Source of the DNA: Micromonospora sp. HM5-17 | Lineage (GTDB): Bacteria; Actinomycetota; Actinomycetes; Mycobacteriales; Micromonosporaceae | DNA: 64,000 bases | Assembly: GCF_003762835.1 (NCBI RefSeq) | Contig: NZ_RJWA01000011.1 | Location: forward strand, 1-64,000 | Reading direction: 5' to 3' | Shown: in pieces, positions 1 to 64,000 of the stretch | How positions within the stretch are numbered: the stretch's first letter is position 1 | Layout of the letters: the number at the start of each line of letters is the position of its first letter | Position numbers and translations under genes: made by a program | The notes under the pieces: generated by a model | Database searches by the model: none | What the model saw: only the letters and a program-made list of their open reading frames with translations | Told to the model about the DNA's origin: nothing

Positions 1-66
1 TTCGTGGGGGTTTTGGCGGCTGTTGTTGTTGTTTCCGCGGCTGTTTGGGATGTTGGTCCGGCTCAT
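1..66 (-). CDS. Partial CDS running off the left edge (Asn-rich N-terminus)
   Basis: A minus-strand reading frame starts at ATG (66) and runs off the window after 22 codons. It begins MSRTNIPNSR and contains four consecutive AAC codons. Most third positions are G or C although the stretch is T-rich on the plus strand and low in GC for this genome. That pattern is what a real minus-strand gene would give, and the plus-strand frames do not show it. No Shine-Dalgarno sequence is visible. Function unknown; only the N-terminus is present, so the call is tentative. Confidence 0.4.
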   Translation of the reverse strand, partial: MSRTNIPNSRGNNNNSRQNPHE

Positions 67-285
67 TTGGGCTTTTGTTTCACGAACCAACACGCCGGCA
101 TGGCATGTCGCTCGTGGGTGGCGCGATTCCGTGCCTTTCGGCATCGAGCGACCTCTGCCCGCGCCAACCCGCTGACCGTGTCGCCACGACCGATCTGGCA
201 ACCGTCGCGTATACGGCCGCAGCCGGGCACGGCGGCGGACCATCGGCGAGTGGGTCCGCACGCCGGGCTGTTGGCGAACGCGCCC

Positions 286-1011
286 TCAGCCGCGCTGCTG
301 GATGGCGGCGCGGATGGTTCGGAGCAGGGCGGCGGCCTCGCCCAGATCGCGTCCGGGGAACATCGCCATCACGACGCTGCCGTGGTCGGCCCAGCCGCAG
401 ATGGCGATGTCGCCGCCGTCGCCGCGGCTCGTGCCGCACTTCATCACGCCGCCGAGCGGACCGGCGTCCACCGTACGCAGGTCACCGATCGTCCCCTCGC
501 CCTCCGACACGAGATCGAAGAGCCGGTCCAGGTCGCGTTCCGGCTGCCACACCAGGCCTGTCCCGCCGAACAGCAGCACACTCCGGTCCGGGGCGTCGGG
601 GTCGGCGTACACGACCCCGATGCTCTCGTCGGTGTCGACGATGTCCGCGGTGAAGCCGATCCGGAGGTAATCGGCGGTCTCCCGGGCCCGCATGCTGGTG
701 TCCTGTCTCAGGCCCGCGATCTCCGGCGGGATGCTGAGGGTGGCGTCCTTCTCCTGGAGAATCCGCCACCCGACGCTACCGAACCCGACGCCCGCGACGA
801 GGGCGAGCGTCAGGATCGCACCCAGGACGATCGTCCGCCGCCGTGACCACCGGGGCGCGGTGGATCGGTCCTCCGACCCCGAGGGGGCAGACGAGTCCGT
901 CGGGCCGCCATCCCGGGGCGCCGCCTGGTCCAGGACGACCGGTTCCGACGTCAGCTCTATGGGAGCGGCATCGACCGACGGACGCCGATCGGGGTGGGAA
1001 GCATCGGACAT
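286..1011 (-). CDS. Single-pass membrane protein with extracytoplasmic domain, unknown function
   Basis: 241 aa from ATG at 1011; a longer in-frame extension upstream would overlap valS and lacks sense. Residues 1-60 are polar and Ser/Pro/Asp-rich, followed by an Arg-rich stop (SRRRTI) and one hydrophobic segment around residues 65-85. The remainder is a soluble domain, presumably outside the cell, with motifs VLLFGGTG, CGTSRG and CGWADHGSV. The C-terminal domain aligns by eye with the C-terminus of the protein at 11990-13648 (VFGTTG, CGVGRE, CTAADHGSL), so the two are paralogues. Divergent from valS with a 68-bp gap. No function is inferred. Confidence 0.75.
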   Translation of the reverse strand: MSDASHPDRRPSVDAAPIELTSEPVVLDQAAPRDGGPTDSSAPSGSEDRSTAPRWSRRRTIVLGAILTLALVAGVGFGSVGWRILQEKDATLSIPPEIAGLRQDTSMRARETADYLRIGFTADIVDTDESIGVVYADPDAPDRSVLLFGGTGLVWQPERDLDRLFDLVSEGEGTIGDLRTVDAGPLGGVMKCGTSRGDGGDIAICGWADHGSVVMAMFPGRDLGEAAALLRTIRAAIQQRG

Positions 1012-1067
1012 AGCCGCCACCGTACGCGACGGGGGAGGCGGCGCACGACGGACCTGGCAGCGCTCCG

Positions 1068-1073
1068 TAGACT
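1068..1073 (+). promoter_or_regulatory. -10 element for a leaderless valS transcript
   Basis: TAGACT lies 6 nt before the GTG start of valS (1080), the spacing expected for transcription starting at the start codon. No Shine-Dalgarno sequence is present, which fits a leaderless mRNA. Confidence 0.6.
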
Positions 1074-1079
1074 TTCCGG

Positions 1080-3707
<2,628 letters not shown>

Positions 3708-3837
3708 GGTCCGGTCGCCGACGCCCGGGCGGCCCTGCCGGGACGGTCCCCGGCGGAGCCGCCCGGCGGGGGAGCCCGGCGTGGTGGCCCGCCGGGCGGT
3801 ACGGGAGTCGTGGTAGCCGGGGGGAACAGGCGGGATC

Positions 3838-5187
3838 GTGGTGAGTGAGCGGAGTGGGCGGACGGCCGAGTTCGCCGCGGTCGAGGCGGAACTGGCCGAA
3901 CGGGGCTTCACCCGGATGGTCTTCGACCTCGGACGGATCGAGACGTTGCTCGACGTGTTGGGCAGCCCGCATCGGGCGTACCCGTCGATCCACGTGACCG
4001 GGACGAACGGCAAGACCTCCACCGCCCGCATGATCGACGCGCTGCTCCGGGCCTTCGGGCTGCACACCGGCCGGTACACCAGCCCGCACCTGGAGACCGT
4101 GCGGGAGCGGATCAGCCTGGACGGCGAACCGGTCAGCGAGGAGCGGTTCGTCTCGGTGTACCGCGAGGTCGCACCGCTGGCCCGGCTCGTCGACGAGCGG
4201 GCGGACGAGCCGTTGACGTACTTCGACCTGACCACGGCGCTGGCCTTCGCCACCTTCGCCGACGCCCCGGTCGACGTGGCGGTCGTCGAGGTGGGCCTCG
4301 GCGGGGCGGAGGACTCCACGAACGTACTCGGCGCCGGGGTCTGCGTGATCACCCCGATCGGGCTCGACCACACGGAGTGGCTGGGCGACACGATCGAGGA
4401 CATAGCCCTGGCCAAGGCGGGCATCATCCACAAGGGCGCCACGGTGATCTCGGCGACCCAGCCGGACGAGGCCGTCCGGCCGATCCTGGAGCGCTGCGTC
4501 GAGATGGACGCCACAGTCGCCCGGGAGGGCAGCGAGTTCGGCGTCCTGCGGCGGACGCTGGCCGTCGGCGGACAGGTGCTCTCGCTGCAGGGGCTCGGCG
4601 GGGTCTACGACGACGTCTTCGTCCCGCTGCACGGGGCACACCAGGCTCAGAACGCCGCGGTGGCGCTCGCCGCCGTGGAGGCGTTCCTCGGCGCCGGCGC
4701 GTCCCGCCAGCTCGACGTCGAGACCGTACGCCAGGGCTTTGCCAGCGCCGACTCACCCGGGCGGCTGGAACGGGTCCGGTCGGCGCCGACGATCCTGCTG
4801 GACGGCGCGCACAACCCGCACGGCATGGCGGCGACGGTCACCGCGCTGCAGGAGGAGTTCGCGTTCAACCGCCTCGTCGCGCTGGTCGGGGTGCTCGCCG
4901 ACAAGGACGCGACGAGTCTGCTGGAGCTGCTGGAGCCGGTCGCGGACGCCGTGGTGATCACCCAGAACAGCTCGCCCCGGGCGATGCCGGCCGCGGAGCT
5001 GGGCCGGATCGCCGCCGAGATCTTCGGACCGGAACGGGTCCGGGTGGCGCCGGCACTGCCGGACGCGATCGAGGCGGCGGTGGCCCTGGCGGAGTCGGAC
5101 CTGACGGGGGAGTTGAGCGGAGTGGGCGTGCTGGTCACGGGTTCGGTGGTCACGGTCGCCGACGCACGACGGCTGTTGAAGCGATGA
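3838..5187 (+). CDS. folC: Bifunctional dihydrofolate synthase / folylpolyglutamate synthase
   Basis: 449 aa. Adds glutamate to dihydropteroate and then further glutamates to tetrahydrofolate in folate synthesis, using ATP, in the cytoplasm. The P-loop TGTNGKT is at about residues 54-60 and the family signature around GLDHTEWLGDT and LDGAHNPHG is visible; the Mur-ligase fold continues to the C-terminus. Two adjacent GTG codons (3838 and 3841) could both serve as start; a G-rich stretch (about 3818-3825) precedes them. Its stop overlaps the start of the DUF4233 gene (ATGA), so the two are translationally coupled. Confidence 0.95.
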   Translation: MVSERSGRTAEFAAVEAELAERGFTRMVFDLGRIETLLDVLGSPHRAYPSIHVTGTNGKTSTARMIDALLRAFGLHTGRYTSPHLETVRERISLDGEPVSEERFVSVYREVAPLARLVDERADEPLTYFDLTTALAFATFADAPVDVAVVEVGLGGAEDSTNVLGAGVCVITPIGLDHTEWLGDTIEDIALAKAGIIHKGATVISATQPDEAVRPILERCVEMDATVAREGSEFGVLRRTLAVGGQVLSLQGLGGVYDDVFVPLHGAHQAQNAAVALAAVEAFLGAGASRQLDVETVRQGFASADSPGRLERVRSAPTILLDGAHNPHGMAATVTALQEEFAFNRLVALVGVLADKDATSLLELLEPVADAVVITQNSSPRAMPAAELGRIAAEIFGPERVRVAPALPDAIEAAVALAESDLTGELSGVGVLVTGSVVTVADARRLLKR

Positions 5188-5564
5188 GCGGCGCCACCGA
5201 GGACCCCGCCGGAGGGCCGGTCGAGCGGCGGTCCGGGCTGCGAAACCCGGACCGGGCGGTACGGAGTCTCGGCGCCCTGACGTTGAGCGTCGAGACCGTC
5301 ACGCTGCTACTGGCGATCCAGCCGATCCGCCTGCTCGGCGGCCACCTCGGTGGAGCCGCCATCGGCACCGTCGTCGGGCTCGCGGTGGCGGCGGTCCTGG
5401 TGGCCGGGTGCCTGCGGCGGCGCTGGGCCTGGCACGCCGGAACCGTGCTGCAGGCGCTCCTGATGCTCGCCGGGTTCCTGCACTGGTCGCTGGGGGTGTT
5501 GGGCGTCATCTTCGCCGCCGTCTGGGTGTACGTCCTGCACGTACGGCGGGCGATCCTCGGCTGA
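5184..5564 (+). CDS. DUF4233 family membrane protein
   Basis: 126 aa, starting at the ATG that overlaps the folC stop codon (ATGA). After about 35 polar residues there are four hydrophobic segments, consistent with a small integral membrane protein. The family is found directly downstream of folC in actinobacteria (DUF4233), and this position is the main evidence with the hydrophobicity. Its function is not known. In many actinobacteria ndk follows this gene; here a convergent VOC-domain gene follows instead, only 22 bp away. Confidence 0.85.
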   Translation: MSGATEDPAGGPVERRSGLRNPDRAVRSLGALTLSVETVTLLLAIQPIRLLGGHLGGAAIGTVVGLAVAAVLVAGCLRRRWAWHAGTVLQALLMLAGFLHWSLGVLGVIFAAVWVYVLHVRRAILG

Positions 5565-5586
5565 CCCCGGCCGGGCACACACCCGG

Positions 5587-7050
5587 TCAGTCAGGGTCAC
5601 GTTCGCGCCACTGGGTCAGCGCGATGCCGTGCCCGTCCGGATCCCGGAACGCGGCCGCCCAGAGCTCGAGTTTCGCGCCACGGTTGACCGCCCGCGGGGG
5701 GTAGGTGAACTTCACCCCCTTGGCGACCAGCTCCTCGTAGGTGGCGTTGACGTCGTTGACCTCAAGGTTGAGGTGCACCAGCCGGCGGTTGATCGGCGCG
5801 ACCTCGGGGATGGCGCGGAGCACCAGGCGGGTCGCGCCGGAGGCGAGGACCGCGTTCCCGTTGCCGCCGTCGATCTCGAAGAAGCCGAGGAGATCTCGGT
5901 AGAAGCTGACCGAGCGCTCCAGGTCGGTGACGAGCAGGGTGATCCCCACTCCGGCGATCGGCCCTGACTCGCCGAGCCGGGCCGGGGGCGGGGTGGCCCG
6001 CAGGTTGGCCAGGATCGCCTCGTCGTCGGAGGTCAGCGTGGGGTCGGCGGCAGGTTCGACGTCGGCGTCCGAGGCCGGGTTGTCCAGGGCGATGTCGATC
6101 TCGCTGTCCGGCGTACCGGCACGGGGGGCGGGAGGTGTCGGGGCGGCGGCGGTCGGCTCCCGACCGGAGGTGTCCGGCGGAGTCGGCTCGGTCACCACGG
6201 TGGAGACGGCCGGCGCGGCGGTCTCGGCTGCCGGACCGGGGCTCGGCCGTCGGGCCTCGCTGGTCGGGGCCGGCCGGGGACGGCGGGGCAGCGGCGGGGT
6301 GGCCGGTGCCTCCACCAGGGTCCCCTCCAGGACGATCGTCCCGCCCGGCGTCTGGCGCACCACCACCGGTTCGTCGCGGGGTGCACCCCGATCGTCGTCC
6401 CGCTCGTCGCGGAACGGTTCGGGATCCTCGCGGAACCGGTCCGGATCGTCGACGGGGTCGTCGGGGACGGTCTCCGCGACCGGCGGGCCCGCGAACGGGT
6501 CGTCCCGCTCGCGCCGCGCCCACGGCGGCGCCTCCTGCTCGATCAGGATGTCGTCGCCGAGTGGGTCCGGGCCCTCGAAGGGCGGCGGAAGGTCGCCGCT
6601 CGCCGCGGCCTCGGCGTGGGTCAGCACCTCGTCCCAGAGAATCCGGACGTGTCGCTGGTCGTCGATGGCGACCATGATCGGCAGCGTCGCGCCCGGATCG
6701 GGCCACTTCGACACCGGGACCCTGGGGTCGCGGATCTTCACCGAGCGGGCCGGCACCCCGGGAGCGTCGATCACGATCTGGAGCTCACATCGGCCGAAGG
6801 CCGACGAGGCCGGCGGCTCCGTCACGCTGTGGACGTGGCCGACGCCGGTCACCCACGCCCGGGGGCCGGTACGGACCGCGGTGATCGCGACCAGCCCGAC
6901 CGCGAGGGCGAGCAGGGCCACGCCGAGCATGGCGATCGCCCAACTGCGCATCCCGACGCCGAAGAGCGTGACGAAGGTGGCGAGGGTGCCCAGCACCGCG
7001 GCGACGAGCTTCCGTACGGGTGCAACCTGGCGTCGCCGATCATCTGCCAC
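5587..7050 (-). CDS. Membrane-anchored protein with C-terminal VOC (glyoxalase-fold) domain
   Basis: 487 aa from GTG at 7050, preceded on the minus strand by a perfect AGGAGG (plus 7057-7062). Two hydrophobic helices near the N-terminus (residues ~12-55) are followed by a soluble domain (~60-150), a long Pro/Asp/Glu/Arg-rich linker (~150-350), and a C-terminal VOC domain starting near VGITLLVTDLERSV and ending DPDGHGIALTQW. The VOC half resembles glyoxalase/bleomycin-resistance folds, including the usual DPDG near the end. Metal ligands cannot be assigned with confidence. Convergent with DUF4233; divergent from ileS. Possible role in binding or processing a small molecule at the membrane is inference only. 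Confidence 0.8.
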   Translation of the reverse strand: MADDRRRQVAPVRKLVAAVLGTLATFVTLFGVGMRSWAIAMLGVALLALAVGLVAITAVRTGPRAWVTGVGHVHSVTEPPASSAFGRCELQIVIDAPGVPARSVKIRDPRVPVSKWPDPGATLPIMVAIDDQRHVRILWDEVLTHAEAAASGDLPPPFEGPDPLGDDILIEQEAPPWARRERDDPFAGPPVAETVPDDPVDDPDRFREDPEPFRDERDDDRGAPRDEPVVVRQTPGGTIVLEGTLVEAPATPPLPRRPRPAPTSEARRPSPGPAAETAAPAVSTVVTEPTPPDTSGREPTAAAPTPPAPRAGTPDSEIDIALDNPASDADVEPAADPTLTSDDEAILANLRATPPPARLGESGPIAGVGITLLVTDLERSVSFYRDLLGFFEIDGGNGNAVLASGATRLVLRAIPEVAPINRRLVHLNLEVNDVNATYEELVAKGVKFTYPPRAVNRGAKLELWAAAFRDPDGHGIALTQWRERDPD

Positions 7051-7442
7051 AGTGGACCTCCTACCTACGGTCAGGCTAGGCCGGATCCGGCGGGAATGGA
7101 ACGACCGACGATGGAGGAGGTTCGTCGTCGGGGCCCGGACCACCCCTCGGATCCCTCCGGGTGGGGTCCGGCCGCCCCGGATCCCTCCGGGCGTCCGGCC
7201 GGCGCCCAACCGACGCGACGTCCGGCCGACCCGGCCGACCCCGCCTTCCGGACAGCCTCCGCCGGGGTGTCCGGGCTGGCGGGGCACGTCGAGCGGCCGG
7301 GGTACCCGACGGCCGCCCCGGACGGTCCCGTCCGGCGTCTTTGTCCGTCGGGATGCGGTCTGTCGGGCTCGGCCGACCGCCCGGTCGCGGGGGCTCGGCC
7401 CGGGGCACGGGTATCGGAGTGAGCCCGACCGGCCGGGTCGAG
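7051..7442. other. Intergenic stretch between divergent genes, no gene seen
   Basis: About 390 bp upstream of both the VOC gene and the ileS leader. It contains only the AGGAGG of the VOC gene and a 14-bp direct repeat (CGGATCCCTCCGGG at 7148-7161 and 7178-7191). Open frames here have no homology I recognise and look like GC-driven noise. Confidence 0.5.
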
Positions 7443-7448
7443 TATCGT
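7443..7448 (+). promoter_or_regulatory. Candidate -10 element of the ileS leader
   Basis: TATCGT matches TANNNT and would start transcription near 7455, just before the first conserved part of the T-box leader. No clear -35 is visible. Inference from position and sequence. Confidence 0.4.
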
Positions 7449-7454
7449 GGAGAG

Positions 7455-7688
7455 CCACAGGCGATGACCCGGCCATCACCGGTGAGCCTCCGGAAGAAAG
7501 GGCCCCGCCCGGCGTGGCCCGAGTAGAACCGGACGGGACCGGCCCGTCACAGCCGGCTAATGAGCGGGTGGTCGGCTCCCGACCACCAAGCGGGGTGGTA
7601 CCGCGGGTCTGCGGTGCGTCGGTGGGCGTACCCGGGCTCGTCCTCGCAGATCACAGGCAGTGCGCTGCACCGAGGAGAGCGACCCGCG
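7455..7688 (+). promoter_or_regulatory. T-box riboswitch leader of ileS (actinobacterial translational type)
   Basis: The T-box core GGGTGGTACCGCGG is at 7593-7606 and nearly matches the family consensus for the tRNA acceptor-end binding bulge. A short hairpin at 7469-7482 (CCGG, loop CCATCA, CCGG) presents an ATC isoleucine codon at 7475-7477, a good candidate specifier. This is the short Stem I layout described for actinobacterial ileS leaders. There is no terminator. Instead TCCTCG (7641-7646) is complementary to CGAGGA (7671-7676), which contains the Shine-Dalgarno sequence of ileS. Uncharged tRNA-Ile is therefore expected to free the ribosome-binding site. Leader limits are approximate. 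Confidence 0.9.
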
Positions 7689-10600
7689 ATGGCGTACCCG
7701 AAGAACGCCCCCGCCGGCACGGGTGTGCCGGCCAGTCCGGACCTGCCGGCGATCGAGCGTCGTGTGCTCGACGGATGGGCGGCGGACAAGACCTTCGAGG
7801 CGAGCGTCGAGTCCCGGGACGCGGGACCGAACGGGGCCAACGAGTACGTCTTCTACGACGGCCCGCCGTTCGCCAACGGCCTGCCGCACTACGGCCACCT
7901 GCTGACCGGCTACGCCAAGGACGTGATCCCGCGCTACCAGACGATGCGGGGCCGCCGCGTCGAGCGGCGGTTCGGCTGGGACTGCCACGGCCTGCCGGCC
8001 GAGGTGGAGGCGGAGAAGCAGCTCGGCATCACCACCAAGGCGGAGATCCTCGACCTCGGGGTGGCCCGGTTCAACGAGGCCTGCCGCACCTCCGTGCTCG
8101 CCTACACCAACGAGTGGGAGCGGTACGTCACGCGTCAGGCTCGCTGGGTCGACTTCGGCAACGACTACAAGACGCTGGACCTGAGCTACATGGAAAGCGT
8201 CATGTGGGCGTTCAAGCAGCTCTACGACAAGGGGCTGATCTACGAGGGGTTCAACGTACTGGCGTACTGCTGGCGCTGCGAGACACCGCTGTCGAACACC
8301 GAGACCCGGATGGACGACGTCTACCGGGACCGGCACGACCCCACGGTGACCGTCTGGTTCAGCCTCACCCCGGACGAGAACGCCCCCGAGCCGGTGCGCG
8401 GGCCGGTCCGGGTGGGGGTCTGGACCACCACACCGTGGACCCTGCCGTCGAACCTGGCACTCGCCGTCGGGCCGGAGATCGAGTACGCGGTCCTGGAGCG
8501 GGACGGCGAGCGGTACGTGATCGGGGCGGCGCGGCTCGGCGCGTACGCCACGGAGCTGGAGGGCTTCACCCGGGTCGGCACGGTCACCGGTCGGGACCTG
8601 GTCGGCCGCCGCTACACGCCGCTGTACGACTTCCTCGTGGAGCGGGCCGGGCCGAACGCGTACCAGGTGCTCGGCGCCGACTTCGTGACCACCGAGGACG
8701 GGACCGGGGTGGTGCACCTGGCGCCCGCGTTCGGTGAGGACGACCAGAAGGCCTGCAACGCGGCGGGCATCCCCACCATCGTCACCGTCGACGACCACAC
8801 CCGGTTCACCGCGCTGGTGCCGCCGTACCAGGGGGAGCAGGTCTTCGACGTCAACCGGTCGGTGATCCGGGAGCTGAAGGAGCGTGGCGTGGTGCTCCGG
8901 CAGGACACCTACACCCACGCGTACCCGCACTGCTGGCGCTGCGACACCCCGCTGGTCTACAAGGCGGTCTCCTCCTGGTTTGTCGCGGTGACGAAGATCA
9001 AAGACCGGATGGTCGAGCTGAACCAGCAGATCAACTGGACCCCGGGGCACGTCAGGGACGGCTCCTTCGGAAAGTGGCTGGCGAATGCCCGGGACTGGTC
9101 GATCAGCCGGAACCGGTTCTGGGGGTCGCCGATCCCGGTCTGGAAGTCGGACGACCCGAACTACCCCCGGGTCGACGTCTACGGCTCGCTCGAGGAGCTG
9201 GAGCGTGACTTCGGGGTACGGGTCACCGACCTACACCGGCCCGGCATCGACGAGCTGACCCGGCCGAACCCGGACGACCCGACCGGCCGGTCCATGATGC
9301 GGCGGGTGCCGGAGGTGCTGGACTGCTGGTTCGAGTCCGGCTCGATGCCGTTCGCCCAGGTGCACTACCCGTTCGAGAACCGCGAGTGGTTCGAGCACCA
9401 CTACCCGGGCGACTTCATCGTCGAGTACCAGCCGCAGGTGCGGGGCTGGTTCTACACCATGCACGTGTTGGCGACCGCGCTCTTCGACCGGCCGGCGTTC
9501 CGCAACGCCGTGGTGCACGGCATCGTGCTCGGCTCCGACGGGCGCAAGATGTCCAAGAGCCTGCGCAACTACCCGGACGTCTACGAGATGTTCGACACCT
9601 ACGGCTCGGACGCGATGCGCTGGACGCTGATGGCGTCGCCGGTGCTGCGCGGCGGGGACGTGGTGGTCAGCGAGACGGCGATCCGGGACTCGGTGCGCCA
9701 GGTGCTGCTGCCGTACTGGAACGTCTGGTACTTCTTCTCGCTCTACGCGAACGCGGAGGGGTACACGGCCAAGCGGAGGACCGACGCGGGGGCGGCCGGC
9801 GGTGCCGGCGACCTGCTGGACCGGTACGTCCTGGCCAAGACCCGGGAGCTGATCGAGGCGGTCACGGCCGAGCTCGACGCGTACGACATCTCCGGTGCCT
9901 GCGCCTCGGTCCGGTCGTTCCTGGACGCGCTGACCAACTGGTACGTCCGGCGGTCCCGGGATCGCTTCTGGGCCGGTGACCGGGACGCCTTCGACACCCT
10001 CTACACCGTGCTGGAGACGGTGAGCCGGGTGCTCGCCCCGCTGGCCCCGCTCACCGCCGAGGAGGTGTGGCGCGGGCTGACCGGGGAGCGCTCGGTCCAC
10101 CTGACCGACTGGCCGGACGCGACCGAGTTCCCGGCCGACCACGAGCTGGTGGCGGCGATGGACGCCGCGCGCGGCGTGGTCTCGGCGGCGCTGTCGCTGC
10201 GCAAGGCGAAGGGGCTCCGGGTCCGGCTGCCGCTGTCGTCGCTGACCGTGGCGACCCCGGCCGCGGCGACCCTGCGGCCCTTCGCCGACCTCGTGGCGGA
10301 CGAGGTGAACGTGCGGTCGGTCGAGTTCAGCACCGAGCTGAGCAGCTACTGCGCGCAGGTGTTGACCGTGGTGCCCCGGGTGCTCGGCCCCCGGGTCGGC
10401 AAGCAGGTGCAGGCCGTGATCAAGGCGGTCAAGGCCGGGGACTGGTCGCTGGTCGACGGCGTACCGGAGGCCGCGGGGGTCCGGCTGGAGCCCGGCGAGT
10501 ACGAGCTGAAGCTGGTTCCGGCCGATCCGGAGCAGTCGGCGCCGCTGCCCGGCGGCGAGGGCGTGGTGGTGCTGGACACCACGGTCACGCCGGAGCTGGC

Positions 10601-10862
10601 CGCCGAGGGGTTGGCCCGGGACGTGATCCGGGTCGTGCAACAGGCCCGCCGGGACGCGCGCCTGAACGTGTCGGACCGGATCGACCTGCTGATCGGGGCC
10701 GGCCCGGAGGTGACCGCGGCGGTTCAGGCGCACCGCGACTTCGTGGCGCGAGAGGTGCTGGCGGAGTCGGTCGAGTACACGACACCGGAGCAGGTGACGG
10801 GCGGCTTCGCCGGCGAGGTCGGCGAGAACGAGCCGGTCACGATCCGGGTGCGCCGCCGCTGA
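7689..10862 (+). CDS. ileS: Isoleucyl-tRNA synthetase
   Basis: 1057 aa class I aminoacyl-tRNA synthetase for isoleucine. HIGH motif is HYGH at 67-70 and KMSKS is intact at 620-624; the CP1 editing domain and a C-terminal anticodon-binding region are present. Length above 1000 residues and the HYGH variant place it with the eukaryote-like IleS type, which in other bacteria is associated with reduced mupirocin sensitivity; that property is inference here. Start is ATG 7689, with GAGGAG (7672-7677) upstream, inside the sequestrable part of the T-box leader. Single gene, followed after 194 bp by plsC. Confidence 0.97.
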
Positions 10863-11056
10863 CCCTCGCCGGGACCGGTCCCCGGACCGGCGCCCCACGA
10901 CCGGTTTCCGGACGAGGCCTTCATCCCCGACCCAACGGATGTCTGCGCACGGTAGCGGTGTGTGGCGGTACGGGTGACCGCGCCGGTCACCCGTACCGTC
11001 CCGGCCGGGCGTCGGCTACCGTGACAGCGCCACCCACCCCGACTGCCGGAGGTTCC

Positions 11057-11755
11057 GTGCCGCTGCTCTACACCATCGGCCAGTACACCGTCGCCCCCGT
11101 CCTGCGGTTCGCCTGGCGTCCCATCGTCGAAGGGCTCGAGAACGTCCCGAAGACCGGTGGCGCGATCTTCGCGGGCAACCACCTGTCGGTCGCCGACGAG
11201 ATCTTCCTCGGCGCGGTGGTGCCGCGACACCTCGCGTTCTGGGCCAAGGCGGAGTACTTCACCGGCACCGGGTTGCGGGGCTGGCTGACCAGGTCGCTCG
11301 TGACGGGGCTGGGGGCGATCCGGGTCGAGCGCAGCGGTGGGCGGGCCGCCCTCTCCGCGTTCGACGGGGCCATTCCGGTGCTGCGGGCCGGGGACCTGGT
11401 CGCGCTCTATCCGGAGGGGACCCGGTCGCCGGACGGGCGGCTCTATCGAGGACGGACCGGCGTGGCTCGGCTGGCCCTGGCCGCCGGGGTGCCGGTGATC
11501 CCGGTGGGGACACTCGGTACGGACAAGGTGCAGCCGATCGGTGCCCGGATGCCCCGGCTCGGCGCTGGCAAGATCATCATTCGGTTCGGCAAGCCGCTCG
11601 ACTTCACCGGCCGGCCGGTGGACCGGACGTCGCTGCGCGAGATCACCGACGAGATCATGATGGAGATCCAGAAGCTGACCGGCCAGGAGTACGTACCCCG
11701 GTACGCTCCGGTGCGTGGCGCCCCCGGTGGCGCGGCATCGCCGGCGGACACCTGA
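11057..11755 (+). CDS. 1-acyl-glycerol-3-phosphate acyltransferase family (PlsC-like)
   Basis: 232 aa from GTG 11057 with GGAGG at 11048-11052. The acyltransferase signature NHLSVAD (H42, D47; HX4D) and the second block YPEGTRSPDG are clear. The family transfers an acyl chain from acyl-CoA or acyl-ACP to lysophosphatidic acid in phospholipid synthesis at the inner face of the membrane. Actinomycetes carry several such paralogues, so the exact acceptor is not certain. C-terminus is Pro/Gly/Ala-rich. Stands alone between ileS and a convergent membrane-protein gene. Confidence 0.88.
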   Translation: MPLLYTIGQYTVAPVLRFAWRPIVEGLENVPKTGGAIFAGNHLSVADEIFLGAVVPRHLAFWAKAEYFTGTGLRGWLTRSLVTGLGAIRVERSGGRAALSAFDGAIPVLRAGDLVALYPEGTRSPDGRLYRGRTGVARLALAAGVPVIPVGTLGTDKVQPIGARMPRLGAGKIIIRFGKPLDFTGRPVDRTSLREITDEIMMEIQKLTGQEYVPRYAPVRGAPGGAASPADT

Positions 11756-11989
11756 TCCGTTCTCCCCGCCGGGTGCTTCCGGCGCGGGTCGAGAGCTGTC
11801 CGCCTCCTGCCGCGTGCCGCCGCCGTCGGCCCAGGTCCCCAATCGCCGGCCCGTCCGTCCGGCGCGACCGCCGCCGGCGGCGCCGAGGTCAGCGATCCGG
11901 CCGAGCCCGTTGGTCGTCGGTGTCGGCGCCGCGTCCGGAGGTGCCCGTCGGTGCCGGGTTCCGGGTCGGTTCCCGGTGTCGGGCTCCGG

Positions 11990-13648
11990 TCAGTCCCGCA
12001 GGACGATCTCCTCGCGCATCGCCAGCAGCAGTTCCGCGCTGTCGTCGATGTTGCGCAGCGTGAAGAGCCCGCTGATGAGGCTGCCGTGGTCGGCCGCGGT
12101 GCAGACCACCACCGATTCGCCCCGCTCCCGGCCAACGCCGCAGCGGTGGTACTCACCCCGGACGCCCGTGTCGATGTCGCGGGTGTCGGTGACGCCGTAC
12201 TTCTTCTCGAACTGGCTGAACTCCTCGTCCACCGCGCCCTCGGGGTCGAGGCGGAAGCCGGTGGTGCCGAAGACGGTGACCCGCTTGCCGCGCCCGTCGC
12301 GGTACACGGCGGCGAAGGTCTCCTTGCTGAACCAGTTCCGCATCTCCAGGTCCGACCTGAGGTCGCTGGTGACCCGCTGGTCCTCCTGGCCGTCCTGGAG
12401 CCGGAGGTCCAGGACCTGCTCGGGGAGTGGGTCCGCCGGCCGGGCGGGGTACTGGGTCCAGATTGGCCAGAGGTAGTACCCGGGAAGGCCACAGCAGCAG
12501 GCGACGGTGAGCAGGGTCAGGGTCAGCATGACCCGGGGCCAGCGCCGCCGTCGTCGTGCCGGAGCGGGCGGCGGGCTCGGCGGTGCGGGCTGTGGCGGGG
12601 GCGCCGAGGGCCGCTTTCGCGTCACCGGCCGGGGTGGGGCCGCCGGTGGCGGCGGGGCGGCCGCCGTGGGCGGTCGTGGTGGTTCCCGGCGTGTCGCCCG
12701 CCCGGCCGGAGCCGGCTCCGGTGCCACCGACGATCGGGCCGAGGAACCGGGCCGGGGCTGTGGCGCCGGTGGGGGCGACCCGGGCAGGGCCGGGAAGCGT
12801 CGGGTCGCCGGAAGCTGACGGGGCGGCGGACCGGAGGGTCCCGCGGGTTCGGCCGGTGGGTGCGCCAGCCCGGCGGATGCGGAGTGGTCGACCGGCGGGT
12901 GGGACCCGGGGTCCAGGGACGGAAACGCAGCCGGTGTGACCCACGGGTCGTTGGCGACCCCGGCCCAGGGATCGACCGGCGTCGGCATCTCGGCCTCGTC
13001 CGGCTCCAGCGCCGGCATCCGCAGGGTCGGGTCGGGGCGACGCGCCGGGGCCGACGCCGGTACGCGTGGCGGGGGCGGCTCGTCGTCGCCGCGCCACCGA
13101 CGCTTGCGCCGGCTCGGTGGCGGCACCGCCGCCGAACCGGTCCAGCGGGGCGCGGCGACCCGGGTCGGCTCGGGGTCGGCCCCCGCCTCCGGGCCCGTGA
13201 CCGGGTCCGGCCCGCCGGTACGTGGTCCCGCCTCCCCGGCCGGGTTGTCGGCGTCGGTACGCGTCGCTGCGGCGTCGGCCGTGTCGGGCCGGGTCGACGG
13301 CACCGGGGCGGTGACGTCCGGGGGCGGCGCCACCTGGGTGACCTCGGGAGGCGTCGCCGGCTGCGCCGTGCCGGCCCGGGCGGGGAGGGTCGGCTCCGTG
13401 ACGTCGGGGCTCGCCGGGCTCGCGTCGCCGTCGTCGGCCGGGAGCCGTTCGGTCGCGTCCCCGTCCGGGCGGGTCGCCGCCTCGTCCCGGGACGGGTCGG
13501 GGTGGGCGGCGTCCTCGGTGGGGACGGTGGTGACCGCGGGGTCGCGATCGTCGCGACCACCGTCCGGTGCCGGCTGGGCCGGCTCCGACCGCCCGGGTGA
13601 GGTGGCTCGGCCCGCCGGCTGACCCTCGTCCGGCTGAGGCGGAAGCAT
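11990..13648 (-). CDS. Large Pro-rich membrane protein, paralogue of 286-1011
   Basis: 552 aa from ATG 13648, with AGGAGA upstream on the minus strand. Residues 1 to ~370 are low-complexity, rich in Pro, Ala, Thr, Asp and Arg, and probably disordered in the cytoplasm. One hydrophobic segment (VMLTLTLLTVACCCGLPGYY) follows an Arg-rich run near residue 375. The last ~150 residues form a domain that aligns by eye with the C-terminal domain of the protein at 286-1011, including two Cys in equivalent places (CGVGRE, VVCTAADHGSL). Function unknown. The three Cys in the membrane segment are unusual. Confidence 0.75.
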   Translation of the reverse strand: MLPPQPDEGQPAGRATSPGRSEPAQPAPDGGRDDRDPAVTTVPTEDAAHPDPSRDEAATRPDGDATERLPADDGDASPASPDVTEPTLPARAGTAQPATPPEVTQVAPPPDVTAPVPSTRPDTADAAATRTDADNPAGEAGPRTGGPDPVTGPEAGADPEPTRVAAPRWTGSAAVPPPSRRKRRWRGDDEPPPPRVPASAPARRPDPTLRMPALEPDEAEMPTPVDPWAGVANDPWVTPAAFPSLDPGSHPPVDHSASAGLAHPPAEPAGPSGPPPRQLPATRRFPALPGSPPPAPQPRPGSSARSSVAPEPAPAGRATRREPPRPPTAAAPPPPAAPPRPVTRKRPSAPPPQPAPPSPPPAPARRRRRWPRVMLTLTLLTVACCCGLPGYYLWPIWTQYPARPADPLPEQVLDLRLQDGQEDQRVTSDLRSDLEMRNWFSKETFAAVYRDGRGKRVTVFGTTGFRLDPEGAVDEEFSQFEKKYGVTDTRDIDTGVRGEYHRCGVGRERGESVVVCTAADHGSLISGLFTLRNIDDSAELLLAMREEIVLRD

Positions 13649-13813
13649 CGTGCGGATCTCCTCTCGCGCCGGTCCGAGGTTAGTACGGTCGTACCAGTTC
13701 GTCCGGTCGCGGTCCCGTGGTCCGTCGTGGGACGGGCGGCCCGGCCGCGTACGGCGGGTACGACGAGGGCTCGGGTTAGGGTTCCTACCCGACCGGGTCG
13801 CCGGGTGCGCGCG

Positions 13814-13819
13814 TACCCT
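13814..13819 (+). promoter_or_regulatory. Candidate -10 element upstream of the radical SAM pair
   Basis: TACCCT lies 44 nt before the ATG at 13864, in the 215-bp gap between divergent genes. It fits the actinobacterial TANNNT -10 pattern; no convincing -35 is seen. Confidence 0.35.
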
Positions 13820-13863
13820 GGGTGGTTGGTCGTGTCCCAGTGGATTTGGTTCCGGGAGGTCTC

Positions 13864-15849
13864 ATGAGCGTCGCGTCGGCTGCCGCGCGCAGGTCAGCGG
13901 CGATGACGGTCTGGCCGCAACTCGAACCGCTGCTGCCCCAGGTGAGCAAGCCGATCCAGTACGTCGGCGGCGAACTGGGCGCGGTGGTGAAGGACTGGGA
14001 TTCCGCGGCGGTCCGTTGGGCGCTGATGTACCCCGACGCGTACGAGGTGGGCCTGCCCAACCAGGGCGTGCAGATCCTCTACGAGGTGCTCAACGAGCTG
14101 CCGGACGTGCTGGCCGAACGGACGTACGCGGTCTGGCCGGACCTGGAGCGGCTGATGCGGGCGCACGGCGTGCCGCAGTTCACCGTCGAGGCACACCGGC
14201 CGGTCGGGGCGTTCGACCTGCTCGGTGTCTCGTTCGCCACCGAACTCGGCTACACCAACCTGCTCACCGCGCTCGACCTGGCCGGGATCCCGCTGCTGGC
14301 GGTCGACCGGACCGAGGCGCACCCGGTGGTCCTGGCCGGCGGGCACGCCGCGTTCAACCCGGAGCCGATCGCCGACTTCCTCGACGCGGCGGTTCTCGGG
14401 GACGGCGAGGAGGCCGTCCTGGAGATCACCGACATCGTCCGGGCCTGGAAGGAGGAGGGCCGCCCCGGGGGCCGGGACGAGCTGCTGCTGCGGCTGGCCC
14501 GGACCGAGAGCGTCTACGTGCCGCGCTTCTACGACGTCGACTACCTGCCCGACGGTCGGATCCGGCGGGTGGCGCCGAACCGGCCGGACGTCCCGTTCCG
14601 GGTGCACAAGCGCACGACGATGGACCTCGACGCCTGGCCGTACCCGAAGAAGCCGCTCGTGCCGCTCGCCGAGACCGTGCACGAGCGGTACGCGGTGGAG
14701 ATCTTCCGGGGCTGCACCCGGGGCTGCCGGTTCTGCCAGGCGGGCATGATCACCCGGCCGGTCCGGGAGCGGTCGATCACGACCGTGGGGCAGATGGTGC
14801 AGCAGGGGCTGGAATACTCCGGCTTCTCCGAGGTCGGGCTGCTGTCGCTGTCGTCGGCGGACCACTCGGAGATCGGCGACATCTGCTCCGGCCTGGCCGA
14901 GCGGTACGCGGGGACGAACGTGTCGCTCTCGCTGCCCTCCACCCGGGTGGACGCGTTCAACATCGAGCTGGCCCAGGAGCTGAGCCGCAACGGCCGGCGG
15001 ACCGGGCTCACCTTCGCGCCGGAGGGCGGCTCGGAGCGGATCCGCCGCGTGATCAACAAGATGGTGTCGGAAGAGGACCTCATCCGTACCGTCGTCACCG
15101 CGTACACCAACGGCTGGCGCCAGGTGAAGCTCTACTTCATGTGCGGCCTGCCGACCGAGACCGACGAGGATGTCCTGCAGATCGCCCGGCTCGCGCACGA
15201 GGTGATCAAGGCGGGCCGGGAGGCGACCGGGTCGAAGGACATCCGCTGCACGGTCTCGATCGGCGCGTTCGTGCCCAAGCCGCACACTCCGTTCCAGTGG
15301 GCGGCGATGGAGCGCCCCGAGGTGATCGACAACCGGCTCAAGCTGCTCAAGCAGGCGATCAACGCCGACCGGTCGCTGGGCCGGGCGATCGGCTTCCGGT
15401 ACCACGACGGCGAGCCCTCGTTGATCGAGGGCCTGCTGAGCCGGGGCGACCGCCGCGTCGGCGCGGTGATCCGGAAGGTCTGGGAGAACGGCGGCCGGTT
15501 CGACGGCTGGAGCGAGCACTTCTCCTTCCAGCGCTGGGTGGAGGCCGCCGCCGAGGTCCTGCCGCAGTTCGGTGTCGATCTCGACTGGTACACCGTCCGG
15601 GAGCGCGAGCAGACCGAGGTACTCCCCTGGGACCACCTCGACTCCGGCCTGGACAAGGACTGGCTCTGGCAGGACTGGCAGGACGCGTTGGCCGAGTACG
15701 AGCAGGACGACTGCCGCTGGACGCCGTGCTTCGACTGCGGCGTCTGCCCCTCGATGGACACCGAGATCCAGGTCGGGCCGACGGGTCGGAAGCTGCTGCC
15801 GCTGACCCCGGTCCGGGGCCTGCGTATGCCGGCGACGTCGTCCCGCTGA
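13864..15849 (+). CDS. TIGR03960 family B12-binding radical SAM protein
   Basis: 661 aa from ATG 13864, with GGAGG at 13855-13859. An N-terminal cobalamin-binding-like domain is followed by a radical SAM core with the CX3CX2C cluster motif at C284, C288 and C291 (GCTRGCRFC). The C-terminal region has a further Cys motif, CFDCGVC. Proteins of this family use S-adenosylmethionine and an iron-sulfur cluster; the substrate is not established. The next gene encodes the TIGR03936 partner, with which it is usually adjacent or fused. The partner relation suggests a shared, probably RNA- or ribosome-related, task, but that is inference. Confidence 0.92.
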   Translation: MSVASAAARRSAAMTVWPQLEPLLPQVSKPIQYVGGELGAVVKDWDSAAVRWALMYPDAYEVGLPNQGVQILYEVLNELPDVLAERTYAVWPDLERLMRAHGVPQFTVEAHRPVGAFDLLGVSFATELGYTNLLTALDLAGIPLLAVDRTEAHPVVLAGGHAAFNPEPIADFLDAAVLGDGEEAVLEITDIVRAWKEEGRPGGRDELLLRLARTESVYVPRFYDVDYLPDGRIRRVAPNRPDVPFRVHKRTTMDLDAWPYPKKPLVPLAETVHERYAVEIFRGCTRGCRFCQAGMITRPVRERSITTVGQMVQQGLEYSGFSEVGLLSLSSADHSEIGDICSGLAERYAGTNVSLSLPSTRVDAFNIELAQELSRNGRRTGLTFAPEGGSERIRRVINKMVSEEDLIRTVVTAYTNGWRQVKLYFMCGLPTETDEDVLQIARLAHEVIKAGREATGSKDIRCTVSIGAFVPKPHTPFQWAAMERPEVIDNRLKLLKQAINADRSLGRAIGFRYHDGEPSLIEGLLSRGDRRVGAVIRKVWENGGRFDGWSEHFSFQRWVEAAAEVLPQFGVDLDWYTVREREQTEVLPWDHLDSGLDKDWLWQDWQDALAEYEQDDCRWTPCFDCGVCPSMDTEIQVGPTGRKLLPLTPVRGLRMPATSSR

Positions 15850-15936
15850 CCGTTTCGACCCGACTCGGTCCGATCCGGCGGCCCGCGCCATCGATGACCG
15901 GAACGCCGGGACCACCATGTACCCCTAGGAGCAGCG

Positions 15937-16713
15937 ATCAGTAGCAAACCACAGCCCGAGGGCGGCCAGGCACCGGTCGTACAGCGGATCCGGATCAGGT
16001 ACGCCAAGCGGGGGCCGCTGAGGTTCACCTCGCACCGGGACTTCGCCCGCGCGTTCGAGCGGGCGCTGCGCCGGGCCGGCGTGCCGGTCGCGTACTCGCA
16101 GGGCTTCACGCCGCACCCCAAGATCTCCTACGCCAGCGCGGCGCCGACCGGGGTCGCCAGCGAGGCGGAGTACCTGGAGATCGGGCTCTGCGAGGAGGTG
16201 GACCCGGCGGAACTTCGGATCGCGCTCGACGCCGCGCTGTCGCCGGGCCTCGACATCCTCGACGCCGTCGTCGCCGGACCCGGGAGCCTCGCCGACCGGA
16301 TCGACGCGTCGCGGTGGCGGATCGAGCTGCCGGGTGTCGACCCGGCCGTCCTGCGCCACGCGGTGTCGGCGTTCCTGGCCGCTCCCGAGGTGCCGGTCGA
16401 GCGGATGACGAAGCAGGGCCGACGCGTCTTCGACGCGCGCGGCGCCGTGGTGAGCATCGATGTGATCTCCACGACCGAGGCACCTTCCGAGGTCGAGGGT
16501 GTACCGTGTGCGATACTCGAGGTGGTCGTGCGGCAGGTCACCCCGTCCGTACGACCCGATGACGTCCTTTCCGGCCTCCGCGTGGTGGCCGACCTGGCGC
16601 CGCCGGTGCCGCCTCGAGCGACCCGCCTGGCGCAGGGCACGCTGACCGCGCAGGGGGAGATCGTCGATCCGTTGGAGGCGGATCGCGACGGGGCAGCCAT
16701 CGGCGAACGCTAG
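15937..16713 (+). CDS. TIGR03936 family radical SAM-associated protein, apparent AUC start
   Basis: 258 aa if it starts at ATC 15937. The conserved N-terminus (QRIRIRYAKRG, then LRFTSHRDFARAFERALRR) lies upstream of the first ATG/GTG/TTG in frame (GTG 16081), so the usual start would delete a core part. Reading back to the in-frame stop at 15895-15897 there is no ATG, GTG or TTG. ATC at 15937 has an ideal AGGAG at 15927-15931, 5 nt away, so it is the best start. The protein has no Cys cluster and acts with the upstream TIGR03960 protein. A three-codon frame (ATG at 15917 to TAG at 15926-15928) ends at the Shine-Dalgarno sequence. Confidence 0.85.
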   Translation: MSSKPQPEGGQAPVVQRIRIRYAKRGPLRFTSHRDFARAFERALRRAGVPVAYSQGFTPHPKISYASAAPTGVASEAEYLEIGLCEEVDPAELRIALDAALSPGLDILDAVVAGPGSLADRIDASRWRIELPGVDPAVLRHAVSAFLAAPEVPVERMTKQGRRVFDARGAVVSIDVISTTEAPSEVEGVPCAILEVVVRQVTPSVRPDDVLSGLRVVADLAPPVPPRATRLAQGTLTAQGEIVDPLEADRDGAAIGER

Positions 16714-16848
16714 CCGGAGGTCCGGCCGGCGGTCAGGCAGGCAGACTTCGGTGGCCGGTCACCTCGACGCGTCGCCGGAAATACTTTGCGGCATCCCTGC
16801 GTGGCAGCGCTCACCCGCGCCCGGGGAGGCCAGAACTGGAGAACGCCC

Positions 16849-19800
16849 ATGCTCGAGAACGAGCCCGAGGGCGGGGAGCGTACCGGCGCAGAGCCGGGCA
16901 ACGTGACCGCCAACGAGATCAGTAGCGAGGCGCCGGCACGGCGCACCCGTACCACGCGGCGCCGCACCTCGGCACCGCCGAGCGAGCCGGCCCCGACCGG
17001 CGTACCGGTCGAGGCACCCACCTCCGTCCGCGCCACCAGCGGTGAGGCGGCCGACGCCGAGGTGCTCGCCCCGGTCACCGGGGACACCGAGAGCACGGCG
17101 AAGGCGCCCCGTCGCCGTCGCAAGGCCACCACCGCCGACAAGGGGGCCGCATCCGCGTCGGCCGAGGCCGCCGCGACCGGCGCGTCGGGTGCGGCGGCCG
17201 GCGGTCCCGGTGACGCGGCCGACGCGACCGCCGCCGGAGGTGATACCGACGCCGCCGGGGGCGGGGTCCCCGACGGGGCGACCGGCGCCAGCTCCGCCCC
17301 GGACGGTGGTACCGGCCCCTCGGCGGCCGGGAGTGCGGCCGAGGCGGAACAGGCTGGTCCGGCCGCGCCGGCCGGTGGTGCCGCGGAGACGGCGGCCGGG
17401 GAGGCGGCTGCGCCGGTCAAGGTGACCCGTACGCGACGTAAGAAGGCGGCTGCTCCGGCGGCGCCGCCCGCGGCGTCCAGCGTCGGGACGGCGTCCGGCG
17501 AGCACGGCGCCCCCGCGGGGCAGCCGGAGACGGGATCGGAGCCGCCGGTGGCCGGAGGGGGGGCCCCGGGTGTCACCGGTGCCGCCGGTACCGGCGGTGA
17601 CGCCGCGTCGCCCACCGGTGCGTCGCCCACCGGCGCGGCGCCGACCGGGAGCGGCACCGAGCCGGCCGTGGTCCGCGAGACGGGGACCGGTGCGGCCGGG
17701 ACCGGCGAGGAGGAGCCACGGCGCCGCCGGGCGGTGCTCTCCGCGCCGACCGTGTTGTTCATGGCTCCGGAGCCGGAGGCGCCGACCTCGCGGGCGGCCG
17801 AGCCGGCCGCCGGCCGCCCGGAGGGCGACGAGGCCGAACCGGGCGAACCAGCCGAGACCGTACGCCGTCGTCGCCGCGGGCGCCGCACCACGGAGCCGGC
17901 CGAGCCCGAGATCGAGGCGGAGGCGGAGCCGGAGCCGGTCGTCGCGGGCGAGGAGCCCGCCGAGGTGGCGGAACGGGACGAGGACGAGGAGACGGTCACC
18001 AGCCGCCGTCGGCGCCGCCGCGGTCGCCGTGGCCGTGGCCGTGGCAAGGGCACCCCCGACGACGTCGAGGAGGTCGAGGAGGCGCCGTCCGGTCAGACCG
18101 AGGTCCCGGCCGTGCCCGGTGAGGGCGAGGACGAGGAGGCCGAGGTCGCGGTCGACGGCGTGACGCGCCGGCGCCGGCGCCGGCGGCGCAAGGGCTCCGG
18201 GGAGACCGAGAGCGTCGCCGAGGACGGCGTACCCACGGTCATCAAGATCCGCGAGCCGAGGAAGACCGTCGACGAGGTTCAGGGCGTCTCCGGTTCGACC
18301 CGGCTGGAGGCCAAGCGGCAGCGCCGCCGGGACGGGCGCGAGCAGCGGCGTACCCGGCCGCCGATCCTGACCGAGTCGGAGTTCCTGGCCCGCCGGGAGG
18401 CGGTCGACCGGGTGATGGTGATCCGCCAGCGCGGCGACCGGACCCAGATCGCCGTCCTCGAGGACGGGGTGCTGGTCGAGCACTACGTCAGCCGGGCGTC
18501 CTCCGGCACGATGGCCGGCAATGTCTACCTCGGCAAGGTCCAGAACGTGCTGCCGAGCATGGAGGCGGCCTTCGTCGACGTCGGGCGTGGGCGTAACGCG
18601 GTGCTGTACGCCGGGGAGGTCAACTGGGACATCACCGGCCTCGAGGGCCGGGCGCGCTCGATCGAGCAGGCGCTGCGCTCCGGTGACTCCGTGCTGGTGC
18701 AGGTCACCAAGGACCCGATCGGGCACAAGGGGGCACGGCTGACCAGCCACATCGCCCTCTCCGGCCGGCATCTGGTCTACGTTCCGCACGGCAACGCCTC
18801 CGGCATCAGCCGTAAGCTGCCGGACACCGAACGCAAGCGGCTCCGTGACATCCTCAAGAAGCTGGTACCGGACGGGGCCGGCGTCATCGTCCGGACCGCC
18901 GCCGAGGGGGCGACCGAGGACGAACTGGCCCGGGACGTCAAGCGGCTCCAGGCGCAGTGGGAGGACATCCAGGCCAAGGCCGCCGCGGGGGGCGCCCCGA
19001 TGCTCCTCTACGAGGAGCCGGACCTGGTGATCCGGGTGGTCCGGGACCTCTTCAACGAGGACTTCCGTGAACTCATCGTGCAGGGTGACGAGGCGTACGA
19101 CATGGTCGAGTCGTACCTCTCGCACGTCTCGCCGGACCTGGTGCCCCGGCTGCGCCGACACACCGGCACCGTCGACGTCTTTGCCGAGCGCCGGATCGAC
19201 GAGCAGATCCTCAAGGGCCTGGACCGGAAGGTCTTCCTGCCCTCGGGCGGCCACCTGGTGATCGACCGTACCGAGGCGATGACCGTCATCGACGTCAACA
19301 CCGGCAAGTACACCGGTGCGGGCGGCAACCTGGAGGAGACGGTCACCCGCAACAACCTGGAGGCGGCGGAGGAGATCGTCCGCCAGCTCCGGCTGCGGGA
19401 CCTGGGCGGCATTATCGTGATCGACTTCATCGACATGGTCCTGGAGTCGAACCGCGAACTGGTGTTGCGCCGGCTCACCGAGTGCCTGGGCCGGGACCGC
19501 ACCAAGCACCAGGTCACCGAGATCACCTCGCTCGGTCTGGTGCAGATGACTCGCAAGCGGATCGGCGCTGGCCTGCTGGAGGCGTTCAGCGAGACCTGCG
19601 AGTGTTGCAAGGGCCGCGGTGTGATCATCCACACCGAGCCGGTGCCGGAGAAGCCCCGGTCCGGCGCCGGCGACAGGGTCAAGGCGGTGGCCTCGGCGGC
19701 CACCAACGCTCCCGCGACCAGTGCCCCGGCCACCAACGCCTCCGCGACCAGCGCCCCGGCCGGCAACGCTCCCGCGACCAGCGCTCCGACGGCGTCGGCC

Positions 19801-20109
19801 GAACCGGCGGCGGCACCGGTCGCGCCGACCCGGCGCCGGGGCCGCAAGGCCGCCTCGGAACGGGTCGTCGTCGAGGCCTCGGACTACCAGGACACCATGG
19901 GGTACGACCTGTCCCGGTACGAGGCCGAGTCGCCCTCGACCCCGGACGCCGCCGAGACTCCGGCAGCGGAGCCGATGCGGCTGGCCGGCCCGGGGGATCC
20001 GGACGCCCTCCCGGAGAACGGTGACCTGGACGCGGACGCCGACGTGGTGGAGCCCGGCGCGCGGCGGCGGATCCGGCGCGGCAGTGTCCGGCGGCGGACC
20101 CGGCCCTGA
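16849..20109 (+). CDS. rne: Ribonuclease E/G family endoribonuclease
   Basis: 1086 aa. Starts at ATG 16849 with GGAGA just upstream. Residues 1 to ~500 are low-complexity (Ala/Gly/Thr, acidic runs and RRRRR clusters), as in other actinobacterial RNase E, and are probably a disordered RNA/protein-binding arm. The catalytic half follows: an S1 domain (GNVYLGKV, FVDVGRGRNAVLY), and the DNase I-like domain with the metal-binding aspartates D815 (VIDVN) and D859 (IVIDFIDM). The zinc-link is C917-E-C-C920. A Pro/Ala/Thr repeat lies near residues 951-980. It matures rRNA/tRNA and starts mRNA decay. Confidence 0.95.
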   Translation: MLENEPEGGERTGAEPGNVTANEISSEAPARRTRTTRRRTSAPPSEPAPTGVPVEAPTSVRATSGEAADAEVLAPVTGDTESTAKAPRRRRKATTADKGAASASAEAAATGASGAAAGGPGDAADATAAGGDTDAAGGGVPDGATGASSAPDGGTGPSAAGSAAEAEQAGPAAPAGGAAETAAGEAAAPVKVTRTRRKKAAAPAAPPAASSVGTASGEHGAPAGQPETGSEPPVAGGGAPGVTGAAGTGGDAASPTGASPTGAAPTGSGTEPAVVRETGTGAAGTGEEEPRRRRAVLSAPTVLFMAPEPEAPTSRAAEPAAGRPEGDEAEPGEPAETVRRRRRGRRTTEPAEPEIEAEAEPEPVVAGEEPAEVAERDEDEETVTSRRRRRRGRRGRGRGKGTPDDVEEVEEAPSGQTEVPAVPGEGEDEEAEVAVDGVTRRRRRRRRKGSGETESVAEDGVPTVIKIREPRKTVDEVQGVSGSTRLEAKRQRRRDGREQRRTRPPILTESEFLARREAVDRVMVIRQRGDRTQIAVLEDGVLVEHYVSRASSGTMAGNVYLGKVQNVLPSMEAAFVDVGRGRNAVLYAGEVNWDITGLEGRARSIEQALRSGDSVLVQVTKDPIGHKGARLTSHIALSGRHLVYVPHGNASGISRKLPDTERKRLRDILKKLVPDGAGVIVRTAAEGATEDELARDVKRLQAQWEDIQAKAAAGGAPMLLYEEPDLVIRVVRDLFNEDFRELIVQGDEAYDMVESYLSHVSPDLVPRLRRHTGTVDVFAERRIDEQILKGLDRKVFLPSGGHLVIDRTEAMTVIDVNTGKYTGAGGNLEETVTRNNLEAAEEIVRQLRLRDLGGIIVIDFIDMVLESNRELVLRRLTECLGRDRTKHQVTEITSLGLVQMTRKRIGAGLLEAFSETCECCKGRGVIIHTEPVPEKPRSGAGDRVKAVASAATNAPATSAPATNASATSAPAGNAPATSAPTASAEPAAAPVAPTRRRGRKAASERVVVEASDYQDTMGYDLSRYEAESPSTPDAAETPAAEPMRLAGPGDPDALPENGDLDADADVVEPGARRRIRRGSVRRRTRP
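19699..19788 (+). repeat. Three tandem 30-bp repeats within rne
   Basis: Units at 19699-19728, 19729-19758 and 19759-19788 are in frame and encode ATNAPATSAP, ATNASATSAP and AGNAPATSAP. They sit in the disordered tail after the zinc-link and differ from each other at a few bases. Confidence 0.85.
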
Positions 20110-20310
20110 CGGCGGCCCGGATCCGGCCCGGCGACCGGTGTGCCCCCGGCGCCGCGATGGGTGGCTGGCCGGTTCACCCGGCGGCGTCCGGTGACGGCTG
20201 GGATGATTGCGGAGGATGTGGCTAGGCTGACCACGTCCTGCGCCATCGTCGATCGGCCCCGGCCCCGCCGGCCGGCCAGGACGGGCCATCCCGCTCGGAG
20301 GAGACGAAAC

Positions 20311-20838
20311 ATGCGACGCCTGCTGGTGACCGCCGCCCTCGCCGCTGCCCTGGTCACGGCCGCGGCGTGCTCCAGCGAGCGGGACGGTGTGGACGGCCTT
20401 CCGGCGGCCGGCACCGGCGCCCCGACCGGTACGTCCTCCGCGGCGGCCCCGGAGCCGAGCTCGGGGCCGACCGGTTCGCCCGGCGCCGCGGAGACCGGTC
20501 CGGCCGGGGGCAACGCCAAGGAGGTCTGCGAGGCGGCCACCAAGGCCAGCGCCGACTCGGTGCGCACCTTCATCGAGGAGCTGGGCAAGTCGTTGCAGGC
20601 GGCGGCGGCGAACGACGCCGCCGCGGCCGAGGCCGCACAGCGCAGGGCGGAGGAGGCGTTGCGCACGTGGGGCAACGTCATGCGCGAACAGTCGGTCCGG
20701 GCCACCGACGCGCGGCTGAAGGCGGTACTGGCCGAGATCGGTACCGAGGTGTCGAGGATGAAGGCCAGCGTCGAGTCCGTCGACGAGACCAAGCTCGACC
20801 AGCTGCAGCAGCGGTTGGACCAGCTCTGCGGGGCCTGA
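20311..20838 (+). CDS. Putative lipoprotein, small secreted helical protein
   Basis: 175 aa from ATG 20311, with GGAGGAG upstream. An N-terminal signal (MRRLLVTAALAAALV) ends in TAAAC, a plausible lipobox with the lipid-modified Cys at about residue 23. A Gly/Pro/Thr-rich spacer is followed by an Ala/Glu/Lys/Gln-rich helical region (about 65-175) that looks like a coiled coil, with heptad-like DQLQQRLDQL at the end. There is one more Cys in VCEAA and one near the C-terminus (LCGA), which could form a disulfide. Function unknown. Confidence 0.8.
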   Translation: MRRLLVTAALAAALVTAAACSSERDGVDGLPAAGTGAPTGTSSAAAPEPSSGPTGSPGAAETGPAGGNAKEVCEAATKASADSVRTFIEELGKSLQAAAANDAAAAEAAQRRAEEALRTWGNVMREQSVRATDARLKAVLAEIGTEVSRMKASVESVDETKLDQLQQRLDQLCGA

Positions 20839-20882
20839 GCGGCCGGACCGGGTCCCGGATCCGGGGCGGGAGCGGGGCCGGT

Positions 20883-20912
20883 TTGAGGCGCGAAGCGGTC
20901 ATGGCGTACGCT
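20883..20912 (+). promoter_or_regulatory. Candidate promoter of rplU-rpmA
   Basis: TTGAGG (20883-20888) and TACGCT (20907-20912) are separated by 18 nt, a good fit to a housekeeping sigma-factor promoter. It lies about 115 nt before rplU and would give a leader that contains the hairpin at 20964-21001. Confidence 0.6.
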
Positions 20913-20963
20913 TGCCTGCGGCGCACATGACGCGCCATGTTCTCGCGTGCCCGCTCCGCACCC

Positions 20964-21001
20964 GCTGCGGTGGGTGGGCCCTCGCGAACACCACCCGCAG
21001 C
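20964..21001 (+). promoter_or_regulatory. Hairpin in the rplU leader
   Basis: GCTGCGG (20964-20970) pairs with CCGCAGC (20995-21001) and further weaker pairs extend inward. It sits directly before the AGGGAG ribosome-binding site of rplU, so it could be a ribosomal-protein leader that controls translation. No known leader family was recognised. Confidence 0.35.
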
Positions 21002-21026
21002 CTCAACGACAGGGAGTCCGCGTCCG

Positions 21027-21335
21027 ATGTACGCGATCGTCAAGACCGGCGGCAAGCAGTACAAGGTCGCCGAGGGCGACGTGATCGAGGTCGAGAAGCT
21101 GGCCGGACAGCCCGGTGACGCGGTCTCACTGCCCGCCGTGCTTCTGGTCGACGGTGACGACCTGGTGACCGACGCGGCGAGGCTGGCCAACGTCTCGGTG
21201 TCCGGCGAGATCGCCGCGCACGTCAAGGGTCCGAAGATCCGGATCCACAAGTTCAAGAGCAAGACCGGCTACCACAAGCGCCAGGGTCACCGGCAGCCGT
21301 TGACCCGGGTCAAGGTGACCGGGATTACCAAGTAA
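21027..21335 (+). CDS. rplU: Large-subunit ribosomal protein L21
   Basis: 102 aa. Starts [14 protein letters not shown], the hallmark of bL21, and ends in the [17 protein letters not shown] signature. ATG 21027 is preceded by AGGGAG at 21011-21016. Binds 23S rRNA in the 50S subunit. First gene of rplU-rpmA, with a 30-bp gap; obgE follows downstream after a strong hairpin, as in most bacteria. Confidence 0.98.
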
Positions 21336-21365
21336 GCGTTCAGCGGAAAGTTAGGTCGTCCTCAG

Positions 21366-21623
21366 ATGGCTCACAAAAAGGGTGCGTCCAGCTCGCGGAA
21401 CGGCCGCGACTCCGCGGCGCAGCGACTCGGCGTCAAGCGGTTCGGTGGCCAGCTCGTCAACGCCGGCGAGATCCTGGTCCGGCAGCGGGGCACGAAGTTC
21501 CACCCCGGTGACCTGGTCGGCCGTGGCGGCGACGACACGCTCTTCGCCCTGGCCGCCGGTACGGTCCAGTTCGGCACCAAGCGCGGTCGCAAGGTCGTCA
21601 GCATCGTGCCGACCGAGCGGTAG
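21366..21623 (+). CDS. rpmA: Large-subunit ribosomal protein L27
   Basis: 85 aa. Begins [16 protein letters not shown] and shows [10 protein letters not shown] and [13 protein letters not shown], diagnostic of bL27. The N-terminal extension reaches the peptidyl transferase centre of the ribosome. There is no sign of the cleavable N-terminal leader found in Firmicutes. Cotranscribed with rplU. Confidence 0.98.
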
Positions 21624-21638
21624 CGGCAGTTTTTCCAG

Positions 21639-21677
21639 CGGAGCGGGCCGCGGACCTGGTGTCCCGGCCCGCTCCGC
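21639..21677 (+). terminator. Strong hairpin after rpmA
   Basis: A perfect 13-bp inverted repeat (21639-21651 with 21665-21677, 13-nt loop) lies 16 bp after the rpmA stop. It has no U-run after it, as is common for actinobacterial terminators; a T-run (21631-21635) precedes it. Confidence 0.55.
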
Positions 21678-21709
21678 CGTTTCGCGTCCGGGCGTCGCCG
21701 CAGCTCCGC

Positions 21710-21761
21710 CCCGGAACACCTGCCCGGCGTCGTCGGGCGCCGGCCCGGAACACCTGCCCGG
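21710..21761. repeat. 18-bp direct repeat between rpmA and obgE
   Basis: CCCGGAACACCTGCCCGG occurs at 21710-21727 and again at 21744-21761. No function is apparent; it lies between the rpmA terminator and obgE. Confidence 0.7.
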
Positions 21762-21832
21762 TGGGCCGTCGCCGGGGCGCCGGCCCGGGGTGCCGGCCCC
21801 GGTACGTCGGCCCCGATGGAAGGATTGACAGC

Positions 21833-23299
21833 GTGACGATGTTCGTTGACCGGGTCGTACTGCACCTGCAGGCCGGGGACGGCGGGCACGGTTGCGTCTC
21901 GATCCGCCGGGAGAAGTTCAAGCCGTTCGGCGGGCCCGACGGGGGCAACGGCGGGCACGGTGGCAGTGTGTCCCTGGTCGTCGACCCGCAGGTGCACACC
22001 CTGCTCGACTTCCACTTCCGGCCGCACGTCAAGGCGGAGAACGGCAAGGGCGGGGCCGGCTCCAACCGGGACGGCGCGAACGGTGCCGACCTGGTGCTCA
22101 AGGTCCCGAACGGGACGGTCGTGCAGGCGATGGACGGAACCGTCCTCGCCGACCTCGTCGGTGCCGGCACCACCTTCCAGGCGGCCCGGGGCGGCCGGGG
22201 CGGGCGGGGCAACGCCGCGCTCGCCAACACCCGGCGGAAGGCCCCCGGCTTCGCGGAGCTGGGCGAGCCCGGGGAGCGGCGGGACGTCATCCTCGAACTC
22301 AAGAGCGTCGCCGACGTCGGGCTGGTCGGCTTCCCGTCGGCCGGCAAGTCCTCGCTGATCTCGGTCATTTCGGCGGCGAAGCCGAAGATCGCCGACTACC
22401 CGTTCACCACCCTCGTGCCGAACCTCGGCGTGGTCCGGGTCGACGAGTACACCTTCACCGTCGCCGACGTACCGGGGCTGATTCCGGGAGCGGCGGCGGG
22501 CAAGGGGTTGGGCCTGGAGTTTCTGCGGCACATCGAGCGCTGCGCGGTGCTGGTGCACGTCGTCGACGCGGCGACCATGGAACCCGGGCGCGACCCGCTC
22601 GCCGACATCGACGCGATCGAGGCCGAGCTCGCCGCGTACGGCGGCCTGGCCGACCGGCCCCGGATCGTCGCCCTGAACAAGGTGGACATACCAGATGGTC
22701 GGGACCTCGCCGAGATCGTCCGTCCGGACATCGAGGCCCGGGGGCTGCGGGTCTTCGAGATCTCCGCGGTGACCCGGGAGGGGCTGCGCGAGCTGACATA
22801 CGCGCTGGCCGAGCTGGTGGAGCAGGCCAGGGCGGCGGCGCCCGCCCCGGAGCCGACCCGGATCGTCATCCGGCCGCCGGCCGTCGACGACGCCGGCTTC
22901 ACCATCGAGCAGGCGCCCGACGGGGCGTACGTGGTGAAGGGGCCCCGACCCGAGCGCTGGGTCCGACAGACCAACTTCGACAACGACGAGGCGGTCGGCT
23001 ACCTGGCCGACCGGCTGGCCCGGCTGGGCGTGGAGGAGGAACTCGCCAAGCTCGGTGCCGAGCCGGGCGACCTCGTCCGGATCGGAGACCGGGAGTTCGA
23101 CTGGCAGCCGACGCTCTACGCCGGCATGGACTTCGTGCCGGGTGCGCGGGGTACCGACTACCGGCTGGTCGAGAAGCCGAGCCGACCGACGGCGGCGGAG
23201 CGGCTGGCCGCCCGGAAGGCCCGGCGACAGCGTCCACCGGAGGAGGCGGAGCCCGAGGCGGTCGAGGTCACCGACGCGGCCGACGAGGACGGGGAGTAG
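21833..23299 (+). CDS. obgE: Obg family GTPase (ribosome assembly, stress)
   Basis: 488 aa from GTG 21833 with GGAAGG upstream; an ATG two codons later is an alternative. The Gly-rich Obg fold (1-155; [16 protein letters not shown]), the G domain with P-loop GFPSAGKSS at 166-174, switch [11 protein letters not shown] and NKVD, and the C-terminal OCT domain are all present. Binds the 50S subunit in late assembly and responds to GTP/ppGpp. It has a C-terminal tail rich in Glu and Asp, as in other actinobacteria. In other actinobacteria proB often follows; here a GNAT gene follows. Confidence 0.97.
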
Positions 23300-23358
23300 T
23301 TCCCCGGTCCTCAAAATCCGGGCTACCCGGGCGAAACCTCACCGAAACGGCGGGTGGT

Positions 23359-23364
23359 TACCGT
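23359..23364 (+). promoter_or_regulatory. -10 element for a leaderless GNAT gene
   Basis: TACCGT ends 6 nt before GTG 23371; no Shine-Dalgarno sequence is seen, which fits a leaderless transcript. Confidence 0.5.
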
Positions 23365-23370
23365 CGGCAG

Positions 23371-23820
23371 GTGCTGATCGAGTCGCGTCCGTCGTCGGAT
23401 CCGGAGCTGGTCGCTCTCCTCGTGGCCCAGCAGCGTGAGCTCCGGGAGATCGGCGCCGGGCCGCCCGGGCAGCACGTCACCCCGGACGACGATGGTCGCT
23501 ACCTGGTCGGGGTCCAGGCCGGGCGGGCGGTCGCCTGCGGGGCGATCCAGGCCGTGGACCGGAACGTCGCCGAGATCCGACGGATGTACGTCCGTCCCGC
23601 GCACCGGGGAAAGGGCCTCGGCCGACAGCTGCTGGGCGCACTGGAGGAGCTGGCGCTCTGGTCCGGCCACACCGTGCTGCGGCTGGAGACCGGCCGCCAC
23701 CTGCCCCGGACCATCCGCCTGTATGTCTCCGCCGGGTACACCGAGATCCCGGCCTACGGCGCGTACGCCGGCAACCCGTCCAGCGTCTGCTTCGAGAAGC
23801 GGCTGCTGGTCCCGGCCTGA
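23371..23820 (+). CDS. GNAT family N-acetyltransferase
   Basis: 149 aa from GTG 23371. The acetyl-CoA-binding motif is RGKGLGRQLL (motif A, around residues 75-85), preceded by the beta-strand IRRMYVRPAHRG. Motif B (LYVSAGYTEI) lies towards the C-terminus. The family transfers an acetyl group from acetyl-CoA to an amine; the acceptor cannot be deduced. Convergent with trpS, with a 37-bp gap between stop codons. Confidence 0.9.
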   Translation: MLIESRPSSDPELVALLVAQQRELREIGAGPPGQHVTPDDDGRYLVGVQAGRAVACGAIQAVDRNVAEIRRMYVRPAHRGKGLGRQLLGALEELALWSGHTVLRLETGRHLPRTIRLYVSAGYTEIPAYGAYAGNPSSVCFEKRLLVPA

Positions 23821-23857
23821 CCGACCGGGGACGGCCGACCGGGACCAGCGGGGCGGG

Positions 23858-24892
23858 TCAGTCAAGCAGGCCGATCGCCCGCTTCGCCCGGTACACCGTC
23901 TCCGCGGCGTTCTCCCGAGCGCGTTCCGCGCCCTCGGCGAGAACCCGCCGGACGTAGCCGGGGTCGCGGGCGAGTTCGGCGTGGCGGAGCCGGATCGGCC
24001 GGAGCAGTCCGTCGAGGGCCTCCACCACGGCGTGCTTGAGCTGGGCGTACGACCGGTAGTCGGCGGCGAGCGTGGTCGGGGCGGCTCCCACGGCGGCGGC
24101 GAGGATCTCGAGGAGATTCGCCACCCCGGGGCGGCCCCGTGGGTCGTACTCGACGCTCCGGCCCGGGTCCGTCACCGCACGCGTCACCTTGCGGCGGATC
24201 ACCTCGGGCGGGTCGAGCAGGAAGATCGTCCCCAGAGCGGTGCCGTTCGTCTTGCCCATCTTCCTGGTCGGGTCGGCGAGGTCCATGACCCGGGCGGAGA
24301 CGGTCGGGTAGACCGCCCGGGGCACCACGAAGGTCGGGCCGTAGCGGGCGTTGAAGCGCTGGGCGACGGTCCGGGTCAGCTCGAGGTGCTGGCTCTGGTC
24401 AGCCCCGACCGGCACCTCGTCGGCCTGGTGGAGCAGGATGTCGGCGGCCATCAGCACGGGGTAGCTGAGCAGGCTCAGCCGGACGTGCTCCTGGGCCGCG
24501 GACTTCTCCTTGAACTGGATCATCCGGTGTGCCTCGCCGTACCCGGCGGTGCACTCCAGCAGGTAGTGCAGTTCGGTGTGCTCCGACACCTGCGACTGCA
24601 CGTAGAACGTCGTCCGGTCGGGGTCGAGGCCGGCGGCGAGCAGTGTGGTGGCCTGCTCCAGGGTGCGCGTCCGGACCTCGTTCGGCTGGTGCGCCACGGT
24701 GAGGGCGTGCAGGTCGGCGAGGAAGACGATCGTCTCCGCGCGGTACTGGCCGGCGATGATCGGCCGGATGGCGCCCAGCAGGTTGCCGAGGTGGAGGCGG
24801 CCGGTGGGCTGGAGCCCGGTGAGCCGGCGTCCCCCGGTGGTGGGCCGGGCGGGCGGCGCGGTGGGCTCGGTGAGCGGGGCGGTCCGGGTCAT
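23858..24892 (-). CDS. trpS: Tryptophanyl-tRNA synthetase
   Basis: 344 aa from ATG 24892. HIGH motif is HLGN (residues 34-37) and the KMSKS motif is the variant KMGKT. Charges tRNA-Trp. The GTG four codons upstream (24904) is ruled out as start because it overlaps the AAGGAG ribosome-binding site itself (plus 24904-24909). The gene lies behind a leader peptide with tandem Trp codons and an attenuator hairpin, so expression should fall when charged tRNA-Trp is plentiful. Confidence 0.96.
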   Translation of the reverse strand: MTRTAPLTEPTAPPARPTTGGRRLTGLQPTGRLHLGNLLGAIRPIIAGQYRAETIVFLADLHALTVAHQPNEVRTRTLEQATTLLAAGLDPDRTTFYVQSQVSEHTELHYLLECTAGYGEAHRMIQFKEKSAAQEHVRLSLLSYPVLMAADILLHQADEVPVGADQSQHLELTRTVAQRFNARYGPTFVVPRAVYPTVSARVMDLADPTRKMGKTNGTALGTIFLLDPPEVIRRKVTRAVTDPGRSVEYDPRGRPGVANLLEILAAAVGAAPTTLAADYRSYAQLKHAVVEALDGLLRPIRLRHAELARDPGYVRRVLAEGAERARENAAETVYRAKRAIGLLD

Positions 24893-24947
24893 GATGGTGG
24901 TCACTCCTTACCGGGTACGGCGACCGCCCGCCGGGGTGAGACACGCG

Positions 24948-24976
24948 AAACGGCCGCCCCGGTGGGGCGGCCGTTT
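24948..24976 (-). terminator. Attenuator hairpin of trpS
   Basis: Perfect inverted repeat with 13-bp arms (24948-24960 and 24964-24976) and a 3-nt loop (GGT), starting with AAA and ending with TTT. It lies between the leader peptide and the trpS ribosome-binding site. Its first minus-strand arm contains GGCCGCCC (plus 24965-24972), which can pair instead with GGGCGGCC (plus 25004-25011) right after the leader peptide stop. The alternative pairing is the antiterminator. Confidence 0.85.
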
Positions 24977-25012
24977 GGCTCGTCTCGGGTACGCGGATGC
25001 GCGGGCCGCCCG

Positions 25013-25048
25013 TCAGGGCGCCCACCAGCCGTTCGTCGTCATCCGCAT
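25013..25048 (-). CDS. trpS leader peptide (tandem Trp codons)
   Basis: An 11-codon frame from ATG 25048 to TGA 25013-25015 encodes MRMTTNGWWAP, with two adjacent TGG codons at 25022-25027. GGAGG lies at plus 25051-25055 (complement CCTCC); a second ATG at 25042 has better spacing from it (8 nt). However TACCGT sits 7 nt upstream of 25048 on the minus strand, so the leader may be leaderless, starting at 25048. Stalling at the Trp codons when tryptophan is scarce would leave GGGCGGCC free to pair with the first terminator arm and so prevent attenuation of trpS. Confidence 0.85.
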   Translation of the reverse strand: MRMTTNGWWAP

Positions 25049-25055
25049 GTCCTCC

Positions 25056-25061
25056 ACGGTA
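25056..25061 (-). promoter_or_regulatory. -10 element of the trp leader-trpS transcript
   Basis: TACCGT on the minus strand (plus ACGGTA), 7 nt before ATG 25048. Fits a leaderless leader peptide; no clear -35. Confidence 0.5.
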
Positions 25062-25185
25062 ACAGAGCGCCGGCGCGGACCACAGGGACGGCGATGTCGG
25101 TGACCGGTGCGGTCGACGGTGGCGGCGATGTCGGTGCGCCCGCCGGGTCACCGGCCCGGGCCGGATGTGGTCGCTGGTCGGACGA

Positions 25186-25404
25186 TCAGTCGAGGTCGAA
25201 CTCGCCGTCCCGGGCTCCGGCGACGAAGGCGTCCCACTCGGCCTGGGTGAAGACCAGAACCGGTCCGTCAGGGTCGGCGGAGTTGCGCATGCCGATGAGG
25301 TTGTCGACGAAGGCGATCTCGACCGCGCCCTCCGAGTCGTCGCCCTCGGCACGCTGCCACACGGCTCGCGAGAGATCGAAGTCGCCCTTGGGATGCTGCG
25401 CCAT
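25186..25404 (-). CDS. DUF397 domain protein
   Basis: 72 aa from ATG 25404 with GGAGG upstream. The pattern WQRAEGDDSEGAVEIAFV, IGMRNSADPDGPVLVFT, EWDAFVAGARDGEFDL is the DUF397 signature. In actinomycetes these small acidic proteins are usually encoded beside an XRE-type regulator and may act as its antagonist or antitoxin-like partner; no such partner is next to this one. It is divergent from pepN, with overlapping promoter space of about 70 bp. Confidence 0.9.
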   Translation of the reverse strand: MAQHPKGDFDLSRAVWQRAEGDDSEGAVEIAFVDNLIGMRNSADPDGPVLVFTQAEWDAFVAGARDGEFDLD

Positions 25405-25475
25405 CGTCCGTTCCTCCACTGGTGAGTCTGCCCGGGAACCGAACTGTCCGCGAGCCCATGGTGCAGGATATGCGG

Positions 25476-28130
25476 ATGCCAAGTCTTACCCGGGTAGCAG
25501 CGGCCGAACGCGCCGCATTGCTCGACGTCGAGTCGTACGCCATCGATCTGGACGTGACCGGCGCCGGGCCCACGTTCCGCTCCACCACCGAGATCCGGTT
25601 CCGGTGCGCGACTCCGGGCGCCACCAGCTTCGTGGAGATCCGGCCCGAGCGGGTGTACGGCGTACGGCTCAACGGGGTCGAACTCGACCCGGCCGCGCTG
25701 GTCGACAACCACTTCCCGCTGCCCGGGCTGCGCGCCGAGAACACCCTGGTCGTCGAGGCGGAGATGGCGTACTCGAACACCGGGGAGGGGCTGCACCGGT
25801 TCGTGGACCCGGCCGACGGCAACGTCTACCTCTACGCGATGTCCGCAGTGGACAACGCGCAGCGGATTTTCGCCTGCTTCGACCAGCCGGACCTGAAGGC
25901 GCCGGTGACCCTGGCGGTCAGTGCGCCGGCCGGATGGATCGTGGCGGGCAACGGCGAACTCGCCGCGACGCCGGCGCCCGGACGGTGGGAGTTCGCCCCG
26001 ACCCCACCGCTGGCGACGTATGTCGTGACCCTGGTCGCGGGTCCGTACCACGTCCTGCGGACCGAGCACGACGGCGTGCCCCTGGGCCTCTACTGCCGCC
26101 GGTCGCTGGCGGAGCACCTCGACCGGGAAGCCGAGGAGATCTTCACCGTGACCCGGCAGTGCCTGGACCGGCTGCACGAGCTGTTTGGGGTGCGGTACGC
26201 GTTCGGCACGTACGATCAGGCGTTCGTCCCGGAGTTCAACATGGGGGCGATGGAGAATCCCGGCCTGGTCACGCTCCGGGACGACTACGTCTTCCGGTCG
26301 GCGGTCACCGAGGACGAGCGGGAGCGGCGGGCCACCGTCATCGCGCACGAGATGGCGCACATGTGGTTCGGCGACCTCGTCACCCTGCGCTGGTGGGACG
26401 ACCTGTGGCTGAACGAGTCGTTCGCCGAGTACTTCGGCACCCGGGTGACCGCCGAGGCGACCCGGTTCGACCGGGCCTGGACCACCTTCGGCCTGCGTCG
26501 CAAGGCCTGGGGCTACGCGGCCGACCAGCGCCCCTCCACCCACCCGGTGGCGCCGGCCGAGGTTCCGGACGCCGCCCAGGCGCTGACCAACCTCGACGGC
26601 ATCTCGTACGCGAAGGGGGCGGCGGTGCTCCGCCAACTCGTCGCGTGGCTCGGCGACGAGGCGTTTCTGGCCGGACTGCGGACCTTCTTCACCGACCACC
26701 GCTTCGGCAACGCGACCCTCGCCGACCTGCTCGCGGCGCTGGCCAGGGCGAGCGGGCGGGACCTGGGCGGTTGGGCCGAGGTCTGGCTGCGACAGCCGCA
26801 GGTGAACACGCTCCGGGTGGAGGTACGCCGCGACGACGACGGCCGGTACGCCGAGGTCGCGATCGTGCAGAGCGCCCCGGCCGGGTACCCGGTGCTGCGT
26901 CCGCACCGGATCGGGATCGGGCTCTACGACGCTTTCGGGATCGGGCTCTACGACGCTTCTGGTGCGGCCGAGGCCGATGAGCCAACCCCGGAGGTGCCCG
27001 TCGCGGATCAGACGGCCCCCGGTAGGCCGGTCGTGGGTGGAGTAACCCCGGGTGACGCCGGGCGGCGGATACCCGGGGTACGCCGTCGGGACCGGTTCGA
27101 GGTGGATCTCGACCCGGCCGCCGACCGGGGCCGTACCGTCCTGACCCGGCTGGCCGGGGAGCCGGCGGCCCGGCTGGTGCTGCCGAACGACGGCGACTTG
27201 ACCTTCGCCAAGATCAGGCTGGACCCGGACTCGGTCGCCGCCGTACCGGAGCTGCTGCCCGGGCTGGCCGACCCGCTGGCCCGGGCGGTGCTCTGGGGCG
27301 AGACGCTCGACGCGGTCACCGACGCGGACCGGCCGGTCTCGGCGTTGGTGGAGCTGGTCGAGACGGCACTGCCGGTCGAGACCGAGGTGATCGTCGTCCG
27401 GGACGTGCTGGCCCTGGCCCGGTCCCTGATCGACCGCTATCTCGACCGGGAGGCCCGCGCGGCCGCCCTGGTGAGGCTGGCGGGGGCCTGTGACCGGCTG
27501 CTGGCCGGGGCGGAGCCCGGCAGCTCGATGCAGCTCACCGCGGTCCGGGGCCTGATCGGGACGACCCGGGACACCGGGCGGCTGGCCGGCTGGCTGGCCG
27601 GTGCCGACGTGCCGGCCGGGCTCGCGGTCGACGCCGACCTGCGCTGGTCGGTGCTGCTCCGGCTCGCCGTCCTCGGCGCGGTGGGGGAGACCGAGATCGC
27701 GGCGGAACAGGCCCGGGACCCGAGCGCGACCGGCGCGGAGCGGGCGGCGGAGTGCCGGGCCGCGCTGCCGGATCCGGAGGCGAAGAGCCGAGCCTGGCAG
27801 GCGGTCATGAAGGACACCACGCTCTCCAACCGGCTGGTGATGGCGAACGCGACCGGCTTCTGGCAGCCCGAGCAGGTGGACCTGACCGCGTCCTTCGTGG
27901 AGCGCTACTTCGTCGAGGTCGTCGAGGCGGCGGGTCACCGTACCCCGTGGGTCGCCGACCGGGTCGCGGTCGCCGCCTATCCCCGGTACGCCGTCGCCGA
28001 GCGGACCCGGGAGCTGGCGGCGGCGCTGCTGGCCCGGCCCGACCTTCCCGTCGGGTTGCGCCGCGCGGTAATCGACGCCGACGACGACCTGGGCCGGGCG
28101 CTCCGGTCGCGGATCCGTTGGGGAGCGTGA
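25476..28130 (+). CDS. pepN: Aminopeptidase N (M1 family zinc metallopeptidase)
   Basis: 884 aa. Removes N-terminal amino acids from peptides in the cytoplasm. The GAMEN exopeptidase motif is at 257-261, the zinc motif HEMAH at 291-295 with the third ligand E314 (NESFAEY). The C-terminal ERAP1-like domain follows. ATG 25476 is chosen since AGGA is 7 nt upstream; ATG 25470 and 25458 are alternatives. A tandem 24-bp duplication (26911-26958) followed by a Pro/Val/Ala-rich insert of about 40 residues breaks the C-terminal domain just before [11 protein letters not shown]. Confidence 0.95.
26911..26958 (+). repeat. Perfect tandem 24-bp duplication inside pepN
   Basis: Units at 26911-26934 and 26935-26958 are identical and in frame, duplicating FGIGLYDA-like residues ([16 protein letters not shown]). 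They precede a low-complexity insert that is unlike the rest of the protein. Confidence 0.95.
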
Positions 28131-28196
28131 CCCGGATCCGGTACGGCGGGGATGCGATCTGTCTCATGCCTGGGCGGCCCGGCGGGCCGACCCGCC

Positions 28197-28202
28197 TACG
28201 AT
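28197..28202 (+). promoter_or_regulatory. -10 element for a leaderless nadD
   Basis: TACGAT ends 7 nt before GTG 28210. There is no ribosome-binding site. Confidence 0.6.
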
Positions 28203-28209
28203 CACAGGC

Positions 28210-28803
28210 GTGGAGGAGAAGATCCGGCGAGTAGGGATCATGGGGGGCACGTTCGACCCGATCCATCACGGGCACCTGGTCGCCGCCAACGAGGTGGCCG
28301 ACCGGTTCGAGTTGGACGAGGTGGTCTTCGTGCCCACCGGACAGCCGTGGCAGAAGGCGAACGAACCGGTGAGCCCGGCCGAGGACCGCTACCTGATGAC
28401 GGTGATCGCAACCGCCTCGAATCCGCGCTTCCAGGTCAGCCGGGTCGACATCGACCGGGGCGGGCCGACCTACACCGTCGACACGTTGCGGGACCTGCAC
28501 GCCGTGTACGGCCCAAAGGTGCAGTTGTTCTTCATCACCGGTGCCGACGCGCTGGAGAAGATCCTCTCCTGGAAGGACATCGACCAGATGTTCGAGCTGG
28601 CGCACTTCATCGGGGTGACCCGGCCCGGCTTCGAACTCTCCGACGCGCATCTGCCGGCGGACACGGTCAGTCTGGTGGAGGTTCCGGCGATGGCCATCTC
28701 CTCGACCGACTGCCGTCGCCGGGTCGCCGCCGGCGGGCCGGTCTGGTACATGGTGCCGGACGGTGTCGTGCAGTACATCGCCAAACGCGGCCTCTACCGG
28801 TAG
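28210..28803 (+). CDS. nadD: Nicotinate-nucleotide adenylyltransferase
   Basis: 197 aa from GTG 28210. Joins nicotinate mononucleotide and ATP in NAD synthesis. The nucleotidyltransferase signature [12 protein letters not shown] is at about residues 12-23, and the C-terminal [10 protein letters not shown] motif (variant of ISST.R) is present. First gene of a run with rsfS, phosphatase and degV in the same direction; nadD-rsfS-phosphatase is a conserved actinobacterial order. Confidence 0.95.
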
Positions 28804-28935
28804 CTGGTCCAACGCGCCTCTACCGGTAGGTTTCGCCCCGGCTGTCCCGCTGCCGCTGGTGGCATTGACCGCCCGACCGCGGGCCGACCTGGTGTGAGAG
28901 GCTAGGAGGGTCCGACGGCTGATCGAAGGAGAACG

Positions 28936-29334
28936 GTGGCAGCTTCCGCACGCGCCCGTGAGCTGGCGATGGCCGCCGCGCAGGCGGCGGCCGACAAGAA
29001 GGCGCAGGACATCGTCATCATCGACGTATCGGACCAGCTGGTGATCACCGACGCGTTCCTGCTCGCCTCAGCGCCCAACGAACGCCAGGTGGTCGCGATC
29101 GTGGACGCGATCGAGGAACGGCTGGTCGGCCTGCCCGAGAAGGCCAAGCCGGTGCGGCGCGAGGGCGAGCGGGCCGGTCGCTGGGTGCTGCTCGACTACG
29201 TCGACCTGGTGGTGCACGTCCAGCACACCGAGGAGCGGGAATTCTACGCGCTCGACCGGCTCTGGAAGGACTGTCCGACGATCCCGTTCGTGGACCGGGC
29301 CCTGGTGGAGGCCGAGGCGGGCGCCGCCGAATGA
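28936..29334 (+). CDS. rsfS: Ribosomal silencing factor RsfS
   Basis: 132 aa from GTG 28936 with AAGGAGA upstream. Conserved blocks IVIIDVSDQLVITDAF and RWVLLDYVDLVVHV, then FYALDRLW, are diagnostic of the RsfS/Iojap family. It binds L14 and blocks joining of 30S and 50S subunits in starved cells. Its stop overlaps the next gene's start (ATGA at 29331-29334), suggesting translational coupling. Confidence 0.95.
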   Translation: MAASARARELAMAAAQAAADKKAQDIVIIDVSDQLVITDAFLLASAPNERQVVAIVDAIEERLVGLPEKAKPVRREGERAGRWVLLDYVDLVVHVQHTEEREFYALDRLWKDCPTIPFVDRALVEAEAGAAE

Positions 29335-29960
29335 CCCGGTTGATCGTCTGGCGGCACGGCAACACCGACTGGAACGCCGCCAACCGCGTGCAGGGACAGC
29401 TCGACGTACCACTGAACGACCTCGGCCGGGAGCAGGCCGCGGCCGCCGCGCCGCTGCTGGCCGCGCTGCGGCCCGACGCCATCGTCGCCAGCGACCTCAG
29501 CCGCGCCGTCGACACCGCCGCCGCCCTGGCGGCGTTGACCGGCCTGCCGGTCCGGACCGATCCCCGGCTGCGGGAGCGGTACTACGGGCAGTGGCAGGGG
29601 CTCACCATGACCGAGGTCGCCCGACGGTTCCCGACCGAGCACGCCCGCTGGCGGGCCGGTGATCCGGATCCGGGCTGTGCCGTGGAGAGCCTCGACGAAC
29701 TGGGTAAGCGCGTCGGGACCGCGCTCCAGGAGGCGGCCGACGCCGTACCGGGTGGGACCATCGTGGTGGCGACGCACGGCGGCGGCGCCCGGCAGGGCTG
29801 CGGCTACCTGCTCGGCTGGGACTCGGTGGTGCTCCGGGCCGTCGGTTCGCTGAACAACTGCCACTGGACGGAGCTACGCCACGACGAGGTCCGGGGCTGG
29901 CAGCTCCGGGGTCACAACGTCGGGCTGATCGCCCAGAACCCACCGCCTGCCGCCATCTGA
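29331..29960 (+). CDS. Histidine phosphatase family protein
   Basis: 209 aa from ATG 29331. The catalytic RHG motif is in VWRHGNTDWN at the N-terminus (phospho-accepting His at about residue 8) and the second His is in ATHGGGARQG. The family covers phosphoglycerate mutase-like phosphatases, including glucosyl-3-phosphoglycerate phosphatase of actinobacteria, whose gene sits in this neighbourhood. The exact substrate is not fixed by the sequence. Confidence 0.9.
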   Translation: MTRLIVWRHGNTDWNAANRVQGQLDVPLNDLGREQAAAAAPLLAALRPDAIVASDLSRAVDTAAALAALTGLPVRTDPRLRERYYGQWQGLTMTEVARRFPTEHARWRAGDPDPGCAVESLDELGKRVGTALQEAADAVPGGTIVVATHGGGARQGCGYLLGWDSVVLRAVGSLNNCHWTELRHDEVRGWQLRGHNVGLIAQNPPPAAI

Positions 29961-30081
29961 GCCCGCGGTCGGGTTGCGGCCTCCGCCGGGTTGCGGCCCC
30001 GCCGTCCCGGGGTGCGGCTCCCGCCGTCGCCGCGTGGCGCTCCGGCGGGGAGGATGGCAGCGCGTCACCGCGGTGATCGGC

Positions 30082-30087
30082 TACCGT
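30082..30087 (+). promoter_or_regulatory. -10 element for a leaderless degV
   Basis: TACCGT ends 6 nt before ATG 30094; no ribosome-binding site is present. Confidence 0.5.
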
Positions 30088-30093
30088 GCCGGA

Positions 30094-30957
30094 ATGTCCG
30101 TCGCGGTCGTCACCGACTCCACCGCATACCTGCCGTCCGAGCTGGTCGACCGGTACCGGCTCAGCGTGGTACCGCTCACCGTCGTCATCGACGGGGTCGC
30201 GGGCCTGGAGGGGGTCGAGGTCACCCCGGCCCACGCCGCCCGGGCGCTCGCCGGGTGGCGCGGCGCGGTGAGCACCTCCCGCCCGGCACCGGAGCAGTTC
30301 GCCCAGACGTACCGTCGACTGCTCGACGGCGGCGCCGAGGCGGTGGTCTCGGTCCACCTGTCGGCGGAGCTCTCCGGGACCGTGGCGGCGGCCCAGCTGG
30401 CCGCTGCCGAGGTGGGTCCCCACGTGAGCGTGGTCGACGCCCGGTCGACCGGCATGGGCCTCGGCTTCCCGGTCCTCGCCGCCGCGGCGGCGGCCGCGCG
30501 GGGAGCGGCGGCGGCCGAGGTACGGCGGGCCGCGGTCGAGGCGGTCGATCGGACCAGCACCCTGTTCTATCTCGACACGCTGGAGTTTCTGCGGCGCGGT
30601 GGCCGGATCACCGCGGCTGGGGCACTGCTCGGCACCGCGTTGTCGGTCAAGCCGATCCTGCACGTGGTGCAGGGGAGGATCGCGGTGCGTGACCGGGTTC
30701 GGACCGCTGGTCGGGGTCTGGCCCGGCTGGTCGACCTCGCCATCGAGGAGGCCGGGGACGGCGAGGTCGACATCGCGCTGCATCACCTCGCGGCGCCCGG
30801 GCGGGCCGCCGAACTCGCCGCGGCGCTGGAGTCCCGGCTCGGTCCCCGGCTGCGGAACCGGTACGTCACCGAGGCCGGTGCCGTGATCGGCGCGCACGTC
30901 GGCCCGGGGCTGGCCTGCGTGGTCGTGCACCGGGTTGACTGCGATCGATCCGTGTGA
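30094..30957 (+). CDS. DegV family fatty acid-binding protein
   Basis: 287 aa from ATG 30094. Starts SVAVVTDSTAYLP and contains the family patterns VSTSRPAPEQF, STLFYLDTLEFLRRGGRI and LLGTALSVKPIL. DegV proteins bind a fatty acid; the family has been linked to fatty acid uptake and phosphorylation (FakB role) in Firmicutes. No FakA partner is in this window, so that role is inference. Monocistronic, with a 78-bp gap to an alginate lyase-type gene. Confidence 0.93.
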   Translation: MSVAVVTDSTAYLPSELVDRYRLSVVPLTVVIDGVAGLEGVEVTPAHAARALAGWRGAVSTSRPAPEQFAQTYRRLLDGGAEAVVSVHLSAELSGTVAAAQLAAAEVGPHVSVVDARSTGMGLGFPVLAAAAAAARGAAAAEVRRAAVEAVDRTSTLFYLDTLEFLRRGGRITAAGALLGTALSVKPILHVVQGRIAVRDRVRTAGRGLARLVDLAIEEAGDGEVDIALHHLAAPGRAAELAAALESRLGPRLRNRYVTEAGAVIGAHVGPGLACVVVHRVDCDRSV

Positions 30958-30959
30958 TC

Positions 30960-30992
30960 GAATTAATAGTAAAGCTTCCTAAGAGAACGCTT
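30960..30992 (+). promoter_or_regulatory. AT-rich operator-like palindrome upstream of a secreted lyase
   Basis: A short AT-rich stretch with an imperfect palindrome around TAGTAAAGCTTCCTAAG (30967-30983), flanked by TTAATA and GAGAACGCTTC. It resembles TTAGGAAA/TTTCCTAA operators that control secreted polysaccharide-degrading enzymes in actinomycetes through ROK-type repressors. Assignment is inference. Confidence 0.4.
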
Positions 30993-31035
30993 CTGGGTGG
31001 CTCGGTCCGGTTGGTCTTCGAAGCAGGAGGATGCT

Positions 31036-32253
31036 GTGTCCAGGTCACGTCTCGCGGCCAGGCTGCCGGGGCTGGTCGCCCTCGGCGCGATGCTGGCGGC
31101 GGTCGCGGTCGCCGTTCCGTACGGCGGGCCGGGTGCGACGTCCACGGCGCAGGCGGCGCCCGCCACCTTCGCCCACCCTGGCGTGCTGGTCAGCCGTCCA
31201 CAACTCGACTTCGTCCGGTCTCGGGTCAACGCCGGGGCACAGCCCTGGCGCGCTGCCTTCGACCAGATGATGGCGAGCGGGTTCGCCTCGCTGTCCCGGA
31301 CGCCGAAGCCACGGGCGATCGTGGAGTGTGGGTCGTACTCCAACCCCAACAACGGCTGCACGGACGAGCGGCAGGACGCGCTGGCCGCGTACACCATGGC
31401 GTTGGCCTGGTACATCACCCGGGACAGCCGGTACGCGCAGAAGGCCATCGAGATCATGGACGCCTGGTCGGCCGTGATCCAGGACCACACCAACAGCAAC
31501 GCGCCGCTGCAGACCGCCTGGGCCGGCTCGACCTGGCCTCGGGCGGCGGAGATCATCCGCTACACGTACGGTGGCTGGTCGTCGACCGGAATCAACCGCT
31601 TCGCCACCATGCTCCGCACCGTCTACCTGCCGGAGATCATCAACGGCAACCTGACGAGCAACGGCAACTGGGAACTGAGCATGATGGAGGCGGTACTCGG
31701 AATCGCGGTCTTTTTGGAGGACCAGGCGGTCTACGACCGGGCCGTCGCCAGGTTCCGGGACCGGTTGCCCGCCTTCATCTACCTGACCAGTGACGGCGCG
31801 TACCCGCGGGGACCGGTCGGCAGCCACATCGACACCCGGGACGAAATCGTGTCGTACTGGCACAATCAGACAACCTTCGTCGATGGCCTCGCCCAGGAGA
31901 CCTGTCGCGACTTCACCCACACCGGGTACGGCATCGCGGCGATCTCGCACATCGCCGAGACCATGCGACACCAGGGACAGGACATCTACCCGGAGATCCA
32001 GGACCGGTTGCGGCACGCGCTCGGCTTCCACTCCCGGTACGAGTTGGGCGATCCGGTGCCGTCCTGGCTCTGCCGCGGCGCGGTCAACCGTGGGCTCGGC
32101 CCGATCACCGAGGTCGCCTTCAACGCGCTGAGCTTCCGGCGCGGGGTGGCGATGACCCGGACCGGGCAGCTCACCGCGCAGCAGCGGCCGGCCGGCACAA
32201 ACTACCTCTTCGTGGCCTGGGAGACCCTGACCCACGCCAGCAACCCGTACTGA
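31036..32253 (+). CDS. Secreted alginate lyase family protein
   Basis: 405 aa from GTG 31036, with a perfect AGGAGG at 31025-31030. An N-terminal signal peptide (hydrophobic residues ~10-30, Ala-X-Ala cut near STAQAAPA) sends it outside. The mature part follows the alginate lyase (PF05426) pattern with GNWELSMMEA, YWHNQTTFVDGLAQETCRDFTH and AISHIAETM. It likely cleaves a uronic acid polymer by beta-elimination, but the substrate is not shown. Inserted between degV and comEA as an accessory gene. Confidence 0.88.
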   Translation: MSRSRLAARLPGLVALGAMLAAVAVAVPYGGPGATSTAQAAPATFAHPGVLVSRPQLDFVRSRVNAGAQPWRAAFDQMMASGFASLSRTPKPRAIVECGSYSNPNNGCTDERQDALAAYTMALAWYITRDSRYAQKAIEIMDAWSAVIQDHTNSNAPLQTAWAGSTWPRAAEIIRYTYGGWSSTGINRFATMLRTVYLPEIINGNLTSNGNWELSMMEAVLGIAVFLEDQAVYDRAVARFRDRLPAFIYLTSDGAYPRGPVGSHIDTRDEIVSYWHNQTTFVDGLAQETCRDFTHTGYGIAAISHIAETMRHQGQDIYPEIQDRLRHALGFHSRYELGDPVPSWLCRGAVNRGLGPITEVAFNALSFRRGVAMTRTGQLTAQQRPAGTNYLFVAWETLTHASNPY

Positions 32254-32334
32254 GGGCCGGGGCGGACGGCGTACCGGCCCGTCTCCCGGACCGGACCCGG
32301 TGGCCCCGTACCACACGAGGTCATGATCAGGTCG

Positions 32335-32362
32335 TTGTCCACAGGGGTCCCGGTTCTCCACA
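32335..32362 (+). promoter_or_regulatory. Two DnaA-box-like sequences upstream of comEA
   Basis: TTGTCCACA at 32335-32343 matches the DnaA box of high-GC actinomycetes, and TTCTCCACA at 32354-32362 has one mismatch. Both are in the same orientation, 19 bp apart. Confidence 0.4.
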
Positions 32363-32402
32363 GTCGCGTCGGCCGGGCCGCCGCAACCGGGGTCGGGCTG
32401 GT

Positions 32403-32408
32403 TAGCGT
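32403..32408 (+). promoter_or_regulatory. -10 element for a leaderless comEA
   Basis: TAGCGT ends 6 nt before GTG 32415; no ribosome-binding site is seen. Confidence 0.45.
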
Positions 32409-32414
32409 CGCCGC

Positions 32415-33323
32415 GTGTCCGACGACGAGGCGATGGTGCGGGAACGTCTGGTACGGCTGCTCGGCCCGGACGACCGCACCGCACCGATACGACCGGCCAC
32501 CCTGCCACCCGCCGGATCCGGGTCGGGGCGGGTGCCGGCGGCACGTCCGCGGCCGAGGGAGGCCGGACCGCCTTCGAGGTCCGGCCCGCTGACGGAGGTC
32601 GGGTCGCCCGCGGAGCCCGGCCCGTTGGCGGCGGCCGGGTCGGCGGAGCGGACGCGCCCACCGGAGGAGGACGGCGGGCCGGGCCGGTTGGGCGGACCGG
32701 GTCCGTTCGACCCGGGTCGCCGCGGCGTTCGGGCTCTCGCCGTGGTGGCCGCCATCGTGGTGCTCGGCGCGGCGGCCTGGGCCTGGCTGTCCCGTCCCCG
32801 GGCCGAGCCCCTCCCGGAGCCACCGGCGGGCGGGTCGGCGGTGGTCCCCGCCTCGGTCCCGCCCAGCGCCGGGACGGGCTCACCCGAGGTGGTGGTCGCC
32901 GTGGCCGGCCGGGTACGCCGCCCCGGACTGGTGCGGCTGCCCGCCGGCGCCCGGGTCGCCGACGCGCTCGCCGCCGCCGGTGGCGCGCAGCCCGGCGTCG
33001 ACGTCGCGCTGCTGAACCTGGCCCGCAAGGTGACCGACGGTGAACTGATCCTGGTCGGGGTGACCCCGCCGCCGGGTGCGGCCCCGCCCGGCGTCGCAGC
33101 CGGCGGCGGCACCGTCGCGCCAGGCACCGGCGGAAAGGTCAACCTCAACACCGCCACCGTGGCCCAACTCGATGCCCTGCCCGGGGTGGGGCCGGTGCTC
33201 GCCCAACGCATCGTCGAGCACCGCGAACGGATCGGCGGCTTCCGCTCGGTGAGCGACCTGCGGCAGGTGAACGGCATCGGCGACGCCCGGTACGAGGAAC
33301 TGAAGGATCTGGTGACGGTGTGA
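32415..33323 (+). CDS. comEA: ComEA family DNA-binding helix-hairpin-helix protein
   Basis: 302 aa from GTG 32415. The cytoplasmic, Pro/Gly/Arg-rich N-terminus (about 1-105) is followed by a membrane segment (ALAVVAAIVVLGAAAWAWL) and an SLBB-like domain (VVVAVAGRVRRPGLVRL). The C-terminal ~60 residues carry two helix-hairpin-helix motifs (LNTATVAQLDALPGVGPVLA and ISDLRQVNGIGDARYEEL region). It binds DNA outside the membrane during uptake. It overlaps comEC by 4 bp (GTGA), so they form one operon. Confidence 0.93.
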   Translation: MSDDEAMVRERLVRLLGPDDRTAPIRPATLPPAGSGSGRVPAARPRPREAGPPSRSGPLTEVGSPAEPGPLAAAGSAERTRPPEEDGGPGRLGGPGPFDPGRRGVRALAVVAAIVVLGAAAWAWLSRPRAEPLPEPPAGGSAVVPASVPPSAGTGSPEVVVAVAGRVRRPGLVRLPAGARVADALAAAGGAQPGVDVALLNLARKVTDGELILVGVTPPPGAAPPGVAAGGGTVAPGTGGKVNLNTATVAQLDALPGVGPVLAQRIVEHRERIGGFRSVSDLRQVNGIGDARYEELKDLVTV

Positions 33324-35941
33324 ACACCGACCGGCTTCGCCCGTACCGGCTGGGTTCCCTCCTCACCCGACTCCGGACGGGCCGGTCCGGACCGCCGGCC
33401 GCGGTCACCTCGCACCGACGGTGTGTCCTCTCCGACCGGCCCTCGCCCGCCGGGGCCGCCGGATGGAACGCTGAGGCCACCGACCGGGAGGGTGAGGCCA
33501 CCGGCCGCGGTGGTGAGGTCTCCGACCGACATGGTGCGGGCTTCGGGCGGGGCGTGGAGCAGGACCCGGACGGTGACCGTCGGGTCCCGCCCGACCTGCG
33601 GCTGGTGGGGCTGGCCGTCGGTGCCTGGCTTTCCGCGTTGGCCGGTCTCCGACTTCCGACCGGGGTGGTGCTGCTGGTCGCGACGCTCGCCGCCGTGGCC
33701 GCGGCGGTGCTCGGGTACCGGCTCGTCCAGCGACCGGTGTTCGCCCTGGCCGGGCCCGGTCGGGTCATGGTCACGGTGCTGCTCGGGGTCCTCTGCGGCA
33801 GTGTCGCCACCGCCGTGCAGCTCGGCGTCCGGGACGCCGGCCCGATTCGTGACCTGGCCGACTCGCGGTCCCGCGTCACCGCCGAACTGGTGGTCCGGGA
33901 CGACCCGCGGACCCTCGCCGGAGTGGCTGGTCGACCGGCGAGGTACCTGCTGTCGGCCCGGCTCCGCTGGCTGGCGGGTCCGGACCAGACACGACGCCAC
34001 GTACCGGCCCGGATCCTGGTGCTGGCCGGCGATCCGGCGTGGCGGCACCTGCTGCCCGGGCAGCGGCTCACCACCAGCGGTCGGCTCGGCGCGGCACGCG
34101 GCGGGGATCTCACCGCGGCCGTGCTGACGGTCGACACCCCGCCGGTGCTGCGGGGCCGGCCGTCCTGGGCCCAACGGCTGGCGGGTACGCTCCGCGCCGG
34201 GTTGCAGCAGGCCTGCGCCCCGTTGCCCCGGGAGCCGGGCGGCCTGCTCCCCGGGCTGGTCGTCGGGGACACCAGCCGGTTGGAGCCGGCGGTCGAGGCC
34301 GACTTCCGGACGACCGGGATGACCCACCTGACGGCGGTGTCCGGCTCCAACGTGGCGATCGTCGTCGGCGCCGTGCTGCTGCTGGCCCGCTGGGCTCGGG
34401 CCGGGCCGTGGCTCGCCGCGCTGCTCTGCGCGGTGGCGTTGCTCGGTTTCGTCATCCTGGCCAGGCCGTCGCCGAGCGTCGTACGTGCCGGCACGATGGG
34501 CGCGATCGGCCTGGTCGCGCTGGCCGTCGGACGTCCCCGAGCGGCGCTGCCGGCACTGGCCGGGGCGGTCACGGTGCTGGTCGTGATCGACCCGGAGCTG
34601 GCCGGCGACGCCGGATTCGCCCTATCGGTGCTCGCCACCGGCGGCCTGCTGCTGCTCGCTCCCCGCTGGCGGGACGCGTTGCGCCGCCGGCATGTCCCGG
34701 CCGGCCTCGCCGAGGCGTTGGCGATCCCGGCCGCGGCGCAGCTCGCCTGCGCGCCGGTGCTGGCCGGGCTCTCGGGGACGGTCAGCCTCGTGGCCGTGCC
34801 GGCGAACCTCCTGGCGGTCCCGGCGGTGGCCCCGGCCACGGTGCTCGGGGTGGTGGCCGCGGTGCTCTCGCCGGTCTGGCCGGCAGGCGCGCAGGCGATC
34901 GCCTGGCTGGGGCACTGGCCCGCCTGGTGGCTGGTCCTGGTGGCCCGCCACGGCGCGCGGTTGCCGGCCGGCACCCTGCCCTGGCCGGACGGTGTGGCCG
35001 GCGGTGTGCTGCTCGCCGCGCTGACCGTCGTCCTGCTGGTCGCCGGCCGGCACCCGGTCGTCCGTCGCCTCGTCGCGGTTGTCACCGCCGCCGTGGTCGT
35101 CGGCGCGCTCCCGGTGCGGCTGGTCGCCACCGGCTGGCCGCCGCCGGGCTGGGTCGTGGTCGCCTGCGCGGTGGGTCAGGGCGACACCCTGGTCCTGCCC
35201 GTCGGCCCCGGGCGGGCGGTCGTGGTGGACGCCGGCCCCGATCCGACCCCCGTCGACCGCTGTCTGCGCCGGCTCGGGATCCGTACGGTGCCGTTGCTGG
35301 TGGTCAGCCACTTCCACGCCGACCACGTCGGGGGCCTGGACGGCGTGTTCCGAGAACGGACGGTCGGGGTCGTGCTGGTGCCGCCGTGGCCGGACCCGGC
35401 GGAGGCGCGCGAAGCCGTCCAACGGGCCGCCGCCGCGCACCGGGTACCGGTCACGGAGATCGGTCCCGGTTGGAGCCACACCACCGGTGCGGTGCTGCTG
35501 ACCGCCCTGGGCCCGCCCTACCCGATGCGGGGCACCCGCTCCGACCCGAACAACAACTCGCTGGTCATCCGGGCCGAGGTGGCCGGGGTCGGCATCCTGC
35601 TGACGGGCGACGCGGAAACCGAGGAGCAGCGGGCACTGCTCGACCGGGTCCCACCCGGGTCACTCCGTGCCGACGTCCTGAAGCTGCCGCACCACGGCTC
35701 GGCGTACCAGGAGTGGTCCTTTCTCGGGGCGGTGGATCCGGCCGTGGCGCTGGTTCCGGTCGGCGTCGGCAACGGGTACGGTCACCCGAACCCCGGGGTG
35801 CTGGATCGGCTGGCCCGCGCCGGCGTACGGGTGCTGCGGACCGACCGGGATGGTGACCTGGCGGTGGTGCGCGATGGACGGGGTCGGCTCGCGGTGGCGG
35901 TCCGTGGCCTGCCGCCCGGCGAGGGCCGGGGAGACCGCTGA
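33320..35941 (+). CDS. comEC: ComEC/Rec2 family competence channel protein
   Basis: 873 aa from GTG 33320, overlapping comEA. An N-terminal soluble region, two to three membrane helices and a DUF4131-type region come first, then the competence domain with many membrane segments (about 340-610). A C-terminal metallo-beta-lactamase-like domain begins near residue 610 and keeps the HFHADH metal motif. The family forms the channel for single-stranded DNA entry. Full length, so it is presumably functional. No pilin or comFA/comGA genes are in the window. Confidence 0.93.
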   Translation: MNTDRLRPYRLGSLLTRLRTGRSGPPAAVTSHRRCVLSDRPSPAGAAGWNAEATDREGEATGRGGEVSDRHGAGFGRGVEQDPDGDRRVPPDLRLVGLAVGAWLSALAGLRLPTGVVLLVATLAAVAAAVLGYRLVQRPVFALAGPGRVMVTVLLGVLCGSVATAVQLGVRDAGPIRDLADSRSRVTAELVVRDDPRTLAGVAGRPARYLLSARLRWLAGPDQTRRHVPARILVLAGDPAWRHLLPGQRLTTSGRLGAARGGDLTAAVLTVDTPPVLRGRPSWAQRLAGTLRAGLQQACAPLPREPGGLLPGLVVGDTSRLEPAVEADFRTTGMTHLTAVSGSNVAIVVGAVLLLARWARAGPWLAALLCAVALLGFVILARPSPSVVRAGTMGAIGLVALAVGRPRAALPALAGAVTVLVVIDPELAGDAGFALSVLATGGLLLLAPRWRDALRRRHVPAGLAEALAIPAAAQLACAPVLAGLSGTVSLVAVPANLLAVPAVAPATVLGVVAAVLSPVWPAGAQAIAWLGHWPAWWLVLVARHGARLPAGTLPWPDGVAGGVLLAALTVVLLVAGRHPVVRRLVAVVTAAVVVGALPVRLVATGWPPPGWVVVACAVGQGDTLVLPVGPGRAVVVDAGPDPTPVDRCLRRLGIRTVPLLVVSHFHADHVGGLDGVFRERTVGVVLVPPWPDPAEAREAVQRAAAAHRVPVTEIGPGWSHTTGAVLLTALGPPYPMRGTRSDPNNNSLVIRAEVAGVGILLTGDAETEEQRALLDRVPPGSLRADVLKLPHHGSAYQEWSFLGAVDPAVALVPVGVGNGYGHPNPGVLDRLARAGVRVLRTDRDGDLAVVRDGRGRLAVAVRGLPPGEGRGDR

Positions 35942-36059
35942 GGAGTGCATCCCGGTACGGCGGGCCGCCCGGGGACCATGGCGTCGACCCGCGCGGGCCG
36001 CGATCCGGCCGGCCGTGGTGGCGGGCGGGGCAGGCCACGGACAGGGATGACGGGAAGGT

Positions 36060-36085
36060 GATATGACTGAATTAAAATAAATGTC
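36060..36085. other. Short AT-rich island before holA
   Basis: The stretch around 36062-36085 (TATGACTGAATTAAAATAAATG) is very AT-rich for this genome. It lies in the 228-bp gap between comEC and holA. It may be a promoter or a relic of an insertion; nothing more can be said. Confidence 0.4.
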
Positions 36086-36169
36086 TGGATTTGCGCTAAG
36101 TGCGGGGTCAGCCGCAGCCAGCCAGGTGACCAGGCCCGACACGCCCGCGTCGCGTGCGACGATGACCAC

Positions 36170-37144
36170 GTGACCGCCGTCGACCTCGCTCCCGTCCTGC
36201 TCGTCCTCGGTGACGAGGAACTGCTCGTCACCCGCGCGATCACCGGTGCCGTCGCGGCAGCCCGGGCCGCCGATCCGGACGTCGATGTCCACGACCACGA
36301 GGCAGGGGCGTTGAGCCCCGGGGAGATCGCCGAGCTCCTCGGCCCCTCCCTGTTCGGCGGCCGGCGGGTGCTGATCGTCCGGTCCGGACAGGACGCCCGC
36401 AAGGACCTGGTGGCGGAGCTGCTGGCGTACGCGAAGAATCCCGACCCCGAGGTGCACCTGGTGGTGGCGCACGCGGGCGGGGCGAAGGGCAAGGCGTTCG
36501 CCGACGGCCTGCGGGCGGCGGGCGCGGTGGTCGTACCGGCGGCCAGGCTCAAGGGACACCGCGAACGGGTGGCGTTCGTCCGCGACGAGATCCGCCACGG
36601 TGGCGGGCGGTGCACCGAGGAGGCGGCCGAGGCCCTGATCGCGGCCGTCGGCACCGACCTGCGCGACCTCGCCTCCGCGTGTTCCCAGCTCCTGGCCGAT
36701 ACGGACGGCCGGATCGGCGTCGACACGGTGGCGCGGTACTACCGGGGCCGGGCCGAGGTGAGCGGGTTCACGGTGGCGGACGCGGCGATGGCCGGGGACG
36801 TCCCGGGCGCGCTGGAGGCGTTGCGCTGGGCCCTGCACGTCGGGGTCGACCCGGTGCCGATCGCCGACGCGATCGCCGACGGAGTCCGGACCGTGGCCCG
36901 GGTCAGCGCCGCGGGTCGGGGCAACGCGTACCAGCTGGCGAGCAGCCTCGGCATGCCGGCATGGAAGATCGAGAAGGCACAGCGGATGGGGCGCGGCTGG
37001 ACCCCGGAGGCCCTGGCCGACGCGATGTCCGTCGCGGCCGAGTGCAACGCCGCGGTCAAGGGCGGTGCCGAGGACCGGGGCTACGCCCTTGAGCGTGCCG
37101 TGGTCGCCGTTGCGGCGGCCCGGAGAGCGAGCGGGCAACGATGA
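36170..37144 (+). CDS. holA: DNA polymerase III delta subunit
   Basis: 324 aa from GTG 36170. Loads the beta clamp onto primed DNA. The family pattern is visible in VLLVLGDEELLVTRAI at the N-terminus, DPDVDVHDHEAG, PSLFGGRRVLIVRS and the C-terminal helical domain (GRGWTPEALADAM). Like other delta subunits it lacks a working P-loop. GACGAT, 6 nt before GTG 36170, could be a weak -10 of a leaderless transcript. The stop overlaps the next gene (ATGA). Confidence 0.93.
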   Translation: MTAVDLAPVLLVLGDEELLVTRAITGAVAAARAADPDVDVHDHEAGALSPGEIAELLGPSLFGGRRVLIVRSGQDARKDLVAELLAYAKNPDPEVHLVVAHAGGAKGKAFADGLRAAGAVVVPAARLKGHRERVAFVRDEIRHGGGRCTEEAAEALIAAVGTDLRDLASACSQLLADTDGRIGVDTVARYYRGRAEVSGFTVADAAMAGDVPGALEALRWALHVGVDPVPIADAIADGVRTVARVSAAGRGNAYQLASSLGMPAWKIEKAQRMGRGWTPEALADAMSVAAECNAAVKGGAEDRGYALERAVVAVAAARRASGQR

Positions 37145-38421
37145 CCGGGGCGGTGGCCCTGTCCGCCGAGGAGGAGCGGTTACGCCCGCTCTACGCCCGC
37201 GTGCTCCGGCTGCGCCACGTGGACCCGGGCGGGGTCCTCTGCTTCGTCTACTTCGAGGGCATGGTGTCGCTCGGGCTGCTTCTCGCCCTGGCCGAGCTGG
37301 TGCGCTGGTGGGAGGTGCTGCTCCTGCCGGCATGCGTGGCGGGCATGGTGAAGGCCAACGACCTCGTGGCCGCCGCGGTGGCCCGCTCCGCCGCCCGGGT
37401 GCCCGCGCAGGAGCGTGACCGCTTCCGCCGCGAGTTGCAACCCGTGATCGGCCGGGCCAGTGTGCCCCGGGCGTCGCTCGTCGACCCGGCTCTCCACGCC
37501 CGGACCGACGCGCTCACCCGAGGTGCGGCCCCGGTCGCGGCGTCGCCACCAGCGGCCTCGGGGACGGTGCCACCAGCAGCGTCGCCAGCGGCTTCGGGCG
37601 CGGTGCCACCAGCGGCCCTCGGCGCAGCGTCGCCAACAAACCCGGCCAGTATCCCGCCAGCCGGCCCGGTCAGTGTCCCGCCAGTGAGCCCGGCCCGCGC
37701 TGTGCCGGTCGGCCCAGCCCGTGCCGTGGTGCCTGCCCCCGCCACCACCCGGGCCGACGTCTCGTCGGGCTCCGCCGTCCCCGTGCCCGGTCAGGCCGGC
37801 GTCCCGGTGCCCGTCGCGGGCGTCGTTCCCGTACGCCCAGGTGGGGTGGGCGGCGTTGTCCGGCGTTCGGCCGGGTCGGGGCGGTGGACCGTCGGGTCCG
37901 GACGGGGGACGGGGTCCGGCCGGCGCTTCGCCTGGTCCGGCTGGAGCGGCGGCCTCGGGTCTGGCGTACGGGAGATCGGCGGCCGGCTCGTGGCCCGGCT
38001 CGTTCCGGCGGGGCGCCCGTTGAGCATGACCGCGATGGTTCGGGCCCGGCTCGAGGCGGGCGCGCGGCCCTGGCCGGAACCGGAGCAGGAGCCCCGGCCG
38101 GATCTCGGTCTCGCGGAACGACTCCGGGGCGGCGCGCCCGGTCCGTCGCCGCTGACGGTCAGCCGCATGGCCTCGGGCCTGCCCGTCTGGCGTCACCCGT
38201 CCCTGCGGAGCGCGGCGCGGGCCGCTGCGGCGCCGAAGGCCACTGATTCGGGCGTGGGGTGGCCGGATACGGTTGAGCCGCCGCGCCGCCAGATCGGGGC
38301 GGACCCCGCATCGACCGCCGCCCGCCCGCGCAACGACCGCCGGGTCGAACGGCCGGCCCGCCGTTGGACCGTCCGACCGGTCGACAGCGCCCGCCAGTCG
38401 GCCGTCCGCCGCTACGAGTAG
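37141..38421 (+). CDS. Membrane protein with long low-complexity tail, unknown function
   Basis: 426 aa from ATG 37141, overlapping the holA stop by 4 bp. Residues ~35-78 hold two hydrophobic segments (FVYFEGMVSLGLLLALAELV and VLLLPACVAGMV region). The rest is Ala/Pro/Val/Thr-rich repeats (PPAASPAASG types), an Arg/Gly-rich stretch and a basic C-terminus (RRWTVRPVDSARQSAVRRYE). I do not recognise the family. Its coupling to holA is the only functional clue and may be coincidental. Confidence 0.65.
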   Translation: MTGAVALSAEEERLRPLYARVLRLRHVDPGGVLCFVYFEGMVSLGLLLALAELVRWWEVLLLPACVAGMVKANDLVAAAVARSAARVPAQERDRFRRELQPVIGRASVPRASLVDPALHARTDALTRGAAPVAASPPAASGTVPPAASPAASGAVPPAALGAASPTNPASIPPAGPVSVPPVSPARAVPVGPARAVVPAPATTRADVSSGSAVPVPGQAGVPVPVAGVVPVRPGGVGGVVRRSAGSGRWTVGSGRGTGSGRRFAWSGWSGGLGSGVREIGGRLVARLVPAGRPLSMTAMVRARLEAGARPWPEPEQEPRPDLGLAERLRGGAPGPSPLTVSRMASGLPVWRHPSLRSAARAAAAPKATDSGVGWPDTVEPPRRQIGADPASTAARPRNDRRVERPARRWTVRPVDSARQSAVRRYE

Positions 38422-38502
38422 ACGGGGGACGAGCCACACACCGGTCAGGGAAGGCGCCGCACATCGCCGGTACGGACGACCGCGACGGCTACGGCGGACA
38501 GC

Positions 38503-38539
38503 ACGATGGCCCCGAGCCGACCGGCCACGGGGCCATCGT
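38503..38539 (-). terminator. Hairpin terminating rpsT
   Basis: Perfect 11-bp inverted repeat ACGATGGCCCC (38503-38513) with GGGGCCATCGT (38529-38539), 15-nt loop, 19 bp after the rpsT stop on the minus strand. Also downstream of the convergent gene that ends at 38421. Confidence 0.6.
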
Positions 38540-38557
38540 CAGGTGTCTACGGATGCG

Positions 38558-38824
38558 TCAGGCGGAAAGCGACTGCAGCCGCTTGGCGATCGCCGACTTG
38601 CGGTTCGCCGCCTGGTTCCGGTGGATAACGCCCTTGCTGACCGCCTTGTCAAGCTTGCGCGAGGCGTCCCGCATCAGCTCGGTGGCCTTGGCGGTATCTC
38701 CGCTGTCAGCCGCCTCGTGGAACTTGCGGATGGCAGTCTTGAGCGACGACTTGACCGACTTGTTGCGCAGCCGGCGCTTCTCGTTCTGCCGGTTGCGCTT
38801 GATCTGGGACTTGATGTTCGCCAC
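38558..38824 (-). CDS. rpsT: Small-subunit ribosomal protein S20
   Basis: 88 aa from GTG 38824; an ORF could extend farther upstream but conserved bS20 begins (M)[10 protein letters not shown]. Blocks [19 protein letters not shown] and [19 protein letters not shown] are diagnostic. Helical protein that binds 16S rRNA of the 30S subunit. Monocistronic and opposite in direction to holA and the gene after it; its hairpin terminator is at 38503-38539. Confidence 0.97.
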
Positions 38825-39148
38825 GCGACAGCCTCGTCCTGGGTAGCTAGCTTCAGTCTGGTAGCTAGGGTTTCCGGTTGCTTCGATGCGCGCGGGCGAC
38901 GACGCACGCCACGATGCTGCCGTGTCGGCACGCGCGAAGAGCAACATTACCAGCTGAGCACGTCCCAGGCCAACGTGGCGGCCGGTCCCGGCCGGCCGTA
39001 CCAGCCCGTCGGGTCGGGGCCATCCGACCGGTCGCCGGGGAGGTCGGATCGTGGTCGCCGGACCGGCGCCGTCGGTCGTCCAGTCGTCCGGGCGGGCCGG
39101 GCAGTCACCCCCAACGTAGCCACCCCAACGCGGTCATCCTCAACGCGG
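38825..39148. other. 324-bp gap between rpsT and an APH-type gene, no gene seen
   Basis: Holds the rpsT promoter region. Two copies of GGTAGCTAG (38842-38850 and 38860-38868), 18 bp apart, lie 18-44 bp upstream of the rpsT start and could be a regulatory element. A run of short CCAACGCGGTCA-like repeats is at about 39111-39160, overlapping the end of the APH-type gene. Confidence 0.4.
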
Positions 39149-40129
39149 TCACCCCCAACGGCGACGGGCGGCGAGCCAGGCCAACGCCATCTCACCGCTC
39201 CACCGCTGGTGGGCGCGTAGGTGCGGCGAGCCCGTACTCGGACTGGCCCCGTGGACGAGCCAGTACCCCGCGAGCGCGGCGAGAGCGGCGTCCAGCCCGT
39301 CGTGGGGCGCGGTCCGGGCCGCCGGGTGACGGTCGAAAAGTCGGTCCGCCGGCAGCCCGCTCGCGTACGCGGTGACCAGCAGGCCGGCCAGGTCGAACCA
39401 GGCGGGCCCGAAGCAGAGCCAGGTCCAGTCGCAGAGCCAGGCGGTGCCGGTGGCGTCGACGAGCACGTTGTCGACCCGTAGGTCTCCGTGGATCATCGAC
39501 GTGCTCTCGGCGTACCCGGGAAGCCGGGCCTCCAGTGCGGCCAGCTCGGGCAGTCGGTCCCGGGCGACCGCGGGGAGGTTCGGCACCGTCTCCCGACCGG
39601 TGGCCAGCTCGCCCCACCAGGCGAGGTCGGCCCGGGCCAGGTCGGCGAGGCGCGGGCTGCCGAGGGCGACGAGTTCGGCCGGAGGGTCGCGCAGCGCGTC
39701 GGCGACCGTGGCGTACGTCGCGAGGGTCGCCTCCAGGTCGCCGAGGGACCACGGGAGTCCGGGCATCCGTCCCTCGATGGCGTCCAGACAGACCACGAAG
39801 TAACCGGCGGCGGTGAGCGTCCAGCGCGGCCGGGCGACGGGCAGCCCCGCCGGGAGCGCGGCGGTGATCGCCACCTCCCGGGCGTACCAGTCGCTCAGGT
39901 GTCGCTGGTCGACCAGGGAGGCGGCCTTGACGAACACCCGGTCCCCGGCCGCCGTCTGGACCACCCCGGCGAACCCTCGGGTGAACCCGCCGCCCGCCGT
40001 GGCGGCCCAGGTGACGCGGGAGCCCAGTCGGGCGTTGATGGCGGCGCGGAGGTCGGCGGGAAGATCGGCCCAGCCGGGCCGTACGGCGGTCGCGTCGTAC
40101 GGCCGCGGGGGTACCGAGATGACGGCCAT
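39149..40129 (-). CDS. Aminoglycoside phosphotransferase (APH) fold kinase
   Basis: 326 aa from ATG 40129. The kinase motifs are in place: nucleotide-binding Lys in VFVKAAS (about residue 68), the catalytic loop HGDLRVDN at 214-221 (D216, N221), and the metal-binding D234 (LCDWTW). The family phosphorylates a hydroxyl on a small molecule; antibiotic specificity cannot be inferred, and most chromosomal members are not resistance genes. It stands alone, divergent from lepA. Confidence 0.88.
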
Positions 40130-40373
40130 GACCTCCAGTCTGCCCTGGTCGGACGGGCGGTCCCGGACTCGTGGTCACCGGGCGCGTCGCTGTCGGAGCG
40201 GCCCGGCGCGGCGCCCCGGATCGGTGGTCGGGCGCCGGCGTGGCGGTAAGACGAGTGGCGCCGCACCGGCCGGTGGTGGGCGGGTGAAGATCCGGCGGGC
40301 TCGGCCGGGTGCCCCCGGGCGGCATGGGAAAATAGAAGGCCCGACAGTAGCCAGCCAAGCAGAACGGACCGAC

Positions 40374-42253
<1,880 letters not shown>

Positions 42254-42257
<4 letters not shown>

Positions 42258-42805
42258 CCCCCCGAGGGTACGGCCCGGGCGCCTCGTTCTGCCCCCGGTG
42301 CGCGGCGGCGCTGCCCGGCCCACCTCCGACGGCCTGCGGCGACTGCGGGTACCAGCTCTTCGTCAACGCCCGCCCCACCGCCGGGCTCGTCCTGCTCGAC
42401 CGGGACCCGGAGCGACCGTCGGGAGTCGACGACTCCGGGCCGCGCTTCCTCGCGCTGCGCCGGGCGGCGGAACCGATGATTGGTCGGTGGGAGACCCCGG
42501 GCGGGTTCTGCGACGGGTGGGAGCACCCGGCGGACGCGGCCGTCCGGGAGGCCCGCGAGGAACTGGGTGTCGAGTTGACGCTCGGTGACTGCCTGGGGAT
42601 GTTCATCGGCAGTTACGAGTTCCAGGACGAGGTGCTTCCGGTACTCGACGTCTTCTTCCTGGCCACGCTGGACGATCAGTCCATTGTCCTCAATCCCGCC
42701 GAGGCGACCGAGTCGCGCTGGTTTCCCCTGTTCGATCCGCCTCCGCTGGCCTTCGCCACGATGGACCAGGCCGTTCGTGCGGCAGCACACCGCGTGCGCC
42801 GCTAG
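42254..42805 (+). CDS. Nudix hydrolase with N-terminal zinc ribbon
   Basis: 183 aa from GTG 42254, overlapping lepA. Two CX2C pairs (CPRC and CGDCGY) form a zinc ribbon in residues ~13-35. The Nudix box [24 protein letters not shown] fits GX5EX7REUXEEXGU in full. It cleaves a nucleoside diphosphate linked to another group; the resemblance is to the NADH pyrophosphatase/ADP-ribose group, but the substrate is not proven. Cotranscribed with lepA. Confidence 0.92.
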
Positions 42806-42883
42806 CGCGGTTTGGGCCTGTCCGCCTTCGGGAACCGTGCAGTCAACACGACGACGTGTGACTGCTATCGAAGGAGGACGGTC

Positions 42884-43159
42884 GTGGAACTCACCGTCTG
42901 GGGCATCGTCAGCGCGCTCATCGTCGGCGTACTCGGTCGGCTGGTCGTGCCGGGGCGTCAGGACATGCCGATCTGGCTGACGATGCTCATCGGCGTGGCT
43001 GCCGCGCTACTCGGTACCGTCATCGTCCGGGCCGCCGGCATCGCGACCGTGACTCCCGGGATCGACTGGATCGAGCTGGTGATCCAGGTGGCGCTGGCCG
43101 CGGTCGGCGTGGCGCTGGTGGCCGGCGTCGGTCGCCGTCGCCGGATCAGTCGCTCCTGA
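42884..43159 (+). CDS. GlsB/YeaQ/YmgE family small membrane protein
   Basis: 91 aa from GTG 42884 with a strong AAGGAGG at 42871-42877. Several hydrophobic segments: VWGIVSALIVGVLGRLVVPG, then PIWLTMLIGVAAALLGTVIV and VIQVALAAVGVALVAGV, followed by a basic RRRRIS tail. The LGRLVVPGRQ pattern is the family hallmark (transglycosylase-associated protein). Family members rise under envelope stress; the role is unclear. It has its own ribosome-binding site. Confidence 0.85.
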   Translation: MELTVWGIVSALIVGVLGRLVVPGRQDMPIWLTMLIGVAAALLGTVIVRAAGIATVTPGIDWIELVIQVALAAVGVALVAGVGRRRRISRS

Positions 43160-43322
43160 TCGATCCCCGCGGACCCCGGGGCGCCGGCCGGCCCGGTCGG
43201 CGCCCTTCGCCCGGTTGGACCGGGCGGCCGTAGCCGGTGACGTAGACCTGGTCGCCGCGCCAGCCGATCCGTAGTGCCGGCGTCTGCCAGGGAGCCCGCG
43301 GCCGGGCGCCGCCCCGGCCCAT
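43146..43322 (-). CDS. Possible small hypothetical protein
   Basis: 58 codons on the minus strand from ATG 43322 with high third-position GC, containing RIGWRGDQVYVTGYGRPVQPGEG-like sequence. It overlaps the GlsB stop by 14 bp on the other strand. No homology recognised; it may be chance. Confidence 0.25.
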   Translation of the reverse strand: MGRGGARPRAPWQTPALRIGWRGDQVYVTGYGRPVQPGEGRRPGRPAPRGPRGSIRSD

Positions 43323-43614
43323 TCCCCGCCCGGCACCGACCCGGCCGGGCAGGTCGCCGAGGGCATGACATACTTCCCCCGGCCGCGACGAGCCCACCGG
43401 GACCCGGGCGGGCCATTGTCGACCTTCCGACTTTCGCGGGCGATCGTTTCGTGGTTTCGGTCGGTCCTGCGGTCGCCGATTCGCTGATCAACGCGGCGGA
43501 AAGGCGGAATCCATCGTGATCGACCGATCGTCGGCTCGGTGGCGGGTGTCGCCTAGAGTGGTGGTCGCATATTCGCATTTGATTTAAATGATCTTATCTG
43601 TTACTTTCCGTAAT
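43160..43614. other. 455-bp intergenic region with AT-rich promoter segment
   Basis: The left part is very GC-rich and holds only the doubtful small frame. From 43560 to 43614 the sequence becomes AT-rich (GCATTTGATTTAAATG, then CTTATCTGTTACTTTCCG), a likely promoter for the gene at 43615. No terminator is clear. Confidence 0.5.
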
Positions 43615-44451
43615 GTGTCCACCGACTCTCTCCCGGGAAGCACGAGGGTGTTTCACCAACAGCTTTCGTACCGGCACCCCAAGGCGGTGCTGTACCTTGA
43701 GGCGTACACGCCGCTGGTCGAGCACTGGTTCCACGCCCTGCGCGCCTCAACCGCGCTGGCAGAATTGCGCGCGACGGCGCCGACCCGAGATCTTCTCAAG
43801 AATCTGGAACGTCTGGATCTGCTTTTCCGTGCCGTTGTCGACGACCTGTTCGACCGGCGGGGCCCGGTCCTGGAGCATGCCCTGGCGGTGGTCGCCGAAC
43901 ACCGGGACGCGGTGGTCTGGACGGACCAGATGGTGCCGCGGCCCGGGGCCGACATCGTCGAGCTGACCGCCTCGCTGCGCCACAAGTTCAAGCGGAACAT
44001 CAGCCTCGCGCTCCTGGAGGCGCTGATCTGCCTGGAGTCGGCGCTCGTCTACGGGCGGGGCACCCTCCAGCTCACCGGAGCCGAGCTGGAGGAGACCCTG
44101 CGCCGGAGCACGGCGCTGCTGGCCAGCCTATCCGTCCTGCACGACGAGCAGGAGATGGCACGGATGCGCTACCTGACGGGTGACCCGAGGGAGATCCAGC
44201 ACCCCACCTTCACCGTCGCCGACATCCTCGGCGGGGCCTTCCGCATCCCGCCCGACAAGTTCCGGGTCGTCGGTGCGGACGGGGCGCGGAGGATCCGGTT
44301 CGCGAGTGTGCCGCCGAGCGGTATCACTCCCGACAGTCCCACCATGAAGTGTCCCGCCCACCGTTTGACAAACGAGGACGGCCAGCCGTTGAACAACGAG
44401 TTCTGGGAGCTGCTCGTGGACATCTACCGGGATTCCGGCCAACTGGCGTAA
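43615..44451 (+). CDS. Unrecognised protein with atypical early codon usage
   Basis: 278 aa from GTG 43615; ATG 43588 in the same frame would add nine residues from AT-rich, noncoding-looking DNA. No ribosome-binding site is visible for either. The first ~90 codons use codons rare for this genome (TCT, TTT, CTT, GAT, AGG). It appears mostly helical with a few acidic loops; motifs such as YTPLVEHWFHALRAS and LERLDLLFRAVVDDLF do not let me name a family. Its end is convergent with a phytanoyl-CoA dioxygenase-like gene. Possible transferred gene. Confidence 0.6.
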   Translation: MSTDSLPGSTRVFHQQLSYRHPKAVLYLEAYTPLVEHWFHALRASTALAELRATAPTRDLLKNLERLDLLFRAVVDDLFDRRGPVLEHALAVVAEHRDAVVWTDQMVPRPGADIVELTASLRHKFKRNISLALLEALICLESALVYGRGTLQLTGAELEETLRRSTALLASLSVLHDEQEMARMRYLTGDPREIQHPTFTVADILGGAFRIPPDKFRVVGADGARRIRFASVPPSGITPDSPTMKCPAHRLTNEDGQPLNNEFWELLVDIYRDSGQLA

Positions 44452-44767
44452 CCGCCGTCTGGAATAGGCCGACGTCGAGCCGTGGCGATTCGGCGAAAAC
44501 CTGAACAGCGGGACGGAAGCGATTCATCTTTCCGTACCGCGTCGCACCCTTGTCGGTTCGACACCTGATCGTCGTACGGTCACCACGGCGGTGGGAGCCG
44601 CCTTTCCCGAATTCTGGTGCTGGCGTTCATTCACCTCGTGGGCGGTGGTTGGCCCTACCCGGCGTGATGCCACTGTCCCGGCCCGGTGCCGTCGGGACGT
44701 GCCCCCCGCGCCGGCCGAGGGTCGGGACGTGTCCTGCCACGCGCCGGCCGGGGGTGACGGCAACAGG

Positions 44768-44808
44768 CGTCGGCCCGGCCGGCCCACGAGGGGCCGACCG
44801 GGCCGACG
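44768..44808. terminator. Bidirectional hairpin between convergent genes
   Basis: Arms CGTCGGCCCGG (44768-44778) and CCGGGCCGACG (44798-44808) are perfect 11-bp complements, with smaller pairs inside the loop. It lies between the gene ending at 44451 and the one ending at 44864. Confidence 0.5.
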
Positions 44809-44863
44809 GAGATGACGTCGAGGAGCTGTCGGCGGCGCCGTACGCTCCTGCCCTTGGCCTGGG

Positions 44864-45775
44864 TCAGCGGAGCCAGGGGATGTTGCGGTCCAGCAGGCCG
44901 CGCTGCTTCAGCTCCTTGCGCAGCGGGATCTCGTCGTCGATGTACCCGTCCCAGTTGATGCCCCAGTAGTTGGCGGTGTGCGTGCCCTCGCCGCAGAGCT
45001 GGCGCTGCACCGGGGTGCGGTTGGCCCACCACTCGCTGTTCTTGTCGATGTGCAGCTCGTCGAGCGGCCGGATCCACCGGTAGGTGTAGCCGATGAAGAG
45101 CATCTTGCGGGTGATGTTGGACAGGTTGGTGGAGCGGGAGTGCCACTGCCGCCGGTCGAAGATGAAGGCGTCGCCCGGGTTGGCGGTGATCTCGACCGTC
45201 CCCTCCGGGTCCGGGTTGTGCACCGTCAGGTCGGCCGGCCGCGGCAGCGTGTTCCACAGGTGGCTGCCGGGGATGATCTTGGTTGCGCCCCGCCCCTTCT
45301 CGGACAGGTCCGAGAGGACGTACGCGACCTTCAGCGAGAACATCGGCCGCGGGACGCTCGGGTCCAGCGTCTCCGGGTCGGAGTTCTGCCGGTACCCGTC
45401 CTGGTGCCAGCCCCAGTACGGCTTCTCCGGCTCCCGCGCCGGCGGCGTGACGTCCAGGTGGTTGTGGTGGGTGTAGATGTTCCAGCCCGCCAGGCCCCAC
45501 ATGTAGGGGAAGGTGATCGGGTGGGTGAGCAGGTCGCCGAAGAGCTCGTCGCGATTGATGAAGCCGAGCAGGTGCAGGGTGCCGTCCTCCTTGACCCGTC
45601 CGGCCGCCTTCTCCTCCTCGTAGACCCGGTCGACCGCCTCTTCCAGCGCGGCCCGGTGGTCCTCGGTCAGGACGTTGCGGAGGAGCAGGAAGCCCTGCTC
45701 GTGGAACTCCTTGCGCTCCGCGTCGCTGATCGGCTCGTACCCGGTCCGGCCGCCGTAGTCGAACACCGCGTCCAT
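44864..45775 (-). CDS. Phytanoyl-CoA dioxygenase (PhyH) family oxygenase
   Basis: 303 aa from ATG 45775 (GGGGAGGGG directly before it; a GTG at 45811 is an alternative). A non-haem iron(II)/2-oxoglutarate-dependent enzyme fold: the first iron ligands are in WHQDGYR (H124, D126) and the distal His is in QWHSRSTN (H212), with an Arg downstream in LFIGYTYRW. The family hydroxylates diverse substrates, often in secondary metabolism. A TACGAT-type -10 is at 45821-45826. The unnamed gene at 43615 is its convergent neighbour. Substrate unknown. Confidence 0.88.
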   Translation of the reverse strand: MDAVFDYGGRTGYEPISDAERKEFHEQGFLLLRNVLTEDHRAALEEAVDRVYEEEKAAGRVKEDGTLHLLGFINRDELFGDLLTHPITFPYMWGLAGWNIYTHHNHLDVTPPAREPEKPYWGWHQDGYRQNSDPETLDPSVPRPMFSLKVAYVLSDLSEKGRGATKIIPGSHLWNTLPRPADLTVHNPDPEGTVEITANPGDAFIFDRRQWHSRSTNLSNITRKMLFIGYTYRWIRPLDELHIDKNSEWWANRTPVQRQLCGEGTHTANYWGINWDGYIDDEIPLRKELKQRGLLDRNIPWLR

Positions 45776-45820
45776 CCCCTCCCCATGAGATGAAACTCTT
45801 TCTGAGCACACAGGCTGCCG

Positions 45821-45826
45821 ATCGTA
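45821..45826 (-). promoter_or_regulatory. -10 element of the PhyH-family gene
   Basis: TACGAT on the minus strand (plus ATCGTA), 46 bp before the ATG at 45775; no clear -35. Confidence 0.45.
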
Positions 45827-46062
45827 ACGCGGCGGGCAATGCCCGGGGTGTCGCGTACGCGCGCGGACATCGGCGGGTGTCAGTCAAGATCCGGGATGGT
45901 CGTACGGAGGGAAGCGGTGACCTGACCGCCCGTTACTGAGCGCGGCGAGGCTGGGGAGTTACGTCCCAAAATGCCCGTTCGTGCAGCCACTGCGGGTTAT
46001 GGGATGCAGGATTTCCCGCCGCGCGAGCGTCTGGGGCCGCCACGCGCGAGCGTCCGGGGCTG

Positions 46063-46917
46063 TCAGTCGTCGAAGACCTCCGCGATGACCCGGTCGGTGC
46101 TGTGGGCGCCGTCCCGCACCGGCGACCAACTCCCGCCGTCCGCGGTCCACTCGAGGTTCCCGAAGCGCACCCGCTTCACCCCGTGGGCGCTGGCGTGCGA
46201 CACCAGCCAGTGCGCGTAGCGCCAGCCGACCCGGGAATCGCTGGCGGGCACGGCCAGACCGGTCAGCTCGGCGGGCGAGACGGTCTCCAGTCGGCCCCAG
46301 TCCTCGGTCAGCCCGGCGCTCAGCGCGGCCGCCGCGGCGGCACCCCGGATGGAGGGCTTCCGGCCGACCGTACAGGCGACCGCCCCGGTGGCGTTGCCGA
46401 GCAGCGCCCGGGTCAGCACCTCCGCCTCGTCCGCCCACTGCTGGTACGCCCGCGGGTACGCCGAGCGCTGCACCTTCTGGGCGGCGTCGGTGATCTCCAT
46501 CTGTTCCCAGCCGCGTACCTTGCGCAGGGCGTTGTAGAACTTGGTGGCCGCGTACCGGGGGTTCCGGATCTGTTCCGGGGTGCCCCAGCCCTGGCTCGGC
46601 CGCTGCTGGAACAGGCCCACGGAGTCCCGGTCGCCGCCGGCGAGGTTGCGCAGCCGCGACTCCTGAAAAGCTGTGGCGAGGGCGATCACCACCGCCCGCT
46701 CCGGCATCTTCCGGCGGACGCCGACCGCGGCGATCGTGGCGGCGTTCGCCATCTGCTCGGCGTTCAGGGTGACCCGGCCCTCCGCCTCGACGACGCAGCC
46801 CCGGGTCGACCGGGGCAGCGGCAGCCGGTGCTCGAACTCGCGAGCGCCCAGGTAGATACCGAATCCGGCGACCGTCGCGAGGGCTACTCCCGCTGCCACC
46901 ATCGCCCGAGTCCGCAC
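46063..46917 (-). CDS. Membrane-anchored protein with lysozyme-fold-like domain
   Basis: 284 aa from GTG 46917; the next upstream GTG (46923) runs into the AGGGGG ribosome-binding site. One N-terminal membrane helix (VAAGVALATVAGFGIYLG) is followed by a segment with TAFQESRLRNLAGGDRDSVGLFQQRPSQGWGT, which resembles the core of the transglycosylase/lysozyme fold: the Glu in QES would be the catalytic acid. Then CTVG. A cell-wall role is inferred from the fold only; no family name is certain. Confidence 0.75.
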   Translation of the reverse strand: MRTRAMVAAGVALATVAGFGIYLGAREFEHRLPLPRSTRGCVVEAEGRVTLNAEQMANAATIAAVGVRRKMPERAVVIALATAFQESRLRNLAGGDRDSVGLFQQRPSQGWGTPEQIRNPRYAATKFYNALRKVRGWEQMEITDAAQKVQRSAYPRAYQQWADEAEVLTRALLGNATGAVACTVGRKPSIRGAAAAAALSAGLTEDWGRLETVSPAELTGLAVPASDSRVGWRYAHWLVSHASAHGVKRVRFGNLEWTADGGSWSPVRDGAHSTDRVIAEVFDD

Positions 46918-47165
46918 CGTCACCCCCTGATCGACAATGGACAAAGACTACGTCAGGCACCCAAATCTCCGGCAGGCCCGGGGCCACGGCCCGTTCCAGC
47001 CGGAGGTGGCCTCGCTCCCCGGTCCTGCCGAAGGTCGGTCACCGCCGGCCCGTCCGGCTCCGGCACCCGGCGGTTCCGGATGTCGGGCAGCCCGTCCGGC
47101 CCCGCATGGTGCCGGACGTCCGCCGCCGGGCGGACGCTGGGCCCCGGGGGATCGGTGCGGGAACG

Positions 47166-47951
47166 TCAGGTCTCGGGTACCCAGCGAGGGGTGCGCTTCT
47201 CCCGGAACGCCGCCACTCCCTCCCGCCCCTCCGCCGAGTGGAAGTACCGCACCGACAGCTCGCGCAGCCCGGCCAGCTCGGCCCGGATGTCGGCCGCGGG
47301 CGGCCGGCGCAGCAGCTCCTTTGCCCCGGCCAGCGCGGCGGGCGCACCGCGTACCAGGGCGCGGCAGTAGGAGGCGACCGTCTCGTCCAGCGCCTCGGCG
47401 GTGGTGACCGTGGTCACCAGGCCGATCTCGGCGGCCCGGCGGCCGTCGAAGGTGTCGCCGGTCAGGTACAGCTCCGCGGCCGCCCGGGGCGCGAGTCGGG
47501 GGAGGACCGTCGCCGAGATCACCGCCGGGATCACCCCGAGTCGGACCTCGGTGAAGGCGAAGGTCGCGTCCTCGACGCAGATCGCGAGGTCGGCCGCGGC
47601 GATCAGCCCGAGGCCACCCGCCCGGGCCGATCCGCCGACCCGGGCCACCACCGGTTTCGGGGACTCCCAGATCGCCGCGAGGACGTCGCCGAGCATCGCC
47701 ACCGGAACGGTTCCGGCCTCGTACGCGGCGGCGGTCTCCTTCAGGTCCGCGCCGGAGCTGAAGACGGGCCCGGTGTGGGAGAGGACGATCACCCGGACGG
47801 CGTCGTCCGCCACGGCGGCGGCCAGCGCGTCGAGCAGCTGGGTCATCAGCGGGGTCGAGAGCGCGTTACGGTTGTGCGGACTGTCCAGGGTGAGTGTCGT
47901 CACACCCTGTGCGGTCGAGACCCGGACGAGCGGGTCGGGGGCTGAGGTCAT
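47166..47951 (-). CDS. Enoyl-CoA hydratase/isomerase family protein
   Basis: 261 aa from ATG 47951. Crotonase fold with the oxyanion-hole pieces FSSGADLKE and GSARAGGLGLIAAADLAI, and the catalytic-region pattern FTEVRLGVIPAVIS. The usual Glu pair for hydration cannot be confirmed by eye, so it may be a hydratase or related crotonase. Acts on acyl-CoA in fatty acid or amino acid breakdown. Leaderless, and divergent from hemW across 17 bp. Confidence 0.92.
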   Translation of the reverse strand: MTSAPDPLVRVSTAQGVTTLTLDSPHNRNALSTPLMTQLLDALAAAVADDAVRVIVLSHTGPVFSSGADLKETAAAYEAGTVPVAMLGDVLAAIWESPKPVVARVGGSARAGGLGLIAAADLAICVEDATFAFTEVRLGVIPAVISATVLPRLAPRAAAELYLTGDTFDGRRAAEIGLVTTVTTAEALDETVASYCRALVRGAPAALAGAKELLRRPPAADIRAELAGLRELSVRYFHSAEGREGVAAFREKRTPRWVPET

Positions 47952-47956
47952 GCCGG

Positions 47957-47963
47957 CACACTA
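47957..47963. promoter_or_regulatory. Overlapping -10 elements of divergent leaderless genes
   Basis: On plus, CACACT (47957-47962) is 6 nt before the hemW ATG (47969). On minus, TAGTGT (complement of 47958-47963) is 6 nt before the ATG of the enoyl-CoA hydratase (47951). The two -10 elements share five base pairs. Confidence 0.5.
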
Positions 47964-47968
47964 GCCGT

Positions 47969-49192
47969 ATGCCCGGAGCTCTCCCAGATGGCGAACCCGT
48001 ACCCGTCGACGGGGCGTTGCCCGACTCCGCCCGGGCGGCGGTGGGGACGCGCGGCTTCGGGGTCTACGTGCACGTGCCGTTCTGCGCCAGCCGCTGCGGC
48101 TACTGCGACTTCAACACGTACACGGCGGCGGAGCTGGGCGGCGGGGCGAGCCGGGAGGGCTACGCCGATCAGGTCCTTGCCGAACTGGCGCTGGCCGGCC
48201 GGGTGCTCGGCGACAGCCCACCGGCGCGGGTCGACACGGTCTTCGTCGGCGGCGGCACCCCGACCCTGCTCCCCACCGACGACCTCGCCCGGATCCTCGA
48301 CGGCATCGACCGGCTCTGGGGGCTGGCCGGCGACGCCGAGATCACCACGGAGGCGAACCCGGAGTCGGTGACACGCGAGTCGCTGAAGGCGCTCCGGGCG
48401 GGCGGGTACACCCGGATCTCGCTGGGGATGCAGTCGGTCGCGCCCGGGGTGCTCGCGGTGCTGGACCGGCGGCACACCGCCGGGCGGGCCACGGCGGCGG
48501 CCGAGGAGGCCCGGGAGGTCGGATTCGAGCACGTGAACCTGGATCTGATCTACGGGACGCCGGGGGAGCGCGCGGAGGACTTCGCGGCGTCGCTGGACGC
48601 GGCGATCGCCGCCGGGGTCGACCATGTCAGCGCGTACGCCCTGATCGTGGAGGACGGCACCCGGCTGGCGGCCCGGATGCGCCGCGGTGAGCTGCCGTAC
48701 CCGGACGACGACGTGGCCGCGGACCGCTACCTCGCGGCGGAGGCCCGGCTCTCCGCCGCCGGCTTCTCCTGGTACGAGATCTCCAACTGGGCCCGGAGCA
48801 CGGCGGCGCGGTGCCGGCACAACCTGCTCTACTGGACCGGCGGCGACTGGTGGGGGCTCGGTCCGGGGGCGCACAGCCACGTCGGCGGGGTCCGCTGGTG
48901 GAACGTGAAACACCCGGCGACGTACGCCGCCCGGCTCGGCGCGGGGGAGTCGCCCGGGCAGGGCCGGGAGGTGCTGTCGGCGGCGGACCGGCGGGTGGAA
49001 GAGGTGATGCTGCGGCTCCGCCTCGCCGACGGTCTGCCGTTGGCGGTCCTCGACGCGGCCGGTCGGGCCGGCGCGGCCGACGCGCTCGCCGCCGGGCTGC
49101 TCAGCCGGCCGGAGTACGACACGGGGCGGGCCGTGTTGACCCTGCGTGGGCGGCTCCTCGCCGACGCGGTCGTGCGGGACCTGCTGCCCTGA
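47969..49192 (+). CDS. hemW: Radical SAM family heme chaperone HemW
   Basis: 407 aa from ATG 47969. The iron-sulfur cluster motif CASRCGYC has C39, C43 and C46 (CX3CX2C), in PFCASRCGYCDFNTYT, the HemW/HemN pattern without the N-terminal features of true HemN coproporphyrinogen oxidase. GGGTPTLL and a C-terminal HemN_C-like region follow. It inserts heme into target enzymes. In actinomycetes this gene lies upstream of hrcA-dnaJ, as here. Confidence 0.94.
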   Translation: MPGALPDGEPVPVDGALPDSARAAVGTRGFGVYVHVPFCASRCGYCDFNTYTAAELGGGASREGYADQVLAELALAGRVLGDSPPARVDTVFVGGGTPTLLPTDDLARILDGIDRLWGLAGDAEITTEANPESVTRESLKALRAGGYTRISLGMQSVAPGVLAVLDRRHTAGRATAAAEEAREVGFEHVNLDLIYGTPGERAEDFAASLDAAIAAGVDHVSAYALIVEDGTRLAARMRRGELPYPDDDVAADRYLAAEARLSAAGFSWYEISNWARSTAARCRHNLLYWTGGDWWGLGPGAHSHVGGVRWWNVKHPATYAARLGAGESPGQGREVLSAADRRVEEVMLRLRLADGLPLAVLDAAGRAGAADALAAGLLSRPEYDTGRAVLTLRGRLLADAVVRDLLP

Positions 49193-49292
49193 GCACCCGG
49201 CGTCACCCCGGCGCCCCGGGCTCCCGCCGGTGGTCGCGGGTCCGCCGGTCGGGGCGCGGTCCCGGCCCGGCCGCCGCGTCGCCCGTGCCTCA

Positions 49293-49346
49293 TGGCCCGT
49301 GCCCGGGCCCGACGGCGCGGACCGTCGACCGTCCTGGCACGGGCCA
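49293..49346. terminator. Bidirectional hairpin between hemW and the DUF4870 gene
   Basis: TGGCCCGTGCC (49293-49303) pairs with GGCACGGGCCA (49336-49346), 11 bp, with an inner hairpin CGACGG/CCGTCG. Located between convergent stop codons at 49192 and 49376. Confidence 0.6.
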
Positions 49347-49375
49347 CCGTGGCTCCGGTCGGCGAACGAGCGACG

Positions 49376-49963
49376 CTACTTCACCATCCGGATGCTCATC
49401 GGGTAGCGGTACAGCGTGCCCTCGTTGGCCTTCATACCGCCGATGATCGCGAAGACGACCGCGATGATCCAGGTGATGAACGGCAGGAAGAACAGGATGC
49501 CGAAGCTGCACACCGAGATGATCACCGCGACCAGGGTGGCGATGCCCCAGGTGATCTGGAAGTTGAGCGCCTCGACGGCGTGGGCTCGGACCGTCGGCGA
49601 TTCGTTCCCCTTGGCGAGCATCGCGACGAGTGGGGCCACGAAGCCCGCGATGATGGCGCCGAAGTGGCCGATCAGTGCCCAGGTCTTCTCATCGTTGGTG
49701 GCGTATCCCGCCGGGGCGGGCGCGCCGTAGGGGGCGCCGGGTGGGGGATAGGCCCCACCGGGGGGCGGATAGCCACCGGGAGGTGGATACCCACCGGGAG
49801 GCGGGTAGCCCCCGGGCGGGGGATAGCCACCCGGAGGCGGGTACGCGCCGCCGCCCGAGGTGGGTGGTGGGTAGGCACCGCCACCGGAGGTGGGCGGCGT
49901 GCCCGGCGAGTCGTACGGGTTGCTCGAGCCGTACTCTCCGGGGGGACGAGGTGGTTCGGTCAT
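49376..49963 (-). CDS. DUF4870 membrane protein with PPPGGY repeats
   Basis: 195 aa from ATG 49963. The first ~85 residues hold a Pro/Gly/Tyr-rich tract with four or more near-exact PPPGGY repeats, then PPGAPYG. Three hydrophobic segments follow (HFGAIIAGFVAPLVAML, WGIATLVAVIISVCSFGILFF and ITWIIAVVFAIIGG), matching the DUF4870 family. The function is not known. Leaderless from TACCGT 7 nt upstream. Confidence 0.85.
   Translation of the reverse strand: MTEPPRPPGEYGSSNPYDSPGTPPTSGGGAYPPPTSGGGAYPPPGGYPPPGGYPPPGGYPPPGGYPPPGGAYPPPGAPYGAPAPAGYATNDEKTWALIGHFGAIIAGFVAPLVAMLAKGNESPTVRAHAVEALNFQITWGIATLVAVIISVCSFGILFFLPFITWIIAVVFAIIGGMKANEGTLYRYPMSIRMVK
49730..49860 (-). repeat. 18-bp repeats encoding PPPGGY
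   Basis: Several imperfect 18-bp tandem repeats between about 49730 and 49860 encode PPPGGY and close variants. Copy number may vary between strains. Confidence 0.7.
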
Positions 49964-49970
49964 GAAGGTC

Positions 49971-49976
49971 ACGGTA
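49971..49976 (-). promoter_or_regulatory. -10 element for the leaderless DUF4870 gene
   Basis: TACCGT on the minus strand (plus ACGGTA), 7 nt before ATG 49963. Confidence 0.5.
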
Positions 49977-50157
49977 GGGGTACGGAGCAAACGACGCCAC
50001 TCGCCCCCCGACGATCGAAACCGGACAATCGTCGAGGCGTGGCGGCTGGTGCCGCCGGGGTAGGGTGTGCAGACAAGCTGGTGGGGGATCAGCGTGCACG
50101 GTGTCGGGGATCAGATAACCGTCCAAACGATCATCGCGTCACCTCGCGCCTTGGTCG

Positions 50158-50163
50158 TAGACT
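50158..50163 (+). promoter_or_regulatory. Candidate -10 of hrcA-dnaJ
   Basis: TAGACT fits the TANNNT pattern and overlaps the first two bases of the left CIRCE arm (50162). HrcA bound there would block RNA polymerase. Confidence 0.4.
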
Positions 50164-50188
50164 GGCACTCGATAGAGTCGAGTGCCAG
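50162..50188 (+). promoter_or_regulatory. CIRCE operator of hrcA-dnaJ
   Basis: Inverted repeat CTGGCACTC (50162-50170), 9-nt spacer GATAGAGTC, GAGTGCCAG (50180-50188). The arms are perfect complements and follow the CIRCE consensus TTAGCACTC-N9-GAGTGCTAA closely (two base changes in each arm). HrcA binds here and represses its own gene and dnaJ; heat inactivates HrcA. Confidence 0.95.
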
Positions 50189-50262
50189 GGTGAATCCGTG
50201 GCCTGATCCGTCGTGCCCGGGTGGTGCCGACCTCCGGGGACGGACGTCGCAGGGAGGTGAGG

Positions 50263-51285
50263 ATGGGTCTCGACGACCGCAAGCTCGAGGTGCTGCGCGC
50301 GATCGTGGAGGACTACGTCGCCACCCAGGAGCCGGTTGGTAGCAAGGCACTGGTCGAGCGCCACCAGCTCGGGGTGTCTCCCGCTACGGTCCGTAACGAC
50401 ATGGCGGTGCTGGAGGAGGAGGGCTACATCCGCCAGCCCCACACCAGCGCCGGCCGGGTGCCCACCGACCGGGGTTACCGGCTCTTCGTCGACCGGCTCT
50501 CCCGGGTCAAGCCGCTCAGCCCGGCCGAGCGTCGGGCGATCGAGCGCTTCCTGGTCGGCGCGGTCGACCTGGACGACGTGGTGCACCGTACGGTCCGGCT
50601 CCTGGCGCAGCTGACCCGGCAGGTCGCCGTCGTGCAGTACCCGAGCCTGGCCCGCTCCTCGGTACGACACCTCGAACTCGTGCCGATCTCCACCACCCGG
50701 TTGATGCTGGTCATGATCGCCGACACCGGCCGGGTGGAGCAGCGTCTGGTCGAGCTGCCCACGCCGGCGACGCCGGACGACGTGACCGACCTGCGTCGTC
50801 TGGTCAACGAGCGGCTCGGCGGCAAGAAGCTCGTCGAGACCCCTCCGCTGGTCCAGGCGCTGGTCGACGAGGCGCCGCCACCACTGAGTTCCGCCATGGC
50901 GACCCTGGCCACGGTGCTGCTCGAGACGCTCGTCGAGCGTCCGGAGGAGCGGATCGCCCTGGCCGGGACCGCCAATCTCGCCCGAGGCGGGCTGCTGGAC
51001 TTCCAGGGCTCGCTGCGGCCGATCCTCGAGGCGCTCGAGGAGGAGGTCGTCCTGCTCAAGCTGATCGGTGAGGTCGAGCCAAACACTCTCCAGGTCCGTA
51101 TCGGCGACGAGAACGAGATCGACAACCTGCGGTCCACCTCGGTGGTCAGCACCGGCTACGGTCCGGGGTCCACTCTTGTCGGGGGTCTCGGCGTGTTGGG
51201 GCCCACCAGGATGGACTACCCGGGCACCATCGCCACGGTACGGGCCGTGGCACGCTACGTCGGTGATGTGCTCGCGCAGAACTGA
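50263..51285 (+). CDS. hrcA: Heat-inducible transcriptional repressor HrcA
   Basis: 340 aa from ATG 50263 with GGGAGG upstream. The N-terminal winged helix is in [35 protein letters not shown], followed by [14 protein letters not shown] and the C-terminal dimer domain. It binds the CIRCE site 75 bp upstream. dnaJ follows, so the operon senses heat shock. Length and motifs are normal. Confidence 0.97.
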
Positions 51286-51375
51286 CCCAACCCACCTTGC
51301 GCTGAACTGACCACCAAGGCTCATCCGACGACCGGCGGACGGTAACGCGAGACAGACATGAGGACACGGAACGCA

Positions 51376-52512
51376 GTGGCCAGGGACTACTACGGGATTC
51401 TCGGTGTCAGCCGGGACGCCTCCGAGGACGAGATCAAGCGCGCATACCGCAAGCTGGCCCGGCAGTACCACCCGGACATCAATCCGGATCCGGAGGCACA
51501 CGAGAAGTTCAAGGACATCAACGCCGCGTACGAGGTCCTCTCCGACGCCCAGAAGCGGCAGATCGTCGATCTTGGTGGTGACCCGCTCGCACCCGGTGGC
51601 GGGGGCGCGCCGGGGCCGGGCGGTGCCGGCGGGCCGTTCGTCGGTTTTCAGGACATCATGGACGCGTTCTTCGGTGCCGCCGGCGGCTCCCGGGGGCCCC
51701 GACCCCGGACCCGTCCCGGTGCCGACGCCATCCTCCGGCTCGAGCTGGACCTCCACGAGACCGCGTTCGGCGTCGAGGCGCCGATCACCGTCGACACGGC
51801 GGTCCTCTGCACCACCTGTTCCGGCGCCGGGACCGCGCCCGGCACCCACCTCGCCACCTGCGAGGCGTGCGGCGGCCGCGGCGAGGTCCAGTCGGTGCAG
51901 CGCACCTTCCTCGGTCAGGTGGTCTCGTCCCGGCCCTGCACGGTCTGCCAGGGCTACGGCACGATCATCCCGCACCCCTGCCCGACCTGCGCCGGTGACG
52001 GCCGGGTTCGGACCCGGCGCTCGCTGACGGTCAAGATCCCGGCGGGGGTCGAGGACGGCATGCGGATCCGGCTCGCCCAGCAGGGCGAGGTCGGCCCCGG
52101 CGGCGGCACCGCCGGCGACCTGTACGTGGAGATCCACGAGCGTCCGCACGACGTCTACTCCCGCAAGGGCGACGACCTGCACTGCCGGGTCACGGTCCCG
52201 ATGACCGCGGCGGCACTCGGCACCCGACTCACCATCAAGACCCTGGACAGCGAGGAAACGGTCGACGTCAAGCCGGGCACCCAGCCCGGATCGACGCTGC
52301 GGCTGCGCGGTCGGGGCGTACCGCACCTGCGCGGCACCGGCCGGGGTGACCTCTTCGTCCACCTCGACGTTCGGACCCCGACGAAGCTCGACGCCGAGCA
52401 GGAGCGGCTCCTGCGGGAGTTCGCCAAGAGCCGGGGCGAGGAGGTCGCCGAGCTCACCAAGCAGGGCGGCTTCTTCTCCCGGATGCGCGACGCCTTCAAC
52501 GGCCACGGCTGA
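51376..52512 (+). CDS. dnaJ: Chaperone protein DnaJ
   Basis: 378 aa from GTG 51376 ([14 protein letters not shown]). J domain with HPD at 32-34; a Gly-rich region ([13 protein letters not shown]); a zinc domain of four CX2CXGXG repeats ([32 protein letters not shown]); C-terminal substrate domain. It delivers substrates to DnaK and stimulates its ATPase. This is the second, HrcA-linked DnaJ of actinobacteria, not the dnaK-operon copy. Confidence 0.97.
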
Positions 52513-52568
52513 TTCCGGCACGTACGGCTGATCCCTCGGCGCGCTCCGGTCACCGTCCGGCGGTCGGC

Positions 52569-52574
52569 TAACCT
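52569..52574 (+). promoter_or_regulatory. -10 element for a leaderless rsmE
   Basis: TAACCT ends 7 nt before GTG 52582. rsmE may also be transcribed with hrcA-dnaJ. Confidence 0.4.
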
Positions 52575-52581
52575 GCTCGGC

Positions 52582-53325
52582 GTGAGTGCGCCGCTGTTCC
52601 TGGTCGAGCCGCTTCCGCCGGGGGATGTCGTCACGCTCGACGGGCCGGAGGGGCACCACGCCGCGACGGTGCAACGGCTCCGTACCGGCGAGAAGCTTCT
52701 GCTCGCCGACGGCCGGGGCGGCCTCGCGTCCGCCGTCGTCGTCAGCGTCGGCCGCGGCACCCTGACCTGCTCCATCACCGACCGGCGGTACGTCGCCGCC
52801 CCCGACCCGCGGCTCGTCGTGGTCCAGGGCCTGCCCAAGGGCGATCGGGCCGAACTGGCGGTCCAGGCGATGACCGAGGTCGGGGTGGACGAGATCGTCC
52901 CCTGGGCGGCGGCCCGCTCCGTGGTGCAGTGGCGCGCCGACCGCGGAGCGCGGGCCCGGGACCGCTGGATCGCGACGGCCCGCGAGGCGGCCAAGCAGGC
53001 CCGCCGCTCCTGGCTGCCGGCCATCGGTGGGACCACGACGGCGCCGGCGGTACCGCTGGCCGACGTGGCGGCCCGGACCGGCGCGGCGGCTGCCGCCTTC
53101 GTGCTGCACGAGGAGGCCGAGGAGCGGCTCTCCGCCGTGGACCTGCCGTCGGGCGGCGAGATCGTGCTGGTGGTCGGCCCGGAGGGCGGGATCGCCCCGG
53201 AGGAGCTGGCCGTGCTGCGCGAGGCCGGCGGGGTGCCGGTCCGGCTCGGCGCCGAGGTGCTCCGGACCTCCACCGCCGGGACCGCCGCGCTCGCCGTCCT
53301 CTCGACCCGGCTCGGCCGCTGGTGA
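52582..53325 (+). CDS. rsmE: 16S rRNA m3U1498 methyltransferase
   Basis: 247 aa from GTG 52582. SPOUT-class fold with the knot motifs VVGPEGGIAPEE and LGAEVLRTSTAGTAAL near the C-terminus, plus the N-terminal PUA-like part (GPEGHHAATVQRLRTG). It methylates U1498 of 16S rRNA using S-adenosylmethionine. Downstream of dnaJ, as in other actinobacteria. A 25-bp segment spanning its stop codon is duplicated (see repeat). Confidence 0.95.
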   Translation: MSAPLFLVEPLPPGDVVTLDGPEGHHAATVQRLRTGEKLLLADGRGGLASAVVVSVGRGTLTCSITDRRYVAAPDPRLVVVQGLPKGDRAELAVQAMTEVGVDEIVPWAAARSVVQWRADRGARARDRWIATAREAAKQARRSWLPAIGGTTTAPAVPLADVAARTGAAAAAFVLHEEAEERLSAVDLPSGGEIVLVVGPEGGIAPEELAVLREAGGVPVRLGAEVLRTSTAGTAALAVLSTRLGRW

Positions 53326-53369
53326 GGCGCCCCTGGGCGGCGCCTGGTGAGGCGCCCCTGGGCGGCGCC
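53319..53369. repeat. Tandem 25-bp duplication at the rsmE stop, double hairpin
   Basis: The 25 bp at 53320-53344 recur exactly at 53345-53369. Each copy starts TGGTGA and contains GGCGCC ... GGCGCC, a 6-bp stem with a 7-nt loop. The last codon and stop of rsmE are therefore present twice and the terminator hairpin is doubled. It lies between convergent rsmE and a GH3 gene. Confidence 0.9.
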
Positions 53370-53428
53370 CACCCGCCCCGACGCGCGACCCCCCGTCGCC
53401 CACCGACCGCGACCCGGTCGGGCCGCCC

Positions 53429-55927
53429 TCAGACGACCAGTGACGCGGTCAGCCGGCGATCGGCGACGCTGCGGGCCGCCTCGACCCGATACCGGCCGGG
53501 CCGGGTACGCCAGCCCTCGGGCGTCCAGACCTGCACCGTCCGAGCCGGCAGCGGCACCCGTACGGTGACCGACCGACCCGGCTCGGCGACGACCCGGGCG
53601 AAACCGGCGAGCCAGCGTACCGGACGGTCCGGCTCGGCGATCTCCGGGCCGACGTACACCTGCACCACCTCGGCACCGGGCCGGGCGCCGACGTTGGCGA
53701 CGGTGACCACCGCGACCGGTCCGCCAGCTTCCTCCTCGACGGAGAGGGCGCGGTACTCCCAGTCGGTGTAGCCGGATCCGTGCCCGAACGGGAAGAGCGG
53801 TTCGGCCCGCCACCCGCGGTAGCCGACGAAGACGTCGTCGACGTAGTGCAGGACGCCGTCGACCGGGGTGACGTCCAGCGCCGGGCAGTCCTCGGGGCGG
53901 CGCGGCCAGGTGGTGGGAAGCCGCCCGCCGGGCTCGGCCACGCCGAGCAGGACGTCGGCGAGGGCGTGCCCCGCCTCCTGGCCGGGGAACCAGGTGAGCA
54001 GGATCGCCGCCACCTCGTCGACCCACGGCATCAGCACCGGGGAGCCGCTGTTCACCACCACGACCGTACGCGGGTTGGCCGCCGCCACGCGCCGGACCAG
54101 CTCGTCCTGCCGGCCGGGCAGGCTCAGCGTCGTCCGGTCGAAGCCCTCCGACTCCACCTCCTCGGTGGTGCCGACCACCACCACCGCCACGTCGGCGTCG
54201 GCCGCGACCCGGACCGCCTCGGCCAGCAGCGCCTCCGCCGCCTCGTCAGGGTCGATCCTGTCCGTCCCGGCCCGCTCCGGGTCTGCTCCGCCCGCCGCGG
54301 CCTGCTCCGGGCCGGTCCTCTCCGGCGCGGCGTGGCCGAGTCCGAGGGACACGAAGCCGTGTCGCCCGTCCGCCATCCGCTGGGTGAGTCGTACCTCGAC
54401 CGGCCGACCCGCGGTGAGCGGCACCTCGAACCGGCGCTCGACGGTGGTGAGGAAGATCGTCGTCGGGTCGTCGCCCTCGTCGTACAACGGGCCGGAGAAG
54501 AGCTCGGCGCCGCCGACGGAGAGCGTGAGGTCGCCGAAACCGGTGATGGCGAAGCGGTGCCGTCCGCTTCGGCGCGGCGTGTACCGGGCGGTGAGTTCGA
54601 CGTGGGCCAGCTCGGCGGGGGCTACTCCGACGGGCAGGTCCCCCATCCACCGCACCGTGGCGCGCTCCAGCGTCGCCTGGTACAACACCCGACCGTCGGC
54701 GGTCCGCAGCGTCGCGGTGATCGGGCCCCAGCCGGGACCGCCGGCCGGGCGCAGCCGGGGCCGGGGATCGGCGCCGACGGCGTACTCGATCGCCACCCCG
54801 GGCAGCGCGGCGGCCAGCCCGGCGAGCGGGGACACCACGTGCGGCGGCAGGACCTGGGCGCTGCCGCCGCCCTGGATCCGCGCGTCATCGGCGAGCGCGC
54901 CGAGGACCGCGATCCGGCGCAGCCGCCCGGCGTCCAGGGGCAGGAGATTGTCGATGTTGCGGGCGAGCACGAACGAGCGGGTCGCGATCTCCCGGGCGAG
55001 CGCCGCGCCGTCCGGCGGGGTGGGCGCCGCGGCCGGGTCCACCGCCGGGGGTACGCCGTCGAGCAACCCGACCCGGGCGGCGAGCCGGAGCACCCGGCGT
55101 ACCTTGTCGTCGACGGTCGCCTCGGCGACCTCGCCGGCGCGGACGGCGGCGACCAGCGCCGCGCCCCACGGGTCGCCGGCCGCGGGCATCACCACGTCGA
55201 GCCCGGCGTTCGCGCTGGCCACCGTGCTCCGCGCGGCGGTCCAGTCGGAGACGACCACTCCGTCGAAGCCCCATTCCTCCTTCAGCAGGTCGTGCAGGAG
55301 CGGACGATGTTCCGTCATCGTCGCGCCGTTGACGCCGTTGTACGCCGCCATCACCGCCCAGACGCCGGCGGCGACGATCCGTTCGAACGGGACGAGGTAG
55401 AGCTCTCGAAGCGCCCGGTCGGAGACCCGGACGTCGACGGTGAGCCGGTCGGTCTCCGAGTCGTTGGCGACCAGGTGCTTCACCGTGGCTCCCACGCCCG
55501 ATTCCTGAAGCCCGGTGACGTATCCCACGCCGATCTCGGCGGTGAGCAGCGGATCCTCGGAGTAGCACTCGAAGTGCCGGCCGCCGAGCGGGCTGCGGTG
55601 CAGGTTGACGGTCGGGGCGAGCAGCAGGTGGATGCCGCGGCGCCGGCACTCGGCGGCGAGCAGCCGGCCGGCGCGGCGGGCCAGGTCCGGATCCCAGGTG
55701 GCGGCGAGCGCGGTCGGGCTCGGCAGCGCGACCGACGGGTGCTCCGGGGCCCACCGGACGCCGCGGACGCCGATCGGGCCGTCCGACATCACCAGCGAGC
55801 CGAGGCCGACGCGGGGGATCGCCGGCAGTGTCCAGAAGTCCTGCCCGGAGAGGAGGCGTACCTTCGTCTCCAGGTCCAGCGCGGCCAGCGCCCGCTCGAT
55901 CGCCGCCTCGGGCGTCACAGGGTGCAC
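53429..55927 (-). CDS. Glycoside hydrolase family 3 beta-glucosidase
   Basis: 832 aa from GTG 55927. N-terminal (beta/alpha)8 barrel with KH at 150-151, the catalytic nucleophile in GFDGVVVSDW (D228), and the C-terminal alpha/beta sandwich. A PA14-like insert lies near residues 400-510 (FAITGFGDLTLSVGG), and a fibronectin III-like domain ends the protein. No signal peptide, so it acts inside the cell on imported glucosides. TACGAT lies 7 nt before the GTG, so it is probably leaderless. Confidence 0.93.
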   Translation of the reverse strand: MHPVTPEAAIERALAALDLETKVRLLSGQDFWTLPAIPRVGLGSLVMSDGPIGVRGVRWAPEHPSVALPSPTALAATWDPDLARRAGRLLAAECRRRGIHLLLAPTVNLHRSPLGGRHFECYSEDPLLTAEIGVGYVTGLQESGVGATVKHLVANDSETDRLTVDVRVSDRALRELYLVPFERIVAAGVWAVMAAYNGVNGATMTEHRPLLHDLLKEEWGFDGVVVSDWTAARSTVASANAGLDVVMPAAGDPWGAALVAAVRAGEVAEATVDDKVRRVLRLAARVGLLDGVPPAVDPAAAPTPPDGAALAREIATRSFVLARNIDNLLPLDAGRLRRIAVLGALADDARIQGGGSAQVLPPHVVSPLAGLAAALPGVAIEYAVGADPRPRLRPAGGPGWGPITATLRTADGRVLYQATLERATVRWMGDLPVGVAPAELAHVELTARYTPRRSGRHRFAITGFGDLTLSVGGAELFSGPLYDEGDDPTTIFLTTVERRFEVPLTAGRPVEVRLTQRMADGRHGFVSLGLGHAAPERTGPEQAAAGGADPERAGTDRIDPDEAAEALLAEAVRVAADADVAVVVVGTTEEVESEGFDRTTLSLPGRQDELVRRVAAANPRTVVVVNSGSPVLMPWVDEVAAILLTWFPGQEAGHALADVLLGVAEPGGRLPTTWPRRPEDCPALDVTPVDGVLHYVDDVFVGYRGWRAEPLFPFGHGSGYTDWEYRALSVEEEAGGPVAVVTVANVGARPGAEVVQVYVGPEIAEPDRPVRWLAGFARVVAEPGRSVTVRVPLPARTVQVWTPEGWRTRPGRYRVEAARSVADRRLTASLVV

Positions 55928-55934
55928 GACCTCG

Positions 55935-55940
55935 ATCGTA
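55935..55940 (-). promoter_or_regulatory. -10 element for the leaderless GH3 gene
   Basis: TACGAT on the minus strand (plus ATCGTA), 7 nt before GTG 55927. Confidence 0.55.
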
Positions 55941-55955
55941 GTCGATGGATGGTTC

Positions 55956-56717
55956 TCAGGTCCTCAGGTAGGAGGCGCCGTTGAGGTCGACGATCGCGCC
56001 GGAGGCCCACTCCGCCTCCGGCGAGGCGAGCCAGTGCACCGCCGCCGCGATCTCCTCCGGCCGGGCCACCCGGTTGAACGGGCTCTGTGCCCGGATCGCG
56101 TCGCCGCGCGGCGCCTTGAGGTGCTCGTTGGTCATGTCGGTCTCGACGAAGCCCGGCGCGACGGTGGCGACCGCGATGCCGTACGGCGCGAGGGCCACCG
56201 CCAGCGACTGGCCGAGCGAGTTCAGCGCCGCCTTGCTGGCGCCGTACGCCGGCTGGGTCGGCTCGCCCCGGAAGGCTCCGCGGGACGAGACGTTGACGAT
56301 CCGGCCGCGCCGCTCGCGCAGGTACGGCGCCGCGCACCAGATGGCGTTCGCCGCGCCGAGCAGGTTGACGTCGAGGATCCGGCGCCACTGCTGCTGCCAC
56401 TGCTCGTAGGAGGTCTCGAAGATCGGGTGCGGGTCGTCCGGGCCGCCGAAGACCCCGGCGTTGTTGACGAGGACGTCGAGCCCGCCGAGCCGCGTCGCTG
56501 CCTCGTCCACCATGGCCCGCACCGCGGCCGGGTCGGCGAGGTCCGCCTGGACGACGATGTGCCCGTCACCGGGCAGCGTGGCGACGAGCTGCTCGGCCAG
56601 CGGTGCGGAGTCCCGGTGGTGCACCGCCACCCGGTCGCCGCTGCGGGCGAATGCGGTCGCCACCGCCCGCCCGATTCCTCGAGATGCCCCCGTCACCAGT
56701 ACCGCACGTCCTGCCAT
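55956..56717 (-). CDS. Short-chain dehydrogenase/reductase
   Basis: 253 aa from ATG 56717. NAD(P)-binding motif TGASRGIG at 9-16, NNAG, catalytic S145, Y158 and K162 (YGASK), and a C-terminal SDR tail ending in GASYLRT. A classical SDR, probably FabG-like or a sugar/alcohol oxidoreductase; the substrate is not known. CATGAT on the minus strand (plus 56724-56729) is 6 nt before the start, so it may be leaderless. Next to the GH3 gene, in the same direction, which hints at linked carbohydrate use. Confidence 0.9.
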   Translation of the reverse strand: MAGRAVLVTGASRGIGRAVATAFARSGDRVAVHHRDSAPLAEQLVATLPGDGHIVVQADLADPAAVRAMVDEAATRLGGLDVLVNNAGVFGGPDDPHPIFETSYEQWQQQWRRILDVNLLGAANAIWCAAPYLRERRGRIVNVSSRGAFRGEPTQPAYGASKAALNSLGQSLAVALAPYGIAVATVAPGFVETDMTNEHLKAPRGDAIRAQSPFNRVARPEEIAAAVHWLASPEAEWASGAIVDLNGASYLRT

Positions 56718-56750
56718 GTGATCATCATGCCCCAGTCCGGGGTCGGCGCC

Positions 56751-57830
56751 TCAGGCTCGGAGCGCGTCGGCGAGGCGGTCGAGCGCCGCACTGAAGTCGT
56801 TGGCGGGGAGGTGACCGAAACCGAGTCGGAACACCCGGTCGGCCTCGCCGAACCAGGAGCCCGGCGCGACGCGGACCTCGCGCTCCGCGAGACGGGCGTA
56901 GAAGCCGGCGACGGCGTGGTCGGAGAACAGCGCGGCGGGCAGGCGCAGGCAGCACATGGCGCCGCCGTCCGGCGGGACGATCTCCACCGGCTGCTCCCGG
57001 GCCCAGCGCAGCAGCTCGTCGAGGGCCTGCCCCAGCCGTCGCGCGCGGGCGGTGAGGATCTCGGCCTGCTGCCGGAGGACCTGCGCGGCGAGGAACTCGT
57101 CAACGGTCGAGCAGGCGATCGTGCTGTGGAACTTGGCCGCCCGGAGCTGCTCGTACAGCTCGGCGTCGGTCGTGGTCAACCACCCGAGCCGCAGCCCGGG
57201 GGCGCCGTGCGCCTTGGAGAGGGAGGAGCAGGTGGCGATCCGCGGCGACATCGCCGCCGCCGACCGCGGCACCGGGGCGGCGCCGTAGGTGGACGCCCGG
57301 TAGGTCTCGTCGACCAGGACGACCGCCCGTGGCGCGCGTTCCGCCACCGCGGCGAGCACCGCCGCGAGTTCCGCCTCGGTGAACCGGACCCCCGACGGGT
57401 TCTGCGGCGACGCCAGGGAGACCAGGCGGGTCTGCGGTGTGAGGGCCTGGGCGAACCGGTCCAGCGGCAACCGGTATCCGTCGTCGAACGCCAGCGGCAC
57501 CACGTCGACCCGCATCCCGAGCCCCTCGGGAATGCTCCGGGCCGGCGGGAAGCAGGGTGTCGCCACCAGCACCCGGTCGCCGGGTACGCAGGTGACCTGG
57601 GCCAGCAGGAACATCGCCTCGATCGCGCCGACCGTCACCAGCACCTGCTCGGCCGTGACGCCGACGTCCGCGGCGATCAGCGCGCGCAGCTCGGCGTCTC
57701 CCCGGGAGGTGCCGTAGTCGAGCCTCAGCCGTGCGAGCGCGGCGCCGTCGGCGAGGTCGCCGACGCTGAGCGGCGGACAGGTGCTCTCGGCCAGGTCGTA
57801 GCGGACCGGAGCGTCGATCAGCGTGGTCAT
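56751..57830 (-). CDS. PLP-dependent aminotransferase, class I/II
   Basis: 359 aa from ATG 57830; GTG 57854 is an alternative. Fold type I signs: N144, D174, Y177 and the Schiff-base Lys K206 in SSLSKAHGAPGLRLGW. The arginine for the substrate carboxylate would be in the C-terminal part. It carries an amino group between an amino acid and a keto acid with pyridoxal phosphate; the substrate is not known. Located after SDR and GH3, perhaps an accessory block. Confidence 0.88.
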   Translation of the reverse strand: MTTLIDAPVRYDLAESTCPPLSVGDLADGAALARLRLDYGTSRGDAELRALIAADVGVTAEQVLVTVGAIEAMFLLAQVTCVPGDRVLVATPCFPPARSIPEGLGMRVDVVPLAFDDGYRLPLDRFAQALTPQTRLVSLASPQNPSGVRFTEAELAAVLAAVAERAPRAVVLVDETYRASTYGAAPVPRSAAAMSPRIATCSSLSKAHGAPGLRLGWLTTTDAELYEQLRAAKFHSTIACSTVDEFLAAQVLRQQAEILTARARRLGQALDELLRWAREQPVEIVPPDGGAMCCLRLPAALFSDHAVAGFYARLAEREVRVAPGSWFGEADRVFRLGFGHLPANDFSAALDRLADALRA

Positions 57831-57985
57831 GGCGCTTGGGGCGAAGGCGGTCACGAGGTCGATGATCGGGGGCCCTACGGGGCGGAGACAGAGCCAATGC
57901 CGCGGCGGTGGTTCGACCGGGGCCGCGTCGTCGGTGGTCGGGCGGCGGCGCGGGTGGGCGTGCGGCCGTGGCCGGGCGACACCCC

Positions 57986-57991
57986 TACGAT
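57986..57991 (+). promoter_or_regulatory. -10 element for the leaderless HIT gene
   Basis: TACGAT ends 7 nt before ATG 57999. Confidence 0.6.
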
Positions 57992-57998
57992 GCGGGGC

Positions 57999-58355
57999 AT
58001 GGAGAGCGGAAGCGACTGCCTGTTCTGCCGGATCGTCGCCGGGGAGATCCCGGCGACCGTGGTCCGGGAAACCGACACCACCCTGGCCTTCCGGGACATC
58101 AACCCGCAGGCGCCGGTGCACGTGCTGGTGATTCCGAAGGAGCACCATGCGGACGTCGTGACCCTGGCCCAGGCGAACCCGGCGCTGGCCGGTGAGGTGC
58201 TCGGCACGGCGGCGGCGGTGGCGGAGAGCGAAGGGCTCCGCGCCGACGGCTTCCGATTGATCTTCAACACCGGTCCGTACGGCGGGCAGGAGGTCTTCCA
58301 CGCGCACGCGCACGTGCTGGGCGGCGAGCCGCTGGGGCCGATGCGTGCCCGCTGA
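57999..58355 (+). CDS. HIT family nucleotide hydrolase
   Basis: 118 aa from ATG 57999 (a frame starting at 57990 is not needed). Zinc-binding CLFC near the N-terminus, and the histidine triad HAHAHVL with H101, H103 and H105; NTGPYGGQEVF is a family block. It probably hydrolyses nucleoside phosphoramidates or an adenylated substrate, as HinT. Between rsmE and phoH, where this gene is found in other actinobacteria too. Confidence 0.93.
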   Translation: MESGSDCLFCRIVAGEIPATVVRETDTTLAFRDINPQAPVHVLVIPKEHHADVVTLAQANPALAGEVLGTAAAVAESEGLRADGFRLIFNTGPYGGQEVFHAHAHVLGGEPLGPMRAR

Positions 58356-58503
58356 CCCGGCGCCGCTGAGTCCGACGCCCGGCGGGCGGACCCGCCGCCT
58401 CGCCGGCCGGGGCAGACGTCGCCGGCACCCCGTGCCCACGGCGACGCAGGTCCCGCCGGAGACCGCGCCCGCAGCCCGATATCATCACTGATCTTGACGC
58501 GCC

Positions 58504-58533
58504 CGTCCCCTCGCCGCCGGCGGCGAGGGGACG
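58504..58533. promoter_or_regulatory. Perfect 30-bp palindrome upstream of a serine hydrolase
   Basis: The sequence from 58504 to 58533 reads the same on both strands (15-bp arms, no loop). It lies 54 bp upstream of the serine hydrolase start. It may be an operator for a dimeric regulator or a terminator for the HIT gene; I cannot tell which. Confidence 0.55.
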
Positions 58534-58587
58534 AACGGAGGCCGGTGAGCGGTCGATGGCGGTCGAGGAACGACGAGGGGGCGGGAC

Positions 58588-59991
58588 ATGACCGAGATGA
58601 GCCGACGGTACGAGCGGATGGTCCGGCAGGCGCAGGCGGAGTCCCGGATCCCGGCGGTCTCCGTCGCCCTGCACCGGGCGGACCGGCCGCTCTGGACCTG
58701 CACCGTCGGCACCACCGGCAACGCGGCCCCGCTCACCGAGCGGACCGCCTTCCGGATCGGCTCGGTCACCAAGACCTTCACCGCGGTCCTCGTCCTGCAG
58801 TGTCGTGACGACGGCCTGCTCGACCTCGACGACCCGATCTCGGCGCACCTCGACGTCCCGGCGCACGGTACGGCGACGATCCGCCGGCTGCTGTCGCACA
58901 CCTCCGGCCTGCAACGCGAGCCGTACGGCGACGTCTGGGACACCCTGCACACCCCGGAGCTGGCCGAATTCCTCGCCGACCTGGCCCGGGCCGAGCGGGT
59001 GCTGCCGCCGGCCCGCCGGTTCCACTACTCGAACCTCGGGGTCGCGCTGCTCGGACAGGCCGTCGCCCGGCTCCGCGGCGGCACCTGGGCCGAGGTGCTC
59101 GCCGACCGGATCCTCCGTCCGCTCGGGCTCGCCGACACCACCCCGACCCCGCCGCCGGACGCGGCGACCGGGTTCCTGGTCGACGCGTACTCCGACCACG
59201 CCCGGCCGGAGCCGAACACCGACCTCGGCGCGCTCGGGCCGGCCGGCCAGCTCTGGAGCACCGCGCCGGACATGGCGCGCTGGGCGGCCTTCCTCGCCGA
59301 CCCGGCGACGGTGGACCCGGACGGCGCGGTGCTGAGTCCCGCGACCCTGGACGAGATGCGCTGGCCGCTGACGACCACCGACGAGGCGCTCTGGTCCGTC
59401 GGGTTCGGGCTCGGCCTGATCCTGGTGCCGCAGACCGGGCCGACCGGGTCGCGTACGGCCGGTGGTGAGCGGATCACGCACGTCGGGCACGACGGCGCGA
59501 TGCCCGGCTTCCTCGCCAGCGTCTACGGCCGGCGGGGCGGCACCGGTACCCCGGCGGCGCTGGGCTGCGCGGTCCTCGGGTCCTCCGGCACCGGCACCGC
59601 CGTCCACGAGCTGGTCCACCAGCTGCTTGCCGCCTCCGCCGAGGGTGACCCGGCCGACATCGAGCCCTGGACCCCGGGCGAGCCCGCGCCCGAGGCGTAC
59701 CGGGGACTGCTCGGCCACTGGCGGGGCGAGGGGTTCGAGTATGTCTTCTTCTGGCGGGACGGAACCCTGCGGGCCCGGGGCGTCGGCGACCCCGTCGGGC
59801 GGCCGCCCGCGGTCTTCGTGCCGCTGCCGGACCGCCCGGACGTGCTGCGTACCGTCTCGGGCCGGGAGGCCGGGGAACTCCTCCGGCTCACCCGGGACGA
59901 CCAGGGCAACGTGATCATGATGCACTGGGCGACGTACCGGTTCACCCGGCACCAGGAGACGTTCGACCGGTTCGACTTTCGTCGGGGCTGA
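58588..59991 (+). CDS. Serine hydrolase, beta-lactamase/penicillin-binding-protein class C family
   Basis: 467 aa from ATG 58588, with GAGGGGG upstream. Motif SxxK is SVTK (S59, K62) and YxN is YSN (147-149); a likely third motif is HVGHDG near residue 296. A C-terminal extension (about 370-467) resembles the domain often found at the end of such esterase-type hydrolases. No signal peptide, so it probably acts in the cytoplasm as an esterase or peptidase, not as a resistance enzyme. Confidence 0.88.
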   Translation: MTEMSRRYERMVRQAQAESRIPAVSVALHRADRPLWTCTVGTTGNAAPLTERTAFRIGSVTKTFTAVLVLQCRDDGLLDLDDPISAHLDVPAHGTATIRRLLSHTSGLQREPYGDVWDTLHTPELAEFLADLARAERVLPPARRFHYSNLGVALLGQAVARLRGGTWAEVLADRILRPLGLADTTPTPPPDAATGFLVDAYSDHARPEPNTDLGALGPAGQLWSTAPDMARWAAFLADPATVDPDGAVLSPATLDEMRWPLTTTDEALWSVGFGLGLILVPQTGPTGSRTAGGERITHVGHDGAMPGFLASVYGRRGGTGTPAALGCAVLGSSGTGTAVHELVHQLLAASAEGDPADIEPWTPGEPAPEAYRGLLGHWRGEGFEYVFFWRDGTLRARGVGDPVGRPPAVFVPLPDRPDVLRTVSGREAGELLRLTRDDQGNVIMMHWATYRFTRHQETFDRFDFRRG

Positions 59992-60175
59992 GCGGCCCCG
60001 CGTCGTTCGGGCGAGCGGATCTCCCGGTGCGCCGTGGCCGGTCCCGCCGGAGGTGTTCCCGATCGCCTCTCCTGGTGTCGGACGGAGTTCGCCGTCCCGT
60101 TGACCGGTTTTGGGTACCCGACCGGGTCGGGGAAGACCGGCGGAAATGGGCAGCCTACCGTCGGCGTTGAACGGA

Positions 60176-60181
60176 TACGAT
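60176..60181 (+). promoter_or_regulatory. -10 element of phoH
   Basis: TACGAT, about 80 bp before the ATG at 60262, in the 270-bp gap between the serine hydrolase and phoH. Confidence 0.5.
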
Positions 60182-60261
60182 GACGGCAACGTCCGCACGC
60201 CGCGTCACCCCGGCGCGGCATTGAGATCGAGAGCAGGTGGCACAGGGCGCAGGCCCGACCC

Positions 60262-62370
<2,109 letters not shown>

Positions 62371-62385
62371 CATCAGGGGAACCAG

Positions 62386-62853
62386 TTGTCCATAGAGATC
62401 GCCAACGAGTCGGGTACGACGGTCGACACCGACGCGGTGCTCGCCGTCGCCCGGTACGCCCTCGACGAGATGGGGGTCAACTCCCTCGCCGAGCTGTCGA
62501 TACTGCTCGTCGACGTCGACTACATGTCCGAGCTCAACCACCGCTGGATGGGCGGCGACGGGCCCACCGACGTCCTCGCCTTCCCCATGGACGAGGGAAG
62601 CGTCGACCACGGCCCCGGCGAGGCGAACGGCGGGGAGCCGGCGCTCCTCGGCGACATCGTGCTCTGCCCGGAGGTGGCCGCCAGACAGGCCGCGGTCGCC
62701 GGGCACTCGGCCGCCGACGAGCTGCACCTGTTGACCGTGCACGGTGTGCTGCACCTGCTCGGCTACGACCATGCAGAGCCGGAGGAGGAGCGGGAGATGT
62801 TCGCGCTACAGGCCCGCCTCCTGGACGGCTGGCGCGCGAGCCGGGTGCACTGA
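62386..62853 (+). CDS. ybeY: Endoribonuclease YbeY
   Basis: 155 aa from TTG 62386, with AGGGGA at 62375-62380 (5-nt spacing). The zinc motif [11 protein letters not shown] supplies H119, H123 and H129 (HX3HX5H). YbeY acts in 16S rRNA 3' end maturation and ribosome quality control. The TTG start is forced: no ATG or GTG lies in frame before the conserved IEIANESG. Overlaps the next gene by one base. Confidence 0.95.
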
Positions 62854-64000
62854 TGCCCGGTCACTTAGCCGTGCTGGCCGCGCCGCCCGTACCGCTGGTG
62901 GCGGCGGGCGCCCCGACGGCCGGCCTTCCCGACCTCCAGCTGCTGCTCGTCGCCGCCGCGCTGGTCGTCCTCGCCGGCATCTTCGCGATGGCGGACGCGG
63001 CGCTCGGCGCCGTCTCCCCGGCGCAGGCCGGCGAGCTCGCCCGCGACGGCGTCCGTGGAGCCCGCACCCTCCAGATCGTCGCCGCGGACGCGGTCCGACA
63101 CATCAATCTGCTGCTGTTGCTCCGCCTGCTCTGCGAGCTGACCGCCACCGTCCTCGTCGCGCTGGTCGCGGTCGACACCTTCGGCGCCGGCGTGACGGCG
63201 GCGCTGATCACCGCCGGTGCGATGACGGTGGTCAGCTTCGTCGTCGTCGGGGTCGCGCCGCGCACCATCGGCCGGCAGCACGCGTACGCGGTCGGCCGGA
63301 TCACGGCTCCGCTGGTCCGCTGGCTCGGGCGGGTGCTCAACCCGCTCGCCTCGCTGCTCATCCTGATCGGCAACGCGGTGACGCCGGGGCGTGGCTTCCG
63401 GGAGGGGCCGTTCGCCACCCAGATCGAGCTGCGGGAGCTGGTCGACCTGGCGGAGCAGCGCGGGGTGGTCGAGCACGGCGAGCGACAGATGATCCATTCG
63501 GTCTTCGCGCTCGGCGACACCATCGTCCGCGAGGTCATGGTGCCGCGTACCGAGATGGTCTGGATCGAGGCGCACAAGCGGCTGCCGCAGGCGCTGACGC
63601 TCTTCCTCCGCTCCGGTTTCTCCCGGATTCCGGTCATCGGGGAGAGCGTCGACGACGTGCTCGGGGTGCTCTACCTCAAGGACGTCATCCGGCAGACCCA
63701 GGGCGGCGACCCGGACGCCAACGACCGCGCGGTGGCCGAGGTGATGCGGACGGCGACCTTCGTGCCCGAGTCGAAGCCGGTCGACGACCTCCTCTCCGAG
63801 ATGCAGGCGGCCCGGACCCACATGGTGATCGTCGTGGACGAGTACGGCGGCACCGGTGGCCTGGTTACCATCGAGGACATCCTCGAGGAGATCGTCGGCG
63901 AGATCACCGACGAGTACGACGTCGAACGGCCGCCGGTGGAGCGGCTCGACGACGGCGAGGTGCGGGTCACCGCCCGGCTGCCGGTCGAGACCCTCGGCGA
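62853..64000 (+). CDS. CBS-domain membrane protein of the CNNM/HlyC-CorC family (partial)
   Basis: Starts at ATG 62853, overlapping the ybeY stop by one base (TGATG), and is still open at the window edge; 382 codons seen. Residues ~25-150 carry several hydrophobic segments ([19 protein letters not shown] onward: CNNM/DUF21 transmembrane domain). Two CBS repeats follow ([14 protein letters not shown]..., [14 protein letters not shown]...), then [25 protein letters not shown], and the start of a CorC/HlyC domain. Family members move magnesium or cobalt across the membrane. Codon 5 is TTA (62865-62867), a bldA-type rare codon. Confidence 0.92.

Follow-up and report, generated by a model that had tools for sequence, protein, structure and literature searches.

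A ribosome-mediated transcription attenuator with a leaderless 5′ end very probably controls an auxiliary trpS gene on the minus strand of the window (the whole stretch of 64,000 nucleotides of Micromonospora sp. HM5-17 DNA that was analyzed). An earlier note on this DNA had proposed classical Trp attenuation of trpS, and the proposal is supported by the conserved control codons, the geometry of the stop codon and strand 2, the alternative pairings, and published precedent in Streptomyces. When the minus-strand sequence was checked, all of the attenuator parts were located exactly where that note had placed them. The features of the leader and the gene are as follows.

25056–25064, minus strand: extended −10, TGT-TACCGT, from the sequence; TACCGT occupies 25061–25056, 7 nt 5′ of the leader ATG
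25013–25048, minus strand: leader peptide frame MRMTTNGWWAP*, starting with the ATG at 25048 and probably translated leaderless, from the sequence; homologous frames lie 5′ of 74 orthologous trpS genes
25040–25048, minus strand: 5′ strand of helix P0, ATGCGGATG, start codon included; minimum-free-energy pairing with 24991–24999 and covariation in relatives
25022–25027, minus strand: tandem Trp control codons TGG TGG; two Trp codons in 58/74 leaders, one in 16/74
25016–25023, minus strand: strand 1, GGGCGCCC, partner of strand 2; from folding and the pairings in relatives
25004–25011, minus strand: strand 2, GGGCGGCC, partner of strand 1 or strand 3; from pairing analyses in relatives
24991–24999, minus strand: 3′ strand of helix P0, CATCCGCGT; covariation with the 5′ strand
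24964–24976, minus strand: strand 3, the terminator 5′ arm, AAACGGCCGCCCC, containing GGCCGCCC, which is complementary to strand 2; from folding and the pairings in relatives
24948–24960, minus strand: strand 4, the terminator 3′ arm, GGGGCGGCCGTTT, with TTT in the stem and no further U-run; from folding and a terminator scan
24909–24904, minus strand: trpS Shine-Dalgarno sequence AAGGAG, from the sequence; the trpS start ATG is at 24892
23858–24892, minus strand: auxiliary trpS, tryptophanyl-tRNA synthetase, 344 amino acids with the stop included; TIGR00233, 309 bits (cutoff, 177)

Conserved leaders upstream of an auxiliary trpS

Sequence comparison places the gene in the window as an auxiliary trpS. 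Another trpS elsewhere in the genome is 47% identical to it, and in a survey of 151 family genomes, about 73 places carried a close orthologue of the gene in the window, with a more distant copy (about 44 to 50% identity) common throughout the same listing. In a tree of 38 TrpS proteins, which sampled 19 attenuated and 19 other copies and included the second leader set described below (taken as Streptomyces from its leader peptides), a branch with support of 100/100 separates the 19 attenuator-associated copies from the 19 others. Because the window's gene lies within the auxiliary, attenuated clade, apart from the 47% identical copy, it is assigned as the second, auxiliary trpS of this genome. 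In Streptomyces, one trait of the auxiliary type is an indolmycin-resistant, indolmycin-inducible synthetase.

Leaders of the same design were found upstream of orthologous trpS genes in 74 distinct versions in the Micromonosporaceae and relatives. They are 11 to 14 codons long and start with ATG (51 leaders) or GTG (23 leaders), and the second residue is Arg in 67 of them. One or two Trp codons are present among the last four residues in all 74 leaders, those with a single Trp (16/74) being mostly of the form WR. The peptide C terminus reads W-x-y-z-stop throughout, with RWxx as the single exception, and the core of strand 2 begins 1 to 4 nt past the stop codon. A second set of 20 leaders follows the same plan, and most of its peptides (MTTRTCTQLWWAA) resemble S. 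lividans TrpL2 (MMTRTCTQLWRAA); judging from these peptides, the set is probably made up mainly of Streptomyces leaders. With the same order of parts preceding orthologues in 74 distinct leaders, the design is, on this comparative evidence, not a product of chance.

Some loci depart from the common plan. At a few more trpS loci, outside the 74, the leader is changed, missing, or truncated. The leader upstream of trpS in locus L039 (VRMSPIFLGWWRS...) has no stop codon before strand 2 and continues to CCGCATAG; it may reflect decay of the attenuator, a variant form, or an error in the sequence. The stop codon lies past strand 2 in L109, L110, L114, L116, and L119 (e.g., MSHRSLGLWRAALRRTR*), where strand 2 would be translated through and the mechanism would have to differ in detail. 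The Dactylosporangium loci L009, L013 to L017, and L019 have leaders in which Arg comes after a single Trp codon (SWRA...), and in some of them the P0 start region is GTGCTGC. In the window, a small gene on the same strand (25186–25402, minus; MAQHPKGDFDLSRAVW...) is located 140 nt upstream of the leader, and a close relative of this gene also precedes trpS in L044; we take its product to resemble DUF397 proteins.

Probable leaderless start of the leader peptide

Leaderless translation of the leader peptide, raised as a possibility in the earlier note, is well supported by the comparison of relatives. A TANNNT hexamer ends 6 to 8 nt 5′ of the leader start in 61/74 leaders; at the other upstream offsets, the mean is about 0.14 of 74 each. 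The count at the −10 place carries a mild bias because the TANNNT-bearing frame was preferred at loci with several candidate frames. TGNTANNNT is present in 40/74 leaders, and several of those lacking the spaced TANNNT have ACAAT-like hexamers at the −10 place. A Shine-Dalgarno-like 4-mer occurs at the proper distance in 3/74 leaders, and the S. lividans trpL2 transcript is reported to be leaderless by RNA-seq (PMC8079986). The fixed spacing from the −10 to the start codon and the S. lividans report argue for a leaderless mRNA, as does the poor conservation of any Shine-Dalgarno sequence, and transcription is predicted to start at the leader ATG or one to two bases from it.

The same attenuator could instead be carried on a transcript that starts farther upstream, with the GGAGG at 25055–25051 serving as the Shine-Dalgarno sequence of the second in-frame ATG (25042), 8 nt away, and MTTNGWWAP as the peptide. 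Siblings L027 and L029 also have GGAGG ahead of an internal ATG. However, this arrangement is found in only 3/74 leaders, many leaders lack the second ATG altogether, the +1 predicted from the extended −10 would fall downstream of the GGAGG, and the corresponding S. lividans transcript is reported to be leaderless, as cited above. A Shine-Dalgarno-led start at the second ATG was rejected for its lack of conservation among the 74 leaders, and we regard an upstream transcript as very unlikely.

Mutually exclusive pairings

The earlier note held that an antiterminator half could pair with the first terminator arm. Strand 2, which starts one base 3′ of the leader stop codon, is indeed complementary to GGCCGCCC in that arm, and the complementarity is kept in relatives. 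The pairings 1:2, 2:3, and 3:4 are mutually exclusive and accompany a leader frame with Trp control codons, as is typical of trp-type attenuators. The leader folds with a z-score of −4.26 (0/200 shuffles equally stable), and RNAalifold predicted both 1:2 and 3:4 from a MAFFT alignment.

Covariance of 2:3 and 3:4 in relatives had been suggested as a check on the attenuator, and it was obtained for 3:4 but not for 2:3. The 1:2 and 3:4 pairings show changes on both sides in 8 cells, compared with 1.0 in shuffles. The 2:3 strands are complementary in 95.9% of cells of the family alignment, and no 2:3 covariation was detected inside the family because the strand pair is nearly invariant. In locus L020 and the second set, strands 1 to 4 change together (e.g., GCCGCC / CGGCGGCCG / CGGCCGCCG / CGGCGGCCG).

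With a ribosome modeled at either Trp codon, nascent RNA extending up to strand 3 folds into 2:3 (−21.2 kcal/mol); with a ribosome modeled at the stop codon, 2:3 is unable to form; and in the model with no ribosome, P0 and 1:2 form (−37.3). Since 3:4 (−27.5 kcal/mol) is more stable than 2:3 (−18.3 kcal/mol) and outcompetes it at equilibrium as soon as strand 4 is present, antitermination would be a kinetic outcome that needs a co-transcriptional trap, a property shared with other attenuators.

A probable additional helix enclosing 1:2

The leaders contain a further element that the earlier note had missed, the predicted helix P0, which is conserved and covarying. The first nine bases of the leader frame, ATGCGGATG, pair with CATCCGCGT (24999–24991), just past strand 2. 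The noncoding 3′ strand tracks the coding 5′ strand among relatives, as in the pairs ATGCGGATG/CATCCGCGT, GTGCGAATG/CATTCGCGT, and TGCGCGTGTC/GACACGCGCG, and GTGCGAGGAC/GTCCTTGCGT and TCGCGCATGTG/CACATGCGCGA are further co-changing strand pairs. Across 91 leaders, the mean own-pair score was 19.1; it fell to 16.0 when partners were swapped and to 12.9 when the 3′ regions were shuffled, and 0/5000 permutations in the swap test scored as high (1/5000 for the second set alone), in statistics that ignore the relatedness of the leaders. When 46 leaders were aligned with MAFFT, 80.7% of P0 cells were paired, versus 76.2% after shuffling and at most 58.9% when slid, and both sides have changed in 27 cells, versus 13.9 in shuffles that likewise disregard relatedness. 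RNAalifold did not predict P0 from this alignment, probably because the 3′ strand shifts in register and is poorly aligned by sequence, and the per-sequence and swap tests were therefore used.

P0 could also be a by-product of conserved leader codons in a G+C-rich sequence, without selection as a helix. Its absence from the RNAalifold prediction, made on a sequence-only alignment, and the neglect of relatedness in the permutation tests would fit such an origin, but the 3′ strand is noncoding and nevertheless follows the codon changes, own pairing exceeds swapped pairing in 5000/5000 permutations, and both the excess of two-sided changes and the lower values of the slid versions point to selection on the helix. 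A by-product is, on balance, unlikely.

As a selected helix, P0 probably extends 1:2, acting as an anti-antiterminator. In the second set, P0 mostly begins 8 nt into the leader frame and leaves the start codon outside, so the role shared by all leaders is more likely the extension of 1:2 (as an anti-antiterminator or pause hairpin) than the hiding of the start codon. In the Micromonosporaceae, P0 might conceivably act as a one-shot loading gate that buries the leaderless start codon after about 60 to 70 nt have been transcribed, a role that is possible, though doubtful. If it holds, only an immediately loading ribosome would decide the outcome, untranslated transcripts would be committed to termination, and a single RNA element would combine leaderless translation with the timing of attenuation.

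Probable transcriptional control and the T-box alternative

The 13-bp terminator hairpin reported in the earlier note is present before trpS (24976–24948, G+C rich, with a 3-nt loop), but no U-run follows it. A scan for consensus terminators found none at the hairpin, where a U-run is absent and the TTT lies within the stem, and a consensus promoter scan of the region found nothing; such misses are expected for actinobacterial promoters and for hairpins without a U-run. The S. lividans trpL2 hairpin likewise lacks a U-run (PMC8079986), and efficient intrinsic termination at the hairpin is assumed here. The missing U-run would also suit a hairpin that governs trpS translation, or that is only an RNA stability element. 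However, the trpS Shine-Dalgarno sequence lies outside the hairpin, about 40 nt beyond it, which favors transcriptional control, and the 5′ arm of the hairpin is built for competition with strand 2 in all relatives. Control at the level of translation or RNA stability is thus quite unlikely.

Synthetase genes are often controlled by T-boxes, and one is found in the window ahead of ileS.

7728–10259: ileS, in the window
7455–7648, plus strand: T-box-like leader before ileS, a full-length match to the Rfam T-box; GGGTGGTACCGCG

The match scores 25.6 bits, far short of the gathering score (E value of 0.0016 when 901 bases were searched), and the motif TGGTACCGCG is located ahead of ileS. With a score below the gathering threshold, this T-box would be liable to be missed by annotation pipelines. 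The full-length match and the motif bear out the contrast drawn earlier between a T-box for ileS and attenuation for trpS. Across the window, no Rfam family scored as high as its gathering threshold, and no T-box match was found before trpS; a genome-wide search for T-boxes at an E value of 0.001 found none, missing the weak ileS T-box as well. In addition, the frame and strands 1 to 4 use up the whole trpS leader. A T-box before trpS was rejected because neither the window nor the genome-wide search produced a match, and the chance that a T-box or another known riboregulator governs trpS is close to nil.

Proposed mechanism

In the attenuation mechanism that we infer, start site, stalling, termination, and physiological trigger included, a ribosome would load at the leaderless 5′ end, with the +1 at the leader ATG or no more than two bases from it. 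If no ribosome has loaded, or if it has gone, P0 and 1:2 would form, leaving strand 3 free for the 3:4 terminator. When charged tRNA-Trp is plentiful, the ribosome would reach the stop codon and cover strand 2, and the terminator would form. When charged tRNA-Trp is scarce, the ribosome would stall at the Trp codons, covering strand 1 as well as most of the 5′ strand of P0; strand 2 could then capture strand 3 during the synthesis of strand 4, and trpS would be transcribed. A spare tryptophanyl-tRNA synthetase would most likely be switched on in this way when charged tRNA-Trp is short.

This reading extends a known Streptomyces switch across the Micromonosporaceae and relatives, and the leader points to an auxiliary synthetase of a type that, in Streptomyces, is linked to resistance against inhibitors of tryptophanyl-tRNA synthetase. 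It would also provide about 90 natural leaders in which leaderless initiation is tied to attenuation, with the covarying P0 as a direct handle on the timing of the leaderless 70S start relative to RNA polymerase, a matter that, to our knowledge, has been little studied in attenuators.

Comparison with known attenuators

This type of attenuator is already described in Streptomyces, and the additions made here are its conservation and the P0 helix. A trpS2 attenuator was predicted in S. avermitilis (Seliverstov 2005, PMC1262725), and, judging from the title cited in PMC4787780, attenuation of an auxiliary trpS in Streptomyces is the subject of Vecchione and Sello (2010, J. Bacteriol. 192:3565). 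Helix P0 may be new. The Micromonospora element resembles the Streptomyces one in its auxiliary trpS and in a short leader peptide that carries one or more Trp codons close to its end, and it shares with S. lividans trpL2-trpS (PMC8079986) a transcript that is probably leaderless in Micromonospora and a hairpin without a U-run. The Micromonospora leader has two Trp codons, whereas that of S. lividans has one, and the start codon lies inside P0 in Micromonospora but 8 nt before P0 in the second set.

Like the trp operon attenuators of E. coli, Corynebacterium, and Streptomyces, the trpS element combines tandem Trp codons, strands 1 to 4, and the coupling of translation to termination. Unlike them, it governs a synthetase gene rather than biosynthesis, its leader has no Shine-Dalgarno sequence, strand 1 consists of the final leader codons, and P0 forms an extra basal helix. 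Before trpE of this genome, no leader with two Trp codons was found except for a stretch in an apparent upstream coding sequence. In the enteric his operon attenuator, an early pairing includes the translation start region of the leader and takes the form of a separate hairpin around a Shine-Dalgarno sequence. The trpS leader is similar in that its start region takes part in an early pairing, and it differs in that P0 encloses 1:2 and the mRNA is apparently leaderless.
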